From Bdellovibrionota bacterium (GTDB lineage Bacteria > Bdellovibrionota > UBA1018 > CAUJDS01), in the NCBI GenBank assembly GCA_963169695.1, contig CAUJDS010000012.1:1-58887 (forward strand): a DNA stretch of 58,887 nucleotides, read 5' to 3'. The notes beneath the pieces were generated by a model. It did no database searches. It was not told the origin of the DNA and saw only the letters and a program-made list of their open reading frames with translations. This document shows, piece by piece, positions 1 to 58,887 of the stretch. Positions within the stretch are counted from its first letter, which is position 1; each line of letters opens with the position of its first letter. The translations under genes were made by a program, and so were the position numbers.

Positions 1-643
1 TGGCACTACGGTATTGCTTACTGGTTTCAATTCGCCTTTCTGCGGTCAGGTGTCTGATGGCGATCGTTCCTTTTTCGATGCGCTCAAAGGCAAGCTGAAG
101 TGAATTCTCTGCCGAAAGCGTCTTTCGTATCAGAGCCAAGACTTCTGGAAGTTGCGGGCGGGACTGTGCGAGGTCAAATTCTGTGTCAGAAAATTTGACG
201 ATCATTGGGGGTAGGTGCCACGGACCTGGAACGTCATCATTGAAGTCGGCGAGCTTTCGTAAGTCACTTACTTTTACTTCCCAAGGCTGGGGGCCTATGA
301 CGTCCGTGAAAACTTGACCCATTTTTTGATAGAAGTCGTCCAATTTTCCCAGGGAAATATTACTCGTTTGCATCACGCGTAACCCGAGCGCAAAGATGCT
401 ACTGCGCCTTGCTCCCGTTTGAAGAAGGTGCGTCGAAGGATCTCGCAGGTAAGCTAGTAGTCCCTCGAGATCCTTTGGGTATTCGCTTTTACTAAATCCT
501 TTGGCTAAGTACTCGGTGGCCGTTTCAAAAGCTTCCTTCTGCGCATCTTGGATAGGCTCCGGTCCCTGTTGGGCAATGGCAGGGGCCATGCCACCACTTA
601 GAAAAACGATGAGAGCTAGCAAAGCAAGGTATGGGGTTTTCAT
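1..643 (-). CDS. Exported protein of unknown function, 3' end outside window
   Basis: The reverse strand reads open from an ATG at 643 to the left edge (214 codons, no stop), so the C-terminus is missing. The ATG is preceded by a good ribosome binding site (GGAGG, spacing about 6). The N-terminus is a clear Sec signal peptide: MKTPYLALLALIVFLSGG, with a likely cut after a PAIA sequence near residue 24. The mature part is mixed helical and polar and includes a proline/tryptophan stretch (DVPGPWHLPP, about residue 140). I do not recognise a family. HNH element 1 begins about 120 bp upstream of its start, so its promoter must lie in or next to that short gap. Confidence 0.7.
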   Translation of the reverse strand, partial: MKTPYLALLALIVFLSGGMAPAIAQQGPEPIQDAQKEAFETATEYLAKGFSKSEYPKDLEGLLAYLRDPSTHLLQTGARRSSIFALGLRVMQTSNISLGKLDDFYQKMGQVFTDVIGPQPWEVKVSDLRKLADFNDDVPGPWHLPPMIVKFSDTEFDLAQSRPQLPEVLALIRKTLSAENSLQLAFERIEKGTIAIRHLTAERRIETSKQYRSA

Positions 644-758
644 TCAGGGCCTCCAAAAGTTGAGTGTAACTATCATTTATTCTAGGCCGCTGCAAGTGGC
701 GAGACAGAATCCCGATATCGCTTTCCTATTGGCTTAAGCGACCATCGCCGGAGTTGCC

Positions 759-830
759 CAGCCCCAGCAAGGCGGGTTTGATTCTTGGAAGTTGGCACAG
801 GATGACAGGAAGGATGACGCGGCGAGGGGG
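759..830 (+). repeat. Left terminal inverted repeat of HNH element 1
   Basis: This begins with CAGCCCCAGCAAGGCGGG and matches the reverse complement of 2268-2339 imperfectly over about 70 bp. Shared blocks are AGCAAGGCGGG, GAAGTT, GGATGACAGGA and a run of G near the inner end. The outermost 15 bases from 762 are identical between the two ends. Confidence 0.7.
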
Positions 831-839
831 GGCGTGACT

Positions 840-1268
840 TCGAATAAATACATATCAAATATGTATAATAACGAATCCGTACTAGGAACTGAAAGGTACC
901 CTTTCGTCGTACTGTACGACGAGGGCCTGATACCCGAGAAGTCCGCAGCGGAGCTACTGCGAACAAGATTGGAGCAAAAGAGGGTAAGCTTTTCATTCCG
1001 ATTGTGACTTGGTTGTGATTGCAAAATAAAATGCAGCTGTTTTTTTCCTTGGCGCATTGAAAAGCAGTTTCTTTTTTTACTCTTCGAAAATTGCTCAACC
1101 TTTCTCATAACGATGCTAAGGCTTCCCGCTTTCATTCAGAGATGAGCATGTTCATTTCATGGGGTGGATCTTAATTTTAAGTATGAAACGCATGAGCGGC
1201 TAAAGGAGCGAGAAAAATTGCGCCTTGAAACCCGTGGTAAGTTCCTCCTCGTTGAAAGGAACTCTCCA
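840..1268 (+). other. Conserved leader of HNH element 1, possible structured RNA or control region
   Basis: The 430 bases before the HNH start are strongly similar to the leader of element 3 (about 26885-27285). The part from the palindrome onward also matches element 2 (9648-10009). Conserved stretches include the palindrome at 904-922, GTGACTTGGTTGTGA near 1004 and AACGATGCTAAGGCTTC near 1109. Reading frames through it are interrupted differently in each copy: copy 1 has an in-frame TGA at about 1142 where copy 2 stays open. Conservation is therefore at the nucleotide level. An untranslated RNA or regulatory role is inference. Confidence 0.5.
904..922. promoter_or_regulatory. Perfect 19-bp palindrome in the element 1 leader
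   Basis: TCGTCGTACTGTACGACGA is a perfect 9+1+9 palindrome. The identical sequence stands at 26954-26972 in element 3, and its 13-bp core is at 9648-9660 in element 2. The core also occurs inside the endonuclease genes (1913-1925 and 10654-10666). It may be an operator or the nuclease recognition site; which one cannot be told from sequence. Confidence 0.55.
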
Positions 1269-2216
1269 ATGGCACACTTACTTTGCTCTCTCCATGATCA
1301 AGCCTTGAAACTCTCAAAACAGTACCTTGCCTGCGAGAAAGAACTTTTAGAAATTCTAGTGAAGATTGACGCCAAGAAAATCTATCTTGAACAAGGTTAT
1401 GCGAGCCTGACTGAGTATTCTCAAATGGCACTTGGGCTATCTCGAGATGTCAGTTGGAACCTTGTTACCATTGTTCACAAATCCAAGGCCGTACCAGAGC
1501 TTAAACAAGCAGTGCAAATGGGAGTGCTTCCTCTCAGTAAGGCCCGCCAGATAGCACCCCATTTGACGAAAGAGAATTCTCAGAAGTTCATTGCACTTGC
1601 TCAGGCCATGCCGAGAGAGAAGCTCCAAGAGGCGCTCGCCAAAGAATGCCCTAAGATTCCAAGCATAGAAGAGCGTGCCCGGGTAATCAATGCAACCCAA
1701 GCGGAGCTTTCTTTGTGTTTGCCAAAAGAAGTCATGGAAAGAATCCGCCGAGCCCAAGACCGAGTCTCGGAGTCGCAGAAGAAGTGGGTTGGCCTAGCAG
1801 AGACATTGGAGCAAGTTGTGGAGTTCTACCTTCAACACAAAGACCCAAAAGAAAAAGCTAGGCGCCATGAAGCTCGAAAAAGCAAAGCTCCCGTGTTAGT
1901 AAAACAATCTCGTCGTACAGTACGAGAACTTGACGCGGTCGATAAAGAGCTTGAATGGGATTCAAAATCCTTGCCAATAGCCCAGACCAAGGACCGAGTT
2001 CCAATCCCTGCAGAGATAAAACATGAGGTCGTTAACAAAAACGCTCATCGGTGTACCTATCAAGATCCAAGGACCCAGCTTCGATGTGAGAAGGAAAGGT
2101 TCTTACACTTTCATCACAAGCTTCCAGTGGCAAAAGGTGGAACCAATGCGCTAGAGAATCTCACTTTGCTTTGTAGCGCCCATCATCGATTGGAGCATTA
2201 TCAAAGTAGCGAGTGA
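1269..2216 (+). CDS. HNH endonuclease of element 1
   Basis: This is a 315-residue protein with an all-helical N-terminal region (about 1-180) of the kind found before HNH domains in Bdellovibrio-type genomes. A variable linker follows (about 205-250), then a C-terminal HNH/zinc domain at about 262-311. That domain shows the paired His of FHHKLP, the GGTN turn, the NLTLLC strand and CSAHHR; spaced cysteines fit a structural zinc. I chose ATG 1269 over the GTG at 1164 because the ATG and its AAGGA site are conserved in copy 2, while the upstream codons diverge. The expected activity is sequence-specific DNA cleavage. No RuvC motifs are present, so it is not IscB-like. The gene sits inside terminal inverted repeats, pointing to a selfish or mobile role. 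Confidence 0.8.
   Translation: MAHLLCSLHDQALKLSKQYLACEKELLEILVKIDAKKIYLEQGYASLTEYSQMALGLSRDVSWNLVTIVHKSKAVPELKQAVQMGVLPLSKARQIAPHLTKENSQKFIALAQAMPREKLQEALAKECPKIPSIEERARVINATQAELSLCLPKEVMERIRRAQDRVSESQKKWVGLAETLEQVVEFYLQHKDPKEKARRHEARKSKAPVLVKQSRRTVRELDAVDKELEWDSKSLPIAQTKDRVPIPAEIKHEVVNKNAHRCTYQDPRTQLRCEKERFLHFHHKLPVAKGGTNALENLTLLCSAHHRLEHYQSSE
1913..1925. promoter_or_regulatory. Leader palindrome core repeated inside the HNH gene
   Basis: TCGTACAGTACGA lies in the codons for an Arg-Arg-Thr-Val-Arg run in the variable linker of the endonuclease. The same 13 bases are kept in copy 2 (10654-10666) although the surrounding linker has diverged. That suggests selection on DNA or RNA as well as protein. 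Confidence 0.45.
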
Positions 2217-2267
2217 GATTTTGATGATCGCTGCGCACCTTTACTCATAGGGACCTTTCTGAGGCCG

Positions 2268-2339
2268 CCCCCCTTGCTGGATTCCTATCCTGTCATCCGT
2301 TGCAAACTTCGTAGCTTCAATCCCGCCTTGCTGGGGTTG
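2268..2339 (-). repeat. Right terminal inverted repeat of HNH element 1
   Basis: Reverse-complement partner of 759-830, ending in CCCGCCTTGCTGGGG at 2336. The bases just after the gene (GATTTTGATGATCGCTGCGC, from about 2216) are also conserved after the genes of copies 2 and 3. The bases between this repeat and the next gene (2340-2463) show nothing else I can name. Confidence 0.65.
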
Positions 2340-2463
2340 TACTTTCTTCCTACTGGTCGCTCACCATACCGGATGACCTGAGGAGGAGTGCCCCATATTT
2401 CTTTGGAACCGATGCAGGACACATTTCTTGGAGGTTCCATCCCAGCTGTGCTAGGCAAGACGC

Positions 2464-3246
2464 ATGGAATTGGTAAGGAAGTTGGTGGTTTGTTGTGTTA
2501 TCGGGACTCTCATTTCTTCGATGGCTCTGGCTGGAAATGGAGCAGGGGATTTCGACCAAAGTAAGGCCGCTTGCGCAGGCACAATTGGCAATGCCGGCGA
2601 GAGCGGCGTCAAGTCCTTTCCATCTATTCAGCCTTATGAATTAGAAGCCCTTAGGATTTTGGGCGAAATTGCGAGTCTTGAGATTGTATTTACGAATGTC
2701 GATCCCAGTGTTCCTTCAGATATAGTGGAGGCTTCGAAATCTGAAACAATCGGACAATTGCTAATGCTGTTTCAAAATCCGGCATCGGCCGATGCCCTCA
2801 ATCGATTGCGGGAGTTGGGTTGGGTGAATGATGAAGTCATTACGCCCTCTGGACTAGCCTTTTTGAATGTGACGACCGATTGGGACGCACGTAGCATAAA
2901 GAGTTTTCTTCCCCGCCGATGGGCGATAGTAGCGAAGCTTGGAGAATTGGGGCGTGATCGAGTGTCCCATGAGGAACTTTGGTTGGCCTTGAATCCAAAT
3001 CCAAGACCGGGTCTCTGGCAAAACTTATTGGCTCCTGTGAAGCGAGCCATGGGAATGGCTCGGCTCAAGGAAGATCTGCGTGTACTTGAAGCGTTGAGGC
3101 TGGTTCAACTTCATCGAAGCTTCTTAGAACGTGAATGGTCGAATGGCGATCCTGCGGAGCAAGGAAGGCAAGAACATCTTTCGAATGTGATTCTGGTGAC
3201 ACTCACTCCGGCGGGCCGTGCAATTGCGCAGACGTCTTTACCCTAA
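2464..3246 (+). CDS. Exported protein with two winged-helix-like segments, function unknown
   Basis: The 260-residue product starts with a signal peptide (about 1-23, ending MALA). The rest contains two stretches that read like the end of a MarR/PadR-type winged helix: ADALNRLRELGWV then VITPSGLAFL at about 108-142, and LKEDLRVLEALRLV then VTLTPAGRAIA at about 200-256. Such folds usually bind DNA in the cytoplasm, so an export signal is odd. The fold call is by pattern only and uncertain. The ribosome binding site is weak. The stop overlaps the stop of the convergent exbD-like gene by 4 bases. Confidence 0.6.
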   Translation: MELVRKLVVCCVIGTLISSMALAGNGAGDFDQSKAACAGTIGNAGESGVKSFPSIQPYELEALRILGEIASLEIVFTNVDPSVPSDIVEASKSETIGQLLMLFQNPASADALNRLRELGWVNDEVITPSGLAFLNVTTDWDARSIKSFLPRRWAIVAKLGELGRDRVSHEELWLALNPNPRPGLWQNLLAPVKRAMGMARLKEDLRVLEALRLVQLHRSFLEREWSNGDPAEQGRQEHLSNVILVTLTPAGRAIAQTSLP

Positions 3247-3818
3247 ACTTCTTTCCTCACCGCTAAGAAACGGAATACTCGGTAGCCTGCGGCACCTGCG
3301 GTGTAGAGCACTCGACGCAAAATCGTGTAATCAATTTTTTTGTCTGCTTGGATAGCAAGTACGCCCTCGAAGGGAAGGGGATTGCCCGTGTCGTCTCGGA
3401 CTTGGGATTTTTCTCTTAGGGTCTCGGATTGCTTTCGTGCCTTAACAAGCGCATCAAAAAGCGGAAGGATACGAAGTCCGCCTTCATCCAGGTCACGTCG
3501 CGCAAATTCATATTTGGGTTCATCTGTGCCCACCGAATCTGCGGTTTGCGTAAAATCGACAACTCTCGCATCTTCAAAAGTTACCGATTCGGGAGTGATG
3601 ATCAAGTGATGGCTATCGGGTGGAATATCTACGGATGCGGAGTTGGGAATTTCAATTCCCGGAGGGCTAGAGAAGGTTGTGGTGCTTGCGGAATAACTTC
3701 GCAGCAGAAATACCAAGATGATGACAAAAATATCCAACATGCTAGTGAGCGGAAGCTCAGCCATTTGATTGAGGCTCTTGCGGACCCGTCTTTGTCGGAT
3801 GGATTGCCGAATCGCCAT
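3243..3818 (-). CDS. ExbD/TolR-family protein, second of a pair
   Basis: This 191-residue protein has a basic N-terminus, one transmembrane helix (about 21-42) and a periplasmic domain. The helix carries the family aspartate in SMLDIFVIILVFLL, needed for proton flow in ExbD/TolR/MotB-like stators. It starts 2 bases after the stop of the preceding exbD-like gene, so the two are co-translated. The periplasmic domain has a long charged stretch typical of TolR-like partners. With the upstream channel gene it forms an ExbB-ExbD-ExbD set. Confidence 0.85.
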   Translation of the reverse strand: MAIRQSIRQRRVRKSLNQMAELPLTSMLDIFVIILVFLLRSYSASTTTFSSPPGIEIPNSASVDIPPDSHHLIITPESVTFEDARVVDFTQTADSVGTDEPKYEFARRDLDEGGLRILPLFDALVKARKQSETLREKSQVRDDTGNPLPFEGVLAIQADKKIDYTILRRVLYTAGAAGYRVFRFLAVRKEV

Positions 3819-3820
3819 GT

Positions 3821-4363
3821 CTAAGAATCTCCCAATAAATTACCAAAGACGATGCTTGGAAAGAGGTATTGCGCCTGAAGCGGAAGTCCTGTCTTGGGGC
3901 TTTTGACAAAAATCGCAGTGTCTGTTTTTTCGAGCGATCGAATCGCGTCCATCACAGCGACCAAGGTGTCGTAGTTGACTCCCGGGTGAGGGACGAGAAC
4001 AATCTGCTTCTCTTCAGGAAACTTAGCTTTAATCTTCACAAGGGCTTGATGGATTTGAGGAAGGTCGGGCCCGAATTCACTATTGGCAATGCGAGTGGTT
4101 TCTATTCGACCAAAGGGACTCCAGATCTGAGATCCTTTAGGGGTCAATGTGAGGGTGAGTTGGAGCGGCTTTTCTTTGAGCTTCTGTTGGACTTCCGCCT
4201 TGGAAGCCACCGGTGCGGGTGATTCAATACTTACAATGGCCAAGAAGCTCATCGAAAATAACAGAAACGCAATCAACGTGACGAGCGCATCCAACATGGG
4301 AACCAAGTTGAGGATCAACGGTTCTTGCGAGGACTTGCGTCGAGACGAAGGGCGTTTTAGCAC
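3821..4363 (-). CDS. ExbD/TolR-family protein, first of a pair
   Basis: The protein has 180 residues, a GTG start and a strong ribosome binding site (AAGGAG) overlapping the end of the exbB-like gene. One membrane helix (about 20-45) carries aspartate in PMLDALVTLIAFLLF, the expected proton-carrying residue. The periplasmic part ends in a TolR-like segment (about 115-175). It should pair with the neighbouring ExbB-like channel and the second ExbD-like protein to turn the proton gradient into mechanical work across the envelope. The driven system (TonB, Tol or gliding motor) is not in the window. Confidence 0.85.
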   Translation of the reverse strand: MLKRPSSRRKSSQEPLILNLVPMLDALVTLIAFLLFSMSFLAIVSIESPAPVASKAEVQQKLKEKPLQLTLTLTPKGSQIWSPFGRIETTRIANSEFGPDLPQIHQALVKIKAKFPEEKQIVLVPHPGVNYDTLVAVMDAIRSLEKTDTAIFVKSPKTGLPLQAQYLFPSIVFGNLLGDS

Positions 4364-4367
4364 GCGC

Positions 4368-5036
4368 TTAGTCTCCTTTTTCGCTGGAGTGCTTGTATTT
4401 GCGTGCGGAAAGAAGGTCCATCAATTTTACGCCGAACTCATCAATCTCACCCAAGATGCGAGTCGCACGATTGGTCAGGATGCTATGAACCACCATCGTA
4501 AAGATTGCAGTGATCAAGCCAAAGGCCGTAGCATTCATGGCTTCCGCAATCCCTGAAGACAAGACCGCTTGTCGTTGAGCAGGATCGGCGAGTGCTATGG
4601 CATCGAAGGATCGAATCAATCCTGTGATTGTGCCGAGTAGTCCAAGCAAGGTTGCAATATTGGCGATCAATGCGAGGTAGGGTAGGCGCTTTTCAAGTTT
4701 TGGAATCATCTCTAGGCTGACAGAGTCCAGCGCATTCTGGATTTGGTCTTGTGAGCGTGATGCGCGCTGAAGGCCAGCTTTGATAACTTTGGCCAAGGCA
4801 GCGTCACCTGCACCATTGCAAACACGTATGGCTCCATCGACATCATTGGCGAGCACATATTTCTGCACTTCAAACATGAAGGATGCGCCGTCCACGCTGT
4901 AGCGAAAAAAAAGTCGAGCAAAGCGCTCGAGAGAAATGGCGACTGCAAAAGTCATCGACACCGCGATGGCCACCATCCAAGGACCACCTGTTTGAAAAGC
5001 TTTACTCAAATTTTCTAGGAAGTTGTATGTCTCCAT
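4368..5036 (-). CDS. MotA/TolQ/ExbB proton-channel protein
   Basis: The 222-residue inner-membrane protein has three predicted membrane helices: about 18-38, then 120-145 and 165-190. The family core shows around LPYLALIANIATLLGLLGT and the following IRSFDAIA. The arrangement of one channel gene and two ExbD/TolR genes is that of the Myxococcus AglRQS gliding motor, of which Bdellovibrio has homologues, and also occurs in Tol/Ton systems. Choosing between these needs a tree. The gene has its own promoter (5066-5093). Confidence 0.88.
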   Translation of the reverse strand: METYNFLENLSKAFQTGGPWMVAIAVSMTFAVAISLERFARLFFRYSVDGASFMFEVQKYVLANDVDGAIRVCNGAGDAALAKVIKAGLQRASRSQDQIQNALDSVSLEMIPKLEKRLPYLALIANIATLLGLLGTITGLIRSFDAIALADPAQRQAVLSSGIAEAMNATAFGLITAIFTMVVHSILTNRATRILGEIDEFGVKLMDLLSARKYKHSSEKGD

Positions 5037-5065
5037 GCGTTATTACCCGCCCTCTCTCATTATAG

Positions 5066-5093
5066 AGCATAGCGGATTTCCGCACGCGGTCAA
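5066..5093 (-). promoter_or_regulatory. Candidate sigma-70 promoter of the exbB-exbD-exbD operon
   Basis: On the reverse strand TTGACC (5093-5088) and TATGCT (5071-5066) are spaced by 16 bases, about 30 bases before the exbB-like start. The spacer holds a GCGGAAATCCGC palindrome that could be an operator. Confidence 0.45.
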
Positions 5094-5121
5094 CTCACTC
5101 AGATGATTTCTCTTTTGGAGA

Positions 5122-5454
5122 CTAACTCAGTGCGCGGTCAATGGCCTTTGCGATGGCATCTTTGGGCTGGTTTCCAACCAATGTTTCGACAGCCTGGCCG
5201 TCTTTGAATACGATCACCGTAGGAATCCCTCGAATATGAAAGCGAGTTGGGGTGTCAGGGTTCTCATCAACGTTCATTTTGAAAACTTTGGCTTTGCCCG
5301 TGTAATCCTTAGCGATCGAGTCAATTGTTGGAGCGAGCATGCGACATGGACCACACCAAGCCGCCCAAAAATCCACGAGGCTGACCTGCGACTCTTTGAC
5401 ATCCGCATCAAATTTCGCATCGCTGGTTTCGAAAACGTTTTCTGAAGTGCTCAT
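5122..5454 (-). CDS. trxA: Thioredoxin
   Basis: This is a 110-residue cytoplasmic thioredoxin of normal length. The redox site AAWCGPCRMLAP is at about residues 32-43, and the cis-proline loop is GIPTVIVF at about 76-83. It reduces disulfides in ribonucleotide reductase, peroxiredoxins and Msr enzymes; an MsrB-MsrA fusion and AhpC lie elsewhere in this window. The start has an AAGGAG site at good spacing. It is followed by the proton-channel operon on the same strand, but that operon has its own promoter. Confidence 0.95.
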   Translation of the reverse strand: MSTSENVFETSDAKFDADVKESQVSLVDFWAAWCGPCRMLAPTIDSIAKDYTGKAKVFKMNVDENPDTPTRFHIRGIPTVIVFKDGQAVETLVGNQPKDAIAKAIDRALS

Positions 5455-5587
5455 GAATTTACTCCTTCGGTCCTTGTGAGGTGCGCTACTCTTTCAGCCT
5501 TCTTGATGATACGACTGAACGCTGTTCGTATTTATTTAGCACAGTTGGTATCAAGGACTCAAAGTCCTTTTGAAAGGGAGAAGCGTC

Positions 5588-6181
5588 ATGAGTTCAGTTC
5601 AAAACCAAGCCTTAGGATATCTCACCGAAACCTATAAAGAATCACTCCGAATCAAAGAGCGATTTCTGGAAGAATACGCGCCGAAACTGATCGAAATGTC
5701 AGAGCGTATCGGGCAGTGCTTTCACCAGGGTGGAAAACTCATGTTGATGGGCAACGGTGGCTCCGCTGCTGACGCGCAGCATTGGGCTGCAGAAATGGTG
5801 GGCAGGATGTTGATTGAGCGGCGCCCGCTTCCAGTATTGGCTTTGACTACCGACACATCCATTATCACCGCTGTTGCCAATGATTATTCTTACGACGAAA
5901 TTTTTGAAAAGCAGGTTCAGGCACTCGGCAAGCCTGGCGATGTGCTTTTTGCAATATCTACCTCCGGAAAAAGTCCCAATATTTTGAAAGCGACGCGAAG
6001 AGCGAAAGAAATGGGACTTACGGTTTTTGGACTCACTGGCCGAGACGGTGGACCGCTGATGGTTGAGGCAGATTTATGTTTGTGTGCGACGGAAGGAAAA
6101 AATTCTAGCCGAATTCAAGAGACGCATATTTTTGCGATTCATAGCATCGTCGACATCCTGGATCGCTTCTATCTGAAATGA
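5588..6181 (+). CDS. gmhA: Sedoheptulose-7-phosphate isomerase
   Basis: The product makes D-glycero-D-manno-heptose 7-phosphate from sedoheptulose 7-phosphate, the first step to ADP-heptose for the LPS inner core. The 197 residues form one SIS domain. The substrate loop is GNGGSAADAQHWAAE (about 55-70) with the catalytic-base Glu, and the SRIQETHIFAIH segment near the C-terminus has the Gln and His used for metal and substrate. ATG 5588 is preferred over an upstream TTG at 5570 because a GGGAG site precedes it. The start of the RDD gene overlaps its stop (ATGA). A heptosyltransferase-type GT9 is at 52659-53624. Confidence 0.92.
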   Translation: MSSVQNQALGYLTETYKESLRIKERFLEEYAPKLIEMSERIGQCFHQGGKLMLMGNGGSAADAQHWAAEMVGRMLIERRPLPVLALTTDTSIITAVANDYSYDEIFEKQVQALGKPGDVLFAISTSGKSPNILKATRRAKEMGLTVFGLTGRDGGPLMVEADLCLCATEGKNSSRIQETHIFAIHSIVDILDRFYLK

Positions 6182-6621
6182 AGGCATCGGTTGGCAGCCG
6201 CGTCGCTGCAAAGGGGATCGACCTTTTTTTGGTTGTTGTTTTAGGAGCGTTATTGCCGAGGCTCCTAGGGCCCTTGTTGGGCTTTGCCTATAGTCTGATT
6301 TCGGACGGGATGTTCAAGGGCGCTCAACGTGGACAGAGTGTCGGAAAGTGGCTTGTGGGATTGCAAGTCCGAAGCGTGGTTCGAGGCGCTCCTTGCGATA
6401 TGCGTGAGTCCATCATTCGCAATGCGCCCGTTGGGCTCGCGGTTTTTTTCGCAATGGTCCCGTTGTGGGGATGGTTCCTACTGGTCATAGTAGGTATTCC
6501 ACTCCTGATTCTAGAGGGATATCTCATGTCGAAAGTAGATAGTCGCGAGCGATTGGGAGACGCTATGGCCAATACCCAAGTGGTGTACCTACGTGCAACA
6601 CAAGAGAAAGGTGGAGCATGA
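6178..6621 (+). CDS. RDD-family membrane protein
   Basis: This is a 147-residue inner-membrane protein with the RDD signature: Arg in the first helix lead (GSRVAAKGIDLF, about 6-17) and Asp within it. Hydrophobic segments are at about 14-45 and 85-118, with the GQSVGKWLVGLQV loop typical of the family at about 53-66. Some RDD proteins act as Na+(Li+, K+)/H+ antiporters, but most have no known role. It is coupled by ATGA overlaps to gmhA before it and polA after it, so it is translated as part of that operon. Confidence 0.85.
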   Translation: MKASVGSRVAAKGIDLFLVVVLGALLPRLLGPLLGFAYSLISDGMFKGAQRGQSVGKWLVGLQVRSVVRGAPCDMRESIIRNAPVGLAVFFAMVPLWGWFLLVIVGIPLLILEGYLMSKVDSRERLGDAMANTQVVYLRATQEKGGA

Positions 6622-9317
6622 CGGCCTCGGATCGGGATCAGACCCTTTATTTGGTAGATGTAAGCTCTTTTATCTTTCGGGCATTTTATGCCATTCGAAT
6701 CTTGAATAGTCCCAAGGGTGAACCGACTAATGCGACCTATGGAGTTGCAACGATGTTGAAACGCCTCCTTGAGGAGGCCAATCCCAAGTTTCTCAGCATT
6801 ATTTATGATTCCAAGGAACCCTCTTTTAGAAAAAAAGTTTTTCAGGAATACAAAGCCAATCGCAGTGCGCCACCGGACGATTTGATTCCGCAGTTTGGGC
6901 AGGTGGAAAAACTGATTCAGAAAATGGGCATTTCCAGTTTTCGTCAGTCCGGAATTGAAGCCGACGATCTAATTGCTACAATGACCAGGCAGTGGTTGAA
7001 GCAAGATTCCAAAAACCGCGTGATCATTGTGACGGGTGATAAGGATCTGATGCAGTTGGTAGAGCCACGGGTTCGAGTCTGGGACACGATGAAAGAAAAG
7101 ATTTACGAAGAATCGGACGTTCAAGAAAAATTCGGAATCCCTCCGACTCTCATACGAGATTACTTGGCACTTGTTGGAGATAGCTCTGACAATATTCCAG
7201 GCGTCAAATCCATTGGTCCCAAATCAGCTGTTGATCTGTTGCAAAAGTATCAGGGTCTTGAGTCCGTACTGAAGGCGGCGATTGCGGGAGAGATTCCGGG
7301 TAAAAAGGGTGAGGTTTTGCGTGACCTTCAGAAGGATGCCCGACTCTCGTATGAATTGGTCACACTGAAGGAAGACCTTTCTTTAGATTGGGAAGAAAAA
7401 GATCTCCTTTACCATTTTGCGATGAATGCGGAGTTGAGTGAGTGGATGTTTGAGTTGGGATTTAAGACCTTAGTAGATCGTTGGGGCGGAGCACCTGCGA
7501 AGGCGCCGCAAGCCACCGATGCTCAGTTCGTCACGCTACACACTGCCGTGGAAGTGGATCAATTGATCGAGAAGATCCTGAAAGCTGGTCGGTTTTGTTT
7601 CGACCTCGAGACTACTTCCCTCAACCCTCGGGCGGCTGAAATTGTTGGCATTGCTTTGGCCTACGAATCCTCCACAGGATATTACTTACCAGTAGGGCAT
7701 CGTGAAGGAGCGCAACTTGACCGCGCTACTACGCTTCGTTCGCTTCAGCAACTTTGGGACAATCCAAAAATTGCGAAGGTTGGTCAGAATCTCAAATATG
7801 ACCTCAGCGTTTTGCGTTGCAAAGGAATTGAAGTAGCGGGAGTCCTAGACGACACCATGGTAGCGGCCTACGTCTTGAATCCTACTGGAAGGCATAATTT
7901 CGATACGCTCTGTCAGGCCTACCTTTCTTATCAACCCATGAGCTTTGAAGAGGTCTGTGGCAAAGGAAAGAATCAAATCACCTTTGATTATGTCTCAATC
8001 GAGCAGGCGACACGCTATTCTGCCGAGGATGCAGTCTACACATGGAGACTTTGGGAGCATTTTGAGGCGGAACTGAAGAAAGTACATTTCTGGGACTACT
8101 ACTGCACCGTTGAACGTCCTTTGGTCCCCGTGCTTATGCGAATGGAGCTGGAAGGTGTCCGGATTGACTCAAACTACCTTCACGCGCTTTCGGAGGAATT
8201 TCAAAAACAGCTCGAAGCAATCGAAAAGCAGGTTCAGGCCTATGCCGATGAGCCGGTGAACCTACAGTCTCCTAAGCAATTGGCCGTCCTTCTCTTTGAA
8301 AAGCTAAAACTCACGCCACAAGGAAAAACCAAAACCGGGTATTCGACTGATTTTTCTGTTTTGGAGGCCTTAGTTTCGGAGCATGAAGTTCCGGGACTGA
8401 TTCTTACTCACCGAGAAATTGCCAAACTCAAGGGGACCTATGTCGATCCGTTGCCGCTTTTGGTAGATCCCAAAACGGGCAAAATTCACGGATCTTTTCA
8501 TCAGACTGTTACGGCAACGGGGCGATTGTCGAGTTCGGATCCTAATTTACAGAATATTCCCATTCGCACGGAGCGTGGGCAGAGGATTCGAAAGGCCTTT
8601 ATCCCATCGGAAGGCAATGTCCTGCTTTCAGCAGACTACAGTCAAATTGAACTTCGAATCTTAGCTCACCTGAGTGGAGATGACTCGTTGGTAGACGCCT
8701 TTCAAAAGGACGAGGATGTTCATCGTCGGACGGCAAGAGATATCTTTGATGTCTCAATCGACGCAGTAACGGAAGACCAGCGATCCGTAGCCAAAGCCAT
8801 CAACTTTGGATTGATGTATGGAAAGACGCCCTTTGGGCTCGCGCAAGAGCTACATATTTCTCGCGGTGATGCGAAGGACTTTATTGATCGCTATTTCCAG
8901 CGGTACCATAAAGTGAAGTCTTATTTGGATCACCTGATTCAGATCGCACATGAAGCTGGATATGCACAGACCATGATGGGGCGTCGGCGGCCATTGCCGG
9001 ACTTGGCATCCAAAAATCCCGCAATTAGACAGAATGCTGAACGCATGGCGATGAACACGCCAATTCAAGGAACAGCCGCTGAATTGATGAAGCTAGCAAT
9101 GATTCGGTTGGACCTCGAAAGCCGAGCCTTGCGTTGGGGTTCCAAGCCCATCATTCAAGTTCACGATGAGTTGGTATTGGACTGTCCCCGCGAGGAAGTG
9201 GCTAAAGTGGCAAAGCATGTCCGAAAGGTCATGGAAAGCGCCATGCAGTTTGCGGTCCCGCTGCGGGTCAATCTTTCGTCAGGCAAGTCTTGGCTCGAAA
9301 TGGATACCGACCACTGA
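6618..9317 (+). CDS. polA: DNA polymerase I
   Basis: The 899-residue protein has three domains. The N-terminal 5' nuclease (about 1-290) carries the Asp-rich motifs IEADDLIAT and VTGDKDLMQLV. The 3'-5' exonuclease (about 315-490) keeps its acidic residues in FDLETTS, NLKYDLSVL and YSAEDAVYTW, so proofreading should be active. The polymerase (about 510-899) has motif A DYSQIELRILAHLSGD, motif B RSVAKAINFGLMYG and motif C VHDELVLD. It fills gaps, removes RNA primers and acts in repair. The start overlaps the RDD stop (ATGA). The 159 bases after the stop, before HNH element 2, show no clear terminator. Confidence 0.97.
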   Translation: MTASDRDQTLYLVDVSSFIFRAFYAIRILNSPKGEPTNATYGVATMLKRLLEEANPKFLSIIYDSKEPSFRKKVFQEYKANRSAPPDDLIPQFGQVEKLIQKMGISSFRQSGIEADDLIATMTRQWLKQDSKNRVIIVTGDKDLMQLVEPRVRVWDTMKEKIYEESDVQEKFGIPPTLIRDYLALVGDSSDNIPGVKSIGPKSAVDLLQKYQGLESVLKAAIAGEIPGKKGEVLRDLQKDARLSYELVTLKEDLSLDWEEKDLLYHFAMNAELSEWMFELGFKTLVDRWGGAPAKAPQATDAQFVTLHTAVEVDQLIEKILKAGRFCFDLETTSLNPRAAEIVGIALAYESSTGYYLPVGHREGAQLDRATTLRSLQQLWDNPKIAKVGQNLKYDLSVLRCKGIEVAGVLDDTMVAAYVLNPTGRHNFDTLCQAYLSYQPMSFEEVCGKGKNQITFDYVSIEQATRYSAEDAVYTWRLWEHFEAELKKVHFWDYYCTVERPLVPVLMRMELEGVRIDSNYLHALSEEFQKQLEAIEKQVQAYADEPVNLQSPKQLAVLLFEKLKLTPQGKTKTGYSTDFSVLEALVSEHEVPGLILTHREIAKLKGTYVDPLPLLVDPKTGKIHGSFHQTVTATGRLSSSDPNLQNIPIRTERGQRIRKAFIPSEGNVLLSADYSQIELRILAHLSGDDSLVDAFQKDEDVHRRTARDIFDVSIDAVTEDQRSVAKAINFGLMYGKTPFGLAQELHISRGDAKDFIDRYFQRYHKVKSYLDHLIQIAHEAGYAQTMMGRRRPLPDLASKNPAIRQNAERMAMNTPIQGTAAELMKLAMIRLDLESRALRWGSKPIIQVHDELVLDCPREEVAKVAKHVRKVMESAMQFAVPLRVNLSSGKSWLEMDTDH

Positions 9318-9473
9318 ACATTTCAGTCGTGCGAACTGGAATCTATCCCATAAAAGTTCGCCCCATGAGTCAATAGTACAAATTTGAAGTTGGACTTAAG
9401 CAGTAAAGACAACCGGGCCTCAGCGCCCGTCCGGAAATCATTCGGGATGTGAGCGACCAGTACCAAGAAAATG

Positions 9474-9545
9474 CAACTCCAGCAAGGCGGGTTTGAATCT
9501 CGGAAGTCAGCAATGGATGACAAGAAGGGGCGCAGCGATGGGAGG
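9474..9545 (+). repeat. Left terminal inverted repeat of HNH element 2
   Basis: Matches the reverse complement of 11022-11093 over about 70 bp with few mismatches, and matches the left repeat of element 1. The segment GCGGGTTTGAATCTCG resembles a tRNA T-arm, but no tRNA gene is attached. Confidence 0.65.
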
Positions 9546-9647
9546 CTGAAAGTAGGTACTTTGTTATAAAGCATTCATGCATTTTACAGTTGCTTGTTAG
9601 CCAATCAAAACATTTCCCTTCTTTGTGCGCGCGCGTGAAATGGACCA

Positions 9648-9660
9648 TCGTACTGTACGA
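9648..9660. promoter_or_regulatory. Palindrome core in the element 2 leader
   Basis: TCGTACTGTACGA is a perfect 6+1+6 palindrome at the same place as the longer palindromes of elements 1 and 3. Outer bases are partly lost on the left side. The leader from here to 10009 is the nucleotide-conserved region shared by all three copies. Confidence 0.5.
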
Positions 9661-10009
9661 CGAGAGACTGAAGCCAAAGAAATCCGCAACAGAGCTGATG
9701 CAACCAAAATGGGAGAAAAATAGCATAAGCTGGTTTTTCTGATCGTGACTTGGTTGTGAGGCAAAAATGTAATAAAGATGACTTTTTCCTTGGCGCATTG
9801 AAAGGCAGTTTTATTTTTAACTCATCGACAACTGTCCAACCCTTTTCATAACGATGCTAAGGCTTCCCGCTTTCAATCAGAGCGAAGCATGTTTATTTCA
9901 CGGGGAGGATCTTTATTTTAAGAGCGAAACGCCTGAGAGGCTAAAGCAGCGAGAAAAATCGCGCATTAAAACCCGTGGTAAGTTCCTCCTTGTTGAAAGG
10001 AACTCTCGA

Positions 10010-10969
10010 ATGTCACACGTATTCTGCACACTCCATGATCAAGCCTTAAAACTTTCAAAACAGTACCTAGCTTGTGAGAAGGAACTCTTAGAAGTCCTTG
10101 TGAAGATTGAAGCCAAGAAAGTCTATCTTGCTCAAGGCTATGCTAGCCTGACTGAGTATTCGCAAAAGGCACTTGGGCTATCTCGAGATGTCAGCTGGAA
10201 CCTTGTTACCATTGTTCATAAGTCCAAAGCTGTACCAGAGCTCAAACAAGCGGTGCAAATGGGAATCATTCCTCTCAGTAAAGCTAGACAGATCGCCCCC
10301 CATCTGACGAAAGAGAATTCTCAGAAGTTCATCGCCTTGGCTCAGGCCATGCCAAGAGAGAAACTCCAAGAGGCGCTCGCCAAAGAATGCCCCAAGATTC
10401 CAAGCGTGGAAGAGCGTGCCCGGGTGATCAATGCTACGCAGGCTGAGCTTTCTCTGTGCCTGCCAAAAGAAGTCATGGAGAAACTAAGACGAGCCCAAGA
10501 TCGAGTCTCTGAGTCACAAAAGAAGTGGGTGGGTTTAGCCGAGACCTTGGAGCAAGTCGTAGAGTTCTACCTTCAGCACAAAGACCCAAAAGAAAAAGCC
10601 AAGCGTCATGTAGTTCGAAAAAGCAAAGCTCCCGTGTCGATAAAATGTTCCCGTCGTACAGTACGAGAATCTGACGCAGCTGCTAGAAATCCTGAATTGA
10701 ATCTTAGGTCTATCAATAAGCCTATAGCTAAGATTCAAACAAGAGGCCGAATCCCTATCCCAGCCGGCATCAAACACGACGTGATTATCAAGAATGCACA
10801 TCAGTGCACCTATCAAGACCCTAGGACCCAGCTTCGATGTGAGAAAGAAAGATTCTTACACTTTCATCACAAGTTTCCAGTAGCGATGGGTGGAACCAAT
10901 ACGCTAGAGAATCTTACTTTGCTTTGCAGCGCCCATCATCGATTGGAGCATTATCAAAGTAGCGGGTAG
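10010..10969 (+). CDS. HNH endonuclease of element 2
   Basis: The 319-residue protein is close to the element 1 endonuclease through the helical N-terminal part (about 1-205) and the HNH end (about 266-315, with CTYQDPRTQLRC, FHHKFPVAMGGTN and CSAHHR). The linker between them has diverged in sequence and length. ATG 10010 is preceded by the same AAGGA site as copy 1. An open frame runs upstream to 9854 in this copy only and is interrupted in copy 1, so the longer form is unlikely. Predicted DNA nuclease; the target is unknown. Confidence 0.8.
   Translation: MSHVFCTLHDQALKLSKQYLACEKELLEVLVKIEAKKVYLAQGYASLTEYSQKALGLSRDVSWNLVTIVHKSKAVPELKQAVQMGIIPLSKARQIAPHLTKENSQKFIALAQAMPREKLQEALAKECPKIPSVEERARVINATQAELSLCLPKEVMEKLRRAQDRVSESQKKWVGLAETLEQVVEFYLQHKDPKEKAKRHVVRKSKAPVSIKCSRRTVRESDAAARNPELNLRSINKPIAKIQTRGRIPIPAGIKHDVIIKNAHQCTYQDPRTQLRCEKERFLHFHHKFPVAMGGTNTLENLTLLCSAHHRLEHYQSSG
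10654..10666. promoter_or_regulatory. Palindrome core inside the element 2 HNH gene
   Basis: TCGTACAGTACGA sits at the same linker codons as in element 1 (1913-1925), although residues on either side have changed. Confidence 0.45.
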
Positions 10970-11021
10970 GATTTTGATGATCGCTGCGTACTTCTACTCG
11001 TAGGAGCCTTTCTTAGGCGAC

Positions 11022-11093
11022 CCCCCTCTCGCTGCTCCCCTTCCTGTCATTTCTTGCTAACTTTCCAGATTCAAACCCGCCTTGCTAGGGTTG
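11022..11093 (-). repeat. Right terminal inverted repeat of HNH element 2
   Basis: Inverted partner of 9474-9545. The 117 bases between it and the sufB stop show no strong terminator, so suf transcripts may read into the element antisense to its gene. Confidence 0.65.
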
Positions 11094-11210
11094 GATATAG
11101 TTTGTCAAATACTCAGCCCAGAACCATGGAGATATGAGGAAATCTCTACTCCAGATGGCACCACTGCGCAATTTCAACTACTGAAACAAATTTGATAGAG
11201 AACCTGCTTA

Positions 11211-12659
11211 CTATCCGACCGCACCTTCAAGCTTAAGGTCTAAGAGTCGATGCGCTTCAATGGCAAATTCCATCGGCAACTGTCGAAATACTTCTTCGCA
11301 GTAGCCATTTACAATAAGTTTGCTGGCATCTTCCTCGGACATCCCGCGCGACTGAAGATAGAAGAGCTGTTCTTCGGATACCTTCGACGCCGTGGCCTCG
11401 TGTTCAACGGTGGCTGTGGGGTTTTTGACTTCGATCAAAGGATAGGTATTGGCGTGGCAGTTGGGGCCGAGGAGTAAGGAGTCGCAGCGAGTAAAGTTCC
11501 GCGCATTCTTTGCCCGCGGTCCCATGGTGACCATGCCTCGATAGGAGTTCTTGCCGTGTCCGGAAGAAATGCCCTTCGAGATAATTCGACTTCGAGTATT
11601 AGGCCCAAGGTGAATCATTTTTGTGCCGGTATCAGCTTGCATTTTTTGATTGGTAATGGCGACGGAATAAAATTCTCCTACGGAACCATCTCCTTCCAGA
11701 ATGCAGCTTGGGTATTTCCAAGTAACGGCGGATCCCGTTTCTACCTGAGTCCAAGAAATCTTGGAGTTGGCTCCTTTACAGACACCGCGCTTGGTAACAA
11801 AATTAAAGATCCCGCCTTTGCCATTCTCGTCTCCCGCATACCAATTCTGAACCGTGGTGTACTTGATGGTGGCATCTTTCATGGCAATAAGTTCCACAAC
11901 TGCGGCGTGTAGTTGGTTTTCATCCCGCATGGGGGCAGTGCAGCCTTCCATGTAACTGACTTCGCTTCCTTCTTCTGCGATAATCAGTGTTCTTTCAAAT
12001 TGTCCCGTATTGGTCGCATTGATCCTAAAATAAGTAGAAAGGTCCATGGGGCATTTGACGCCCTTTGGAATGTAGCAAAACGATCCGTCACTAAACACTG
12101 CCGAATTCAATGCAGCAAAGTAATTGTCTTCCCGTGGAACGACGGAGCCCAAGTATTTCTTGATGAGTTCTCCGTGCTCACGGATTGCCTCTGAAAAAGA
12201 GCAGAAAAGAATGCCCAATTTTTTTAGCTCTTCGCGATGGGTGGTGATCACTGAGACGCTGTCAAAGACGGCATCGACGGCGACGCCAGCCAGTCGCTTC
12301 TGTTCGTGAAGCGGAAATCCAAGCTTCTGGTAGGTTTCAATCAGTTTTGGGTCCACTTCATCGAGGGATTTGGGACCGTCGCTCTTTGACTTAGGTGAAG
12401 AAAAGTAGCTTATCGATTGGTAATCAATTTTGGGATAATCCACCATGGCCCAAGTAGGCTCACGCATTTTCTGCCACATCCGGAAGGATTGAAGCCTCCA
12501 CTCCGTCATCCATTCAGGCTCTTCCTTTTTGGCAGAGATCAGACGAACCGTGTCTTCAGAAAGCCCTGGAGCAAAGGTGTCAGATTCAATATCCGTCGTA
12601 AAACCATACTCATAGTTCTTTCCAGATTGATTTTTTACGAAGCTGGATTCAGTTACCAT
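11211..12659 (-). CDS. sufB: Fe-S cluster assembly scaffold subunit SufB
   Basis: The 482-residue SufB is the scaffold core of the SufBCD complex, on which clusters are built with sulfur from SufS-SufU. The family core is present: [17 protein letters not shown] (about 183-199), YMEGCTAP and the C-terminal beta-helix region ending with [22 protein letters not shown] 12659 is chosen because it is the natural N-terminus ([10 protein letters not shown]) and overlaps the sufT stop by 7 bases. An upstream in-frame start would run through sufT. It is the last gene of the operon, far from sufC and sufD, whereas sufB usually comes first. Confidence 0.95.
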
Positions 12660-12964
12660 AAGCCTAGGACGTCCTTTACTTCTTCTGAGGCCATGAGTTT
12701 GGGGTCCCACTTGGGCTCCCAGACAATGTCCACAATACTATCTTTGACTTCTGGATGTTCCTTGAGGCGATTTTTTACCTCAGTAATCATCTGATCGGCA
12801 GCTGGACAAGCGGGTGAAGTCATCGTCATTTTGACGGTAACGACGCCATCGTCCGCTTGGGTGGCGTCATAGATCAGTCCTAGGCCCACCAAGCTCAAAA
12901 AGAGTTCGGGATCTTGTACGGGTTCAAGCCATGTTTTGATGGCTTCGTTCGAAAGTGGAGTCAT
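12653..12964 (-). CDS. sufT: MIP18-family (DUF59) Fe-S assembly factor, SufT-like
   Basis: The 103-residue protein is a single MIP18/DUF59 domain. It has the [18 protein letters not shown] start and the reactive-cysteine motif [11 protein letters not shown] at about 49-59. SufT-type proteins help pass Fe-S clusters to client enzymes. Its start overlaps the sufU stop (ATGA) and its stop overlaps sufB, so it is an integral operon member. The symbol is given by family and context; the Bacillus or Staphylococcus SufT is only distantly comparable. Confidence 0.8.
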
Positions 12965-13416
12965 GATGAAGCTCCCTCCTCAATGGCTTGTTTGAGTGTG
13001 GTCCAAGGAAGGATGGCGCATTTGATTCGGACAGGAAATTTCCGAACTCCAGCCAGCGACTCGAGATCACCCTCGGGCTTTGCGGCCGCCTCATCACCTT
13101 GGAGAAAATTTCGAAAGTTCTGTATCTGCGACAAAGCTTCTTGAGTAGAGATTCCTTCGATGGATTCCGCCATCATGCTGGCACTGGCCATACAAATAGA
13201 GCAGCCTTCTCCCTGATACCTTACTTGCTCAATGGTCTGCGCATCTGCCGAGAGCTTCAAAGCAAGCTGTACTCGGTCTCCGCAAAGGGGATTGAAGCCT
13301 TCCTTCTGTATCGTAGCATCTGGGAGTTCACCGCGATTTCTGGGATCTCGATGATGATCCAAGATGACTTCTTGATATAGGCTATCTAAGGGAAGGTTCG
13401 ATGCAGTTTCATTCAC
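12961..13416 (-). CDS. sufU: SufU/IscU-type sulfur relay protein
   Basis: The 151-residue protein shows the three conserved cysteines of the U-type family: NPLCGD (about 43-48), GCSICMASASMM (about 71-82) and RIKCAILPW (about 128-136). The insertion between the second and third cysteines is typical of SufU rather than IscU. In Suf systems of this type it takes persulfide from SufS and passes it to SufBCD. The GTG start overlaps the sufS stop and is preceded by an ideal AAGGAGG site. Confidence 0.92.
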   Translation of the reverse strand: MNETASNLPLDSLYQEVILDHHRDPRNRGELPDATIQKEGFNPLCGDRVQLALKLSADAQTIEQVRYQGEGCSICMASASMMAESIEGISTQEALSQIQNFRNFLQGDEAAAKPEGDLESLAGVRKFPVRIKCAILPWTTLKQAIEEGASS

Positions 13417-14654
13417 TGAAAGTACCTCCTTGCTGCTTGAATGGATTGGAAGAGCACTTCGGCTTCTTCAAACGTATTATAAAAAGCAAAGCTCGCGCGG
13501 GTAGTTCCGGCAATTCCAAGCTTGGACATGAGGGGCTGCGTGCAGTGATGTCCCGCGCGCACAGCAATGCCTTGTTGATCCAGAAATTGCGAAATATCGT
13601 GGGTATGGACGCCATCCACGAGGAAACTAAATACGCCCAGTCTTGCCGCGCCTTGAACGGAATGCTTCCCTGGGCCAATGAGCTGCACACCTGGTTCTTG
13701 CAAAAAACGCTGGAGGATTCGTTGGGTCAGGTTCTCTTCGTATTCTCGGATTCGATGAGCGTCGAGAGACTCCAGAAATTTCAAAGCAGCGCCAAGTCCA
13801 ATGACCTCCGCAATAGCAGGGGTCCCAGCTTCAAACTTCCAAGGAAGTTCATTCCATTGCGTGTGATGGTCTTCGACTCGAAGGACCATGTCACCTCCGA
13901 ATTGAATAGGAGGCATGCGATTCAGAAGTGCTTCACGACCCCATAGTACGCCTAGCCCCGTGGGGCCGAAGAGCTTGTGACTCGAGAAAGCCAAGAAATC
14001 GATTGTATCCAAAAGGTCTTTTGCCTCGAAGAGGTGGGGAAGGGCTTGCGCCGCATCCACCAAAACAAAAGCTCCTTGCGCCTTGGCTCGCTTCGCGATT
14101 GCTAATACGGGATTGATGGTGCCCAGTGTGTTGCTCGCCCAAGGTAGGGCCAAGAGCTTTGGCCGAAGTGCAAGAGCAGCTTCCAATGAGGCTTCATCCA
14201 ATTGAAAATCTTCATTGAGTTCGATGATTCGAAAAGTCGCGCCAGTCTTTGCGCAGAGTTGTTGCCAGGGCACAAAATTGGAATGATGGTCCATTCGTGT
14301 TACGGCAACCGTGTCGCCTTGGGTGAGGTTGGCAAGTCCCCAACTGGATGCGACCAGGTTGATCGCGTCAGTGGTGCCTCGGGTAAAAATCACTTCTTGA
14401 GTCTTTGGTGTGCCTAAGTATTTGGCTACCTGGGCACGCGTGGATTCGTAGGCCTCGCTCGCTACTTGACTGAGCCAATGGACGCCGCGATGAACATTGG
14501 CGTTTTGGTTTTCATAAAAAGTGTTCATGGCTGAGAGAACGCAGCGGGGCTTTTGGGAGGTTGCCGCATTATCCAAATAGACGAGGGGTTTACCGTAGAC
14601 CTGGGTCTGAAGGATCGGAAACTGCTCTCGCAAGTGATGTGGAGAAAAAGTCAT
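13413..14654 (-). CDS. sufS: Cysteine desulfurase SufS
   Basis: This 413-residue PLP enzyme of the group II NifS family converts cysteine to alanine plus enzyme persulfide. The PLP lysine is in SSHKLFGPTGLGVLWG (about 227-242). The active cysteine is in RAGHHCTQPLM (about 363-373), with the short loop typical of SufS. The N-terminus YLDNAATSQKP is intact. It overlaps sufD upstream and sufU downstream by 4 bases each. SufS needs an activator; here the coupled SufU fills that role, and no SufE is present. Confidence 0.95.
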   Translation of the reverse strand: MTFSPHHLREQFPILQTQVYGKPLVYLDNAATSQKPRCVLSAMNTFYENQNANVHRGVHWLSQVASEAYESTRAQVAKYLGTPKTQEVIFTRGTTDAINLVASSWGLANLTQGDTVAVTRMDHHSNFVPWQQLCAKTGATFRIIELNEDFQLDEASLEAALALRPKLLALPWASNTLGTINPVLAIAKRAKAQGAFVLVDAAQALPHLFEAKDLLDTIDFLAFSSHKLFGPTGLGVLWGREALLNRMPPIQFGGDMVLRVEDHHTQWNELPWKFEAGTPAIAEVIGLGAALKFLESLDAHRIREYEENLTQRILQRFLQEPGVQLIGPGKHSVQGAARLGVFSFLVDGVHTHDISQFLDQQGIAVRAGHHCTQPLMSKLGIAGTTRASFAFYNTFEEAEVLFQSIQAARRYFQ

Positions 14655-15877
14655 TGTTCCTCCTCAGTGAGGGCCAAGTTCTTGCTGAGCCAGCTTTTCG
14701 TGAACGGATTGGAGACTCCTCGCAATCCTGGAGCCTTGAAGGCTTCGATCAACATGGTCCGAGCAGTATTTTCAGGAATTCCGCGCGACGCCAAGTAGTA
14801 CAATTGGTCTTCATCTACAGACGAAATGCTGGCACCATGGGCGCACTGCACGTCGTCGGTTTGAATTTCTAGTTTAGGTAAGGTTCGAATCACTGCGCCT
14901 TCCGAAAGGATGAGGCATGGATTTTTTTGATAGGCGGCTGTTTGAGGGGCTGTCGGTTCGATTCGAATCTTGCCATTGAAAACAATTTGTCCTTTGTCCT
15001 GGGCAATGCTTCGGACTTCCACGTCACTACGGGACCCAACACCCTGATGGACTGCATCGATCCAAAAATCCATTTGTTGAGAGTTTTGTGCAAGTGCGGT
15101 GACGGTGTGTAGGGACTGACTGTTTCGGCCTTCAAAGTGAGTGAGGTGGCGCGTTTGATTCTTCAGTCCGCCTAGGTGCACTTCATTCAGCGTGAGTTGC
15201 GACCCTTCTTGGAGCACACTGTAGGTGCGTGAGAAGTGCTCGGTGTTTGGATTCCAATTTTGAACCGTAGAAAAACGAAGCGTGGCCCCGGGACCTAGGA
15301 CAATCTGAGTAAGCCCGCAGGCGAAGGGTTGTATGAGAGACTCAATGCCATCCCAGACAAACTCTTGGGCCAATTCTAGTTCAGCATTTGCCTCGAGGAT
15401 GATCAAGGTTCTTGAGTAGAATGCCTGATCCGTGCTTGGAAAAAAATTTCGCAAGAAGAGAGGCTGCGTGATTTTTTTGCCTTCTGTTACATGAATGAGG
15501 AGTTCGTTCTCGCAGCGACCGGCAGAAAGATTGGCAAAGAGGTCTGCATCTAGAGCTTGAGGAAGGTCAAATGCTGCGCGGTGCTTTTGAAAAATTGCTT
15601 CAGGCGCATCTTCGAATGGTGAGAGGTGCAATCCTTCGTGCGAGGACGATTCTAACGCAATGGCAAGTCCACCTGGATAAGTGCAAGCTGCCAATTGAAA
15701 TCCTTCAGGTGCCGGCTCCACTGTCTTTGGAGGATGAGCAATCGAAGGGTTCAATTGCTGAAGATTAAAATTGGATAAAGAGGTAAAGCGGTAGTTCTCG
15801 TCCTTGCGCGAGGGAATCGGTAGTGATTCAATTCGATTCTTCCGTGTGCTGCGAGTGGTTGTTGAATACGGACTCAT
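14651..15877 (-). CDS. sufD: Fe-S cluster assembly subunit SufD
   Basis: The 408-residue SufD pairs with SufB and SufC in the scaffold complex. Family features are the C-terminal block with DDVQCAHGASISSVDEDQLYY (shown here only in part: VQCAHGASISSVDEDQ) at about 340-355 and RGIPENTARTMLIEAF at about 365-380. The N-terminal part is divergent, as usual. The start overlaps the sufC stop (ATGA). Confidence 0.93.
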   Translation of the reverse strand: MSPYSTTTRSTRKNRIESLPIPSRKDENYRFTSLSNFNLQQLNPSIAHPPKTVEPAPEGFQLAACTYPGGLAIALESSSHEGLHLSPFEDAPEAIFQKHRAAFDLPQALDADLFANLSAGRCENELLIHVTEGKKITQPLFLRNFFPSTDQAFYSRTLIILEANAELELAQEFVWDGIESLIQPFACGLTQIVLGPGATLRFSTVQNWNPNTEHFSRTYSVLQEGSQLTLNEVHLGGLKNQTRHLTHFEGRNSQSLHTVTALAQNSQQMDFWIDAVHQGVGSRSDVEVRSIAQDKGQIVFNGKIRIEPTAPQTAAYQKNPCLILSEGAVIRTLPKLEIQTDDVQCAHGASISSVDEDQLYYLASRGIPENTARTMLIEAFKAPGLRGVSNPFTKSWLSKNLALTEEEQ

Positions 15878-16626
15878 AGTTGAGCACTTGCCTCATGGAT
15901 AGATTGAAAGCCTTGTTCGTCGATTTCCTTCGCGAGAGAAGCGTCACCTGTTTTTACGATAGTTCCATCCATGAGAATATGAACCACGTCGGGTCGAATA
16001 GCTTCCAACATGCGTTGGTAGTGAGTGATCAGCAAAAAGCTACGATCGGGGCTGCGAAGCGATTCAATCCTACTAGTGACCGCTTTAAGGGCATCCACAT
16101 CAAGTCCAGAATCGGTTTCATCTAAGATTGCGACTTTGGGTTGCAGCAAGCGTAATTGAAGGGTTTCCAACCGCTTTTTCTCGCCTCCACTTAGGCCGTC
16201 ATTTACGAAGCGAGACATGAAGGTTTCTGAAATTCCTAGGCCCGCCAATTCTTCTCGAATCAGTTTTCGAACCTCTTTGGCGGGGACTTCATCTCCACGA
16301 ACTGATCGAATGCTCGTCCTCAAAAAAGAAGCGATGGTCACGCCTGGAACGGCAACAGGATTTTGAAAAGCAAGAAACAGTCGGCGCTTTGCTCGGTCGC
16401 TAGGCGACATTCCAGCAAGGTCTTCTCCATCCAAAAGGATTCGACCTGAAGTGACACGATACTTGGGATGACCCATCAGTGTGTAACTAAGGCTGGTCTT
16501 GCCCGAGCCATTGCGTCCCATCAAGGCATGGACTTCGCCTTTTTGGATGCTGAGATTGACGTGGTGAAGGACTTTTTTGGACTCGACTTCGACACTCAGG
16601 TCTTGAATTTCGAGAATGGGTTTCAT
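15874..16626 (-). CDS. sufC: Fe-S assembly ATPase SufC
   Basis: The 250-residue ABC-type ATPase drives shape changes of SufBCD. Walker A is GRNGSGKTS (about 38-46), the Q-loop is AFQNP, the signature is LSGGEKKRLE and Walker B is VAILDETDSGLD. It is soluble, with no membrane partner, as expected. Its start overlaps the rrf2 stop, and sufD overlaps its own stop. Confidence 0.96.
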   Translation of the reverse strand: MKPILEIQDLSVEVESKKVLHHVNLSIQKGEVHALMGRNGSGKTSLSYTLMGHPKYRVTSGRILLDGEDLAGMSPSDRAKRRLFLAFQNPVAVPGVTIASFLRTSIRSVRGDEVPAKEVRKLIREELAGLGISETFMSRFVNDGLSGGEKKRLETLQLRLLQPKVAILDETDSGLDVDALKAVTSRIESLRSPDRSFLLITHYQRMLEAIRPDVVHILMDGTIVKTGDASLAKEIDEQGFQSIHEASAQL

Positions 16627-17138
16627 ACGAGGGCTCCCTGGTTTTCGGCTCCGACACGCGGAACGGATGGTGATGCTTGGGCTGTTTGTTGAATAAGTTG
16701 GTGCAAGTGTTGATGGCCGGTTTTTTCTGCGTGAATCAAATCGTGAAGAGAAATCTGGCTCAAGACGCCATCAAAGTAATTGCTCAGGATTTGCCAAACG
16801 GGTTTGACCGCGCAATGCTGAAAATGAACGCAAGTTTCTTGGTGGCCAGCAAAGTGGCTACAAAAGTCTCCTGAGTTGCGCTTGCCCGCTAAGGCATCAA
16901 AGATCTGCTTGAGGTGAATTTGATCGGGTGGAGAGAGAAGGGTAAAGCCTCCTTGGGTCCCACGCAGAGACGAGATCAACTGTGCTTTTCGAAAAAGGTG
17001 CATGATTTTGCTGACATACTCGACGGATATTCCTTCGAGTTGGGCTATTTTGGATGCCGAAGAAGGGCCCATCTGATACTGACGGGCCAATTGAAGCGCG
17101 CATCGCACGCCGTATTCTTCTAAAGATGAAATATGCAC
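16623..17138 (-). CDS. Rrf2-family Fe-S regulator of the suf operon
   Basis: The 171-residue protein has an Rrf2 winged helix (about 1-85, with ISVEYVSKIMHLF and LRGTQGGFTL) and three cysteines in FCSHFAGHQETCVHFQHC (about 92-109). These match the cluster-binding cysteines of IscR/SufR-type sensors. It is the first gene of the operon, so it probably controls its own transcription according to Fe-S status. The start is GTG with AAGGAG ten bases upstream. A Gln/His-rich C-terminal tail is unusual. A palindrome upstream (17194-17207) is a candidate binding site. Confidence 0.85.
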   Translation of the reverse strand: MHISSLEEYGVRCALQLARQYQMGPSSASKIAQLEGISVEYVSKIMHLFRKAQLISSLRGTQGGFTLLSPPDQIHLKQIFDALAGKRNSGDFCSHFAGHQETCVHFQHCAVKPVWQILSNYFDGVLSQISLHDLIHAEKTGHQHLHQLIQQTAQASPSVPRVGAENQGALV

Positions 17139-17193
17139 GTCTTTCGAGCTCCTTCGGTAGAAGTGGTTCTGACACAGGGCTAGTTTTTTATCA

Positions 17194-17207
17194 ATACAAA
17201 AATGTAT
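17194..17207. promoter_or_regulatory. Candidate Rrf2 operator before the suf operon
   Basis: ATACAAAAATGTAT is a perfect inverted repeat with a 4-base centre, 56 bp before the rrf2 start. Rrf2 regulators bind AT-rich inverted repeats, and this is the only clear one in the short gap. Binding is inference. Confidence 0.35.
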
Positions 17208-17211
17208 GGAT

Positions 17212-17832
17212 TCAGGGTTTTAGTTGACTGCACCGTAGGGCTATTGCGGTTTCGGGATGGTCAAAGAAGCTTTTTGGACATGGGCCAATGGCGCCATAAC
17301 GAAGATCTCCTAGGATCGGAAACCCGCGCTTGCTCAATTCATAGCGAAGTTGATGGCGTCGGCCCGTCTTGGGAGTGAGGGTCCAAATCGCCATAGGGGC
17401 ATCTTCGCCGTCGAGACGGACCTCAATCAGTGTGGCAAGCGTTGTGCTGGGTTTGCCCTGAGGGTGGTCGTAGGTGCGCTTCTTTCCGATCGCCAAAAGG
17501 GACTGCCATTCTTGCAATATCCCGAGAGGTGGTAGGGCTGCAGGATCCTTTGGAACTTCGGTCCACGCTGTGTAGGTTTTTTCCCAGAGGTGATTGGTGA
17601 GGCGTTGGGTGAGTTGTAGTTGAGCCTCGGGAGTTTTGGCAAAAATGATCCAGCCTGAGGCCTCTGCATCGAGTCGATGAACGGGATAGAGTCGTTGATT
17701 CAATTGGACCTCGAGCAATTTGCCAAGGCAGGGCCGTGAATCTGCCTTGCCCAATCGAGAGGGTACACTCAGCCAGCCCGCTGGCTTATCCACCATGATC
17801 CACGCGCTGTTTTCTTGGACGACCGTTATCAT
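17212..17832 (-). CDS. RluA-family RNA pseudouridine synthase
   Basis: The 206-residue enzyme converts a uridine in rRNA or tRNA to pseudouridine. The catalytic Asp lies in PVHRLDAEASGW (about residues 48-59), a slight variant of the usual HRLDxxTSG. The KPAGWLSVPS opening and the HQLRYELSKRGFPILGD block match the RluA/RsuA fold. There is no S4 domain. ATG 17832 is chosen because it overlaps the stop of the upstream methylase (ATGA); the longer frame would lie inside that gene. The exact target base cannot be told. Confidence 0.85.
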   Translation of the reverse strand: MITVVQENSAWIMVDKPAGWLSVPSRLGKADSRPCLGKLLEVQLNQRLYPVHRLDAEASGWIIFAKTPEAQLQLTQRLTNHLWEKTYTAWTEVPKDPAALPPLGILQEWQSLLAIGKKRTYDHPQGKPSTTLATLIEVRLDGEDAPMAIWTLTPKTGRRHQLRYELSKRGFPILGDLRYGAIGPCPKSFFDHPETAIALRCSQLKP

Positions 17833-18557
17833 CGACGTCGAGTAGCAGGGGCGGGGCCTAAAATCAAAACGAATTCGCGTTTTAAAGAAGGCCATCGCTT
17901 CATGGCTGTTCTCACTTCCTTCAAGGAACCGCGCAGGCAGGATTCTTCGGGTTTTTGAAGTTCTGTCGCTAAGAAGATTTCGCGTTCCACTCCGCGTTGC
18001 TGCGATGCGAGTTCTGCCAATTCCACTACCAAGCTTTCGAGTCGATACGGCGTATCCATCCAGATGGAAGCAAGAGGAGATTCGAGCGATCGTTGAAGGG
18101 ACTGAGTTCTGGCTACTTTCTCGCGAGGCGGAAATCCTTCAAAAACAAAGGACCCTTGTGGAAAACCGCTGAGCGCCCAAGCAAGCGAAGGGCTATTGCA
18201 AAATGGGGTAGCGGTGACAACAATTTTTTCTTGGTGGCAAAGCTCAATCAAAGAAGCTCCTGGATCGCAGAACCCGGGGAGTCCTCCATCGCTCAGAAGG
18301 TATAGGTCCGTTCCTTGCTGGAGTATTTTTAAAAATGCTTGAAGGTCTTGGGGTGATGAATGTTCATTGTAGAGCAAAAAATCCTGCACCGATTCGCGGG
18401 GAAGGCCCCAGCGGATCCAGCGACGGATGGCGGGTTTGGTTTCTTCCACCAACACGCGCTGTTTCTTGGCGTCGAGGTTGCGAAGCAGTTCGAGGGCGAC
18501 GGGTTCGAGTTGCATTTCCTCATTGAGGGGAGTGGGGATCAAAGTGAGCTTTGCCAT
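17829..18557 (-). CDS. RsmI-like SAM-dependent methyltransferase
   Basis: This 242-residue member of the tetrapyrrole (corrin/porphyrin) methylase fold is closest in layout to RsmI, which methylates 16S rRNA C1402 ribose. Visible marks are LLSDGGLPGFCDPGASLIE at about 90-108 and TPFCNSPSLAWALSGFP at about 117-133. The usual opening GNPLGN is replaced by PTPLNEEMQLEP, so it may be a divergent paralogue with another target. It is coupled to the pseudouridine synthase by an ATGA overlap, which fits an RNA-modification pair. Confidence 0.75.
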   Translation of the reverse strand: MAKLTLIPTPLNEEMQLEPVALELLRNLDAKKQRVLVEETKPAIRRWIRWGLPRESVQDFLLYNEHSSPQDLQAFLKILQQGTDLYLLSDGGLPGFCDPGASLIELCHQEKIVVTATPFCNSPSLAWALSGFPQGSFVFEGFPPREKVARTQSLQRSLESPLASIWMDTPYRLESLVVELAELASQQRGVEREIFLATELQKPEESCLRGSLKEVRTAMKRWPSLKREFVLILGPAPATRRR

Positions 18558-18584
18558 GGTGGAGATAACTTGCCATAGCGCAGG

Positions 18585-20564
18585 CTATTTGCCAAAGATC
18601 AGGTCGCATCGATCGACCATGGGCTTCAAAAGCTGCCCAAGATCTAGGGGAGAAAATCGGCGTCCCGTAAATAAGGTGATGCCCTCTGGAAAGGCTGGTG
18701 ACCAGCCTTTCTCAAGCAATCCTTTCTGCAGAAAAGCGCCAAAATCCTTGCGACCCAAGGTAGTGCGAACCCCGTCGAGGGCCTCGTATTTGTTTAAGAT
18801 AGCGTCTCGAAGTGCATAAGCACCGACGGCAGCGGCCGCGTAGCCAAAGTAATCAACCGTTCCGGAGGTCAGGTGGTCGGTTCGGAAGATACTCCAGGCC
18901 GCCGATCGAGGTGCATCGGGGAGAGACTCGCGGGCAAGCCGAAGGGCGCGTTCGACAAATCCTTCCTTACCGTTTTCGTAATCATAGTCCCAAAGGTCGA
19001 GATCAATGGCAGCCATACGTAGGGTGGCATCCATTTGCAAGAGTTGCGAAATCTCAATATAAGCGGCTAATCGATCTGCTTGCACGCCAGAGAGTTTCTT
19101 ACCTCGAACCTTCTGAGAAAGTGCCTGAAGGATCTTGGGGTCAGCGCCAAGGAACTCCATCAACGTGGAAGGCGTCTCGATCGCGGCGTTGGAAGTGGCT
19201 TCAGAAAGAGGATTGCGTTGAGTTAAGTGATCCCATGCATGACCCCCCTCATGAAAAACAGTGGAGATAAGGTTCATCACTCCACCTTCTTTAAGATTCT
19301 GAATGATGTGAACTTCGGGATTGATCCACCAGCGAGAACGAAGGGGTTCTTTGACGGTGAGTGTTTCGCCGTCAATGGTCAATTGCCTTGGATTACGAAA
19401 GAAAACCGTCATCATGTAGGCGTAAGAATTCTTACCCTCTCGTGGAAAGGAGTCCCAAGTAATCTTATCCAAAACTTCTTTCTGGCTGATTCCCCATCCG
19501 CGCAAAGTCTCATCGAAGGAAGCTACGAGGGATTGCTCCGCGAAGTGTGCCTTTGCCGTTGGTTCAGGAATCAAGTAGGCGAGGAGTCCAAGTGGGGTGT
19601 TCTTCGGAAGGTCGAGTCCTTTGGTGAGTTTGATTTGTGCACTACGCAACGGCGCTGCAATCGCGGTGGTCAAATCCGCCAAAAAAGCTTTGCGAGATTC
19701 GAGGCTTTGCAATGAAGGTGTCCAATTGAGACGGTCCATAGCAAGCTGGTAGGCCGTCCAAGTGTAGTAGCCTTTCTGCCTTGCAATCCTGCTTCGCAAT
19801 TGTGCAAGCTCTTCCATGTAGCGCCCGTTGCGTCCCATCCATACTCTTCCAAATTTTTCGGGGCCGTCGCGGTATAGGACCTTAAGCCGTGCCAATCGAG
19901 CCTTGGGTGTAACGTAGGTTTCGCTTTCGGTAAGGGTTTCCATTTCTTCTTCAATCTCGGAGACCTTATTGGCCAGCGGATGATTGGCGTAGCTACGTTC
20001 CAGCATTCTCTCTAATTTTCTGAGTCGAAGTCGGTCAGATTGAGGGATGTCGTGGAGACTCTCGAGTTTCAGGGCTTCAGCAGAGTTTCGAATAAAATCA
20101 GCGAAGGGTCCCTTGATTCCCTTGGAAAGTTCAGCGAGGTGAAGGTTGTTTTTCAAGTAATCTTCACTTTCCGCGAGTTCGTCAATTGCAGCATCTAGTT
20201 TTTCGGCTTTGGAATTCCACCGATCCAGCTCCTGCGAGTTTCGTTGCAGACCCATATCAATCAATAGGGAAAGCGCGGTAGACTGGCACACTTTTTCGTC
20301 AATCGCCTTTTCGATGGGCCAAATAACGTCTCGATAGTATTCCAGAAAGGTTTGGGTTTTTTCGTCGACGGATCTCAAGCGTTGAAGGACGAGTTTTCTT
20401 TCGGAGGGGGCCTTAGAAAATTCGATGAGTCGATCTCGGATCTTATCCAGCTCATCTTGAGTTTGAGCAAAGGCTTGCTGGGCTGCGCCCGCACCCATCC
20501 AAATAGCGACCAAGAGAAATAAGTGCTTTGGCCGCATGGCGCGCAAGTTTAAAACCCCATTCAT
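18585..20564 (-). CDS. Exported zinc peptidase, M3-like
   Basis: The protein has 659 residues with a signal peptide (hydrophobic core LFLLVAIWMGAGAAQQAFA, about 15-33). The zinc motif HEGGHAWDH is near residue 437, followed about 25 residues later by ETPSTLMEFLG, matching the third ligand of M3 oligopeptidases. The helical N-terminal half fits the M3 clamshell fold. M3 enzymes are mostly cytosolic, so a periplasmic or secreted form suggests digestion of outside peptides. ATG 20564 is used because GGGGTGGG precedes it; ATG 20537 is also possible. It is 27 bases from the methylase gene. Confidence 0.75.
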   Translation of the reverse strand: MNGVLNLRAMRPKHLFLLVAIWMGAGAAQQAFAQTQDELDKIRDRLIEFSKAPSERKLVLQRLRSVDEKTQTFLEYYRDVIWPIEKAIDEKVCQSTALSLLIDMGLQRNSQELDRWNSKAEKLDAAIDELAESEDYLKNNLHLAELSKGIKGPFADFIRNSAEALKLESLHDIPQSDRLRLRKLERMLERSYANHPLANKVSEIEEEMETLTESETYVTPKARLARLKVLYRDGPEKFGRVWMGRNGRYMEELAQLRSRIARQKGYYTWTAYQLAMDRLNWTPSLQSLESRKAFLADLTTAIAAPLRSAQIKLTKGLDLPKNTPLGLLAYLIPEPTAKAHFAEQSLVASFDETLRGWGISQKEVLDKITWDSFPREGKNSYAYMMTVFFRNPRQLTIDGETLTVKEPLRSRWWINPEVHIIQNLKEGGVMNLISTVFHEGGHAWDHLTQRNPLSEATSNAAIETPSTLMEFLGADPKILQALSQKVRGKKLSGVQADRLAAYIEISQLLQMDATLRMAAIDLDLWDYDYENGKEGFVERALRLARESLPDAPRSAAWSIFRTDHLTSGTVDYFGYAAAAVGAYALRDAILNKYEALDGVRTTLGRKDFGAFLQKGLLEKGWSPAFPEGITLFTGRRFSPLDLGQLLKPMVDRCDLIFGK

Positions 20565-20619
20565 TAACAACCCACCCCAATTAGGTCGGGTATCAAAATC
20601 AGCTTCAGCTGTCTAGGAA

Positions 20620-22617
20620 TTATGTGACTCGAGCCGGAAGGATGACCATGGTGAGTCCGGCAAGTTGGAGTCTTTTTTGAAGGGCGAGGCCGGTTTCATT
20701 GTGCAAGATGCGTTGAAACCAACGTTCGCGCTCAAAGATGATTTTGCCGGTAAAAAAAGTAACCTCTGGAAATTCGGTAAGTAAGTCAGTGCAAAGGGTT
20801 TCGCATTCGCTGACAATATCGGTACCTAGTCGAAACCGAAAGGTAGCAGGTACACCGAGCTGCTGGGAGCGTTTGACGTACTTCTGGAGCATGGACTCCG
20901 TATCGTGCGCCAAGGCGTCAATAGCATGTTCTCCTTTGAATCCACCAGAATCTACAACGCCGATTGAAATAAAAACAATGTTCTTGAACACGCCGGGAAA
21001 CGTCTTCATGATTGTCTGCATGGTGTGTATTCCCAGACCACCATACCCTCCCACAAGCACCACCGCGGTTCTTTGCTTGGGGTCGAGGTCTGGTAGGTTG
21101 CGACTTCGCGGCACCATATGCTCAAGCTTCATATACAGCTTGTGAAGGCTCGCGGCAGTGGCGAGGTAGTGGCTCTTGATATTGAAGCACAAGAAGATGA
21201 TTCCACCTGTGATTCCGAGCGTAAGCCAACCGCCTTCGGCAAATTTTTCGACGACCGTGATGACGAGAATGGTGGAGCAAAGCATGAAGCCAACAAAAAA
21301 CAAGATGGTGTCAGACCATGTTTGCTTGATGCGGTGAGGCCCCTTTCGAAATCGCAAAGAGAGCATTCCAAAAATGGATAGAGAAAAGGTCAAAAACACG
21401 TTGATGCTATACATCACCACAAGTTGTGCCGTGTTGCCGTGGGTATAGAGAAGTGCCCCTAAGGAGGCAATGGCCATGAGGAGAATGCCATTTCCGGTTG
21501 TGAGGCGTTCGGAGAGTGAAGCAAATCGCCTTGGAACCCACGAATCCACGGCCATATTGGCAAGGACTCTCGGGCCATCAATAAATCCCGCTTGAGCGGC
21601 AACCACCAGGAGCAGTCCTTCTGCGAGCAATGTTGCAATCACAAAACCATGTCCCAACGGTGACGTACCGGCGATTCTTTCAAGGAGTACCGCATTGAGG
21701 GTTTTGCCCGCCACTGGGGATACATCCCAAAGGAGGTAACAAAGAAGAAGGCCTGATGCAGTTATTGCCAAAGATACCGCCATATAATTCATAGTGATCT
21801 TAGCGGTTCGTACACGCGGCTCACGCATGATGGGTACGCCGTTAGAGACCGCTTCAATACCCGTATAAGTTCCTCCTCCTAACGAATAAGCGTGAATCAA
21901 AAGCAAGAAGAGCGCCCAAGGTCCAATGCCTTTCCAATCCGCCGCCAGATTTTGAGAAACCGATTGAAAGGTATTGGGGACTTCCGGTAGATGGCCAATG
22001 ATTCCCCAGCCAATCAAGATCAAGTGAGTGACAAGAAAGAAAATAAAGATAGGTGCAAGAACCGTAACGGATTCACGCAGGCCACGTAGATTCAATGTGG
22101 TCAAAAGAAAGATAAGAAGAATCTCTGTTGGCAATCGCAGTGCATGCCAAGGACCTGGAAGAAAACTAAATAGCGCATCGCCAGCTGCTGCAATCGATAC
22201 GGTGATCGTTAGAACGTAGTCCACCAAGAGCGCGCAACCCGACACGACCCCTGTCTTGCGTCCAAGGAGTTTACTTGCAACGACGTATCCGCCTCCTCCA
22301 TGCGGGAAGGCTTCGATGATTTTTCGGTAGGCGGAAGAGATAATCATGACCGTGGCCGCCATCATGATCGCTAAGAAAACAACTAGGTAGCGTCGATCGG
22401 CCAAAGCCTTGAAGGCTTCTTCAGGACCGTATGCGCTAGACGACAAACCATCGGCGCCCAATCCTACCCAGGCCAAAAAAGGAATTAGTGAAAGTCGGTG
22501 AAAGATGGATTGATCTGCAAGACTTTTAGGCTCTCCCAATAGAAGACGTTTGAGTTTCTTCGTTGGGTTTTGCAAATGGGGAGGTGTCTGATCAGGGTCT
22601 CTATTGTCAGTTGCCAT
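20620..22617 (-). CDS. APC-superfamily transporter, KimA-like potassium importer
   Basis: The 665-residue protein has about 12 membrane helices (about 45-475) and a soluble C-terminal domain (about 480-665). The first helix contains GADGLSSSAYGPEEA, where KimA of Bacillus has the Asp and Tyr that bind K+. The second-helix motif FPHGGGGYVVAS and LLVDYVLTITVSIAA also resemble KimA. The family is often labelled amino acid permease, so the substrate remains uncertain. The C-terminal domain resembles the cytosolic nucleotide-sensing part of KimA. An AGGA site precedes the ATG. Confidence 0.65.
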   Translation of the reverse strand: MATDNRDPDQTPPHLQNPTKKLKRLLLGEPKSLADQSIFHRLSLIPFLAWVGLGADGLSSSAYGPEEAFKALADRRYLVVFLAIMMAATVMIISSAYRKIIEAFPHGGGGYVVASKLLGRKTGVVSGCALLVDYVLTITVSIAAAGDALFSFLPGPWHALRLPTEILLIFLLTTLNLRGLRESVTVLAPIFIFFLVTHLILIGWGIIGHLPEVPNTFQSVSQNLAADWKGIGPWALFLLLIHAYSLGGGTYTGIEAVSNGVPIMREPRVRTAKITMNYMAVSLAITASGLLLCYLLWDVSPVAGKTLNAVLLERIAGTSPLGHGFVIATLLAEGLLLVVAAQAGFIDGPRVLANMAVDSWVPRRFASLSERLTTGNGILLMAIASLGALLYTHGNTAQLVVMYSINVFLTFSLSIFGMLSLRFRKGPHRIKQTWSDTILFFVGFMLCSTILVITVVEKFAEGGWLTLGITGGIIFLCFNIKSHYLATAASLHKLYMKLEHMVPRSRNLPDLDPKQRTAVVLVGGYGGLGIHTMQTIMKTFPGVFKNIVFISIGVVDSGGFKGEHAIDALAHDTESMLQKYVKRSQQLGVPATFRFRLGTDIVSECETLCTDLLTEFPEVTFFTGKIIFERERWFQRILHNETGLALQKRLQLAGLTMVILPARVT

Positions 22618-22682
22618 TGCTGTCCTGCTTTATTTCAGTTGGTTTGCCCGAATTCTATTCCCGCCCAATAGGCTTTACAAGG

Positions 22683-22728
22683 CCAGAAGGCTAAAAGACT
22701 GCATGAATGCTCAGTGTCAGCCTTTTGG
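22683..22728. promoter_or_regulatory. Long imperfect hairpin upstream of the copper locus
   Basis: CCAGAAGGCT (22683-22692) pairs with AGCCTTTTGG (22719-22728) with one G-T wobble, and ACTG pairs with CAGT inside. It lies between the divergent kimA-like gene and the Arg/Glu/Gln-rich gene. A TTGACG follows at 22731, which could be a -35 element. It may be an operator or a 5' UTR hairpin; no family signature is visible. Confidence 0.35.
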
Positions 22729-22794
22729 TATTGACGTTTGCTCGGGGGTGCGGGGACCATAGTGAGGAAAACAAAAAAACGAAAGGAAAAATCG

Positions 22795-23118
22795 ATGTTA
22801 AAAAAAGGATGGGTGTTATTCATAGCTTGCTTTCTGGCCCTGCCCTTAGTCGGCGCGGAAGCCAATCAGGGTGGAGAGCACGGAAAACCGGGGCAACAGC
22901 GACGAGAAAATCGAAGAGAGAATCGTCAAGAGCGGCGAGAAACACGGCAAGAGAATCGCCAAGAACGACGTCAAGAGCGCCAGGAGCGCCGCAAAGAGCG
23001 TCGTGAAGAGCGGCAAAAAGATCGCCAAGAACGTATTCAGGATCGCAAAGAAAGCCAGCAGGAGCGTCAAGCTCCTGAAGCTTTAGAAACAATGCCTGCC
23101 GAAAACGTGGGCGAATAA
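22795..23118 (+). CDS. Small exported Arg/Glu/Gln-rich protein
   Basis: The 107-residue product has a signal peptide (MLKKGWVLFIACFLALPL, cut near VGA-EA) and an extreme low-complexity body. From about residue 35 to 95 it is made almost only of Arg, Glu, Gln, Asn and Lys in short repeats such as RENRQERRE. Such sequence should form a long charged helix. ATG 22795 follows an AAAGGAAA site. Its stop (23118) lies directly before the signal-peptide coding part of the multicopper oxidase, so the two are one unit. A role in copper handling or envelope charge is inference from position only. Confidence 0.7.
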   Translation: MLKKGWVLFIACFLALPLVGAEANQGGEHGKPGQQRRENRRENRQERRETRQENRQERRQERQERRKERREERQKDRQERIQDRKESQQERQAPEALETMPAENVGE

Positions 23119-23119
23119 A

Positions 23120-25255
23120 ATTCCTTATACAAAAAGGGGTCGGAATCGTTGGTCGCTTGGGGCACTTGTTTTTACTCTGGCATTTTCCCAGAGTGCTTTA
23201 GCACGGACCGTGCACTATGAATTGACGGCAACTCGTGGAAACGTGAATTTGAGTGGCAAGAAGGAAGTTGATTTTGCTATTCAAATCAATGGTCAGATTC
23301 CGGCCCCCACTTTAGAATTCGAAGAAGGCGATGAAGCTGAAATCGTCGTGCGCAATCAGCTCCCGGATGACGAGCTTTCACTTCACTGGCATGGGATTCT
23401 ATTGCCGCCTGAAATGGATGGCGTCTCCTACGTTTCAACTGCGCCTATCCTAAAGGGTCAGAGTCATGTTTTTCGATTCAAACTCAGGCAGAGCGGAACC
23501 TACTGGTACCACTCTCATACCAATGTACAGGAGCAAAAAGGCGTATTCGGCGCTTTTGTCGTGCATCCCAAGAAAGAGCCATTCCCTGCCGAACATGATG
23601 TCGTCGTACTGTTAAGTGATTGGTCGGACGAAGATGCCTGGGACATTCTCAAGAACCTTCGCAAAGACGGCGACTACTACCTTCACAAAAAAAATACCGT
23701 TCGATCGCTTTGGGGTGCATTGCAAGAAGGAAAGCTCAGCGCTTATTTTCAGAATGAATGGGAGCGCATGGGAGGAATGGATTACTCCGATGTGGGATAC
23801 GACGCTTTTCTGATGAATGGAAAGATCGCCCCGCAGCTTTCTCAAGCTCGCAAGGGCCAAAAAGTTAGGCTGCGAATCATCAATGCCGCGGCGTCTAGTT
23901 ATTTCTTGGTAAGATTAGGGCAAAGTCCGATGAAGGTTATCGCGGCAGATGGATTGCCGATTCAGCCAGTCTATGCTCGTGAATTGCAGATGGGAATGGC
24001 TGAGACGTACGACGTCTTATTTGAAGTTCCGGATCAAAAGAATTTTGAGCTCAGTGCCTACGCACAAGATGGAACGGGCAAGGCTTCGGGTTGGATCGGA
24101 TCTGGAGAACGCGTTGAAACCCTCCCTCGGGACGCTCCAGAACTTTACGCTTCCATGAATCATTCGGGGCATGGTGGCCAAGGAGGACATTCCATGCATG
24201 GAATGCATGATAGGCACGCGATGCCTAGGCATGGGGGTGGGGCTGCTGGATCTCAGGCAAGTAGTGCTGTAGAGACACTGACAGTAGATCAGCTTCGTGC
24301 AATTGCACCGACCGAATTTTCTTCCAAAATTCCTGTAGCCGAAACCAAACTAGTCTTAGGTGGCGATATGGAACGCTATGTTTGGCACATCAATGGCAAG
24401 GCTATTCACCAGGATCGAAACATTGACGTTCGAGAAGGAGATGTGATTCGCTTCGTATTTCAAAATGAAACGATGATGCATCATCCAATGCACTTGCATG
24501 GACATTTTTTTCGAGTGCTTACCGAACAGGGAGATTACTCTCCCTTGAAGCACACGGTGGATGTGCCACCTCACGGTTCTCGCACGATTGAATTCCTAGC
24601 AAATGAGCCCGGGCAGTGGATGCTTCACTGCCACAATCTTTATCACATGAAAAATGGGATGTCCCGAGTGGTAAAGTATAGGAGCTTTGTCCCGAAGCCC
24701 GAGGTTTCAGCGCATCAAGGTCATGACCCGCATTTGCACGATCATTGGTATGCCTATGGGTCACTCGATGTCGCATCCAACTATGCCAAAGGTTTTATGC
24801 GGCTTACTCAGACATGGAACGAGTGGGACCTAAGGGTCGAAACAAGGAATACTTCAAGTAGAGACTTTGAATTCAATCAGCAATGGGAGATTGAAGGAGA
24901 CTTTCTGTATCGATGGTGGCTTGGCAAATTTTTGAGCCTCAGTGCAGGTGCAACTACCTATGATCAAAAGTGGGGAGTGCTTGCCGGTGTCAGTTATCAA
25001 TTGCCAATGATGATTCACGTGGAAGGCTTTGTTGATCAAAGAGGAAAGCTTCGTTTTGATTTTGGAAAGAAAATCCAGTGGACGAGTTGGTTGATGACGG
25101 ATGTCGATGTGATGTGGAGACCTGCTAGGAACTTTGAAGATGAGTCGGATTGGGATTATACGCTGAACCTACTTTACGCTCCATCTTGGTCCTGGGGTGC
25201 GGGACTCTATTGGTCGCACGCGAGTTTGGGGGTCGGACTCAAGCTTCAGCTGTAG
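23120..25255 (+). CDS. CopA-like multicopper oxidase fused to a C-terminal beta-barrel-like domain
   Basis: Numbered from the GTG at 23210, the copper sites are HWHG (59-62), YWYHSH (98-103), a HPMHLHGHFF block near 425 and HCHNLYHMKNGM near 470. A Met/His-rich loop at about 316-344 is typical of CopA-type cuprous oxidases of the periplasm. After about 508 come 170 residues of alternating aromatic and polar strands resembling the CopB outer-membrane barrel. An in-frame signal peptide (RWSLGALVFTLAFSQSALA) is encoded at 23150-23206, before the GTG, but no ATG, GTG or TTG precedes it. Start 23120 (ATT) is a guess; CTG 23096 or a frameshift are alternatives. Terminator at 25258-25293. Confidence 0.75.
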   Translation: MPYTKRGRNRWSLGALVFTLAFSQSALARTVHYELTATRGNVNLSGKKEVDFAIQINGQIPAPTLEFEEGDEAEIVVRNQLPDDELSLHWHGILLPPEMDGVSYVSTAPILKGQSHVFRFKLRQSGTYWYHSHTNVQEQKGVFGAFVVHPKKEPFPAEHDVVVLLSDWSDEDAWDILKNLRKDGDYYLHKKNTVRSLWGALQEGKLSAYFQNEWERMGGMDYSDVGYDAFLMNGKIAPQLSQARKGQKVRLRIINAAASSYFLVRLGQSPMKVIAADGLPIQPVYARELQMGMAETYDVLFEVPDQKNFELSAYAQDGTGKASGWIGSGERVETLPRDAPELYASMNHSGHGGQGGHSMHGMHDRHAMPRHGGGAAGSQASSAVETLTVDQLRAIAPTEFSSKIPVAETKLVLGGDMERYVWHINGKAIHQDRNIDVREGDVIRFVFQNETMMHHPMHLHGHFFRVLTEQGDYSPLKHTVDVPPHGSRTIEFLANEPGQWMLHCHNLYHMKNGMSRVVKYRSFVPKPEVSAHQGHDPHLHDHWYAYGSLDVASNYAKGFMRLTQTWNEWDLRVETRNTSSRDFEFNQQWEIEGDFLYRWWLGKFLSLSAGATTYDQKWGVLAGVSYQLPMMIHVEGFVDQRGKLRFDFGKKIQWTSWLMTDVDVMWRPARNFEDESDWDYTLNLLYAPSWSWGAGLYWSHASLGVGLKLQL

Positions 25256-25257
25256 TT

Positions 25258-25293
25258 GTGGCGGGTATGCGTCAAGTGCCCGTCACCTTTTTG
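25258..25293 (+). terminator. Rho-independent terminator after the multicopper oxidase
   Basis: GTGGCGGG (25258-25265) pairs with CCCGTCAC (25279-25286) through one G-U pair, and CTTTTTG follows. It lies 3 bases past the stop, between convergent genes. Confidence 0.6.
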
Positions 25294-25384
25294 CTTAGTA
25301 AATAGTGGCTGCATTAGCGCACACCACTTTTAATGGAAGTCTCTTCCTTTAGGTCTACTCGACAGCACAGCTGCTTTAAGAATA

Positions 25385-26614
25385 CTATTTCTTGGGTACC
25401 TGTGGAGTGGCTGATTCTGCGGTAGATTTGACTTCCATTTCCTTCTCTACGTTCACACGAGCTTCGGTGATGAGTTTCTGAATGCCATCTACCACCATGA
25501 CGAGGTTCTTGGCGCCATTCTGAAATTTCCTCATGTCATCACTATCTTTTGGGGCACTACTCAAAAACTGCCCAAGTCGCCCCAAATGCCAATCAACTGC
25601 TCTTAGAAGTTCGTCTCCATGATCAGGGCTTAATGCGCGACCGATTACCTCTTCATATCTGTCCAAGCGATTCAATAAATTCGCCATCTGGGCTTCAACA
25701 GGGGGATTCTTGCCACCCTCAGCTCTTAACTTGATAGTCTTTTCGAGCAATTCCAAAATCGCTTCACAGTTAGAAATTTCAACTGCGGCTTCGCAGCGAT
25801 CCTGACGATCGTCGGCATCACATCTCGTCAAGTTGTCCTTGGCAAGTGCCAATCGCGCGCGGATCGCCATGAGAGGAGTGGTACCCGCGGAATCCTCAAG
25901 CTCCGGACTCGCTCCCTTATGTAGAAGCTGTTGAATGATTCCGACCATACGAGGGTGCTTCATGTCGGCATAGGTAAGCACGCTAGTAAGAAGTCGTCGA
26001 TCACCATCGCTGTAACGATCAAATCCGCTCCGTACTTCAGCATTAGGGTCGACACCGGCATCCAGCACAGTACTAAGAATCGCTGAGGCAGAATTGAATC
26101 GTGCGGAATTTTCTTTTCCTGATTCGAGTCTTCTGTACCCTTCCTCAAGCTGACGCAAGGCTTCGCCAAGAAGCCGATAGGGCAAGGACTCATTTCTCTT
26201 ACCTATCGAAAGATCTTTGAGGGCTCCCGTATCCATCTTATTTTGGGTTTCTATCAACGTCTTTAGCACCGCAGTTATTGCAGACTTGTTGCCTGGTCCT
26301 GCGTTTTCTAATCTTCCAGCTAAATATTTAGCTGCATTGACAAACCTTTCATTTCCATACGGCCCGATGTCGAATTTCGTTACCCCGATAAAGTAGGTGG
26401 CTTGATCTGGATAATCCAATATCGATCGGACTAGGTTCAGCTTTGCATTTTCGATAGCATCAGTGGAGCTCTCCGTGTCGGAAATCACCCTAAATTCATT
26501 TAAGAAGGTCACTTTATTGAATTCCTTCTTATCGGCCGCATTTTCTTGTGCCCAAGCAATATTTCCTTGCATCAATCCCAAGCCCAATAAAACAACTATT
26601 CGAATCTTCATCAT
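25385..26614 (-). CDS. Exported ankyrin-repeat-like protein
   Basis: The 409-residue protein has a signal peptide (MMKIRIVVLLGLGLMQGNIAWA). The middle has two ankyrin-like turns: SAILSTVLDAGVDPNAE, at about 177-193, and a segment with IIQQLLHKGASPELEDSAG then TTPLMAI at about 227-253. The rest is helical. The C-terminal tail is Lys/Glu/Pro rich. Ankyrin repeats bind proteins; an exported one may act in the periplasm or outside. ATG 26614 follows an AAGGA site. Between it and HNH element 3 is a 34-base inverted repeat (26804-26838). Confidence 0.65.
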   Translation of the reverse strand: MMKIRIVVLLGLGLMQGNIAWAQENAADKKEFNKVTFLNEFRVISDTESSTDAIENAKLNLVRSILDYPDQATYFIGVTKFDIGPYGNERFVNAAKYLAGRLENAGPGNKSAITAVLKTLIETQNKMDTGALKDLSIGKRNESLPYRLLGEALRQLEEGYRRLESGKENSARFNSASAILSTVLDAGVDPNAEVRSGFDRYSDGDRRLLTSVLTYADMKHPRMVGIIQQLLHKGASPELEDSAGTTPLMAIRARLALAKDNLTRCDADDRQDRCEAAVEISNCEAILELLEKTIKLRAEGGKNPPVEAQMANLLNRLDRYEEVIGRALSPDHGDELLRAVDWHLGRLGQFLSSAPKDSDDMRKFQNGAKNLVMVVDGIQKLITEARVNVEKEMEVKSTAESATPQVPKK

Positions 26615-26803
26615 CGCTCTCGTCCTTCTCGATATCGCTAATCCATCTAATGGAGACGCTCTCCGCAATTTGGATAGTGCAAGGAAAGTGCCACGCGACG
26701 GCCCAGTACTTCCCAGATTCCAGTCTCATATCGCCAATATGTAACCAATTTTGCTACTAGAACTGTCATAGAGTTGCAGAACCGTCAAAAGGTTCTTCAG
26801 GTT

Positions 26804-26838
26804 TAAGGTCAAAAGGTGCCAGGCGCCTTTGTACCTTA
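26804..26838. repeat. Inverted repeat centred on GGTGCC-A-GGCGCC
   Basis: TAAGGTCAAAAGGTGCC and its partner GGCGCCTTTGTACCTTA match at 14 of 17 positions around one central base. There is no T tract, so a terminator is less likely than a binding site or repeat remnant. The 11-mer CAAAAGGTGCC also occurs in the terminator after purK (36552). Confidence 0.45.
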
Positions 26839-26953
26839 GGTCTCCGTAATGAAACAACCCAGCCCCAGCAAGGCGGGTTGGCAGCGGCTTCGAGTAATTA
26901 TATTGAATCTATGTACACCAATGGATCTGTACTAGGATTTGAAAGGCATCCTT

Positions 26954-26972
26954 TCGTCGTACTGTACGACGA
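26954..26972. promoter_or_regulatory. Perfect 19-bp palindrome in the element 3 leader
   Basis: Identical in all 19 bases to 904-922 of element 1, although this copy no longer encodes a full endonuclease. Confidence 0.5.
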
Positions 26973-27284
26973 GGGCTTGATACCCGAGAAGCCTGCAGTA
27001 AAGCTAGCTTTTCCAATTGTGACTTAGTTGTGAGTGCAAAATAAAATACAGATGACTTTACTCTTGGCGCCTTGAAAGGCAGTTTCATTTGCTTTTCTTC
27101 GACAACTGTCCAACCTTTCTTATCACGATGCTAAGGCTTCTCGCTTTCATTCAGAGCTGAGAGTGTTCATTTCATGGGGTGGGTCTTTATTTTAAGAGCG
27201 AAACGCATTAGCGTCTAAAGGAGCGATAAAAATCGCACCGAAAAACCCGTGGTAAGTTCCTCCTCGTTGAAAGGAACTCTGCTG

Positions 27285-27721
27285 GAACCTTGTTGCCATT
27301 GTTCATACGCCAATGAATGCCCCAAGATTCCAAGCGTGGAAGAGCGTGCTCGCGTGATCAATGCAACCCAAGCGGAGCTAATTTTTGGAAAAAACAAAGA
27401 TAGTACTTTGGCGCTTTGATTCTTAAAAGTGCAAGAGCAGTCTTAAGAGCGACCGCCTGGATGGCGGTCAAGAGGCTTAAGGAAGAGTGCTGGACTGCTC
27501 ATGCATTTTTAAGAATCAAAGCAATGCGCAAAGTAGTGACTGCCCAGGCACATCAGTGCACCTATCAAGACCCTTGGACCCAATTTCGATGTGACAAAGA
27601 AAGGTTCTTACACATCCATCACAAGCTTCCGGTAGCAAAGGGTGGGACCAATGCCCTAGACAATCTCACCTTGCTTTGCAGTGCCCATCATCGATTGGAG
27701 CACTATCAAAGTAGCGGGTGA
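27285..27721 (+). pseudogene. Remnant of the HNH endonuclease gene
   Basis: Fragments of the N-terminal region are joined by deletions and frame changes (27285-27380). They are followed by foldback DNA and then an intact HNH end (27546-27721, with CTYQDPWTQFRC, IHHKLPVAKGGTN and CSAHHR). A 101-codon frame from TTG 27416 joins foldback sequence to the HNH domain. It could in principle be read as a solo HNH protein, but no ribosome binding site is evident. I treat it as a broken gene. Confidence 0.7.
27402..27538. repeat. Foldback (nested inverted repeat) inside HNH element 3
   Basis: Outer arms 27414-27442 and 27493-27521 match at 27 of 29 bases when inverted, beginning CTTTGATTCTTAAAA. Shorter outer pairs extend to about 27402 and 27538 (ACTTTG...CAAAGT). 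At the centre GACCGCC (27451-27457) and GGCGGTC (27463-27469) form a tight hairpin. The whole could fold into one long stem. It resembles a MITE-like or foldback insertion and has no counterpart in elements 1 and 2. Confidence 0.6.
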
Positions 27722-27826
27722 GATTTTGATGATCGCTGCGCACTTCTATTAGTAGGAGTCACTCTATTGGGGTCGTTGTGAGCAAGTAGTCCGCTAGCGC
27801 ATGATACCTCTATCGGATGCAAATCT

Positions 27827-29128
27827 TTATGTCGATGGGGTTTCGTTATCGATATAGACCTGCATGGTGTCTGCATTGTAACCAAAAAGTTCACCATAGC
27901 GACCCCATTGCAGAAGGGTATCTAAGACGCGTTCGGGATTTTCATTGGGTAGCCAATCCGAAAGATCCTGGATTACTTCGCTACGAGGGAGTGTCTGATC
28001 TGGAACAGACAGGAGTTTTTCGTGAATGAGTTGTGTCAGTCGCAACTGCTTCATTTGGCGATGGACGATTTTCTTCTTCTCATTGACGTCCGAGCTGACA
28101 AAGGCTTTGCCTAAATCGGTGAGTACCACCTGGTTTTTTGGTGTATCGACTAGGTCGAGCAATTCGGCGGCTTTGGCCAGAATCAAAACTTGCACGGAGT
28201 CTTTCATGAGTTTCTTGGCTAGCAAAAACGCGTCCGCTCGTTTGCCATCCTCTTGGCCAATGACTTCTAGAAAACCATCTACCTCGGTAATACTGACATG
28301 CGGGAGAGATTCGATGGTATTTGAAGCAAGCGCAGGTGGTATCCAGTCGGCGGTATCAGGAATGATGGTCTCCGTGAGAAGGTCGTGCATATTGTCGACG
28401 AGGTTCTTAAACGCTGAGCTCTTTTCATCACGAGGGTAATTCAAGTCATTTCGAATCGAAAAGCGAACTTTCCCAGAACCTACGACAAGGATGCGGCTAC
28501 CCATGGATACGGCTTCGGTAATATTATGGGTCACTAAGACAATAGCTTTGATTGCGGTTTTTTTGGAAAGCCAGAGGTTGAGCACTTCCTTGCGGAGGGT
28601 TTCTGCCGTCAAAACATCGAGCGCACTAAAAGGTTCATCCAAACAAAGAATGGGTCTTTCCATGACGAGGGCTCGCGCAATACCCACCCGTTGCTTCATG
28701 CCGCCTGTATGTTCTTTGGGATAAGCTTCCTCAAATCCTTCCAATCCGACTAAGTCGATGGCTTTTTTGACTCGAGACGAGACTTCTTCTTTCGTCAATC
28801 CAAGTGGCTTGATCCCAGTGGCGACATTGGCTGCTACGTTTTTCCATGGTAGCAGCGCAAAGCTTTGGAAAACCAGAGCCGTGTCTGGATTAGACTGGTG
28901 GAGTGGCTTTCCATCTAAAAACACTTTTCCGTGAGAGGGCTTGAGAAGGCCTGTAAGGATTCTAAGGCAAGTAGATTTGCCTGAGCCGGAAGGACCGAGG
29001 AGCACTAGGACCTCGCCCTGATGGACCGTCATATTGACGTCGTCGAGGACTTTGATTTTTCGTCCCGTATCCAGATGGAAGCTCTGTTGGATGTTTTTCA
29101 TTTCGATCGCGGGCTTTAGCGTTTGCAT
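27827..29128 (-). CDS. ABC importer ATPase with C-terminal AAA-associated domain (nitrate/sulfonate/taurine type)
   Basis: The 433-residue protein has an ABC domain at about 1-235: Walker A GPSGSGKST, Q-loop FQSFALLPW, signature TGGMKQRVGIARA and Walker B ILCLDEPFSALD. About 190 extra residues follow, matching the regulatory domain seen after some NtrD/SsuB-type ATPases. ATG 29128, 4 bases after the permease stop with an AGG site, is preferred over an upstream start overlapping the permease. It pairs with the permease encoded just before it. The substrate is unknown. Its stop lies beside the decayed end of HNH element 3. Confidence 0.85.
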   Translation of the reverse strand: MQTLKPAIEMKNIQQSFHLDTGRKIKVLDDVNMTVHQGEVLVLLGPSGSGKSTCLRILTGLLKPSHGKVFLDGKPLHQSNPDTALVFQSFALLPWKNVAANVATGIKPLGLTKEEVSSRVKKAIDLVGLEGFEEAYPKEHTGGMKQRVGIARALVMERPILCLDEPFSALDVLTAETLRKEVLNLWLSKKTAIKAIVLVTHNITEAVSMGSRILVVGSGKVRFSIRNDLNYPRDEKSSAFKNLVDNMHDLLTETIIPDTADWIPPALASNTIESLPHVSITEVDGFLEVIGQEDGKRADAFLLAKKLMKDSVQVLILAKAAELLDLVDTPKNQVVLTDLGKAFVSSDVNEKKKIVHRQMKQLRLTQLIHEKLLSVPDQTLPRSEVIQDLSDWLPNENPERVLDTLLQWGRYGELFGYNADTMQVYIDNETPST

Positions 29129-29132
29129 TCCA

Positions 29133-30893
29133 TTACCTTTCAAACCTGAATTTACGTTCACAAAGTACTTGCGCTCGTCTCCAGATCGTTCGGTTCAAAA
29201 CGAGGACCATCGATACCATGGCAATAAGAGCTCCTGCTAGGAGCGGAAAATTGCCATCCGAGGTCGATTGACTAATAAGAGCACCAAGTCCGACCGTTCT
29301 AAGGGTTTGACCATGGTATTGAATGTACTCCGCTACGATGCTTGCGTTCCAAGCGCCACCCGAAGCTGTGATCCATCCTGTAACTAGGCTAGGGAAGATA
29401 GAAGGTAGGTAAAGGTCAAAAAGACGTTGCTTCAACGGCGAACGGAAAAGATAGAACGTCTCTCTTAGTTCGCGCGAAATCAAAGTGGCCCCCGCAAGTA
29501 CGTTGAATAAGATGTACCACTGAACTCCCAAGAGCATGAGGATGCTTGCACCAACGCCAAGTCCTACGCCCAATGCGCTGAGGCCAAAAAGCACGATCGG
29601 ATAGAGCATAGGCGCAGGAAAAGATGCCGCCACTTGAATAATAGGTTGAAAGAAGCGCGTTCGCTTGGGTGAAAGGCCCACCCAGATTCCAAAGGGTACC
29701 GTCCAAAGCGTAGATAGGACAAGCGCACCTAGAACTCTCAAAAAAGTATATCCGGCGCTCTGAAGGATGAGGATGATCTCTGGAGCCTTTAGTGCATGAA
29801 TCAGTATGGCAAGTTTCATGAGGATCCATAGGCCCAATCCCAGAACTGGCACCCAACTCAGGTGGTTCAGTGAAGGTGTGTATCGAAAAAGTGAGATCCA
29901 TCGGTGACGAAACCTTCTGAGCAGCAGGCCCGTTCGTCTTCGTTTGCGGGGTTTAAAAAGGTGAGTGGAGAGGGTTTCAATCTGAGCGATGGCAGAATGG
30001 ATATATTTTTCAAGCACGCGCACGAGGCGGGATTCTTTGAGGAGCATTTGGATAAAGGGAATATTTTGGACCTGCTCATTTTGTTCGTCGAGCCGAAACC
30101 TTCGTGTCCATGCGATGACGGGGCGCCATACGATGAAGTCCATAAATAGAATCACCGCAACCATGGCCGACAAGCCGTAGAGAATGGCCCTGGTATTTCC
30201 TACCTCAATTGCCGTAGCCATATAAGAGCCAAGTCCTAGTAGTCGGTACTGTCGATCGCCGAGCGTAAATGCTTCGCAAATAGTAAGAAAGAACCAGCCT
30301 CCAGCCATCGACATTAGGCTGTTCCATGCCAATCCGCTGGACGCAAAAGGCAGTTCAATATCGAAAAGACGCTGAATCGGGGTCAGCCGCACATTTCGAC
30401 TCAATTCGTGAAAGTGATTGGGAATCGATTTCAGCGATGCATAGTAACTGAAAGTCATATTCCAGACCTGACCCGTAAAAATCATCAGAATGCAGGCCAA
30501 TTCCAATCCGAAATTAGAATGTGGAAATACCGAAATCAGACCCAGCACCAAGGTGGGCAGAAACCCCAGGACGGGGATAGACTGCCCCACGTCTAAGAGT
30601 GGTAGGATGACGCGTTCTGCTCGTCTGCTCTTTGCGGCCCAGTATCCAAAGATCAGCGTAAATCCCAAAGATGCGACGTAGGCTATTAGTGCCCGAAAGA
30701 GTGAGTAGACAGCATAGAGAGGAAGCGCTCGCTCTGAAAGATCAATCTGGATGCTGGGTTGGTAGGCGGCGGTCCAATTGCGCGCCAGTTCCACGCTTCC
30801 AAAGAGAAAAAACCCGAGTACCAAAATAGCAGTCAAGTCCCCTAGCGGGAATTGAGTTTTCTTAGGGTAAGAGTGTGGAACCTGACTATACAT
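29133..30893 (-). CDS. ABC importer permease, two fused membrane domains
   Basis: The 586-residue protein holds two copies of the binding-protein-dependent permease domain (about 15-285 and 340-580), each with about six helices. They are joined by a charged cytoplasmic stretch rich in Arg/Lys (about 290-335). This fused layout goes with ATPases carrying the AAA-associated tail, as encoded next. No periplasmic binding protein gene is found in the window, so the ligand cannot be predicted. The ribosome binding site is weak. Confidence 0.85.
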   Translation of the reverse strand: MYSQVPHSYPKKTQFPLGDLTAILVLGFFLFGSVELARNWTAAYQPSIQIDLSERALPLYAVYSLFRALIAYVASLGFTLIFGYWAAKSRRAERVILPLLDVGQSIPVLGFLPTLVLGLISVFPHSNFGLELACILMIFTGQVWNMTFSYYASLKSIPNHFHELSRNVRLTPIQRLFDIELPFASSGLAWNSLMSMAGGWFFLTICEAFTLGDRQYRLLGLGSYMATAIEVGNTRAILYGLSAMVAVILFMDFIVWRPVIAWTRRFRLDEQNEQVQNIPFIQMLLKESRLVRVLEKYIHSAIAQIETLSTHLFKPRKRRRTGLLLRRFRHRWISLFRYTPSLNHLSWVPVLGLGLWILMKLAILIHALKAPEIILILQSAGYTFLRVLGALVLSTLWTVPFGIWVGLSPKRTRFFQPIIQVAASFPAPMLYPIVLFGLSALGVGLGVGASILMLLGVQWYILFNVLAGATLISRELRETFYLFRSPLKQRLFDLYLPSIFPSLVTGWITASGGAWNASIVAEYIQYHGQTLRTVGLGALISQSTSDGNFPLLAGALIAMVSMVLVLNRTIWRRAQVLCERKFRFER

Positions 30894-31013
30894 AAGTTGA
30901 ATTCACTCAGCGTTGTTTGACTCCAGCCTACACGATCTTGGCAAAAAGAGGTATGCTTGACCTGGGGGTGTGGAGTGATAATAGAACTGCTTTTTCTAAC
31001 GATAGGAAGTGTC

Positions 31014-31967
31014 ATGGCCGATTCTCAATATAAGAAACCGACCGAACCTGAACTTCGTGCAAGACTTACCCCCGAACAATATCGATGCACCCAGGAGGAG
31101 GGTACCGAAAAGCCCTTTGATAATGCTTTTTGGAATAAACATGAAGACGGCATCTATGTTGACGTGGTGAGCGGTGAGCCCCTTTTTAGTTCTTTAGATA
31201 AGTATGACTCGGGTACTGGCTGGCCAAGCTTTACTAAGCCCCTCGCGCCCACTCACGTCAAGGAACGTAAGGACGACAAACTTGGAATGGTTCGGACCGA
31301 GGTAAGGTCCGCTCAGGCCGATTCTCACCTTGGGCATGTCTTTGATGATGGACCTAAGGACAAAGGTGGACTGCGGTTTTGTATCAACTCTGCCACTTTG
31401 AAATTTGTACCGGTGTCCGAAATGCAGGCCAAGGGCTATGGAGCCTTTCTCTTTGCGTTTGCAAAAAAGGAAGGCTGGAAGCTCGCCACCCTTGCTGGCG
31501 GATGCTTCTGGGGTGTCGAACAATTGCTGCGAGATATCCCGGGAGTCTTAGAGACCCAAGTGGGTTATGCCGGGGGTGCAAGTGATCGCGTGGATTACGA
31601 GCAAGTCAAGACAGGGGCGACGGGTCATGCCGAGACGGTGCAGATCCTCTTTGATCCAAAAAAAGTCTCATACGATGATCTTCTTATTAAATTTTTTAAG
31701 CTGCATGACCCAACTACTTTGAATCAACAAGGAAACGATAAGGGCACACAGTATCGATCTGTCATTTTCTACCATGATGAGGAACAAAAAAAAGCGGCCG
31801 AGGTGATGAAGGCCCGTGTAGACCGCTCAGGCAAATGGGGAAAGCCTATTGTCACCCAAATCCTTCCTGTATCCACCTTTGTTCGAGCAGAGGACTATCA
31901 TCAGAAGTACCTTCAAAAGCATCCGCAGGGCTACACTTGCCATTTTTTACGGAAGATTGATTTCTAG
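31014..31967 (+). CDS. Methionine sulfoxide reductase, MsrB-MsrA fusion
   Basis: The 317-residue protein repairs both isomers of methionine sulfoxide. The MsrB domain comes first (about 1-135), with [17 protein letters not shown] and catalytic Cys in [11 protein letters not shown]. It has no CxxC zinc site, so it is the zinc-free form; a Cys in YRCTQ may resolve the disulfide. The MsrA domain follows (about 155-317) with catalytic GCFWG and GYAGG. Start 31014 is chosen for the GGAAG site and because upstream codons do not match the family. No clear signal peptide is present, so it should be cytoplasmic and recycled by thioredoxin. Confidence 0.93.
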
Positions 31968-32035
31968 CCCGGCAATTTGACAGAGCCTGAGTCCGCGTGA
32001 TTCACTCATTCCTGCTCTGAGGGGGGCATAGGGTG

Positions 32036-33073
32036 ATGGGTGGACTAAGATTAGCTGGTTTTCTGGGGATCTATCTTTTTATTGGGGCAGATTTTGAGAG
32101 CAGCTCTGCTCAGTCGCTCAGTGATCCCGCACCTACCGAGGTAGTTCGGCTCGACTCGATAGGTGGAACTACGGAGAAGCTTCCGGTCTTTGATCAAGAG
32201 AGTGAGGGGATTTGCTATGCCTGTCAGGCATCTACTTTAATTGATGCATGGAGATTCTCGCACGGAGATGTTGAGACTCAGCACATCACTTCTCCTTGGA
32301 TATTAGCATTGGATGTGGTTCGCGCTGGCTATAAAACTTTTGACAATTCTGGTTTAAAAATGAGTCCACAAGCGCTTGAGCAACTGAGAGAGCAGCAAAA
32401 TTCCAAAAATAAAGTAGACCTCGATCCACCTAAGGTTGAGTCAGACCCCGACAAACTCTATACGGATATTTGGACTCGAAGCAGTGAAGTAGATTGCGCT
32501 GAAGCCTATCGAAAGTATGGCTCTTGTAACGCATCTCGGGCCTGGGCCCAAATGCGCGTGGACCAGTGGGGCCTCGATCGACGGCAAGCAAGCAAATGGA
32601 AGCAAGAGGATGAAGCAATAGGCAATCGACGCCTTCCGCCCCGCAACTACTTTCAGGTGATAAGTCGATTCTATGTAAAGTCGGATGAGTACCTTATAAC
32701 TATGGATCATTACTTTCTTGGTGCTGACCCGAAGACAACACAACCTTTGGCCCTTACTTATTGTGGGAATCTTTTAGAAGAAGGAAAGGACTACCAAGGG
32801 CTTGTCAGTCGAGGCATTACTTTTTTCTGGATGTACATTCAAGCCAAAGCGAACTGTGGTCCTCACGCCGGCGTATTGATTGGGCGTCGCAAAGTGGGAT
32901 CAAAATCTCAGTTCCTTATTCACAATTCTTGGGGCCGCTTTCCTAATATTTCATCTGATTGGGAGAATGATCTTGGAAAAATCTGGGTGGATGGTGAGGC
33001 TCTGAGTAAAAATACCTTCTCGCTCGATTGGTTGGAGGAGCCGGAAGATCTGACAAATGAGTCTTCACGTTAA
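32036..33073 (+). CDS. Exported papain-like cysteine protease
   Basis: The 345-residue protein has a hydrophobic leader (about 1-26). The papain signature appears as DQESEGICYACQAST (about 53-67), aligning with DQG-CGSCWAFS, so the Cys of GIC is the predicted nucleophile. The His is probably in CGPHAGVLIGRR (about 278-289) and the Asn in IHNSWGRF (about 298-305). These are the C1-family catalytic residues in order. The middle region (about 90-250) is unfamiliar and Cys-containing. It is followed by another exported protein on the same strand. A role in digesting outside proteins is inference. Confidence 0.75.
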   Translation: MGGLRLAGFLGIYLFIGADFESSSAQSLSDPAPTEVVRLDSIGGTTEKLPVFDQESEGICYACQASTLIDAWRFSHGDVETQHITSPWILALDVVRAGYKTFDNSGLKMSPQALEQLREQQNSKNKVDLDPPKVESDPDKLYTDIWTRSSEVDCAEAYRKYGSCNASRAWAQMRVDQWGLDRRQASKWKQEDEAIGNRRLPPRNYFQVISRFYVKSDEYLITMDHYFLGADPKTTQPLALTYCGNLLEEGKDYQGLVSRGITFFWMYIQAKANCGPHAGVLIGRRKVGSKSQFLIHNSWGRFPNISSDWENDLGKIWVDGEALSKNTFSLDWLEEPEDLTNESSR

Positions 33074-33154
33074 TAACCTTGCAAATATTACAGTCCCCTG
33101 GACTTTCTACTTCAAACAGCAGACAAGGGCGTCGGATAGGGAGTGGAAGGGGAA

Positions 33155-33922
33155 ATGTTCATCATTCTTGCCTTGTGGCTGGGGACTTATTCTCCGGCGT
33201 ATGCCGAGTCACAATCGGTCGTCGTTACGTCGGATGATTGCTCGCTTAGTTTTAAGTTGGGTTGGTCAAAGTTTAATGGCAGAGAGGATCTATTTCAGGG
33301 CCTAACGCCAGAATGGGGCGAAGTTGCTTTGCAAGAGAGCTTGTCAACCTACCGCGATGGTCGGTATGAGGCGCTTGGAAAACTCTGGAATGACCGAGCG
33401 AAGTTTGTTGCCTGGGCTGAAGACTTGAGGAGTGCCGTACGACGTCGCATGGACCTGGCCGGCGTGAAAAAGTCCTTTCAGCGATTTCCAACCTTCTATG
33501 AACACCATTACTACTTGGAAATGGCCGCTCGAGCGGAACGCCTTGGATTTCAAGTAGACCGGGAGCCGTCCATGCGCGCGGCCTATCCCTTTATCTTGAT
33601 GAGAGAAGTCATCGGAAATGGGGGCTATCACGAACGAATGCGCAATGCCGAATTCACTATTGATCGCGCTGCTGGATCGCGCCTGTCCTTTAAGTGGTCC
33701 TATGGCTTTCTTTTCCATTCGTCCGATGGTCATGCATTGCAATTGCTCTATGCAGCTGAACACCTTCCAAATTTTATTACGCTTTATCGTGAAATGGCAG
33801 ATGGATCAGGACAAGCAGAATGGAATATTCTTTTCGACAATCGAGCAAGTCGAGGAATGACCAATCCCGGAATCATTAGCCGCATTTTTGCAGGTTGGTT
33901 ACGGGGCTCGGTCGAAAATTAG
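33155..33922 (+). CDS. Exported protein of unknown function
   Basis: The 255-residue product begins with a signal peptide (MFIILALWLGTYSPAYA). ATG 33155 has a GGAAGG site; a GTG at 33143 is the alternative. The mature protein is helical with many aromatic residues, for example YEHHYYLEMAARAERLGF at about 118-135 and WSYGFLFHSS near 183. I recognise no family. It lies 81 bases after the papain-like protease gene, with no terminator visible between, so the two may be expressed together. Confidence 0.65.
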   Translation: MFIILALWLGTYSPAYAESQSVVVTSDDCSLSFKLGWSKFNGREDLFQGLTPEWGEVALQESLSTYRDGRYEALGKLWNDRAKFVAWAEDLRSAVRRRMDLAGVKKSFQRFPTFYEHHYYLEMAARAERLGFQVDREPSMRAAYPFILMREVIGNGGYHERMRNAEFTIDRAAGSRLSFKWSYGFLFHSSDGHALQLLYAAEHLPNFITLYREMADGSGQAEWNILFDNRASRGMTNPGIISRIFAGWLRGSVEN

Positions 33923-33925
33923 CAG

Positions 33926-34789
33926 CTATTTGGTTCCCGATAAAAACTGCGCAAGAGATGGAATATGAATTCCGCAATGGCGAGCATAAAGTGGATGCCA
34001 TTGTACCTTCAGTTTTTTTGAAATGAGCACATCCCTCAGCTTGAGAACACCTGGAAAGTTACCGTAAGGATCGCGCATACCGCAGGAGAGATAGATTTCT
34101 GTCTTTGTAGAAGGGGAAAGAGTTTCTGCAATTGCGAGAGGGGAAACCGCCTCCCAGTCTCCAGAAGATTGGATGAAATCATCTTTGATCCACCACAGGG
34201 CCCACGCAACCCGCCATTCCATCTTGGTTCGAAGGATCAGTTCCATCATTCGAGTAAAGGAAAAGGGATAGGAGAGTTCGTAAACGGGCGGACATAAGAT
34301 CGCCACCTTCTCAAATCGGGAGGATGGAAGGAGTTGAATGGCATTGAATCCACCCATGGACTCACCCAATAGCCAATGGTGTTGAGGCTTCTGAGGGAGT
34401 TTGGATTCAATAGCTGGAAGGACCTTGTCGAGCAATAGCTCTCTTAGTCCGGACTTCTTCGAATCTCCTTGAGGAGCCAAGAGCCAGAAGGGTCCGAAAG
34501 AAACGGTGACGATCAAGGGTGGGCGAAGATGAGACCGCTGCCACTGCTCTTTCATAAGAGCGGTGTAATAATCTGAGTCCCGCCAGATCTTCTCGTTCAA
34601 ACCTCTGCCGTGAAGATGGAGTAAGAGTTGATTGGGGTCGTGACCGGGGAGGCGAACGATGCAGTACTGATAGGGTGTGGGGCCGTCTCCTGCAAAGCAA
34701 ACCTGAATTTTGTCGTCCGCAAGGCTCAAAAAAGCGGTGGTCCAGAAAGTCAAAACTGCAAAAAGTCCAAGCATTGCGTACTTCTTCAT
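33926..34789 (-). CDS. Exported alpha/beta-hydrolase, esterase-like
   Basis: The 287-residue protein has a leader (MKKYAMLGLFAVLTFWTTAFLSLA). The nucleophile elbow is GESMGGFN at about 143-150, the oxyanion region is LLHLHGRG at about 56-63, the acid is likely in CGMRDPYG (about 232-239) and the His in RHCGIHIPSL (about 268-277). The layout fits esterase D/feruloyl-esterase-like enzymes. It should act in the periplasm or outside the cell. ATG 34789 is chosen over an upstream TTG. It is convergent with the preceding exported gene. Confidence 0.75.
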   Translation of the reverse strand: MKKYAMLGLFAVLTFWTTAFLSLADDKIQVCFAGDGPTPYQYCIVRLPGHDPNQLLLHLHGRGLNEKIWRDSDYYTALMKEQWQRSHLRPPLIVTVSFGPFWLLAPQGDSKKSGLRELLLDKVLPAIESKLPQKPQHHWLLGESMGGFNAIQLLPSSRFEKVAILCPPVYELSYPFSFTRMMELILRTKMEWRVAWALWWIKDDFIQSSGDWEAVSPLAIAETLSPSTKTEIYLSCGMRDPYGNFPGVLKLRDVLISKKLKVQWHPLYARHCGIHIPSLAQFLSGTK

Positions 34790-34886
34790 AGGTGCTCGCA
34801 ATACTATTCTTTGGCAGAAAGAGAAGTCAACTGAGGTTGCTTACGTTTTCGTGGAAAAAAAAAGCCCTCAGGGTTAAGGTGGCGCT

Positions 34887-35408
34887 ATGCCCAAACCCCT
34901 TGTAGCCGTGATTATGGGATCCCAATCTGATTGGGAAACAATGAAAAATGCTGTCGATGTCCTCGAGGACCTCAAAATACCCATTGAGGTAAAAGTCGTA
35001 TCAGCGCACCGAACGCCAGACTTGCTCTTTGTCTATGCGTCCCAGGCACATCGACGTGGCATCAAAGTCTTGATTGCAGGAGCAGGTGGAGCCGCGCATT
35101 TGCCTGGTATGGCTGCAAGCAAGACCCATCTTCCTGTTTTGGGAGTTCCGGTTGAATCCAAAGCTCTCAAAGGATTGGATTCCTTACTTTCAATTGCACA
35201 AATGCCTTCGGGAATTCCGGTGGGTTCTCTCGCGATTGGAAAAGCGGGAGCAATGAATGCTGGGCTTCTAGCAGCAGCCATTCTGGCTTTGTCTGATCCA
35301 TCGCTTGAGAAAAGGCTGCTTAAGCGTAGAAAGCTTCAAACCCTTGCAGTGCGTAGGCAGCCAAACCCAAGAAAGCCGGCGCTCGCGAAGAAGCGAAAGA
35401 GAAAATGA
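34887..35408 (+). CDS. purE: 5-(carboxyamino)imidazole ribonucleotide mutase
   Basis: The 173-residue class I PurE moves the carboxyl group of N5-CAIR to give CAIR in purine synthesis. The motifs are [10 protein letters not shown] (about 9-18), VSAHRTPD (about 39-46) and the GGAAHLPGM loop (about 68-76). The enzyme proper ends near residue 140. A tail of about 30 residues, very rich in Lys and Arg (ending KKRKRK), follows and is not part of the usual fold. The start has an AAGGTGG site. purK overlaps its stop (ATGA). Confidence 0.95.
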
Positions 35409-36502
35409 AGGTCGGCATTTTAGGTGGCGGACAGCTCGGGATGTTTCTGTCAATTGCCGCGAAGCAATTGGGTCATACGCCTCTAGTTCTCTCGCCAGAT
35501 CCCACGGCTTCTGCAAAAAAATTCAGTGATTTCACGTTAGGAAGTTTAGACGACCCCACACTTCTTCAAGGGTTTGCACGCAACCTCTCCGTTTTGACCT
35601 ATGAATTTGAGCACCTTTCGGTTTCGGTATTAAAGAAAGCCGGAGTAAGTCCTCTTTTGGTTCCCGCTATCGATGCATTGATCGTTGGTCAAGATCGAGA
35701 CTTAGAGAAGGCTAAATTCCGTTCGCTGGGAATGCCAACCGCGCCGTATCTGATCTTACGTCAAGAAACGGATTTGGATGCGATAGCAAACAGTATTGGG
35801 TTTCCTTGCATCCTGAAAACAACCCTACAAGGTTATGATGGAAAAGGTCAACGAAGGGTGAAGTCCCTGGAGGAGGCAAAGCAAGCATGGCAAGACCTTG
35901 CCCCCCATCCGCTGATTGCCGAGCAGTGGGTGAAGTTTGATCGTGAACTTTCGCAGATTGCAGTTCGAAGTCAGTCAGGCGAAATGGCCTACTATCCTTT
36001 GGTTGAAAATGTGCATCATGATGGAATTTTATTTTCGAGCGTCGCACCTGCTCCGTATACAACCCCATCTCTTGTGACCAAAGCTCAGAGCTACGTACAA
36101 AGATTGATGGATGAGTTGAACTACGTTGGCGTTTTGGCGCTAGAACTTTTTCAAGTCCAGGACGAGTTGCTTGTCAATGAGATGGCTCCACGCGTCCATA
36201 ATTCTGGGCATTGGACTCTTGAGGGAGCCGTTTGTAGTCAGTTTGAAAATCACATTCGAGCTATTACCGGAATGCCACTTGGCTCTACTGAAGTGAAGCT
36301 CCCTACTGCGATGGTGAACTGTGTCGGTGAAATGCCGAAAGCAGCAGTACTGAATTCTATTCCGGGTGCCGCGGTTTATGACTACGGAAAAGAGGCCCGG
36401 CCGGGCAGAAAATTGGGGCATTTGACCTTCACTGCGGCTGATGAGGCAAGCCTTCGAGAAAAATTGAATCGCTTCGCTGAGAGTATTGGGAAAAAGTCCT
36501 AA
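35405..36502 (+). CDS. purK: N5-carboxyaminoimidazole ribonucleotide synthase
   Basis: The 365-residue ATP-grasp enzyme carboxylates AIR with bicarbonate and ATP to N5-CAIR, the substrate of the coupled PurE. The N-terminal GGGQLGMF loop, the ATP-grasp core [13 protein letters not shown] and the metal/substrate segment [15 protein letters not shown] are all present. It overlaps purE by 4 bases and ends before a good terminator. Confidence 0.95.
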
Positions 36503-36552
36503 ATCCTTTCAAAAAAAATTGAATCAGGAAGCCGTATAGAAGGGTGGACCCC

Positions 36553-36592
36553 AAAAGGTGCCTGTGATCCCTTTTGATGGCAGCCTTTTTTT
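36553..36592 (+). terminator. Rho-independent terminator after purEK
   Basis: AAAAGGTGCC (36553-36562) pairs with GGCAGCCTTTT (36579-36589) with one bulge, followed by more T (run of seven in all). An alternative internal pair CAAAAGG with CCTTTTG is also possible. Confidence 0.6.
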
Positions 36593-36661
36593 CACTTTTC
36601 CGCTGACCTAGTGGGAAGAAAGCTGGGATCTGGAATCAAGAAAAGGTAAGATCCTTCTACC

Positions 36662-38467
36662 TTGACGATTCTTAATGTTTATCAAATCAGTAAGGGCTTT
36701 GCCGCCCGCCCACTTTTTCAGGACCTTACCTTTTCGATCGGTGAATCCGACCGCATTGGCCTTATTGGCCCCAATGGTGCAGGGAAGTCCACGTTGCTGA
36801 AGATTCTTGCCGGTCAAATGACCTGTGACGATGGAAAGCTCGCCCTACAGAAAGGGCTGCGGATTGGGTTTTTGGAGCAGAGCCCTCAGTTTTCGGAGAA
36901 AGCCACCATCCTTTCGACCGTCCTTGAAGGTGCCGGGCACCTTGATCAAGAATGGGAGCAACTTGCCGTCGCTCATGAGCTGATTTCAAAGTACGATCTT
37001 ACTCGCTTTGGCGAAGAAACCGTGGTGAAGACCCTTTCGGGAGGGTGGCAGCGCAGGGTTGCACTTGCTCGTGAGGTGGCGCGCGATCCCGGGCTGCTCT
37101 TATTGGATGAGCCAACCAATCACCTGGACGTAGAGAGCATCCTTTGGTTGGAGGACCTCCTCCTGGGCGCTCGATTTGCAACGATGACCATCACCCATGA
37201 CCGGGTTTTTCTGAGTCGGACGGCCAATCGTATTTTGGAACTCGATCGTCGCCATCCTGGAGGAATATTGGGTGTCGACGGCTCCTATGTAGACTTTCTC
37301 GAAACCCGCGGACTCAATATTGCAGCGCAGGAGCGAAGGGAAGTCGTCCTAAAGAACACCTTAAGGCGCGAGACGGAATGGCTGCGTCGAGGGGCCAAGG
37401 CCCGGAGTACCAAGCAACAATCGCGCATTCAGCGAGCCCACCAGCTGATGGATACGGTGGAGGACCTTCAGCAGAGGAATCAAACTCGTTCGGCGCGAAT
37501 CGATTTTCAGACAACGGGTCAGAGTCCAAAGAAACTGATCGACGCCAAAGGGATCTCCAAATCCTATGGCAATCGGAAGCTGTTTTCGAACATGGACCTC
37601 GTCATCCGAGGCGGTACCCGGGTAGGTCTCCTCGGAAAAAACGGGTCTGGAAAATCCACGTTGATCCGCGTCCTGCTCGGTCACGAAGAGCCAACTGCCG
37701 GAACCGTTACCTTGGCGGATCAGCTATCGGTTGCATACTTTGATCAGACGCGCGAGCAATTGGACCCCAATCGTACCGTGGTGGAGACGCTCTGCGACCG
37801 TGGTGACCATGTTGAGTTTCGGGGTGGAAAGGTACATATACGAGGTTATTTGGATAGATTTTTATTCACCTCGGATCAGATGGATTTTCAGGTGGGGAAG
37901 CTTTCGGGCGGAGAACAGAGCCGTCTTTTGATGGCGAGACTCATGCTTACTCCTGCCAACCTGCTAGTACTAGATGAGCCCACCAATGACCTGGATATGG
38001 CCACATTGAGTGTTTTGGAAGACTGCCTTACCGAGTTTACGGGGGCGGTGATTTTAGTTTCTCACGATCGTTACTTTTTAGACCAGGTATCGACTCAAAT
38101 ATTTGCGCTGGATCCACAAGGTGGGCCGTTGGTACCGTTTGCAGATTTGTCGCAGTGGGAAAACTGGCTGAAGGATCAACAGCGAGAAGAGGGTAGGGCG
38201 CTGAAGGCCCAAGCTCGCCAGGAAGCTGAGAAACCCAAAAAGCGATTGGGCTTCAATGAGCAGCGCGAATTGGATTCGATGGAAACCAAAATTCACGAAA
38301 AGGAATCGCAATTGGCGGCCTGGGTTCAAGAAAGTGGAACTCCCGAAGTAGTGGCGAATGCGAAGGTGCTGATGGATCTCACTCATAAGATGGCGGAAGC
38401 CGAAATCGAAATCCAAGCCCTCTATGATCGATGGGCGGAATTGACGAAGCGAACCGGAGAAGCCTAG
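36662..38467 (+). CDS. uup: ABC-F family ATPase, Uup type
   Basis: The 601-residue soluble protein has two ABC domains. Domain 1 has Walker A GPNGAGKST (about 37-45) and signature LSGGWQRR. Domain 2 has GKNGSGKST (about 328-336) and LSGGEQSR. A C-terminal coiled coil (about 520-600) marks the Uup group. ABC-F proteins act on ribosomes or on DNA/RNA structures rather than transport. The only usable start is TTG 36662, because a stop lies five codons upstream and the next ATG is out of frame. The MATE gene starts 2 bases after its stop. Confidence 0.9.
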   Translation: MTILNVYQISKGFAARPLFQDLTFSIGESDRIGLIGPNGAGKSTLLKILAGQMTCDDGKLALQKGLRIGFLEQSPQFSEKATILSTVLEGAGHLDQEWEQLAVAHELISKYDLTRFGEETVVKTLSGGWQRRVALAREVARDPGLLLLDEPTNHLDVESILWLEDLLLGARFATMTITHDRVFLSRTANRILELDRRHPGGILGVDGSYVDFLETRGLNIAAQERREVVLKNTLRRETEWLRRGAKARSTKQQSRIQRAHQLMDTVEDLQQRNQTRSARIDFQTTGQSPKKLIDAKGISKSYGNRKLFSNMDLVIRGGTRVGLLGKNGSGKSTLIRVLLGHEEPTAGTVTLADQLSVAYFDQTREQLDPNRTVVETLCDRGDHVEFRGGKVHIRGYLDRFLFTSDQMDFQVGKLSGGEQSRLLMARLMLTPANLLVLDEPTNDLDMATLSVLEDCLTEFTGAVILVSHDRYFLDQVSTQIFALDPQGGPLVPFADLSQWENWLKDQQREEGRALKAQARQEAEKPKKRLGFNEQRELDSMETKIHEKESQLAAWVQESGTPEVVANAKVLMDLTHKMAEAEIEIQALYDRWAELTKRTGEA

Positions 38468-38469
38468 CG

Positions 38470-39861
38470 ATGGCCGGCGAGCAACCTTTAAAGCATTCAA
38501 TCCAGTCCGATTGGAAGAGCGTCTTACAGATGGCGTGGCCACTGATTATCGCCAATAGCTTCTGGAACCTCCAGATGACCATCGACCGCATTTTTTTGGG
38601 CGCCTATTCAACCAAAGCATTGGCGGCGGCTTTGTCCGTTATGGGAGTTTTTTGGGTGCCAATGGCCTTGCTTCAGCAAACGGCGATGTATGTCACCACT
38701 TTTGTTGCACAATATTACGGCGCCAAAGAGTATTCTAAGATTTCAAAGGCTTTTTGGCAGGCCATTTATGTGAGTTTGATTGGTGGGATTCTATTCTTAG
38801 GTTTGAATGGCTTTTCGGGCCCTTTTTTTCATTGGGTAGGGCATTCAGATGCGATTCAAGTTTTAGAACAAAGCTATTTCAATTCCATCGCCTTTGCTGC
38901 GTTGCCGACAGCAATGGTCGGGGCCATTAGTGGCTATTTTACTGGGCTAGGTTCTACGCAGACGGTTATTTGGATCAACTTTGTTGGTCTTTTTTTGAAC
39001 GCCATTTTGGACTACCTCTTTATTTTTGGGCATGGTGGATTTCCACCCATGGGTATTGCGGGGGCTGGATACGCAACCGCAATCGGGACCTATGGATCAG
39101 CGATCTATGGCTTTTGGATTCTGTCGCGATCCACCGCCAAGACTTCTATCTGTATTGGAGAGGGAAGGTCTTTCGACTGGCGCTTGATGAAGCGGTTTTT
39201 GAAGTACGGTCTTCCGAGTGGCTTTCAGTGGGCGCTGGAGGGCCTGGCGTTTACTATTTTTTTGATTGCTATGGGCCATCTCAAGAACGGCGACGCCGCG
39301 CTGGCGAGTAGCAGTATTGCTATTACGGTGATGATGCTCTCGGTATTGCCGGCGTTAGGAATTGCTCAAGCCGTTATGACCCTGGTCGGACAAAGCTTAG
39401 GCGAAAATAATCCAGAACTTGCTGAAAAAGTAACATGGAGTGGAGTCAAGATTTCTGCTGTGTATATTTTTATTGCAGGGCTTAGCTTTGTCCTCTTTCC
39501 TACTTTCTATCTTTCCTGGTTTACCAATTATGAAAATCCGGAGTTATGGAAAGAGGTTTGCGAGATTACCCCAGGAATTCTGAAGATCATTGCCGTATTT
39601 ACGATGTTGGATAGCATCTACCTGAATTTTTCTTTTGCACTCAAAGGGGCAGGCGACACAAAATACGTTTCTCTTCTCGCACTCATCCTTCCTTGGCCTT
39701 TTATGGTTATACCTGCCTGGCTTATGCGAAACCTTGATCACGCCGTGTTCTATGCCTGGTGTTGTGCAGCGATTTATTCGCTTTCTATTACAAGCATGCT
39801 TTTTTTGAGGTTTCAAAGCGGCAAGTGGAAGGCCATGCGTGTGATCGAAGTCGAGGATTAA
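38470..39861 (+). CDS. MATE-family efflux transporter
   Basis: The 463-residue inner-membrane protein has about 12 helices in two six-helix halves, typical of the MATE fold. Family marks are WPLIIANSFWNLQMTIDRIFLG at the first helix (quoted in part: MTIDRIFLG, about 37-45), and QYYGAKEYSKISKAFWQA at about 78-95. MATE proteins expel cationic compounds using H+ or Na+. ATG 38470 follows the uup stop by 2 bases, so the two genes are translated together. Its stop overlaps the stop of the convergent corA-like gene by 4 bases. Confidence 0.88.
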   Translation: MAGEQPLKHSIQSDWKSVLQMAWPLIIANSFWNLQMTIDRIFLGAYSTKALAAALSVMGVFWVPMALLQQTAMYVTTFVAQYYGAKEYSKISKAFWQAIYVSLIGGILFLGLNGFSGPFFHWVGHSDAIQVLEQSYFNSIAFAALPTAMVGAISGYFTGLGSTQTVIWINFVGLFLNAILDYLFIFGHGGFPPMGIAGAGYATAIGTYGSAIYGFWILSRSTAKTSICIGEGRSFDWRLMKRFLKYGLPSGFQWALEGLAFTIFLIAMGHLKNGDAALASSSIAITVMMLSVLPALGIAQAVMTLVGQSLGENNPELAEKVTWSGVKISAVYIFIAGLSFVLFPTFYLSWFTNYENPELWKEVCEITPGILKIIAVFTMLDSIYLNFSFALKGAGDTKYVSLLALILPWPFMVIPAWLMRNLDHAVFYAWCCAAIYSLSITSMLFLRFQSGKWKAMRVIEVED

Positions 39862-40703
39862 TCTTCCCAGTAACCACGTGATTTCAAGAACCAGGCCGAT
39901 AAAAGCACCGAAGCAATCATAATACCCAAAGCCAAATAGAAAATGCTTTGACTCTTAAACGGGATGGCTTCGAAGTTCATTCCCCAGAAAGACGCCCAAA
40001 ACGTAAGGGGTACGGCAATGCTTGCGAGCACGGAGAGTTTCTTAATATGCTTATTGGTTTTATGGGACTGATAACCCCAAAAAAGTTCAATCGTGGTGGC
40101 TATCTGAGAGCGGTAAAGTGCGATGCTTCGGTAGATCCTTTCGCAGTGATCGTGAAGGTCTCTCAATTTCCAATTGAGATCATCTTTGGGTTGGCAGAAA
40201 TTCTGAAGCTGCTGAGAAACCGAGGCCAAGTGGCCTATGGAATAATCAATTCTGAGAAGGTGCTTTTTGAGTGAAAGAATAGACTGAGGATTGCACTCGG
40301 TTGTAAATATTTTTTCCTCGAATTCATCAATTTCGTCGAAGTGCCGACGCACTTCACTCCAGGTAACGTCAGTGCACTTGTCTAGTGCCTGATAAAGAAG
40401 GTGCCAAACATCTTTATGTGATTCGGATATTTTGAAATATTCCTTCCAAGTCTTTCCTTCTGGAGGAGGGTCATGTGGCACCATGATGAGATGGTTAGAA
40501 AACACTACAAATTGCATTTCGTAGAGTTTACCTGCTGCCATCATAAACCAAACGAGCAGTTGGTGGGTGTCGTAGTCCTCTAACTTGGCGCGCTGGTTGC
40601 GATGGATGCAATCCTCCAGGGCAAGAGGATGCATGTTGGACTCTTTCGCAATCATTTCTAATTCGTTGACATGGTTACTTTGAATCTCGATCCATCGAAT
40701 CAT
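39858..40703 (-). CDS. corA: CorA-family magnesium transporter
   Basis: The 281-residue protein has a cytoplasmic alpha/beta and helical region, then two membrane helices at the C-terminus (about 220-275). The signature GMN sits in FWGMNFEAIPF between them. It is somewhat shorter than the classical 316-residue CorA, mainly in the N-terminal domain. It should carry Mg2+ or another divalent ion such as Co2+ or Zn2+; the exact ion is open. It is the third gene of a tandem series after the ClC and zinc-ribbon genes. Confidence 0.88.
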   Translation of the reverse strand: MIRWIEIQSNHVNELEMIAKESNMHPLALEDCIHRNQRAKLEDYDTHQLLVWFMMAAGKLYEMQFVVFSNHLIMVPHDPPPEGKTWKEYFKISESHKDVWHLLYQALDKCTDVTWSEVRRHFDEIDEFEEKIFTTECNPQSILSLKKHLLRIDYSIGHLASVSQQLQNFCQPKDDLNWKLRDLHDHCERIYRSIALYRSQIATTIELFWGYQSHKTNKHIKKLSVLASIAVPLTFWASFWGMNFEAIPFKSQSIFYLALGIMIASVLLSAWFLKSRGYWED

Positions 40704-40766
40704 GATTTAGAGTATAAACGAAGGATGGGTAGGCGTCGAAAGACTTTCGAATGGCTCCTCAAGAAT

Positions 40767-41150
40767 CTAAGAGCGAGAAGTTTGCTCTTCCATAGGAACT
40801 AGATAGGCCTTGGATCCGCATGAGTCACAATGGGCAGTGGTATCGCTCTCAAACCAACGGTCCTTCAAGTGGACCTTTTTCTGGCAAGTGGGGCAGTCAA
40901 AGCTACCTTCAACTAGTTGGTATCGAAACTCAAATGCCTTCGAAGCCATATAAATTCCAGCCAAAAAGAAACCCGGCACAAGGACAAAGTGGAGGAGAGG
41001 AATCAATACGCAAGCCAATGCTATTCCCCAATAGGTCAGCAGTGTTTTAAAAAATTTACGCATCGTGTCTTTTGAAGTGCAGGTCTTAATTTCGGCCAGT
41101 AAGGGAGATGATTGCCCATCGCGGTTTTTAGAAATCCACTTCTTATCCAT
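40767..41150 (-). CDS. Small membrane protein with C-terminal zinc ribbon
   Basis: The 127-residue protein has a hydrophobic stretch of one or two helices (about 35-68). A CPTC...CDSC pair follows (about 86-89 and 108-111), fitting a zinc ribbon on the cytoplasmic side. The start overlaps the end of the ClC gene by 8 bases, so it is co-translated with it. ATG at codon 30 (MRKFFKTLLT) is a possible shorter start. It may be an accessory of the ClC transporter; that is position-based inference. Confidence 0.65.
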   Translation of the reverse strand: MDKKWISKNRDGQSSPLLAEIKTCTSKDTMRKFFKTLLTYWGIALACVLIPLLHFVLVPGFFLAGIYMASKAFEFRYQLVEGSFDCPTCQKKVHLKDRWFESDTTAHCDSCGSKAYLVPMEEQTSRS

Positions 41151-42504
41151 TCGCGCTCCTCGGGTCCATTTTGATCTTTTCCAAGTAGAGGTCCTTCATG
41201 CGTTCATAGAAGGACTGTTTATGAATCGTGTTGGAAAAAATCAAAGCAAGTAGTGCCGTCACCATCATAGGGAAGATAGCTGAGTGCTTATTAGTCATCT
41301 CAACAACAAGGATAAAGGAGGTAAAAGGAGTCTTCGTGACGCCGGTCAAAAATCCAATCATCCCCAAGAGGATCAGGATGTTTTGATCAGGGGATCCAAA
41401 TAGCTGAGCAATATAGCCACCAAGGCTACCGCCAATGGTCAAGGAGGGAGAAAAAATGCCTCCAGCGGCTCCCGATAAATACGAAATCATTGTTCCAAAG
41501 AAGCGAAATAGGACCAATTCCGCATCTGCGTGTTTTCCATGAAATAGAAATTCGTTAAGATTCTCAAGTCCGGATCCTGAAGCCCTGGGATCCCAATAGA
41601 TCATTGCGGCCATTAAGAAGCCGCATAAAACGGCAATGAATGCGAGCTTTCGTGGCGCCTTAATTCGACTTCGCTTTTTTGCTAGGGTGAATAGAATGCT
41701 CGAGAAGAGTCCTCCAGCGAGGCCCGCTATAATTCCCACAAAAGCAGCCATAGGAAGGATGGAGATTCCCTCGGTACCTATTTTAGGAAAACCCAGGTAA
41801 AGGTAGTTTCCACTCAGCCATAGCGCGATCAGACCAGAAATAATAATAGCGGCGAGCAAAATGGTTCGAATTCGATTGAAATGCGCCGCCCCCAGTTCTT
41901 CAATGGCATAAATAATTCCACCCAGTGGCGTATTGAATGCAGCCGCAAGTCCCGCGGATGCTCCGCTAATAATCCAAAGATGAGACCTGGATTCCGGAAG
42001 GTACTTTTTTACTTTCTGGCCGAAGATGTAGAATATGCTGGCGCTGATTTGTATGGTTGGGCCTTCTCGACCGATTGCGCCACCACCGATTACGCAGATG
42101 ACCGAACTGATTGTTTTGACGACGAGTACACGGAAAGAGAGGAATCTTTTGATTTGTCGCTTATGGATGCCGTTGTCATCAAACTCATTGGACGCCAAAA
42201 CCTGAGGAATGCCGCTCCCGCTGGATTCCTTGCTAAATTTGTAGACGATCCACCAAGCGACGAGAAAAAAAATGGGAGTCAGCGCAAAGACGTACTCCCG
42301 CTTAGTATCCATGGTTGTTCGAAACAAGCCCTCACAATATTTAAAAAGTTGAGCATAAAGAACCGCTGCTAAACCAGAAATAAGGGCGGCAAGTAGCAAG
42401 ACCGCATTTTGGAGATTCTCTTTATGTTGGACTTGACCTTTTAAATTACAATAAACGGGATAGAATAAATCGCTCAAATGCCTGCTGAGTTTTAACTTTA
42501 TCAC
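41143..42504 (-). CDS. ClC-family chloride channel or H+/Cl- antiporter
   Basis: The 453-residue membrane protein has the three ClC selectivity motifs in order: SGSGIPQVLAS, GREGPTIQISAS (with the gating Glu) and GGIFSPSLTIGGSLGG. About 12 hydrophobic segments (roughly 30-430) match the doubled ClC fold. There are no CBS domains, and the C-terminus is short. Bacterial members usually exchange two Cl- for one H+, helping acid resistance. It heads a tandem set with the zinc-ribbon protein and CorA-like transporter, suggesting joint ion control. About 170 AT-rich bases before it are shared with the divergent lipoprotein gene. Confidence 0.92.
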   Translation of the reverse strand: MIKLKLSRHLSDLFYPVYCNLKGQVQHKENLQNAVLLLAALISGLAAVLYAQLFKYCEGLFRTTMDTKREYVFALTPIFFLVAWWIVYKFSKESSGSGIPQVLASNEFDDNGIHKRQIKRFLSFRVLVVKTISSVICVIGGGAIGREGPTIQISASIFYIFGQKVKKYLPESRSHLWIISGASAGLAAAFNTPLGGIIYAIEELGAAHFNRIRTILLAAIIISGLIALWLSGNYLYLGFPKIGTEGISILPMAAFVGIIAGLAGGLFSSILFTLAKKRSRIKAPRKLAFIAVLCGFLMAAMIYWDPRASGSGLENLNEFLFHGKHADAELVLFRFFGTMISYLSGAAGGIFSPSLTIGGSLGGYIAQLFGSPDQNILILLGMIGFLTGVTKTPFTSFILVVEMTNKHSAIFPMMVTALLALIFSNTIHKQSFYERMKDLYLEKIKMDPRSANG

Positions 42505-42677
42505 TTACCGACTTTCTAAGTTGGGGTATCAAAACCCCTCGATATATCGCTAGGTGCAATAATACACCTTTGTCAGGCAGTTGGCCTTGAAAAAATTCAT
42601 TTGATCAGTTGCATTGGAATACGAAAGTTATACTTTACTTAAAAAGGGAGTACAATCTCTTGGTGAAGCGCAATTAA

Positions 42678-44510
42678 ATGAAAATCAAACATTGGATCGT
42701 GTCAGGTTTTTGGTTCTTATGCCTTTCTTGTGCCACAGAGATAAAGAGTCCGCCCATTGAGATTCGGAAATATTCTGAATCCTCCCAATCTCAAATAGAA
42801 AATGGATGTAAAGGCTTTTTTGATCACTATTGTTCAGAGCTTTACTCGCCTGAAGCTTCTGGCAATTTATTGCTGGACCGAATAAAGCCTATTCAGATCC
42901 TTCAAGGCGAAACAGCGAATCAATTTTCGCAAGTCTATTATAAATACTCTTTGGCCAAAATCCGAAATCGGCGATTGCTACCTCAGGATTTTCAAACAAT
43001 CCTAAATCGTCATGACTATTTTGATCGCTTAGAAGATTACCTTCGTAGGAGCCCCATACAGAAAATGTCGCTGTCCGAGAGACTGGCTTCAGATTTCTTG
43101 AGTTATCAGTTGGGTGCCATGTGGCGAAGTGCGATTGAACAAACCGTAGTGTCCAGGATGTCGAGCAAATATCCAGGATTCCATCAGATTCCTTTTCGGC
43201 TCAAACCCAAAGAATTCGAGGTCGAGGAAAGAAAAATTCGACGAAAATTGATTTCTGAATTTTCTAGGGTGCTTTGGCACAATGATAGCAATTGGCTGAA
43301 GGTTACGGTGGGGTTCAATGAGTTGCAGTCAAGTTTTATAAGACTTTTTGACAAGCTCGCACTTCCTAAGAAACTTAGAGAAGATTGGAAAAAAAAGATC
43401 CAGTCACTTCAGCTTGCGTTGCCGGGATCACTTCCAGAGATTTCAGATGAGGAGTGCTCTACTACGACAGCCAATGCTTATTACTATAAGTACCTCAATA
43501 TTCTTACGGTATGTGCTGGGGATTTCAATTCAGAAGACATCATACTGACACTCGCTCATGAAATGAGCCACGCACTCGATCTGGATCGTACCTTGTATCT
43601 GTACCTACATGAAAGTGATCTTGGCATCGACCTAACTCGCTTGCGGGCCAACCTCTGCTCCAAAGAGCATCAAATTTCTTGCAAGGATTGGAGTCAGTTC
43701 AAGGCCAATTTGCCGGAGCGAATCCTGGATTTAGAAGATTTTGAAGTGCCCTTAGAGCCGTTCAATCAATGCCTCAAGCGAAATGTAGAAACCAAACCCA
43801 TTACCGAAAAAGATTTTGATCGACTCGCTGGAAAAGTAGCCAGCACTCAAATGGACAGTTTGGCAACGGCGGGGCTATTTTTGAAATTAATCAAAAAGAA
43901 CCTACCGATGAAAAATGGTAAGTCTCAGATCAATCCCAATTATCTCGATCCCTGTAGTTATTATTTGTGGAGTAAAGGGGAAGAGCCCATCGACGATGAG
44001 ATCTACGCGCTCGTGTATTTTGCCGCCGAATATCAATGCGGCTCCAATCAGGATGAAGGAGAGCGATTGAGATCCGCCATCGATGTGAGCCAAGCGATTA
44101 CGAGGACGGTCACCAAAGCCGTGATGAAGGCAGAAGGTGAGTTTTCCGATCGACCTGAACTGGTGACGGAAGGTCTGGCGTCGTCTCCAATCGAGCGATT
44201 TGCTGATGTGCTGGGGTCTTATGCCGTTGCGGAATATCTCAAGCGCTTTGAAACCCCTTGGGAAAGAAGAACCAAATACCTAGCCAGCAGTTCTTGGCTT
44301 TGTCAGGAACCCTCGCTCGAAAGTCGTTACCCAGAAGAAAGCCGAATTGTTCAGGAATACAATCTTGAATCCCATGTGCAGGGAGAGGAACGGAGCATGG
44401 AGGTATTTTCTCAGCCCATTCGAGAGGTTCTGGGATGCAAGAAGGACTTTGAATTTGACGAATGCACGCTTCCGTTCAAGGTTGATCCAGGTGGCATTTC
44501 AGGCCATTAG
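42678..44510 (+). CDS. Lipoprotein with a zinc metalloprotease motif
   Basis: The 610-residue protein begins with a lipoprotein signal (FLCLSCATE), so Cys at about 18-19 should be lipid-modified. A zinc motif HEMSHALDLD is near residue 294. A later SPIERFADVLGSY (about 502-514) could supply the third Glu ligand, as in gluzincins. Many Cys and acidic stretches lie between. I cannot assign a peptidase family. It is probably anchored to the outer or inner membrane facing the periplasm. The 173 bases upstream include a GGGGT/ACCCC mini-hairpin at about 42523 but no strong promoter I can fix. Confidence 0.65.
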   Translation: MKIKHWIVSGFWFLCLSCATEIKSPPIEIRKYSESSQSQIENGCKGFFDHYCSELYSPEASGNLLLDRIKPIQILQGETANQFSQVYYKYSLAKIRNRRLLPQDFQTILNRHDYFDRLEDYLRRSPIQKMSLSERLASDFLSYQLGAMWRSAIEQTVVSRMSSKYPGFHQIPFRLKPKEFEVEERKIRRKLISEFSRVLWHNDSNWLKVTVGFNELQSSFIRLFDKLALPKKLREDWKKKIQSLQLALPGSLPEISDEECSTTTANAYYYKYLNILTVCAGDFNSEDIILTLAHEMSHALDLDRTLYLYLHESDLGIDLTRLRANLCSKEHQISCKDWSQFKANLPERILDLEDFEVPLEPFNQCLKRNVETKPITEKDFDRLAGKVASTQMDSLATAGLFLKLIKKNLPMKNGKSQINPNYLDPCSYYLWSKGEEPIDDEIYALVYFAAEYQCGSNQDEGERLRSAIDVSQAITRTVTKAVMKAEGEFSDRPELVTEGLASSPIERFADVLGSYAVAEYLKRFETPWERRTKYLASSSWLCQEPSLESRYPEESRIVQEYNLESHVQGEERSMEVFSQPIREVLGCKKDFEFDECTLPFKVDPGGISGH

Positions 44511-44633
44511 CGGAGCAGTAGGTCAAGAAAAACGCTTAGCGTTATATAGCAATGTGGCTGCTTGTCCAGCTGTATACCCTATGATACCTCGAGACCTTCT
44601 TTGGCTTTTGAGCCGAAATAAAGAGGGCGCCTC

Positions 44634-45989
44634 ATGTATTTTAATAAGCGAATCGCAACAGCGGTATGGGTTGTGTTGATTTCTAGTTCTTCTATTTTAG
44701 CGGCAAAGGCGCATCAGGACCCGCCTCAGCCCGTTCACAATCCAAATTGGGAAAATTGCCAGGGAATATTTAGCCGACCAGATAGCTGGGCTCTTCGTTA
44801 TGAAACCTATGTAACGCCAGATGGCGATGTTGTGACGATAGATCCTACAGTGCCATCGGGATTCAGGGTCTACCGCCTAGATCCTAGTGGGCGTCCAAAG
44901 ACTCCCAGAGGTATGCCAATTTCCGGCTCTGTTTTAGAATTGCCTGGAACGAGAAATGTTTGGCATCCCCTCAGCGAGGGCTCGGTAGGGCTTTTGACGC
45001 ATTTTGGGGACGGTTCGTTCAAGCGGCGTGAGTTCAAATTGGGAAGTAAGGTTTCAGTCGCTAATGTGACGACCTTTGAGGACACGCGATTCGTCGAATT
45101 AAATTCCCTTCACCAACCCATTGTGCGGGAAATTTCCAGAGATCGTGGAGCTAACCGTCAGTCTTTTTTTGAACGCCGAACACAGCCTTTTGCAAAAGAA
45201 TTTCTGGGCCAAACGGATGAATACTTCATCGGTCGCGGCAGTATCACCCCTTCAGTCAAACCGAGTCTTATCCTCTTTCCTAAGGAATTTGCTTCAGATG
45301 ATTCAGTACCGGTTGTCTTTTTGAACGGATGGGGAACTTCACACCGAAGGAAGTCCGAATGGATTGCGGAATTTGCGGACACTAATCTCTATACTTCCAT
45401 GGACACACGATTCATTGTGGGGATTAGCAGAGATCAACAAGCCATATGGATGCTTTGGAAGATAAAGGGAGAAGACGGGAGTATAAAGACGCAAGCCACT
45501 GCTGAAGGAATCCAGGGGTCTTTGGGAACTGATGCACCGAAGAATCTTCATTGGACACGCAATACCCTCCTTGGCATCAGTGGTAGTGTACCTTCGAATA
45601 CCAAGGGAACAGTAGGTCTTTGGAAAATTTATTTGAATGAAGGCAATATGAGCTCACTTCGTCTTCCAGAGGCTTCAAAGAAAAACACCCAGTATGTCCT
45701 ATCAAGTGAAACTTCTTGGGTGACTGACCAACACCAGAATACTTACTTTACTTATTTTTTGATTGAGGCTGGGCAAAGTGAAAATTCAATTCGAAACGTA
45801 ATTGGAATGATTGGCGAAAAAGGGATTGAAGTAAAACAAGTGGCTCCGCCACTTCCAGCCAATGAGAAAGTCATAGGCCTTACTATTTCTGGAGATCGAA
45901 AATTTCTGGTCATAATTTCCAGGAGAAGAGACGGCGACAAAATCCTTCCGGCGCTTAAGTTTCGGTCGGTTTCACTGGACGCACAGTAG
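44634..45989 (+). CDS. Exported protein of unknown function, beta-rich
   Basis: The 451-residue product has a signal peptide (about 1-26, hydrophobic core VWVVLISSSSILAA). The body is rich in short beta-type segments, Gly/Ser/Thr turns and Trp, for example VWHPLSEGSVGLLTHFGDG near 105, FIVGISRDQQAIWMLWKIKG near 258 and TVGLWKIYLNE near 322. This could be a beta-propeller, but the repeat is weak and I do not claim a family. It lies 123 bases after the lipoprotease gene on the same strand. An AGAGG site precedes the ATG. Confidence 0.65.
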   Translation: MYFNKRIATAVWVVLISSSSILAAKAHQDPPQPVHNPNWENCQGIFSRPDSWALRYETYVTPDGDVVTIDPTVPSGFRVYRLDPSGRPKTPRGMPISGSVLELPGTRNVWHPLSEGSVGLLTHFGDGSFKRREFKLGSKVSVANVTTFEDTRFVELNSLHQPIVREISRDRGANRQSFFERRTQPFAKEFLGQTDEYFIGRGSITPSVKPSLILFPKEFASDDSVPVVFLNGWGTSHRRKSEWIAEFADTNLYTSMDTRFIVGISRDQQAIWMLWKIKGEDGSIKTQATAEGIQGSLGTDAPKNLHWTRNTLLGISGSVPSNTKGTVGLWKIYLNEGNMSSLRLPEASKKNTQYVLSSETSWVTDQHQNTYFTYFLIEAGQSENSIRNVIGMIGEKGIEVKQVAPPLPANEKVIGLTISGDRKFLVIISRRRDGDKILPALKFRSVSLDAQ

Positions 45990-46166
45990 TCCGTCGCTTT
46001 TAACTCCCCAAGGAGTAGGTAAATCTTAATCGGGCAACGTGTTAACGCAAAATGTAATACTAAAAGTAAAGCTGCCATGCCTTGAACTTGACCCAACTAT
46101 GATAAACTCCTACTTGATCCTCATTAGTCTCCGTTTAACCTTGTTCTATTCCTTGGTGAGAATTGC

Positions 46167-47636
46167 ATGGCAAAAGATCCCTTTGTTATTTCTGATCTGA
46201 CGATCCCTGTATATCAGGCACTGGTAGATGCGCTTCCTAGTGCGGTCTTTCTCAAGGACGCAGAAGAAGACTTTCGGGTAAAAATTTGGAATCAAAGTGC
46301 CGAACAAATTTTCGAAATCCCCAGAGCGGACATCTTGGGAAAAACAGCCCATGACTTGTGGCCAAAAGAGCAAGCCGATGCCTACCTTCAGGCAGACCGA
46401 CAAGTCGTTCAGGATGAGAGAATGGTGTTTATTGCAGAGGAGGCAAGCCAATCCAAGTCTCGCGGTACGATTTATCTACAAACTCAGAAAATTCCGATTT
46501 GGGTAAATTCAAAAATCAAATACCTTCTCTGTATCTCCGAAGATGTGACAGCCCAGCATGAATCCCGAAAGGGAATAGATTTTGTTTTGGACTCACTGGG
46601 AATTGGTGTTTGGAAATGGGACATTAAGTCTAATAATTTAGAGTGGGATAAAAACATGTACCGTCTTTATGGAGCGGATCCGAAGGAATTCAATGGAGCC
46701 TACGATGCGTGGGAACGATCCCTTTCTCCAGAAACGAGAAGTCGAGCTGTGGAGGAAATTCAAGCAGCAGCTAGAGGGGAGAAAGAATTTGATACGACTT
46801 TTCAGGTAGTTCATCGAAGCGGAAAAATTCAGGAAATTAGAACCAAGGCCTTCGTGACTAGGGATGCAGAAGGCAACCCACTTAAAATGATTGGTATCAA
46901 TGTCGATCGAAATCACGAGGCTGAACTCGAAAAAGCTATGCTCGTAGAGCGTTCCAAGGCGCTCCTCAATTCAAAACTTGCTTCTTTAGGAGAAATGTCT
47001 GCGGGCATAGCCCATGAAATCAATAATCCACTCGCCATCATTCTTGGTTCAACTCAATCGATCAGAAGGCATCAGGGCAATGAAGAGATTTGGTTGCAAA
47101 AATTTGAAACGATTGAAAAGTCGGCAGGGCGACTTGCAAAAATTGTCCAAGGGTTAAAAAAATTTTCTCGCAGTTCCGAGAAAGCTGCCTTCCAAAAAGT
47201 CAGCCTCAATCGTATTATTATGGAGGCCCTCACTTTGACGGATTCAAAGTCCAAACGGCACCATACTTCTGTTAAGTTCGAAAGTGCCATCGAAGTACCT
47301 ATTTTGTGCGATGAAGTCGAAATCGAGCAGGTACTGGTGAATCTCATCAATAATGGAATTGACGCAGTGGCGGATCTCTCAGAGAGATGGATTTCTATTA
47401 CATTGGAGTCTAGCGACGATTCGGCCATTCTCCGTGTACGTGATGCCGGTAAGGGAATGGATGAAGAAACTAAGAAAAAGCTCTTCCAACCCTTTTTTAC
47501 TACCAAGCCGGTTGGAAAAGGAACGGGGATTGGACTGTCGATTGTGAAAGGGATCCTAGACGACCATCATGCCACTATCGAACTCTTGGAAGATAGTGAC
47601 CATACTTGTTTTGAGATCTGTTTCCCAAGGCCCTAA
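46167..47636 (+). CDS. Cytoplasmic PAS sensor histidine kinase
   Basis: The 489-residue kinase has two PAS domains (about 15-130 and 135-250), a dimerisation domain with the phosphorylated His in GIAHEINNPLA (His 283) and an ATPase domain. The ATPase boxes are NLINNGIDAV (N box), RDAGKGMDE (G1) and GKGTGIGLSI (G2). No membrane helix is present, so it should sense an internal cue such as redox, light or a small ligand. The layout resembles NtrB-type kinases. No response regulator is adjacent, so its partner lies elsewhere. It converges with the rlmL-like gene, 22 bases apart. Confidence 0.9.
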   Translation: MAKDPFVISDLTIPVYQALVDALPSAVFLKDAEEDFRVKIWNQSAEQIFEIPRADILGKTAHDLWPKEQADAYLQADRQVVQDERMVFIAEEASQSKSRGTIYLQTQKIPIWVNSKIKYLLCISEDVTAQHESRKGIDFVLDSLGIGVWKWDIKSNNLEWDKNMYRLYGADPKEFNGAYDAWERSLSPETRSRAVEEIQAAARGEKEFDTTFQVVHRSGKIQEIRTKAFVTRDAEGNPLKMIGINVDRNHEAELEKAMLVERSKALLNSKLASLGEMSAGIAHEINNPLAIILGSTQSIRRHQGNEEIWLQKFETIEKSAGRLAKIVQGLKKFSRSSEKAAFQKVSLNRIIMEALTLTDSKSKRHHTSVKFESAIEVPILCDEVEIEQVLVNLINNGIDAVADLSERWISITLESSDDSAILRVRDAGKGMDEETKKKLFQPFFTTKPVGKGTGIGLSIVKGILDDHHATIELLEDSDHTCFEICFPRP

Positions 47637-47658
47637 AGGCGGATGAGCTTATATCGCT

Positions 47659-48804
47659 TTATTTGGTAAGGACAGAAGGGGTTTGAATTAAAAGACTAAC
47701 AGCCAGTGAGCCGTTCAATAGAGGAATTACTTGAGGTCGCGTAAGGCCTAATTCAGACAGTGGACCGCGAGCGGGCACAAGCAATCCAATTCGCCATTCG
47801 GAAAAGCGTTCTCGGATCACCTTTCCAATCTCCCGATACAGTTGCTGAACAGTACCTCCACCAATGCGTTCGCCGTAGGGTAAATTGGTGAGTAGAAGTC
47901 CTTTGGGAGTTGGTGGAAACCAGTCTTGAAAGGCTTGGGAGGAAAACCGTAGGTGCTTCTCCACGCGCGCACGAAGCGCGCTCGCTCGAGCAACTTCGAC
48001 ATAGTCTGCACGCAAATCAGAGGCATAGATTGGCGCCGGAAGTGCTTCTCTCTTCTGAGCTCTGAGTTGATCTGAGACTTTGCGCCAGAGGTTTCGATCA
48101 AATCCTGCAAGGTGCTCCAATGCAAAGTCGTCTTTTCCTCGGTGGATCAAGGGCGCTTTTTGTAAGGCAATATAGGCAGCTTCAATCGCAATCGTACCGG
48201 AGCCACACATCGGATCAAGGAAAGTCTCTTCACCTGTGTAACCGGCAAGCATCAAAAGCGACGCAGCGAGTGTTTCTTTGAGGACCGCAGGGTGTCCATT
48301 GGTGCGCCATCCACGCTTATGCAATGCGCGCCCAGCGGTATCGATGCCAAGGACGCAATTTCCATCACGGAAAAAAGGAACCAATGTGATGGCTTCTTCT
48401 GTTTCGGCTTCTTCCATGAATTTTGGGGCGCCTTTTTCAAACGTTGCAGATTGAATCGATTCTGCAACACAATGGATGACTTCTTCTAATCCAAGCGCCT
48501 GAGCCTGATCATCCGAAAGAACGGGCTGAATCGTAAAGGGCTTTGTGGAGCGTAACAGGTTCGGCCATTCTATGACTTTTAAGGCAGACTGAAACTGCGT
48601 TAGATTGCTTGCCTGAAAGTTACCCACTACTTTTTGTATGCGACTTGCGGAGCGCAAGCTTAAGTGAGCGCGGTAGGCGGCTTCCAAATCACACTCAAAG
48701 CGAATCCCTCTATAGAGAGTAGTCTGGCTCAGAATTCCAAGGGTCTGAAGTTCGGAGGCGAGGACCTTTACGGTTTCGTGCGGGCAGGTTGCTATCCATG
48801 ACAT
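47659..48804 (-). CDS. RlmL-like rRNA N2-guanine methyltransferase (THUMP + MTase)
   Basis: The 381-residue protein has an N-terminal ferredoxin-like/THUMP RNA-binding region (about 1-160) and a class I methyltransferase domain (about 165-370). The SAM loop is DPMCGSGTIAIEAA (about 199-212). The catalytic motif reads TNLPYGERI (about 307-315), a Leu variant of NPPY. It corresponds to the N-terminal RlmL half of E. coli RlmKL, modifying 23S G2445; the RlmK half is absent. The symbol is withheld because paralogues exist. No clear ribosome binding site is seen. Confidence 0.85.
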   Translation of the reverse strand: MSWIATCPHETVKVLASELQTLGILSQTTLYRGIRFECDLEAAYRAHLSLRSASRIQKVVGNFQASNLTQFQSALKVIEWPNLLRSTKPFTIQPVLSDDQAQALGLEEVIHCVAESIQSATFEKGAPKFMEEAETEEAITLVPFFRDGNCVLGIDTAGRALHKRGWRTNGHPAVLKETLAASLLMLAGYTGEETFLDPMCGSGTIAIEAAYIALQKAPLIHRGKDDFALEHLAGFDRNLWRKVSDQLRAQKREALPAPIYASDLRADYVEVARASALRARVEKHLRFSSQAFQDWFPPTPKGLLLTNLPYGERIGGGTVQQLYREIGKVIRERFSEWRIGLLVPARGPLSELGLTRPQVIPLLNGSLAVSLLIQTPSVLTK

Positions 48805-48859
48805 ACAGGCTTATGGAATAGCGTGTTTTTGCCAGGCGAGCAATAAGGGAGCAGTACCA

Positions 48860-50425
48860 TCATGGCTTAGCATGGAGGCGGTCTTCAAAGGCAGTAAGTG
48901 CTACCTTGGCACCATCGCCCATGGCCACTACGATCTGTTTGAATGGGATAGTGGTTACGTCTCCCGCAGCATAGATACCAGGAACACTTGTCCGGCCCTT
49001 GGAATCGACTACAATTTCTCCAAAGGGAGTAAGTTCGAGAAGCTCTTTTACAAAGTGAGAATTGGGTAGCAGCCCAATTTGAACAAAGATGCCATCCAAT
49101 TCCAGGGTTTTGAGCGCCTTTTTTGAAAGGTCTTCATATTCAAGCCCTCGCACTTTTTTTCCATCGTCCAGCACTTTGGTGGACTTTACTCGCGTAAGGA
49201 TTTTGGCATTCGGAAGTGCTTTGAGCTTATTGATCAAGACGTCGTCAGCCTTGAGCGTTTCACCAAATTCCAACAGGGTCACTTCTTGGGCTATTCCAGC
49301 AAGGTCTATCGCGGCTTCAACTCCGGAGTTGCCTCCTCCAACTACAGCGACCTTCTTGCCCTTGTAGAAGGGACCATCACAGTGGGCGCAAAATGCTACG
49401 CCCTGTCCAATGTTTTCTTTTTCGCCGGGAATGCCTAACTGCCTCCACTTGGCGCCGGTAGCTATGATGATGGTGTTGGCGTCTAGGTATTCGCCACTTT
49501 CGAGTTCAATGCGTCGAACGGACAATTGCGAAGGTGACTTGACAATATTCAGGACGCGTCGATGCTCTAACTGTTGAACTGGATACTGTGCCAGGTGCTC
49601 TGCTAGTTGTGCAGCCAGCTTAGGCCCTTCGGTATAGGTAGTGGAAATCATATTTTCGATTCCGCGTGTTTCTTGAAGCTGCCCGCCAAACCGCTCAGCA
49701 ATAAGTACGGTTTTCAATCCCTTTCTTGCACTGTAGATAGCCGCAGATGCACCAGCGGGTCCGCCTCCTACCACTGCGACGTCAAATGTCCCGAGGTTTT
49801 CCTCTTTCTTTCCTGCCTTGGATTTACCAAATAGATCCTCCAATTTGGTCAGTAGATCTATGAGTTGAATCTTTCCGGAGTGTACCAGACGTCCTTCATG
49901 AATAACGCTTGGTACTCCTTGGATTCCTAAACTGGCGACTTCGTCTTGGGCCACGCCGCCGTCTACCGTTTCATGATGAAAATCCAAATGAAGGGAAGCC
50001 ATCAGGTTGAGTGCCTGGACGACTTCGGGGCAGTTCTCGCAAGTAAGCGATACGAAGGTTTGGAGTCGAATAGGTCCCTGAATGCCTCGAATCCTTGCGA
50101 TGATTCCGGCGTCGGGTTGTTTTCCTTTACCGTCGGCGTACAAGATCGAAAGAACGAGGGACGAAAATTCATGGCCACCTGGGACGCCACGAAAGGTAAT
50201 GTTTTGGGTTCCCTGGGCGCCACCTACTCCAAAGGACGGGGCTGCAGAAGTTTGACCGGCGTCTACTTCGACCAGAATTCTACTGGAAGTGCTGGCTATA
50301 TCCTGAAGCATTGCAAGCAAATCCTCTTGGTCTGCATGGTTACTTGATTTGACCTTCAAGGTTACTTGTCCTGTCAGACCTTCAAAAACCGTTTTCAACT
50401 GTTCCTTCATTGCCGCGTCCAACAT
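48860..50425 (-). CDS. ahpF: Alkyl hydroperoxide reductase subunit F
   Basis: The 521-residue flavoprotein passes electrons from NAD(P)H to AhpC. It has an N-terminal double thioredoxin-like domain with CENC (about 129-132), FAD-binding VVGGGPAGASAAIYSARKG (about 217-235), the redox pair CAHC (about 345-348) and NAD-binding VVGGGNSGVEAA. The length is normal. It lies 81 bases after ahpC; a strong hairpin (50449-50487) sits in the gap. An AAAGG site precedes the ATG. Confidence 0.96.
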   Translation of the reverse strand: MLDAAMKEQLKTVFEGLTGQVTLKVKSSNHADQEDLLAMLQDIASTSSRILVEVDAGQTSAAPSFGVGGAQGTQNITFRGVPGGHEFSSLVLSILYADGKGKQPDAGIIARIRGIQGPIRLQTFVSLTCENCPEVVQALNLMASLHLDFHHETVDGGVAQDEVASLGIQGVPSVIHEGRLVHSGKIQLIDLLTKLEDLFGKSKAGKKEENLGTFDVAVVGGGPAGASAAIYSARKGLKTVLIAERFGGQLQETRGIENMISTTYTEGPKLAAQLAEHLAQYPVQQLEHRRVLNIVKSPSQLSVRRIELESGEYLDANTIIIATGAKWRQLGIPGEKENIGQGVAFCAHCDGPFYKGKKVAVVGGGNSGVEAAIDLAGIAQEVTLLEFGETLKADDVLINKLKALPNAKILTRVKSTKVLDDGKKVRGLEYEDLSKKALKTLELDGIFVQIGLLPNSHFVKELLELTPFGEIVVDSKGRTSVPGIYAAGDVTTIPFKQIVVAMGDGAKVALTAFEDRLHAKP

Positions 50426-50448
50426 CGTAGGTCCTTTCGGTTTTGGAA

Positions 50449-50487
50449 GGGCGCGCTTCTCCCTAACTTAGGATGTGAAGCGCGCCC
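50449..50487 (-). promoter_or_regulatory. Perfect 11-bp hairpin between ahpC and ahpF
   Basis: GGGCGCGCTTC and GAAGCGCGCCC are perfect complements around a 17-base loop. No long T run follows on the transcribed strand, so it is probably an RNA-stabilising or partial-termination element that favours AhpC over AhpF. Confidence 0.55.
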
Positions 50488-50506
50488 GTGATTGATAGGT
50501 GTTTGT

Positions 50507-51073
50507 TTAGATCTTTCCGACGAGGTCGAGACCTGGCTTGAGTGTTTTATCTCCAGGTTTCCACTTAGCAGGACAAACTTCATTGGAGTGAGACGCTACA
50601 AATTGTGCGGCTTGGACTTTGCGTAATAGTTCGTCCGCATTTCGTCCAATTCCATTGTCATGGATTTCGGCAATTTTGATCTTGCCATCAGGATCCACCA
50701 CGAAGGTTCCACGATAGGCGAGTCCTTCTTCTTCAATGTGGACTCCAAAAGCACGACTGAGGTGCCCAGTTGGATCGGCTAACATGGGATAAGTGATTTT
50801 TTTGATGGTGTCAGAGGCATCATGCCAAGCTTTGTGAACAAAATGAGTGTCTGTACTGACAGAGTAAATCTCCACTCCCATTTTCTTGAACGTTTCATAC
50901 TTGTCAGCCATGTCTCCCAACTCGGTTGGACAAACAAAAGTAAAGTCTGCGGGATAGAAGAAAAAGATCGACCACTTCCCCTTTAGGTCGTCTTGTGTAA
51001 CGGTCTTGAATTCTCCGGCTTGATAGGCCTGGACTTTAAATGCCGGTACTTTGGTGTTGATCAGTGTATTCAT
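50507..51073 (-). CDS. ahpC: Alkyl hydroperoxide reductase subunit C (peroxiredoxin)
   Basis: The 188-residue 2-Cys peroxiredoxin has its peroxidatic Cys in PADFTFVCPTELGD (about 40-53) and resolving Cys in SNEVCPAKWKPG (about 163-174). It reduces H2O2 and organic peroxides with electrons from AhpF. The start at 51073 (MNTLINTKVPAF) has an AAGGAGA site and matches the family N-terminus; the longer frame is leader sequence. An OxyR-like operator lies just upstream (51125-51160). Confidence 0.96.
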   Translation of the reverse strand: MNTLINTKVPAFKVQAYQAGEFKTVTQDDLKGKWSIFFFYPADFTFVCPTELGDMADKYETFKKMGVEIYSVSTDTHFVHKAWHDASDTIKKITYPMLADPTGHLSRAFGVHIEEEGLAYRGTFVVDPDGKIKIAEIHDNGIGRNADELLRKVQAAQFVASHSNEVCPAKWKPGDKTLKPGLDLVGKI

Positions 51074-51124
51074 AGCTTTCTGTCTCCTTGCCTCTACTAT
51101 AGGGCATACATTGGAATCATAGAA

Positions 51125-51160
51125 ATCGATTGATTCTATATATCGATAGTTAGTAGCTAT
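51125..51160 (-). promoter_or_regulatory. OxyR-like operator upstream of ahpC
   Basis: On the reverse strand the four tetranucleotides read ATAG-N7-CTAT-N6-ATAG-N7-CGAT. The OxyR consensus is ATAG-N7-CTAT-N7-ATAG-N7-CTAT, so three and a half boxes match with one spacer shorter by one. It ends 52 bases before the ahpC start. Peroxide control is an inference. The divergent glycosyltransferase gene begins about 70 bases on the other side. Confidence 0.5.
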
Positions 51161-51231
51161 TGCTGGTTTACCGGCCACTTGGCGAGAAAGGGTCAGTCCG
51201 TCAGGTTGCTTCTTCTTGTTTAAATTGCGAC

Positions 51232-52752
51232 ATGCTGAGAAAGTACCTGAATCTTATGCAGAAACTATCCTTCAGGGAAAATCTAGGGTTTGGCATTCTT
51301 CTGATCTTGGCGCTAGCCGTCAGAATTTATGTCGCAGGAATCTCTCACGGTTTTCAGCATCCTGATGAACACTATCAAATTTTGGAACCAGCCCATGGGA
51401 TTGTTTATGGCTACTTCGATAAGGCATGGGAGTTCGAACGCGGGGTCCGGTCCTACGCACTGCCTTACTTTTATGCCGGATGCATGATTGCTATAAAGAA
51501 GCTCGTGGGTACGGAAGATCCATGGACCGTCGTTTGGATTTTGCGGGTCCTAAGCGCCTTTTTATCGTTAATGACTCTTGTTTTCGTTTTTTGGCTTGGC
51601 CGATTGTTTGAAACTAAGAAGACCAGAAATTGGATTTCTTTCTCAGCTCTCGCGTTTGCTAGTTTCTGGTACCTCTTCGTCTATTTTGGAGTGCGAACAC
51701 AGAGTGAGCCCCTGTCCATGAACTTCATTGTGATTGGTGCTTTCTTGGTCTATCGAGACCTTGTGGAAAGTCGAGCCAAGTCCTTTGATGGATTTTGGGC
51801 CGGAATTTTTTTGGGCTTGGCATTTATGGTTCGATTTCAGTCTGGAATCTTTGGCCTATCCTTTTTGATAGCCTATGGGATCAGAAAAAAATGGAACTCC
51901 CTTGGATTTCTCTTAAGTGGCTGTCTACTGGTCGTCGGTTTTCAAGGTTGGATCGACTGGCTAACCTGGGGATCCTTCCTGCATTCTCCAATCGAATATT
52001 TTCGCTTCAATATCCTGGAGGGTGGCGCGACGGCACTTTTTGGGCGTGCCCCCTGGCATCGCTACTTGAGTTACTTGCCACGCTTCTATACTTTTCCTAT
52101 TGCTGTAATGGTATTGCTCGGTGCTTTTTGGTCATGCAATAGATCATGTCGAGAAAGATTCCAATTTCTTTGGATTATGATCATCCCATTCTGGATCATT
52201 CATAATTTTATTGGCCATAAGGAGGACCGCTTTTTACTTCCGATCGCCCCCTTTATAGTGCTTCTTACTTGTTGCGGATGGGCACATAGACTTGAAAGTA
52301 TGAGCAAACGGTGCAAGCGAACGACGCTAGTCATTGTTTCATTATTGATGTTGACTTGCGGGTATTACACTTATCGAAAGCATGTGTGGAATTGGTGTGG
52401 TGATCAAACTCAAGCCATTGCATTTCTTTCCCGGCAGAATGATGTTCGAGGCGTGGCCATCACTCACTTGGTTTCATCAGGAAGCTATTTCTATCTTCAC
52501 AAGAAGGTCCCTTTGGCGATGTTCTATGACGAAGAGCGTACAAACAGGGAATTTTACGATAAGATTCCAAGCGTATACAATTACCTAGTTTTATTTCGAG
52601 ATTCAAAAACAGTCCTGGATAAACTCGAAATGAAGAACGTTCATTGCGAAGCGATGGCTTATAACGCCGTATTCCGTTGCGAATTAAAATTGCCATCGAA
52701 ATCACGAGCAATGCCGGTGGATAAACCTAAACCTTTTATTAAAAAAAAATAG
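51232..52752 (+). CDS. GT22-family (Alg9/PIG-B type) glycosyltransferase
   Basis: The 506-residue membrane protein has about ten helices. It shows the GT22 marks HPDEHYQILEPAHG (about 43-56), with the catalytic-type Asp-Glu pair, GVRSYALPYFYAG (about 73-85) and HKEDRFLLPIAPF (about 327-339). In eukaryotes this family adds mannose from dolichol-phosphate-mannose. Bacterial members are scattered and probably decorate lipids or polysaccharides. ATG 51232 is a best guess; 51256 is possible, and no strong ribosome binding site is visible. It converges on, and overlaps by 94 bases, the GT9 gene. Confidence 0.78.
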   Translation: MLRKYLNLMQKLSFRENLGFGILLILALAVRIYVAGISHGFQHPDEHYQILEPAHGIVYGYFDKAWEFERGVRSYALPYFYAGCMIAIKKLVGTEDPWTVVWILRVLSAFLSLMTLVFVFWLGRLFETKKTRNWISFSALAFASFWYLFVYFGVRTQSEPLSMNFIVIGAFLVYRDLVESRAKSFDGFWAGIFLGLAFMVRFQSGIFGLSFLIAYGIRKKWNSLGFLLSGCLLVVGFQGWIDWLTWGSFLHSPIEYFRFNILEGGATALFGRAPWHRYLSYLPRFYTFPIAVMVLLGAFWSCNRSCRERFQFLWIMIIPFWIIHNFIGHKEDRFLLPIAPFIVLLTCCGWAHRLESMSKRCKRTTLVIVSLLMLTCGYYTYRKHVWNWCGDQTQAIAFLSRQNDVRGVAITHLVSSGSYFYLHKKVPLAMFYDEERTNREFYDKIPSVYNYLVLFRDSKTVLDKLEMKNVHCEAMAYNAVFRCELKLPSKSRAMPVDKPKPFIKKK

Positions 52753-53624
52753 ACCTGTTCTAGCAAGGTCTCCTTGCTTGGGCCATTACCAACGTAATAG
52801 TTAGTATTGTCTTCGTAGAGGCACCCTTGATTGTAATTTTTAAATAGGTAATAGGGGTGGTTTTTTAAATTAGAAAATAGCATTTCTATTTCACAATAGT
52901 CAGAGAATATGAGGGCGGGTTTATTGAGTGCTCTCGCGACATGCATTGGGCCGGAGTCAACGCCGATGAGTCCGTCAGCGCGATTCATGAGAAGAAATAA
53001 ATCACGGGCAGACCACCTGGTTTTCTCAAACAAACGGATGTTTTCGCAACCAGGAATTCTAGTCTGACCTTTTACTCCAATTTGTATAAATTGAATTCTT
53101 GAAGAAAACTGATTGGCTATGTCTGACCAAATTCCGGACGGCAAAACATTTTGGCAAGTACCTCCGAAAGGATGAAGGAGGATGAGAGGTCTGGTCCTCT
53201 GGATTGCCTGAGGTTGCTTTTTAATTTCTTTTTTTGAAAAATATATTTCTGGCTTAGGAAAGGCACTTACTTCTAGGTCAAAAAAACGTTCTTTCGTCGC
53301 AATGAGTTGACCAGATCCTTCGTTGATGTCGTCGCCGAAGAGTTCTCCAGGACGATAGGTAATTCCATCGATCCAGGGATTGGCCTGAAAAACAATGGGA
53401 TTGAAGCCTAGTGAATAGGTATAGATTTTGAGAGTAGGATACCTGGCTTTGAGTTTGCGAGGCAATCCAGATAAAAGTAGAGCATCACCTAAAGCCCTGG
53501 ATTTTGTAGCAATGCATATTTTAGTGCGCGTTTCGAGGTCTTTGGGCTTCAGTGGAAAAAAATCGCAATAAAAGAATTTCTTGGTACTCAGAGGAGGATA
53601 GTATCGAAACGGGATTTTCATCAT
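52659..53624 (-). CDS. GT9-family glycosyltransferase (heptosyltransferase-like)
   Basis: The 321-residue GT-B enzyme is of the ADP-heptose:LPS heptosyltransferase family. Marks are ALGDALLLSGLPRKL at about 43-57, LLHPFGGTCQNVLPSGIW near 150 and GVDSGPMHVARAL at about 222-234. The donor may be ADP-heptose, since gmhA is present, but GT9 also covers other donors. It starts 6 bases after the radical SAM gene and is the last gene of that operon. Its 3' end overlaps the convergent GT22 gene by 94 bases. Confidence 0.85.
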   Translation of the reverse strand: MMKIPFRYYPPLSTKKFFYCDFFPLKPKDLETRTKICIATKSRALGDALLLSGLPRKLKARYPTLKIYTYSLGFNPIVFQANPWIDGITYRPGELFGDDINEGSGQLIATKERFFDLEVSAFPKPEIYFSKKEIKKQPQAIQRTRPLILLHPFGGTCQNVLPSGIWSDIANQFSSRIQFIQIGVKGQTRIPGCENIRLFEKTRWSARDLFLLMNRADGLIGVDSGPMHVARALNKPALIFSDYCEIEMLFSNLKNHPYYLFKNYNQGCLYEDNTNYYVGNGPSKETLLEQVYFFLIKGLGLSTGIARDFDGNFNSQRNTAL

Positions 53625-53630
53625 AAGCGT

Positions 53631-54893
53631 CTAAAAAAAAGCGTTGAAATCATCTCCGGAGCTCATTTCATCTATGGGTACGTTCGATTCGATCAGTTTC
53701 TCGATCCAATGATTTGTTGAATTGTAGAAGCAAAATTTGCTTCCACAATTGGCCTGGGCGTCGAAGGTTTTGATAGAATCATAAATGGCCCGATTGGTTG
53801 CATCAAATTTGGCGGGGGTTGAAAAAGCGTCCGATTCTCCTGTTTTAGCAACGCTGTTTGCTCGATAGGCTGGACAGTGAAAGATTCCAATCGGAGTGGC
53901 AACTTGCCTAAAAGCTTGGACATGGCAGGTTCGAGTATGTGACTGGGCATGCTTATTTTCGAGAGCTGCGGCCATACTTAGCGTGCGGATGATTCGAAAT
54001 CCATCCCTACGCACAGTAGCCTGGCCTTCCTGAAGCTTTATTTTAATCCTTGCTGCAATCGCAGCTCTCAGATTCTCAGGAACTTTGCTTAGGAGCGCTT
54101 CTCCACCCGTTTCTTCGACTTTCATTAGAAAGGGCTTAAATGAAATATAGTCGAAACCGAATTCTTGCGCCAAAGTGACAGCCATTGGAATTTCGTCAAC
54201 ATTGTCTCGTAGCTTTACACCCTTGAACTCGCAACCGTCCCAAATCACGATGAAAGAATAACCTATGCTAATATGAGGATTGATTTGGCGCAATTCCAGT
54301 ACTTCATTACATATTTGTTGGAGAGTTTTTTTGCTTTTGGAACGGTGGATTTCAAGAAAGGACTCTTCTGAAGCGGCATCTAGAGAAAGTCGAATCCAGT
54401 CTGGTTTTTGAAAGAGATGGGCCACTTCTCTGACTCGTTCAAGCATGGTTCCATTGGTGACGAGCCCGACCTGGAGTTTTTTCTCCTTTAGAAAGTGGAT
54501 GAGTTCTGGAAAGGCCCTAAAAAGGGTAGGCTCTCCACCTCCAATGATAATGACTGACTGTAGTCCTCGATCGATGAGATTGGAGATTGAGTCTTTTAAG
54601 GTTTCAAGATGGTACTTGGGACCCTTGTTCAACATATCGAGATCCACGCAATGCGAGCACTTGTGATTACAGGCAACGGTAAGATCGAGGTTGATGGATA
54701 ATGGACCATTCTGAGGATTGGGAATTGCGTTCAATTCGGATTCATCTTTGGAGCTTCGTCTTTGTCTTTGCCACAGGACATAGGATCGTAAGCTACCAAT
54801 GCACGACGCCTGTTTAAGCTTTTGCTCAAAGCCATGAATAGTGGCTAAGTCGATTTTTCCGGATTCTAGCGGTTCTGCAATGTCTTCAATCAT
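53631..54893 (-). CDS. Radical SAM enzyme with extra C-terminal cysteines
   Basis: The 420-residue protein has the Fe-S/SAM motif CNHKCSHC (Cys 75, 79, 82), GGGEPTLF (SAM contact) and VTNGTML in a partial TIM barrel. The C-terminal part has more cysteines (TCHVQ, FHCPAY, NCGSKFC), as in SPASM/twitch-type enzymes that bind further clusters. The substrate is unknown. The start overlaps the aminotransferase stop (ATGA), and the GT9 gene follows at once, tying the reaction to a sugar or lipid-linked product. Confidence 0.85.
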   Translation of the reverse strand: MIEDIAEPLESGKIDLATIHGFEQKLKQASCIGSLRSYVLWQRQRRSSKDESELNAIPNPQNGPLSINLDLTVACNHKCSHCVDLDMLNKGPKYHLETLKDSISNLIDRGLQSVIIIGGGEPTLFRAFPELIHFLKEKKLQVGLVTNGTMLERVREVAHLFQKPDWIRLSLDAASEESFLEIHRSKSKKTLQQICNEVLELRQINPHISIGYSFIVIWDGCEFKGVKLRDNVDEIPMAVTLAQEFGFDYISFKPFLMKVEETGGEALLSKVPENLRAAIAARIKIKLQEGQATVRRDGFRIIRTLSMAAALENKHAQSHTRTCHVQAFRQVATPIGIFHCPAYRANSVAKTGESDAFSTPAKFDATNRAIYDSIKTFDAQANCGSKFCFYNSTNHWIEKLIESNVPIDEMSSGDDFNAFF

Positions 54894-56245
54894 ATGCTCT
54901 TCTCAGCCTCATTGTTATGGTCTTGGCAAACCTTCGCCAATACCCTTTCCAGTCTATCAATAAGTTCTTCGGCCTGTGCTTTGGTCAAATTATAGGGAGG
55001 CATGATGAGAATTGCGTCTCCCTCTCTATTCGCTTTAAACTCCGTGGAGAAATATAAATTCAGGCCTTCCTTCATGGCAGTGCCGACGACTTTTTCAGCC
55101 ATTTGAAAACTACGTGGAAAGAATTTTCCAGGCTGACCATCCATCACAAGGTCAAACGCCAAAAGGAGGCCTTTGCCCCTTACCTCTCCAATGAGAGGGT
55201 TCCTAGCCTTTAAGGCATGGAGTCCCTCAGCCAACTGAGTTCCACGGTCTTGAACGTTGCTTAATAGATCTTCTTGGACAATGGTCCTATAGACGAGTTG
55301 TGCTGCTTTGATTGCCAAGAGATGATTGGTAAAAGTATGGCCATGTTTGAAGGATCCCTGTTTATCGACAACGGTCTGATAAACCTCCTCGGAACAGAGA
55401 AGGCCAGCTAGCGGAAAGAGTCCTCCCGCCATACCTTTTCCAAGAGTCAAAATATCCGGGGATATTCCGTAATGATCGCAGGCGAACCATTTTCCACTCC
55501 TCCCGTAACCGCACATGACTTCATCGAAAATCAAAAGTAAATCATGACGAGCACAAATTTCCTTGGCTTTTCTTAAGTAGTCATCTGGAAGAATGGCGAC
55601 GCCACTAGAGGCACCGCCAATAGGCTCAATAACATACGCGGCCAAATTCTCTGGACCATGATGTAGAATCGCCTTTTCGAGTTCTCGCGTGCAATGGAGG
55701 TCGCATGATTCTCTCTGGAGTTGGTAGGGACATCGCTGGCACGCCGGCAGTGGAATACTGGGGTGTTCTTGGAGGAGGGACTGGTAACTTTCCTGATCTC
55801 GGGCCTTTCCAGAGATGGAGAGGGCTAAGAGGGTGCTTCCATGGTAACCGGGCCGAGTATAGAGAAATTTATTTTTTCGATGATTGCCGTACTTCGAAAG
55901 AAAAAATTGATAGGCCAGCTTGAGTGCTGCTTCTATTGCCTCGGACCCACTTCCCATGAATTGAATCTTGCTAAGCCCAATTGGAGCATGAGCCATCAAT
56001 TCATCAGAATATTCTTCAATCACCTTTGAGGTAAATTGCATTCCGTGGAGGTAACCCGAGTCTTGAATGAAATGGCCCAAAGTAGTACCCATTTCCTTTA
56101 GCCCATGCCCAAGGCAGGCAACTCCCGCTCCGCCAACGGCGTCGAAATATTTATTTCCATCTTGATCAAAAAGATAAGGTCCCTGTCCGCGCTGAATAAC
56201 TGGGTAAGAATGGTTAGGTCGGCGCTGAAACAAATGCTGAGCCAC
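54890..56245 (-). CDS. Class III PLP aminotransferase
   Basis: The 451-residue fold-type I enzyme has its PLP lysine in TLGKGMAGGLFPLAG (about 265-279). The Asp is in IFDEVMCGYGRSGK, and GSGSEAIEAALKLA binds phosphate. An insert with CQRCPYQLQRESCDLHC (about 167-183) has four cysteines, perhaps a metal site, as in some members. The family moves amino groups from omega-amino acids, diamines or amino sugars. GTG 56245 is used because AAAGAGG precedes it. It heads the operon with the radical SAM and GT9 genes. Confidence 0.85.
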   Translation of the reverse strand: MAQHLFQRRPNHSYPVIQRGQGPYLFDQDGNKYFDAVGGAGVACLGHGLKEMGTTLGHFIQDSGYLHGMQFTSKVIEEYSDELMAHAPIGLSKIQFMGSGSEAIEAALKLAYQFFLSKYGNHRKNKFLYTRPGYHGSTLLALSISGKARDQESYQSLLQEHPSIPLPACQRCPYQLQRESCDLHCTRELEKAILHHGPENLAAYVIEPIGGASSGVAILPDDYLRKAKEICARHDLLLIFDEVMCGYGRSGKWFACDHYGISPDILTLGKGMAGGLFPLAGLLCSEEVYQTVVDKQGSFKHGHTFTNHLLAIKAAQLVYRTIVQEDLLSNVQDRGTQLAEGLHALKARNPLIGEVRGKGLLLAFDLVMDGQPGKFFPRSFQMAEKVVGTAMKEGLNLYFSTEFKANREGDAILIMPPYNLTKAQAEELIDRLERVLAKVCQDHNNEAEKSI

Positions 56246-56523
56246 AGGGGCCTCTTTCTAACTGCCTTCGCACCGCTTGATGCGATTCTTAGCAAATATG
56301 CCCTAATCCTTGGGCAATACAATCCCAAAAAAAAAAAATAATACCTAAATACAGCTGCTGTTGTGCGTTGAGTTTTGGCTTATTTTGTTTCGGATTGATC
56401 TAGCATTCTAAGTATAAGGGATATCCCATCTGAAGGCATTCAGTGGCAGCTGGCTAAACGCGTTAATTCTTTTCAACTCTAATCCAATCGATTAATTTCT
56501 GAAAGGGCCGTTATACTTAGGCA
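56246..56523. other. Divergent intergenic region with a poly-A tract and small palindromes
   Basis: These 278 AT-rich bases separate the aminotransferase operon from the CPBP gene. They hold a run of 12 A near 56328-56340, GCCC-N8-GGGC at about 56291 and GGGATATCCC near 56419. Promoters for both sides must lie here, but I cannot place them with confidence. Confidence 0.4.
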
Positions 56524-57174
56524 ATGGTTGGATCAAAATCCAGGCTAAACGCCATGGCGATTCTTACGCCGAAAAGAGGAAAGCTACTTTCCAGTCTTGC
56601 TTTGACTTACCTGTTTGTCCGCTTCTTCCTGACCCTTCAGCTTGATGCCTTGAGTAGTTTTGCTGCCTATGTTTTCGAAGTGGCTTGTGTCTTAGCCGCA
56701 CTATTGCTGTTTGGCAGACAGACACTTTCGTACCTAAGTACTCCAAAGGAATCGGTACTTGCATCAGCCTTTGCATTATTCATTGGGTTTGGAATTTTTA
56801 AACTCGCTGGGATAGTTGGAATAGTAATTCCATTTACTATGACAGATTCGAGTACGATTCTTATGTTGTTGATGGTTGCGCCTGTTCTGGAAGAGGCGCT
56901 TTTTCGATTTTTAATTTGGCAGTCGGCACTTCATGTCGGCTTTCGGCCACGCATCACGCTCGTTCTTACTTCCGCAATTTTTTCGTATGCGCATTTTCAT
57001 GCGGTGTGGTTTGTTTCACCCGATGTGATTCCTTTTGTTTATTTTCAGACGGGGTATACTTTTTTTCTTGGCTTAGCTTGCGGATTGTTTGTGCTTCGTT
57101 ATGCTTCACTCGCGGGAGCTATGCTGGTTCATTTTGGATTTAATTTGGGATTTTTTCTTGCTTCGCAAGTTTAG
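56524..57174 (+). CDS. CPBP-family intramembrane protease
   Basis: The 216-residue membrane protein has about six to seven helices and the CPBP (Abi/Rce1) motifs: EEALFR (about 122-127), FSYAHFH (about 157-163) and LVHFGFN (about 199-205). These carry the catalytic Glu and His residues. Bacterial members process prenylated or sorting-signal substrates, or have unknown targets. No cognate substrate is recognisable nearby. A second ATG at 56554 is possible. It converges with the GFA gene, 14 bases apart. Confidence 0.88.
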   Translation: MVGSKSRLNAMAILTPKRGKLLSSLALTYLFVRFFLTLQLDALSSFAAYVFEVACVLAALLLFGRQTLSYLSTPKESVLASAFALFIGFGIFKLAGIVGIVIPFTMTDSSTILMLLMVAPVLEEALFRFLIWQSALHVGFRPRITLVLTSAIFSYAHFHAVWFVSPDVIPFVYFQTGYTFFLGLACGLFVLRYASLAGAMLVHFGFNLGFFLASQV

Positions 57175-57188
57175 TAATGGACAGCAAT

Positions 57189-57536
57189 CTATTTCGATTT
57201 GCCATCATATTTTATGACTTCGATTTTATCGAGGTCTACGCCATCCAAGCATCGGACATTGATGGCCTTCACTTCTTGACCGTCAGGAGTTGAGCCATTT
57301 GCAAAAGAAGTGACACCGCAGGTTGAGCAAAACAAATGATGAATGACATGTTTGTGGAACTGATAGTCTGTGAGAGCATTTTGACCCTGGAGAAGCGTGA
57401 ACTGCTTAGTCGGAGCAAAAGAAAGTAAGGTCCCTTTTTTTTGACAAATAGAGCAATTACAGGAGATAGGTTTTCCTATTTCCATTTCAACTTCAAATCG
57501 TACTTTTCCACAATGACACCCACCAGTGTATTTCAT
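57189..57536 (-). CDS. GFA/CENP-V family zinc protein
   Basis: This 115-residue protein of the glutathione-dependent formaldehyde-activating (GFA) fold has all zinc-binding cysteines: GCHCGKVRF (about 6-14), CNCSICQKKG (about 26-35) and HLFCSTCGV (about 67-75). Family members may bind glutathione or other thiol adducts; few have a proven activity. A GGGAG site precedes the ATG. Confidence 0.9.
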   Translation of the reverse strand: MKYTGGCHCGKVRFEVEMEIGKPISCNCSICQKKGTLLSFAPTKQFTLLQGQNALTDYQFHKHVIHHLFCSTCGVTSFANGSTPDGQEVKAINVRCLDGVDLDKIEVIKYDGKSK

Positions 57537-57637
57537 TCATCTTTCTCCCTTCTGCCTATTATGGCCAAAAGCTCACATAATAGAAGTTTTATTTGAGCTA
57601 TTTTAGGGATAGACCGGGATCGTATTAAAGTGAATTC

Positions 57638-58246
57638 TTATGCTGGACGAGCCGAAGGGAGCATTTTCGCTTTCATTAAAAGAAACTTAATCTGTTTCGA
57701 ACCAAATAGGGACAGAAAGAGGAGTGCATAGAATGTCGCACTTCCAACGATTCCTCGTATCGCCAGTCCCTGCTCAAGGGTAAAATGAGACCCAACCCAA
57801 AGATAGAAAATCCCTTTTGCAAAGGAGTAAAAGGACCAAAGTCCGGTAAGGAATCGAAAATAGTATGCATTGTCGGGAGATAAGTCCTTTGAGATCCTCC
57901 CAGAGGACTCTGCAAAATCCCGGATGATTGGCTTGTTACCGAAAAGCGAAAATAGAAATACGGACCCCACTATGAAGTTGGTTAGGGCCGCTTCATAGTG
58001 AATAAAGAGGGACTGTTGTAAATAGAGATCTATCATTCCAAAAACAACAGTGATCGCAGTCAAAAATTTAAAAAATGGGCTAAGCGGCAGTTTCTTTGCT
58101 CGATGATAAGCCAGTTCAGCCAGGGCCCACGCGACGGAAACAAGTATCGCTGCCTTGACCTCAAAGAAGTGGTTGGCAGAGTAAAAAATGAACAGAGGTC
58201 CAAAATTTCTAAAGGCGGCAAACAAGGATCTATATTTCTTGCTCAC
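57638..58246 (-). CDS. YciB/IspA-like inner membrane protein
   Basis: The 202-residue protein has about five to six helices. It resembles the YciB (intracellular septation protein A) family: FRNFGPLFIFYSANHFFEVKAA at the start (in part: FGPLFIFYSANHF) and the tract DNAYYFRFLTGLWSFYSFAKG, which mirrors the YciB WxxFF block (in part: FRFLTGLWSFYSFAKG, about 130-145). YciB affects envelope integrity and division-site synthesis. The match is moderate. Confidence 0.65.
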   Translation of the reverse strand: MSKKYRSLFAAFRNFGPLFIFYSANHFFEVKAAILVSVAWALAELAYHRAKKLPLSPFFKFLTAITVVFGMIDLYLQQSLFIHYEAALTNFIVGSVFLFSLFGNKPIIRDFAESSGRISKDLSPDNAYYFRFLTGLWSFYSFAKGIFYLWVGSHFTLEQGLAIRGIVGSATFYALLFLSLFGSKQIKFLLMKAKMLPSARPA

Positions 58247-58396
58247 TGAGGTTGACTCTTTTCGTTATTACGTACATTCCTTGCTTTTTACCAATGAGGC
58301 AAGAGAGATTAGATTGTGGGCAGGATGAAGAAATGCAGCTTTTCATTAGGGAGTTTGTTAAATGGACCTGGATTTCTCAAGATTGATTTGGTGGGC

Positions 58397-58630
58397 TTAA
58401 TAGGTACCATTTTTGCTCAAGAAATTATCCTTCCAATAAAATTCGAGATTCAGGAGTCCAAGGAGCTGCGGCTCCGCTTGATTCAAGCCTAGGATACCAA
58501 ACTGAGGTTTTGTCCATTTGGTATCTTCAACTTCTTGGAGCTTCTCCGTGGACAGACCGCAGACTTCCGTTCGAGCCTGTTCCCAAATCTGGGATGCGGA
58601 TTCATTTGTGTTGTCTAAGCTTGTTTGCAT
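58397..58630 (-). CDS. Doubtful small protein, unknown
   Basis: This is a 77-residue frame from ATG 58630; a longer frame from 58720 also exists. The composition is protein-like and acidic (SASQIWEQARTEVCGLS, then a Trp-rich end LLNLEFYWKDNF), but I see no family and no firm ribosome binding site. It is the only candidate in the 544 bases between the yciB-like gene and map. If it is not real, that gap holds only a short GGAGC/GCTCC hairpin near 58465 and the map promoter. Confidence 0.3.
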   Translation of the reverse strand: MQTSLDNTNESASQIWEQARTEVCGLSTEKLQEVEDTKWTKPQFGILGLNQAEPQLLGLLNLEFYWKDNFLSKNGTY

Positions 58631-58790
58631 CGCTCTGCGCTTGGGCAAGAAGACTGTCCAGCTGGCTATCTTAGTAGGTACTTGCCCGCCTACGCATAAG
58701 GCCAAGCAATTGCTCGTCATTGCCCGGTATGGTACCTTGCGTCTATGCGCCTATTCAAACGTTAGGTCGAAATAGAAATGGATAGTGGAA

Positions 58791-58887
58791 ATGATCAACC
58801 TAAAGTCGGAGCAAGACCTCGTCGCCTATAGAAAGACAGGCCAAATTGCGGGTGAAGTTCTTACGAGACTTATCCCTGAGGTGAAGG
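58791..58887 (+). CDS. map: Methionine aminopeptidase, 5' part only
   Basis: From ATG 58791 to the right edge, 32 codons read MINLKSEQDLVAYRKTGQ and IAGEVLTRLIPEVK. This matches the start of type I methionine aminopeptidase, where the IxxxxE(I/L)xxxRxAGxIAAxVL pattern is standard. The enzyme removes the initiator Met from new proteins. A GTG two codons upstream is an alternative start. The metal-binding part is outside the window. Confidence 0.75.
   Translation, partial: MINLKSEQDLVAYRKTGQIAGEVLTRLIPEVK

What the first reader, a model, noticed from the sequence alone, without database searches (positions are those of the whole stretch)
762..2336. A three-copy family of intergenic HNH elements with terminal inverted repeats
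Two complete units (762-2336 and 9477-11090) and a decayed one (from 26863) share tips of the form CCCCAGCAAGGCGGG, a leader and an HNH endonuclease gene. Three copies in 27 kb, all between host genes and none with a transposase, suggest a mobile or homing-type unit. I cannot match it to a named family. The tips, leader and gene are seen directly; mobility is inference.
Basis: partly seen in the sequence, partly recalled or inferred. Interest (0 to 1): 0.75.

Follow-up and report, generated by a model that had tools for sequence, protein, structure and literature searches.

The report
HNH nuclease elements with twin palindromes
This predatory-bacterium-like genome carries about 25 scattered copies of a small DNA-cutting-enzyme element, and each intact main-type copy carries the same short palindrome twice, before and inside its gene; related elements in other genomes do the same with different palindromes, which suggests a new kind of self-targeting selfish DNA.

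Summary
The tips occur 39 times in the 2.79 Mb genome (reversed-pattern control 0). They bound about 25 intact or decayed HNH elements of two gene subfamilies (27% identical) that share the same ~70-bp inverted ends. No transposase and no target duplication was found. Copies are lineage-specific, under purifying selection (dN/dS 0.12-0.15) and intergenic where checked. Relatives carry up to 46 copies without these inverted ends, so the ends are not the core of the unit.

Sequences upstream of P are unrelated between copies; downstream they align. The ORF copy is conserved as DNA (diversity 0.014 against 0.28 in flanking linker). Six lineages carry matched pairs of six different palindromes (1 of 5346 cross-lineage pairs matches). 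The protein's N-terminus resembles ParB/Noc palindrome-binding domains.

Best reading: a selfish HNH unit whose own protein recognises P, with P as boundary and target. Self-targeting and cutting at P are inferred, not shown.

The parts
762..2336 (+). Element copy 1 (type 1, intact)
762..831 (+). Left ~70-bp inverted end, tip CCCCAGCAAGGCGGG
2267..2336 (-). Right ~70-bp inverted end (0.70 identity to left)
832..903 (+). Zone I: sequence upstream of P, unrelated to the same zone of copy 2
904..922 (.). Leader palindrome P, TCGTCGTACTGTACGACGA; start of the homologous unit
923..1268 (+). Leader, conserved among copies; no conserved RNA fold detected
1269..2216 (+). HNH nuclease gene (ParB/Noc-like helical N-terminus, RHH-like middle, HNH C-terminus); ORF open from GTG 1164
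1913..1925 (.). ORF palindrome P, TCGTACAGTACGA, in the disordered linker before HNH
2085..2201 (+). HNH domain (PF01844)
9477..11090 (+). Element copy 2 (type 1, intact), between polA and sufB-like genes
9477..9546 (+). Left inverted end of copy 2
11021..11090 (-). Right inverted end of copy 2
9547..9647 (+). Zone II upstream of P; up to 94% identical, inverted, to the 3' zone of type-2 elements
9648..9660 (.). Leader palindrome P of copy 2
10010..10969 (+). HNH gene of copy 2 (ORF open from 9854)
10654..10666 (.). ORF palindrome P of copy 2
26863..27770 (+). Copy 3, decayed: left tip joined near the inner end of the TIR, leader with P, gene fragments 27303-27464 and 27527-27715, no right tip found; right limit approximate
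26957..26969 (.). Leader palindrome P of copy 3

Best explanation
The elements are copies of a selfish, homing-like HNH nuclease unit amplified separately in many Bdellovibrionota-type lineages. The core is palindrome P, a leader of about 250-500 nt, and a gene for a ParB/Noc-like, RHH-like and HNH protein. The same P occurs again inside the ORF between the DNA-binding and HNH domains; in two lineages it lies at or just past the gene's end instead. I propose that the protein binds P as a dimer through its N-terminal half and that HNH cuts at or near P. Broken P ends would then be rejoined or repaired so that the unit becomes linked to a new P or to new flanking sequence. In this genome the units ride inside intergenic carriers with ~70-bp inverted ends that two different HNH subfamilies share. 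Shown: copies, lineage-specific amplification, purifying selection, matched P pairs, homology break at P, DNA-level conservation of the ORF P. Inferred: binding of P by this protein, cutting at P, and the route of movement.
For: About 25 gene copies or fragments in two subfamilies with shared ends. Per-genome monophyly in 7 of 9 multi-copy sets. dN/dS 0.12-0.15; catalytic His/Asn and Cys residues conserved. P: 29 sites genome-wide, reversed control 0, almost all in elements or relics. Homology break at P: upstream 80 bp 0.49 identity between zone groups (shuffled 0.45), downstream 0.76; in G009 copies also align from P onward. Matched pairs of six different palindromes in 6 of 24 lineages against 1 of 5346 cross-lineage pairs. 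Linker palindromes 2.9/kb against 0.23/kb in the rest of the ORF. ORF P diversity 0.014, flanks 0.28, third positions inside P 0.036. N-terminus resembles the Noc/ParB DNA-binding domain (Foldseek prob 0.94-0.98, TM-score up to 0.65 by target length) and 4 of 36 members hit HTH_ParB. In G056 the unit lies between two P copies, and solitary P copies lie mostly just past stop codons of other genes. Loci where leader-side sequence joins ORF sequence directly at P: G009 L170, G000 C34.
Against: Foldseek E-values are weak (best 0.015, to an HNH hit; Noc 0.4-0.6). 18 of 24 lineages, including type 2 in this same genome, show no exact matched pair in the stretches searched. No clean empty site at an orthologous locus was available. 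Element-free P copies in this genome number only two. P inside the element would expose it to self-cutting, which needs protection or a nicking mode. Nothing shows that the protein binds or cuts P.
Confidence: 0.5

Rival explanations
1. A MITE-like or transposon family: the ~70-bp inverted ends are recognised in trans by a transposase encoded elsewhere and the HNH gene is a passenger.
For: Shared inverted ends on elements with two very different interiors; flank modules A, B and D recur beside the tips; compact derivatives without HNH.
Against: No target duplication in 12 of 12 elements; no copy read contains a transposase; relatives amplify the HNH unit without such ends; HNH under purifying selection in every multi-copy set tested; homology break at P, inside the ends.
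Confidence: 0.2
2. P is only an operator: the protein, or a host regulator, binds the leader and ORF copies to control expression, and copies spread by ordinary duplication or gene conversion.
For: Palindrome-binding fold; the ORF P is conserved as DNA; two P copies about 0.8-1.1 kb apart could form a loop.
Against: G032 copies carry a separate conserved palindrome AAAGTGC[GC]CACTTT near the gene start, a better operator candidate; an operator role does not explain the homology break at P, P past the gene end or collapsed P-P joints.
Confidence: 0.2
3. P copies are small mobile palindromes, like Rickettsia palindromic elements or REPs, that invaded both leader and linker; the HNH gene is incidental.
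For: RPEs are known to insert in frame in genes (PMC10969869); G056 and G009 have P outside the elements.
Against: P in type-1 ORFs is conserved far above its flanks; almost no P outside elements in this genome; recurrence at the same linker in several lineages with matching leader copies.
Confidence: 0.1

Closest known systems
REP13E12 / DUF222-HNH repeats of Mycobacterium tuberculosis and other Actinobacteria
   Same: Multi-copy repeats built around one HNH gene with a helical N-terminal domain; 5 of 36 members hit DUF222 (PF02720, best E 6.6e-5). REP13E12/HNH/DUF222 is listed among repetitive elements in PMC10589994.
   Different: The window protein itself does not hit DUF222; different phylum; inverted ends and matched palindromes not known to me for REP13E12 and not tested there.
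Free-standing HNH homing endonucleases
   Same: Small HNH nuclease, no transposase, amplification at intergenic sites.
   Different: Not in an intron or intein; the putative recognition palindrome is carried twice in the element; no target allele with and without the element shown.
MITEs and IS elements with terminal inverted repeats
   Same: Inverted ends, intergenic, decayed internal-deletion forms.
   Different: No target duplication, no related transposase copy, 0.6-1.7 kb with a selected HNH gene in the intact forms.
IscB / OMEGA systems
   Same: HNH domain similarity (NCBIfam IscB below cut-off).
   Different: No RuvC domain; no Rfam match; no conserved leader RNA fold.
ParB/Noc DNA-binding domain
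   Same: Fold of the N-terminal half by Foldseek; ParB/Noc bind palindromes (PMC7383237). One lineage's P (TGTTCACGTGAACA) resembles parS.
   Different: No recognised ParB CTPase domain; fused to an RHH-like segment and HNH.

Membership tests
DUF222-HNH (13E12) repeats | DUF222 domain | tested here: inconclusive
   5 of 36 family members hit PF02720 (best 6.6e-5), the window protein does not
DUF222-HNH (13E12) repeats | C-terminal HNH and genome-wide repetition | tested here: met
Insertion sequence / MITE | Terminal inverted repeats | tested here: met
Insertion sequence / MITE | Target site duplication | tested here: not met
   0 of 12 elements at the tips
Insertion sequence / MITE | Cognate transposase with the same ends | tested here: inconclusive
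   Nearly all tips belong to HNH elements or relics; no separate transposase census was made
Homing endonuclease element | HNH nuclease with intact catalytic motif | tested here: met
Homing endonuclease element | Element-free target alleles carrying the recognition site | tested here: inconclusive
   Solitary P sites in G056, G009 and two in G000; no orthologous pair
Homing endonuclease element | Cleavage of the target | not testable with these tools
   needs biochemistry
IscB/OMEGA | RuvC domain | tested here: not met
   No RuvC hit in Pfam; only the HNH part of the IscB model matches
IscB/OMEGA | omega RNA | tested here: not met
   No Rfam hit; no conserved fold in leaders

The most novel reading that the evidence does not exclude
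A new class of self-targeting mobile unit: a nuclease with a ParB-like palindrome-binding half and an HNH half that recognises a lineage-specific palindrome carried by the unit itself. It would move without any transposase by cutting and rejoining at copies of that palindrome, including solitary ones in safe sites just past genes, so that the recognition specificity and the carried site change together from lineage to lineage.
Probability: 0.3. Interest if true: 0.85.

Novelty: new variant of a known kind. Interest (0 to 1): 0.66.

Why it matters
Repeated HNH/DUF222-type genes are widespread and their spread is unexplained. Here each lineage with a matched pair supplies its own candidate recognition site, twice, and in the window's type the copy inside the coding linker is kept at the DNA level. 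That gives a direct, cheap test of what such proteins bind and cut. If true, it describes a transposase-free selfish element with co-varying protein and site.

Tried and rejected
RNA-guided (IscB-like) reading: no RuvC, no Rfam match, leader folds weak and inconsistent. Defence system: only weak HNH-part hits in PADLOC. Phage or plasmid origin: no relative in phage or plasmid records or viral contigs. Tips as true ends: flanks outside are repeated and no target duplication. Dispersed A and B flank repeats as pre-existing targets: they occur almost only beside elements, so not clean targets; D does occur alone. Naming organisms with the window protein failed; a closer alignment named Oligoflexia and Bacteriovoracaceae MAGs. 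One search was aimed at the wrong strand of L104 (it hit the HNH gene, not the 148-bp insert) and is not used.

Full report
CHECK OF THE OBSERVATION. The tip CCCCAGCAAGGCGGG is found 39 times in the genome with at most one mismatch, against 0 for the reversed control. The protein search finds ten intact genes 83-100% identical to the window copy, several fragments, and a second subfamily 27-28% identical. A DNA search with copy 1 from its left tip to the gene start shows that both subfamilies share the same ~70-bp ends. Within an element the two ends are 64-91% alike, and no direct duplication flanks the tips in the 12 elements checked. Where the window's flanking genes are named, copy 2 lies between polA and a sufB-like gene and copy 3 beside an ABC transporter. 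None of the three copies in the window interrupts a gene that could be recognised.

WHAT MOVES. Relatives were searched in 58 genomes (G000 included); the nearest others are in the same order, and 33 genomes have matches, with up to 46 per genome. In most multi-copy genomes the copies form one clade, so amplification happened within lineages. Copies are under purifying selection: median dN/dS 0.12 (type 1), 0.15 (type 2) and 0.14 (G009). Contigs C51 and C80 end in the same 141 bases with which C60 begins, the mark of near-identical copies collapsed in assembly (the reading is inference). In relatives the copies align over 250-500 bases upstream of the gene and stop at or near its end; the ~70-bp inverted ends are absent. 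The inverted-end carrier is therefore a local feature and the leader plus gene is the common core.

THE PALINDROME. A scan for palindromes gave the main result. Type-1 elements carry TCGTAC[W]GTACGA in the leader and again inside the ORF. Genome-wide there are 29 such sites, reversed control 0; all but C8:21627 and C73:2768 lie in elements or their relics. G009 has CTCGCGCCGGCGCGAG in the same two places, G026 TGTTCACGTGAACA, one G032 copy CTGTAACGTTACAG, and G016 an imperfect pair. G056 and the Bdellovibrionaceae record L211 have the pair around the whole gene. With an exact 12-base core rule, 15 of 77 units in 6 of 24 lineages match their own leader, against 1 of 5346 cross-lineage pairs. 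Perfect palindromes are 13 times denser in the linker than in the rest of the ORF. In type-1 genes the ORF palindrome shows diversity 0.014 against 0.28 on both sides, with third positions inside it at 0.036, so it is kept as DNA, by selection or by conversion.

P AS A BOUNDARY. In this genome the 80 bases upstream of the leader P fall into two unrelated groups (0.49 identity between groups, shuffled 0.45), while the 330 bases downstream align equally well between and within groups (0.76). One upstream group is up to 94% identical, inverted, to the 3' zone of type-2 elements, and the match ends within a few bases of P. In G009, alignment of copies also starts at P. Two loci, G009 L170 and G000 C34, have leader-side sequence joined at P directly to sequence that normally follows the ORF P. 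In G009 a 148-base insert with 32-base inverted ends sits in the centre of P at four places. In G056, solitary P copies lie mostly 18-35 bases past a stop codon, several between convergent genes; one G009 and one G000 solitary site (C73) are similar.

PROTEIN. HNH (PF01844) is clear and its catalytic residues are conserved. The AlphaFold model (mean pLDDT 83.9, linker 211-240 disordered) gives HNH matches first and then Noc/ParB DNA-binding domains for the N-terminal half (prob 0.94-0.98, weak E-values). HTH_ParB is hit by 4 and DUF222 by 5 of 36 members. The middle segment looks like a ribbon-helix-helix fold (one CopG chain, E 0.05; inference). ParB and Noc bind palindromes with a helix-turn-helix (PMC7383237).

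MECHANISM. The simplest account that uses all of this is a nuclease that recognises its own P, with P as the joint at which the unit is linked to new sequence. Because P is a palindrome, half-sites from any cut P can be joined in either orientation and restore P, which would leave P on both sides of an inserted segment and a single P after loss. This is inference. The operator-only rival explains binding but not the boundary; the transposon rival explains the inverted ends but not P, the lack of duplications, or the relatives. Why P in several lineages lies before rather than after the HNH domain remains unexplained.

LIMITS. Matched pairs were not found in most lineages, including type 2 here. 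The palindrome statistics were made after the pattern had been seen in some of the same units, so the lineage count is better evidence than the unit count.

Noticed in passing
L100, L101, L104 (G009): A 148-bp insert with 32-bp inverted ends sits in the CCGG centre of P at four places (once in L100, twice in L101, once in L104), as if P were a preferred insertion or break site.
   Followed up: partly
window 27380-27550: Decayed copy 3 contains a hairpin-rich insertion; 42 bp at its end are identical to decayed copy C75a (L037).
   Followed up: partly
L029:322-413, L141, L143, L145: A dispersed ~60-bp intergenic repeat (AAAGGTGCACTGCACCTTTGAATCCTTTTTGGCCCGAGGTGCGTCA) lies at a fixed distance (19 bp from GCGTCA to tip) beside several elements and also occurs alone.
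   Followed up: partly
L193-L208 leaders (G032): A second, conserved palindrome AAAGTGC[GC]CACTTT about 80-120 bp before the gene, distinct from the variable P; candidate operator.
   Followed up: no
L063: The G026 palindrome TGTTCACGTGAACA closely resembles parS.
   Followed up: no
L205, L207: Public MAG records titled Nitrosovibrio sp. and Lysobacteraceae carry this family and appear to be the same contigs as G016 and G004, which are placed in the same order as the window's genome; the titles look wrong.
   Followed up: no
L036 (G000 C60:36387): An older, truncated type-1 relative (74% identical over 117 aa) in which no tip was detected.
   Followed up: no
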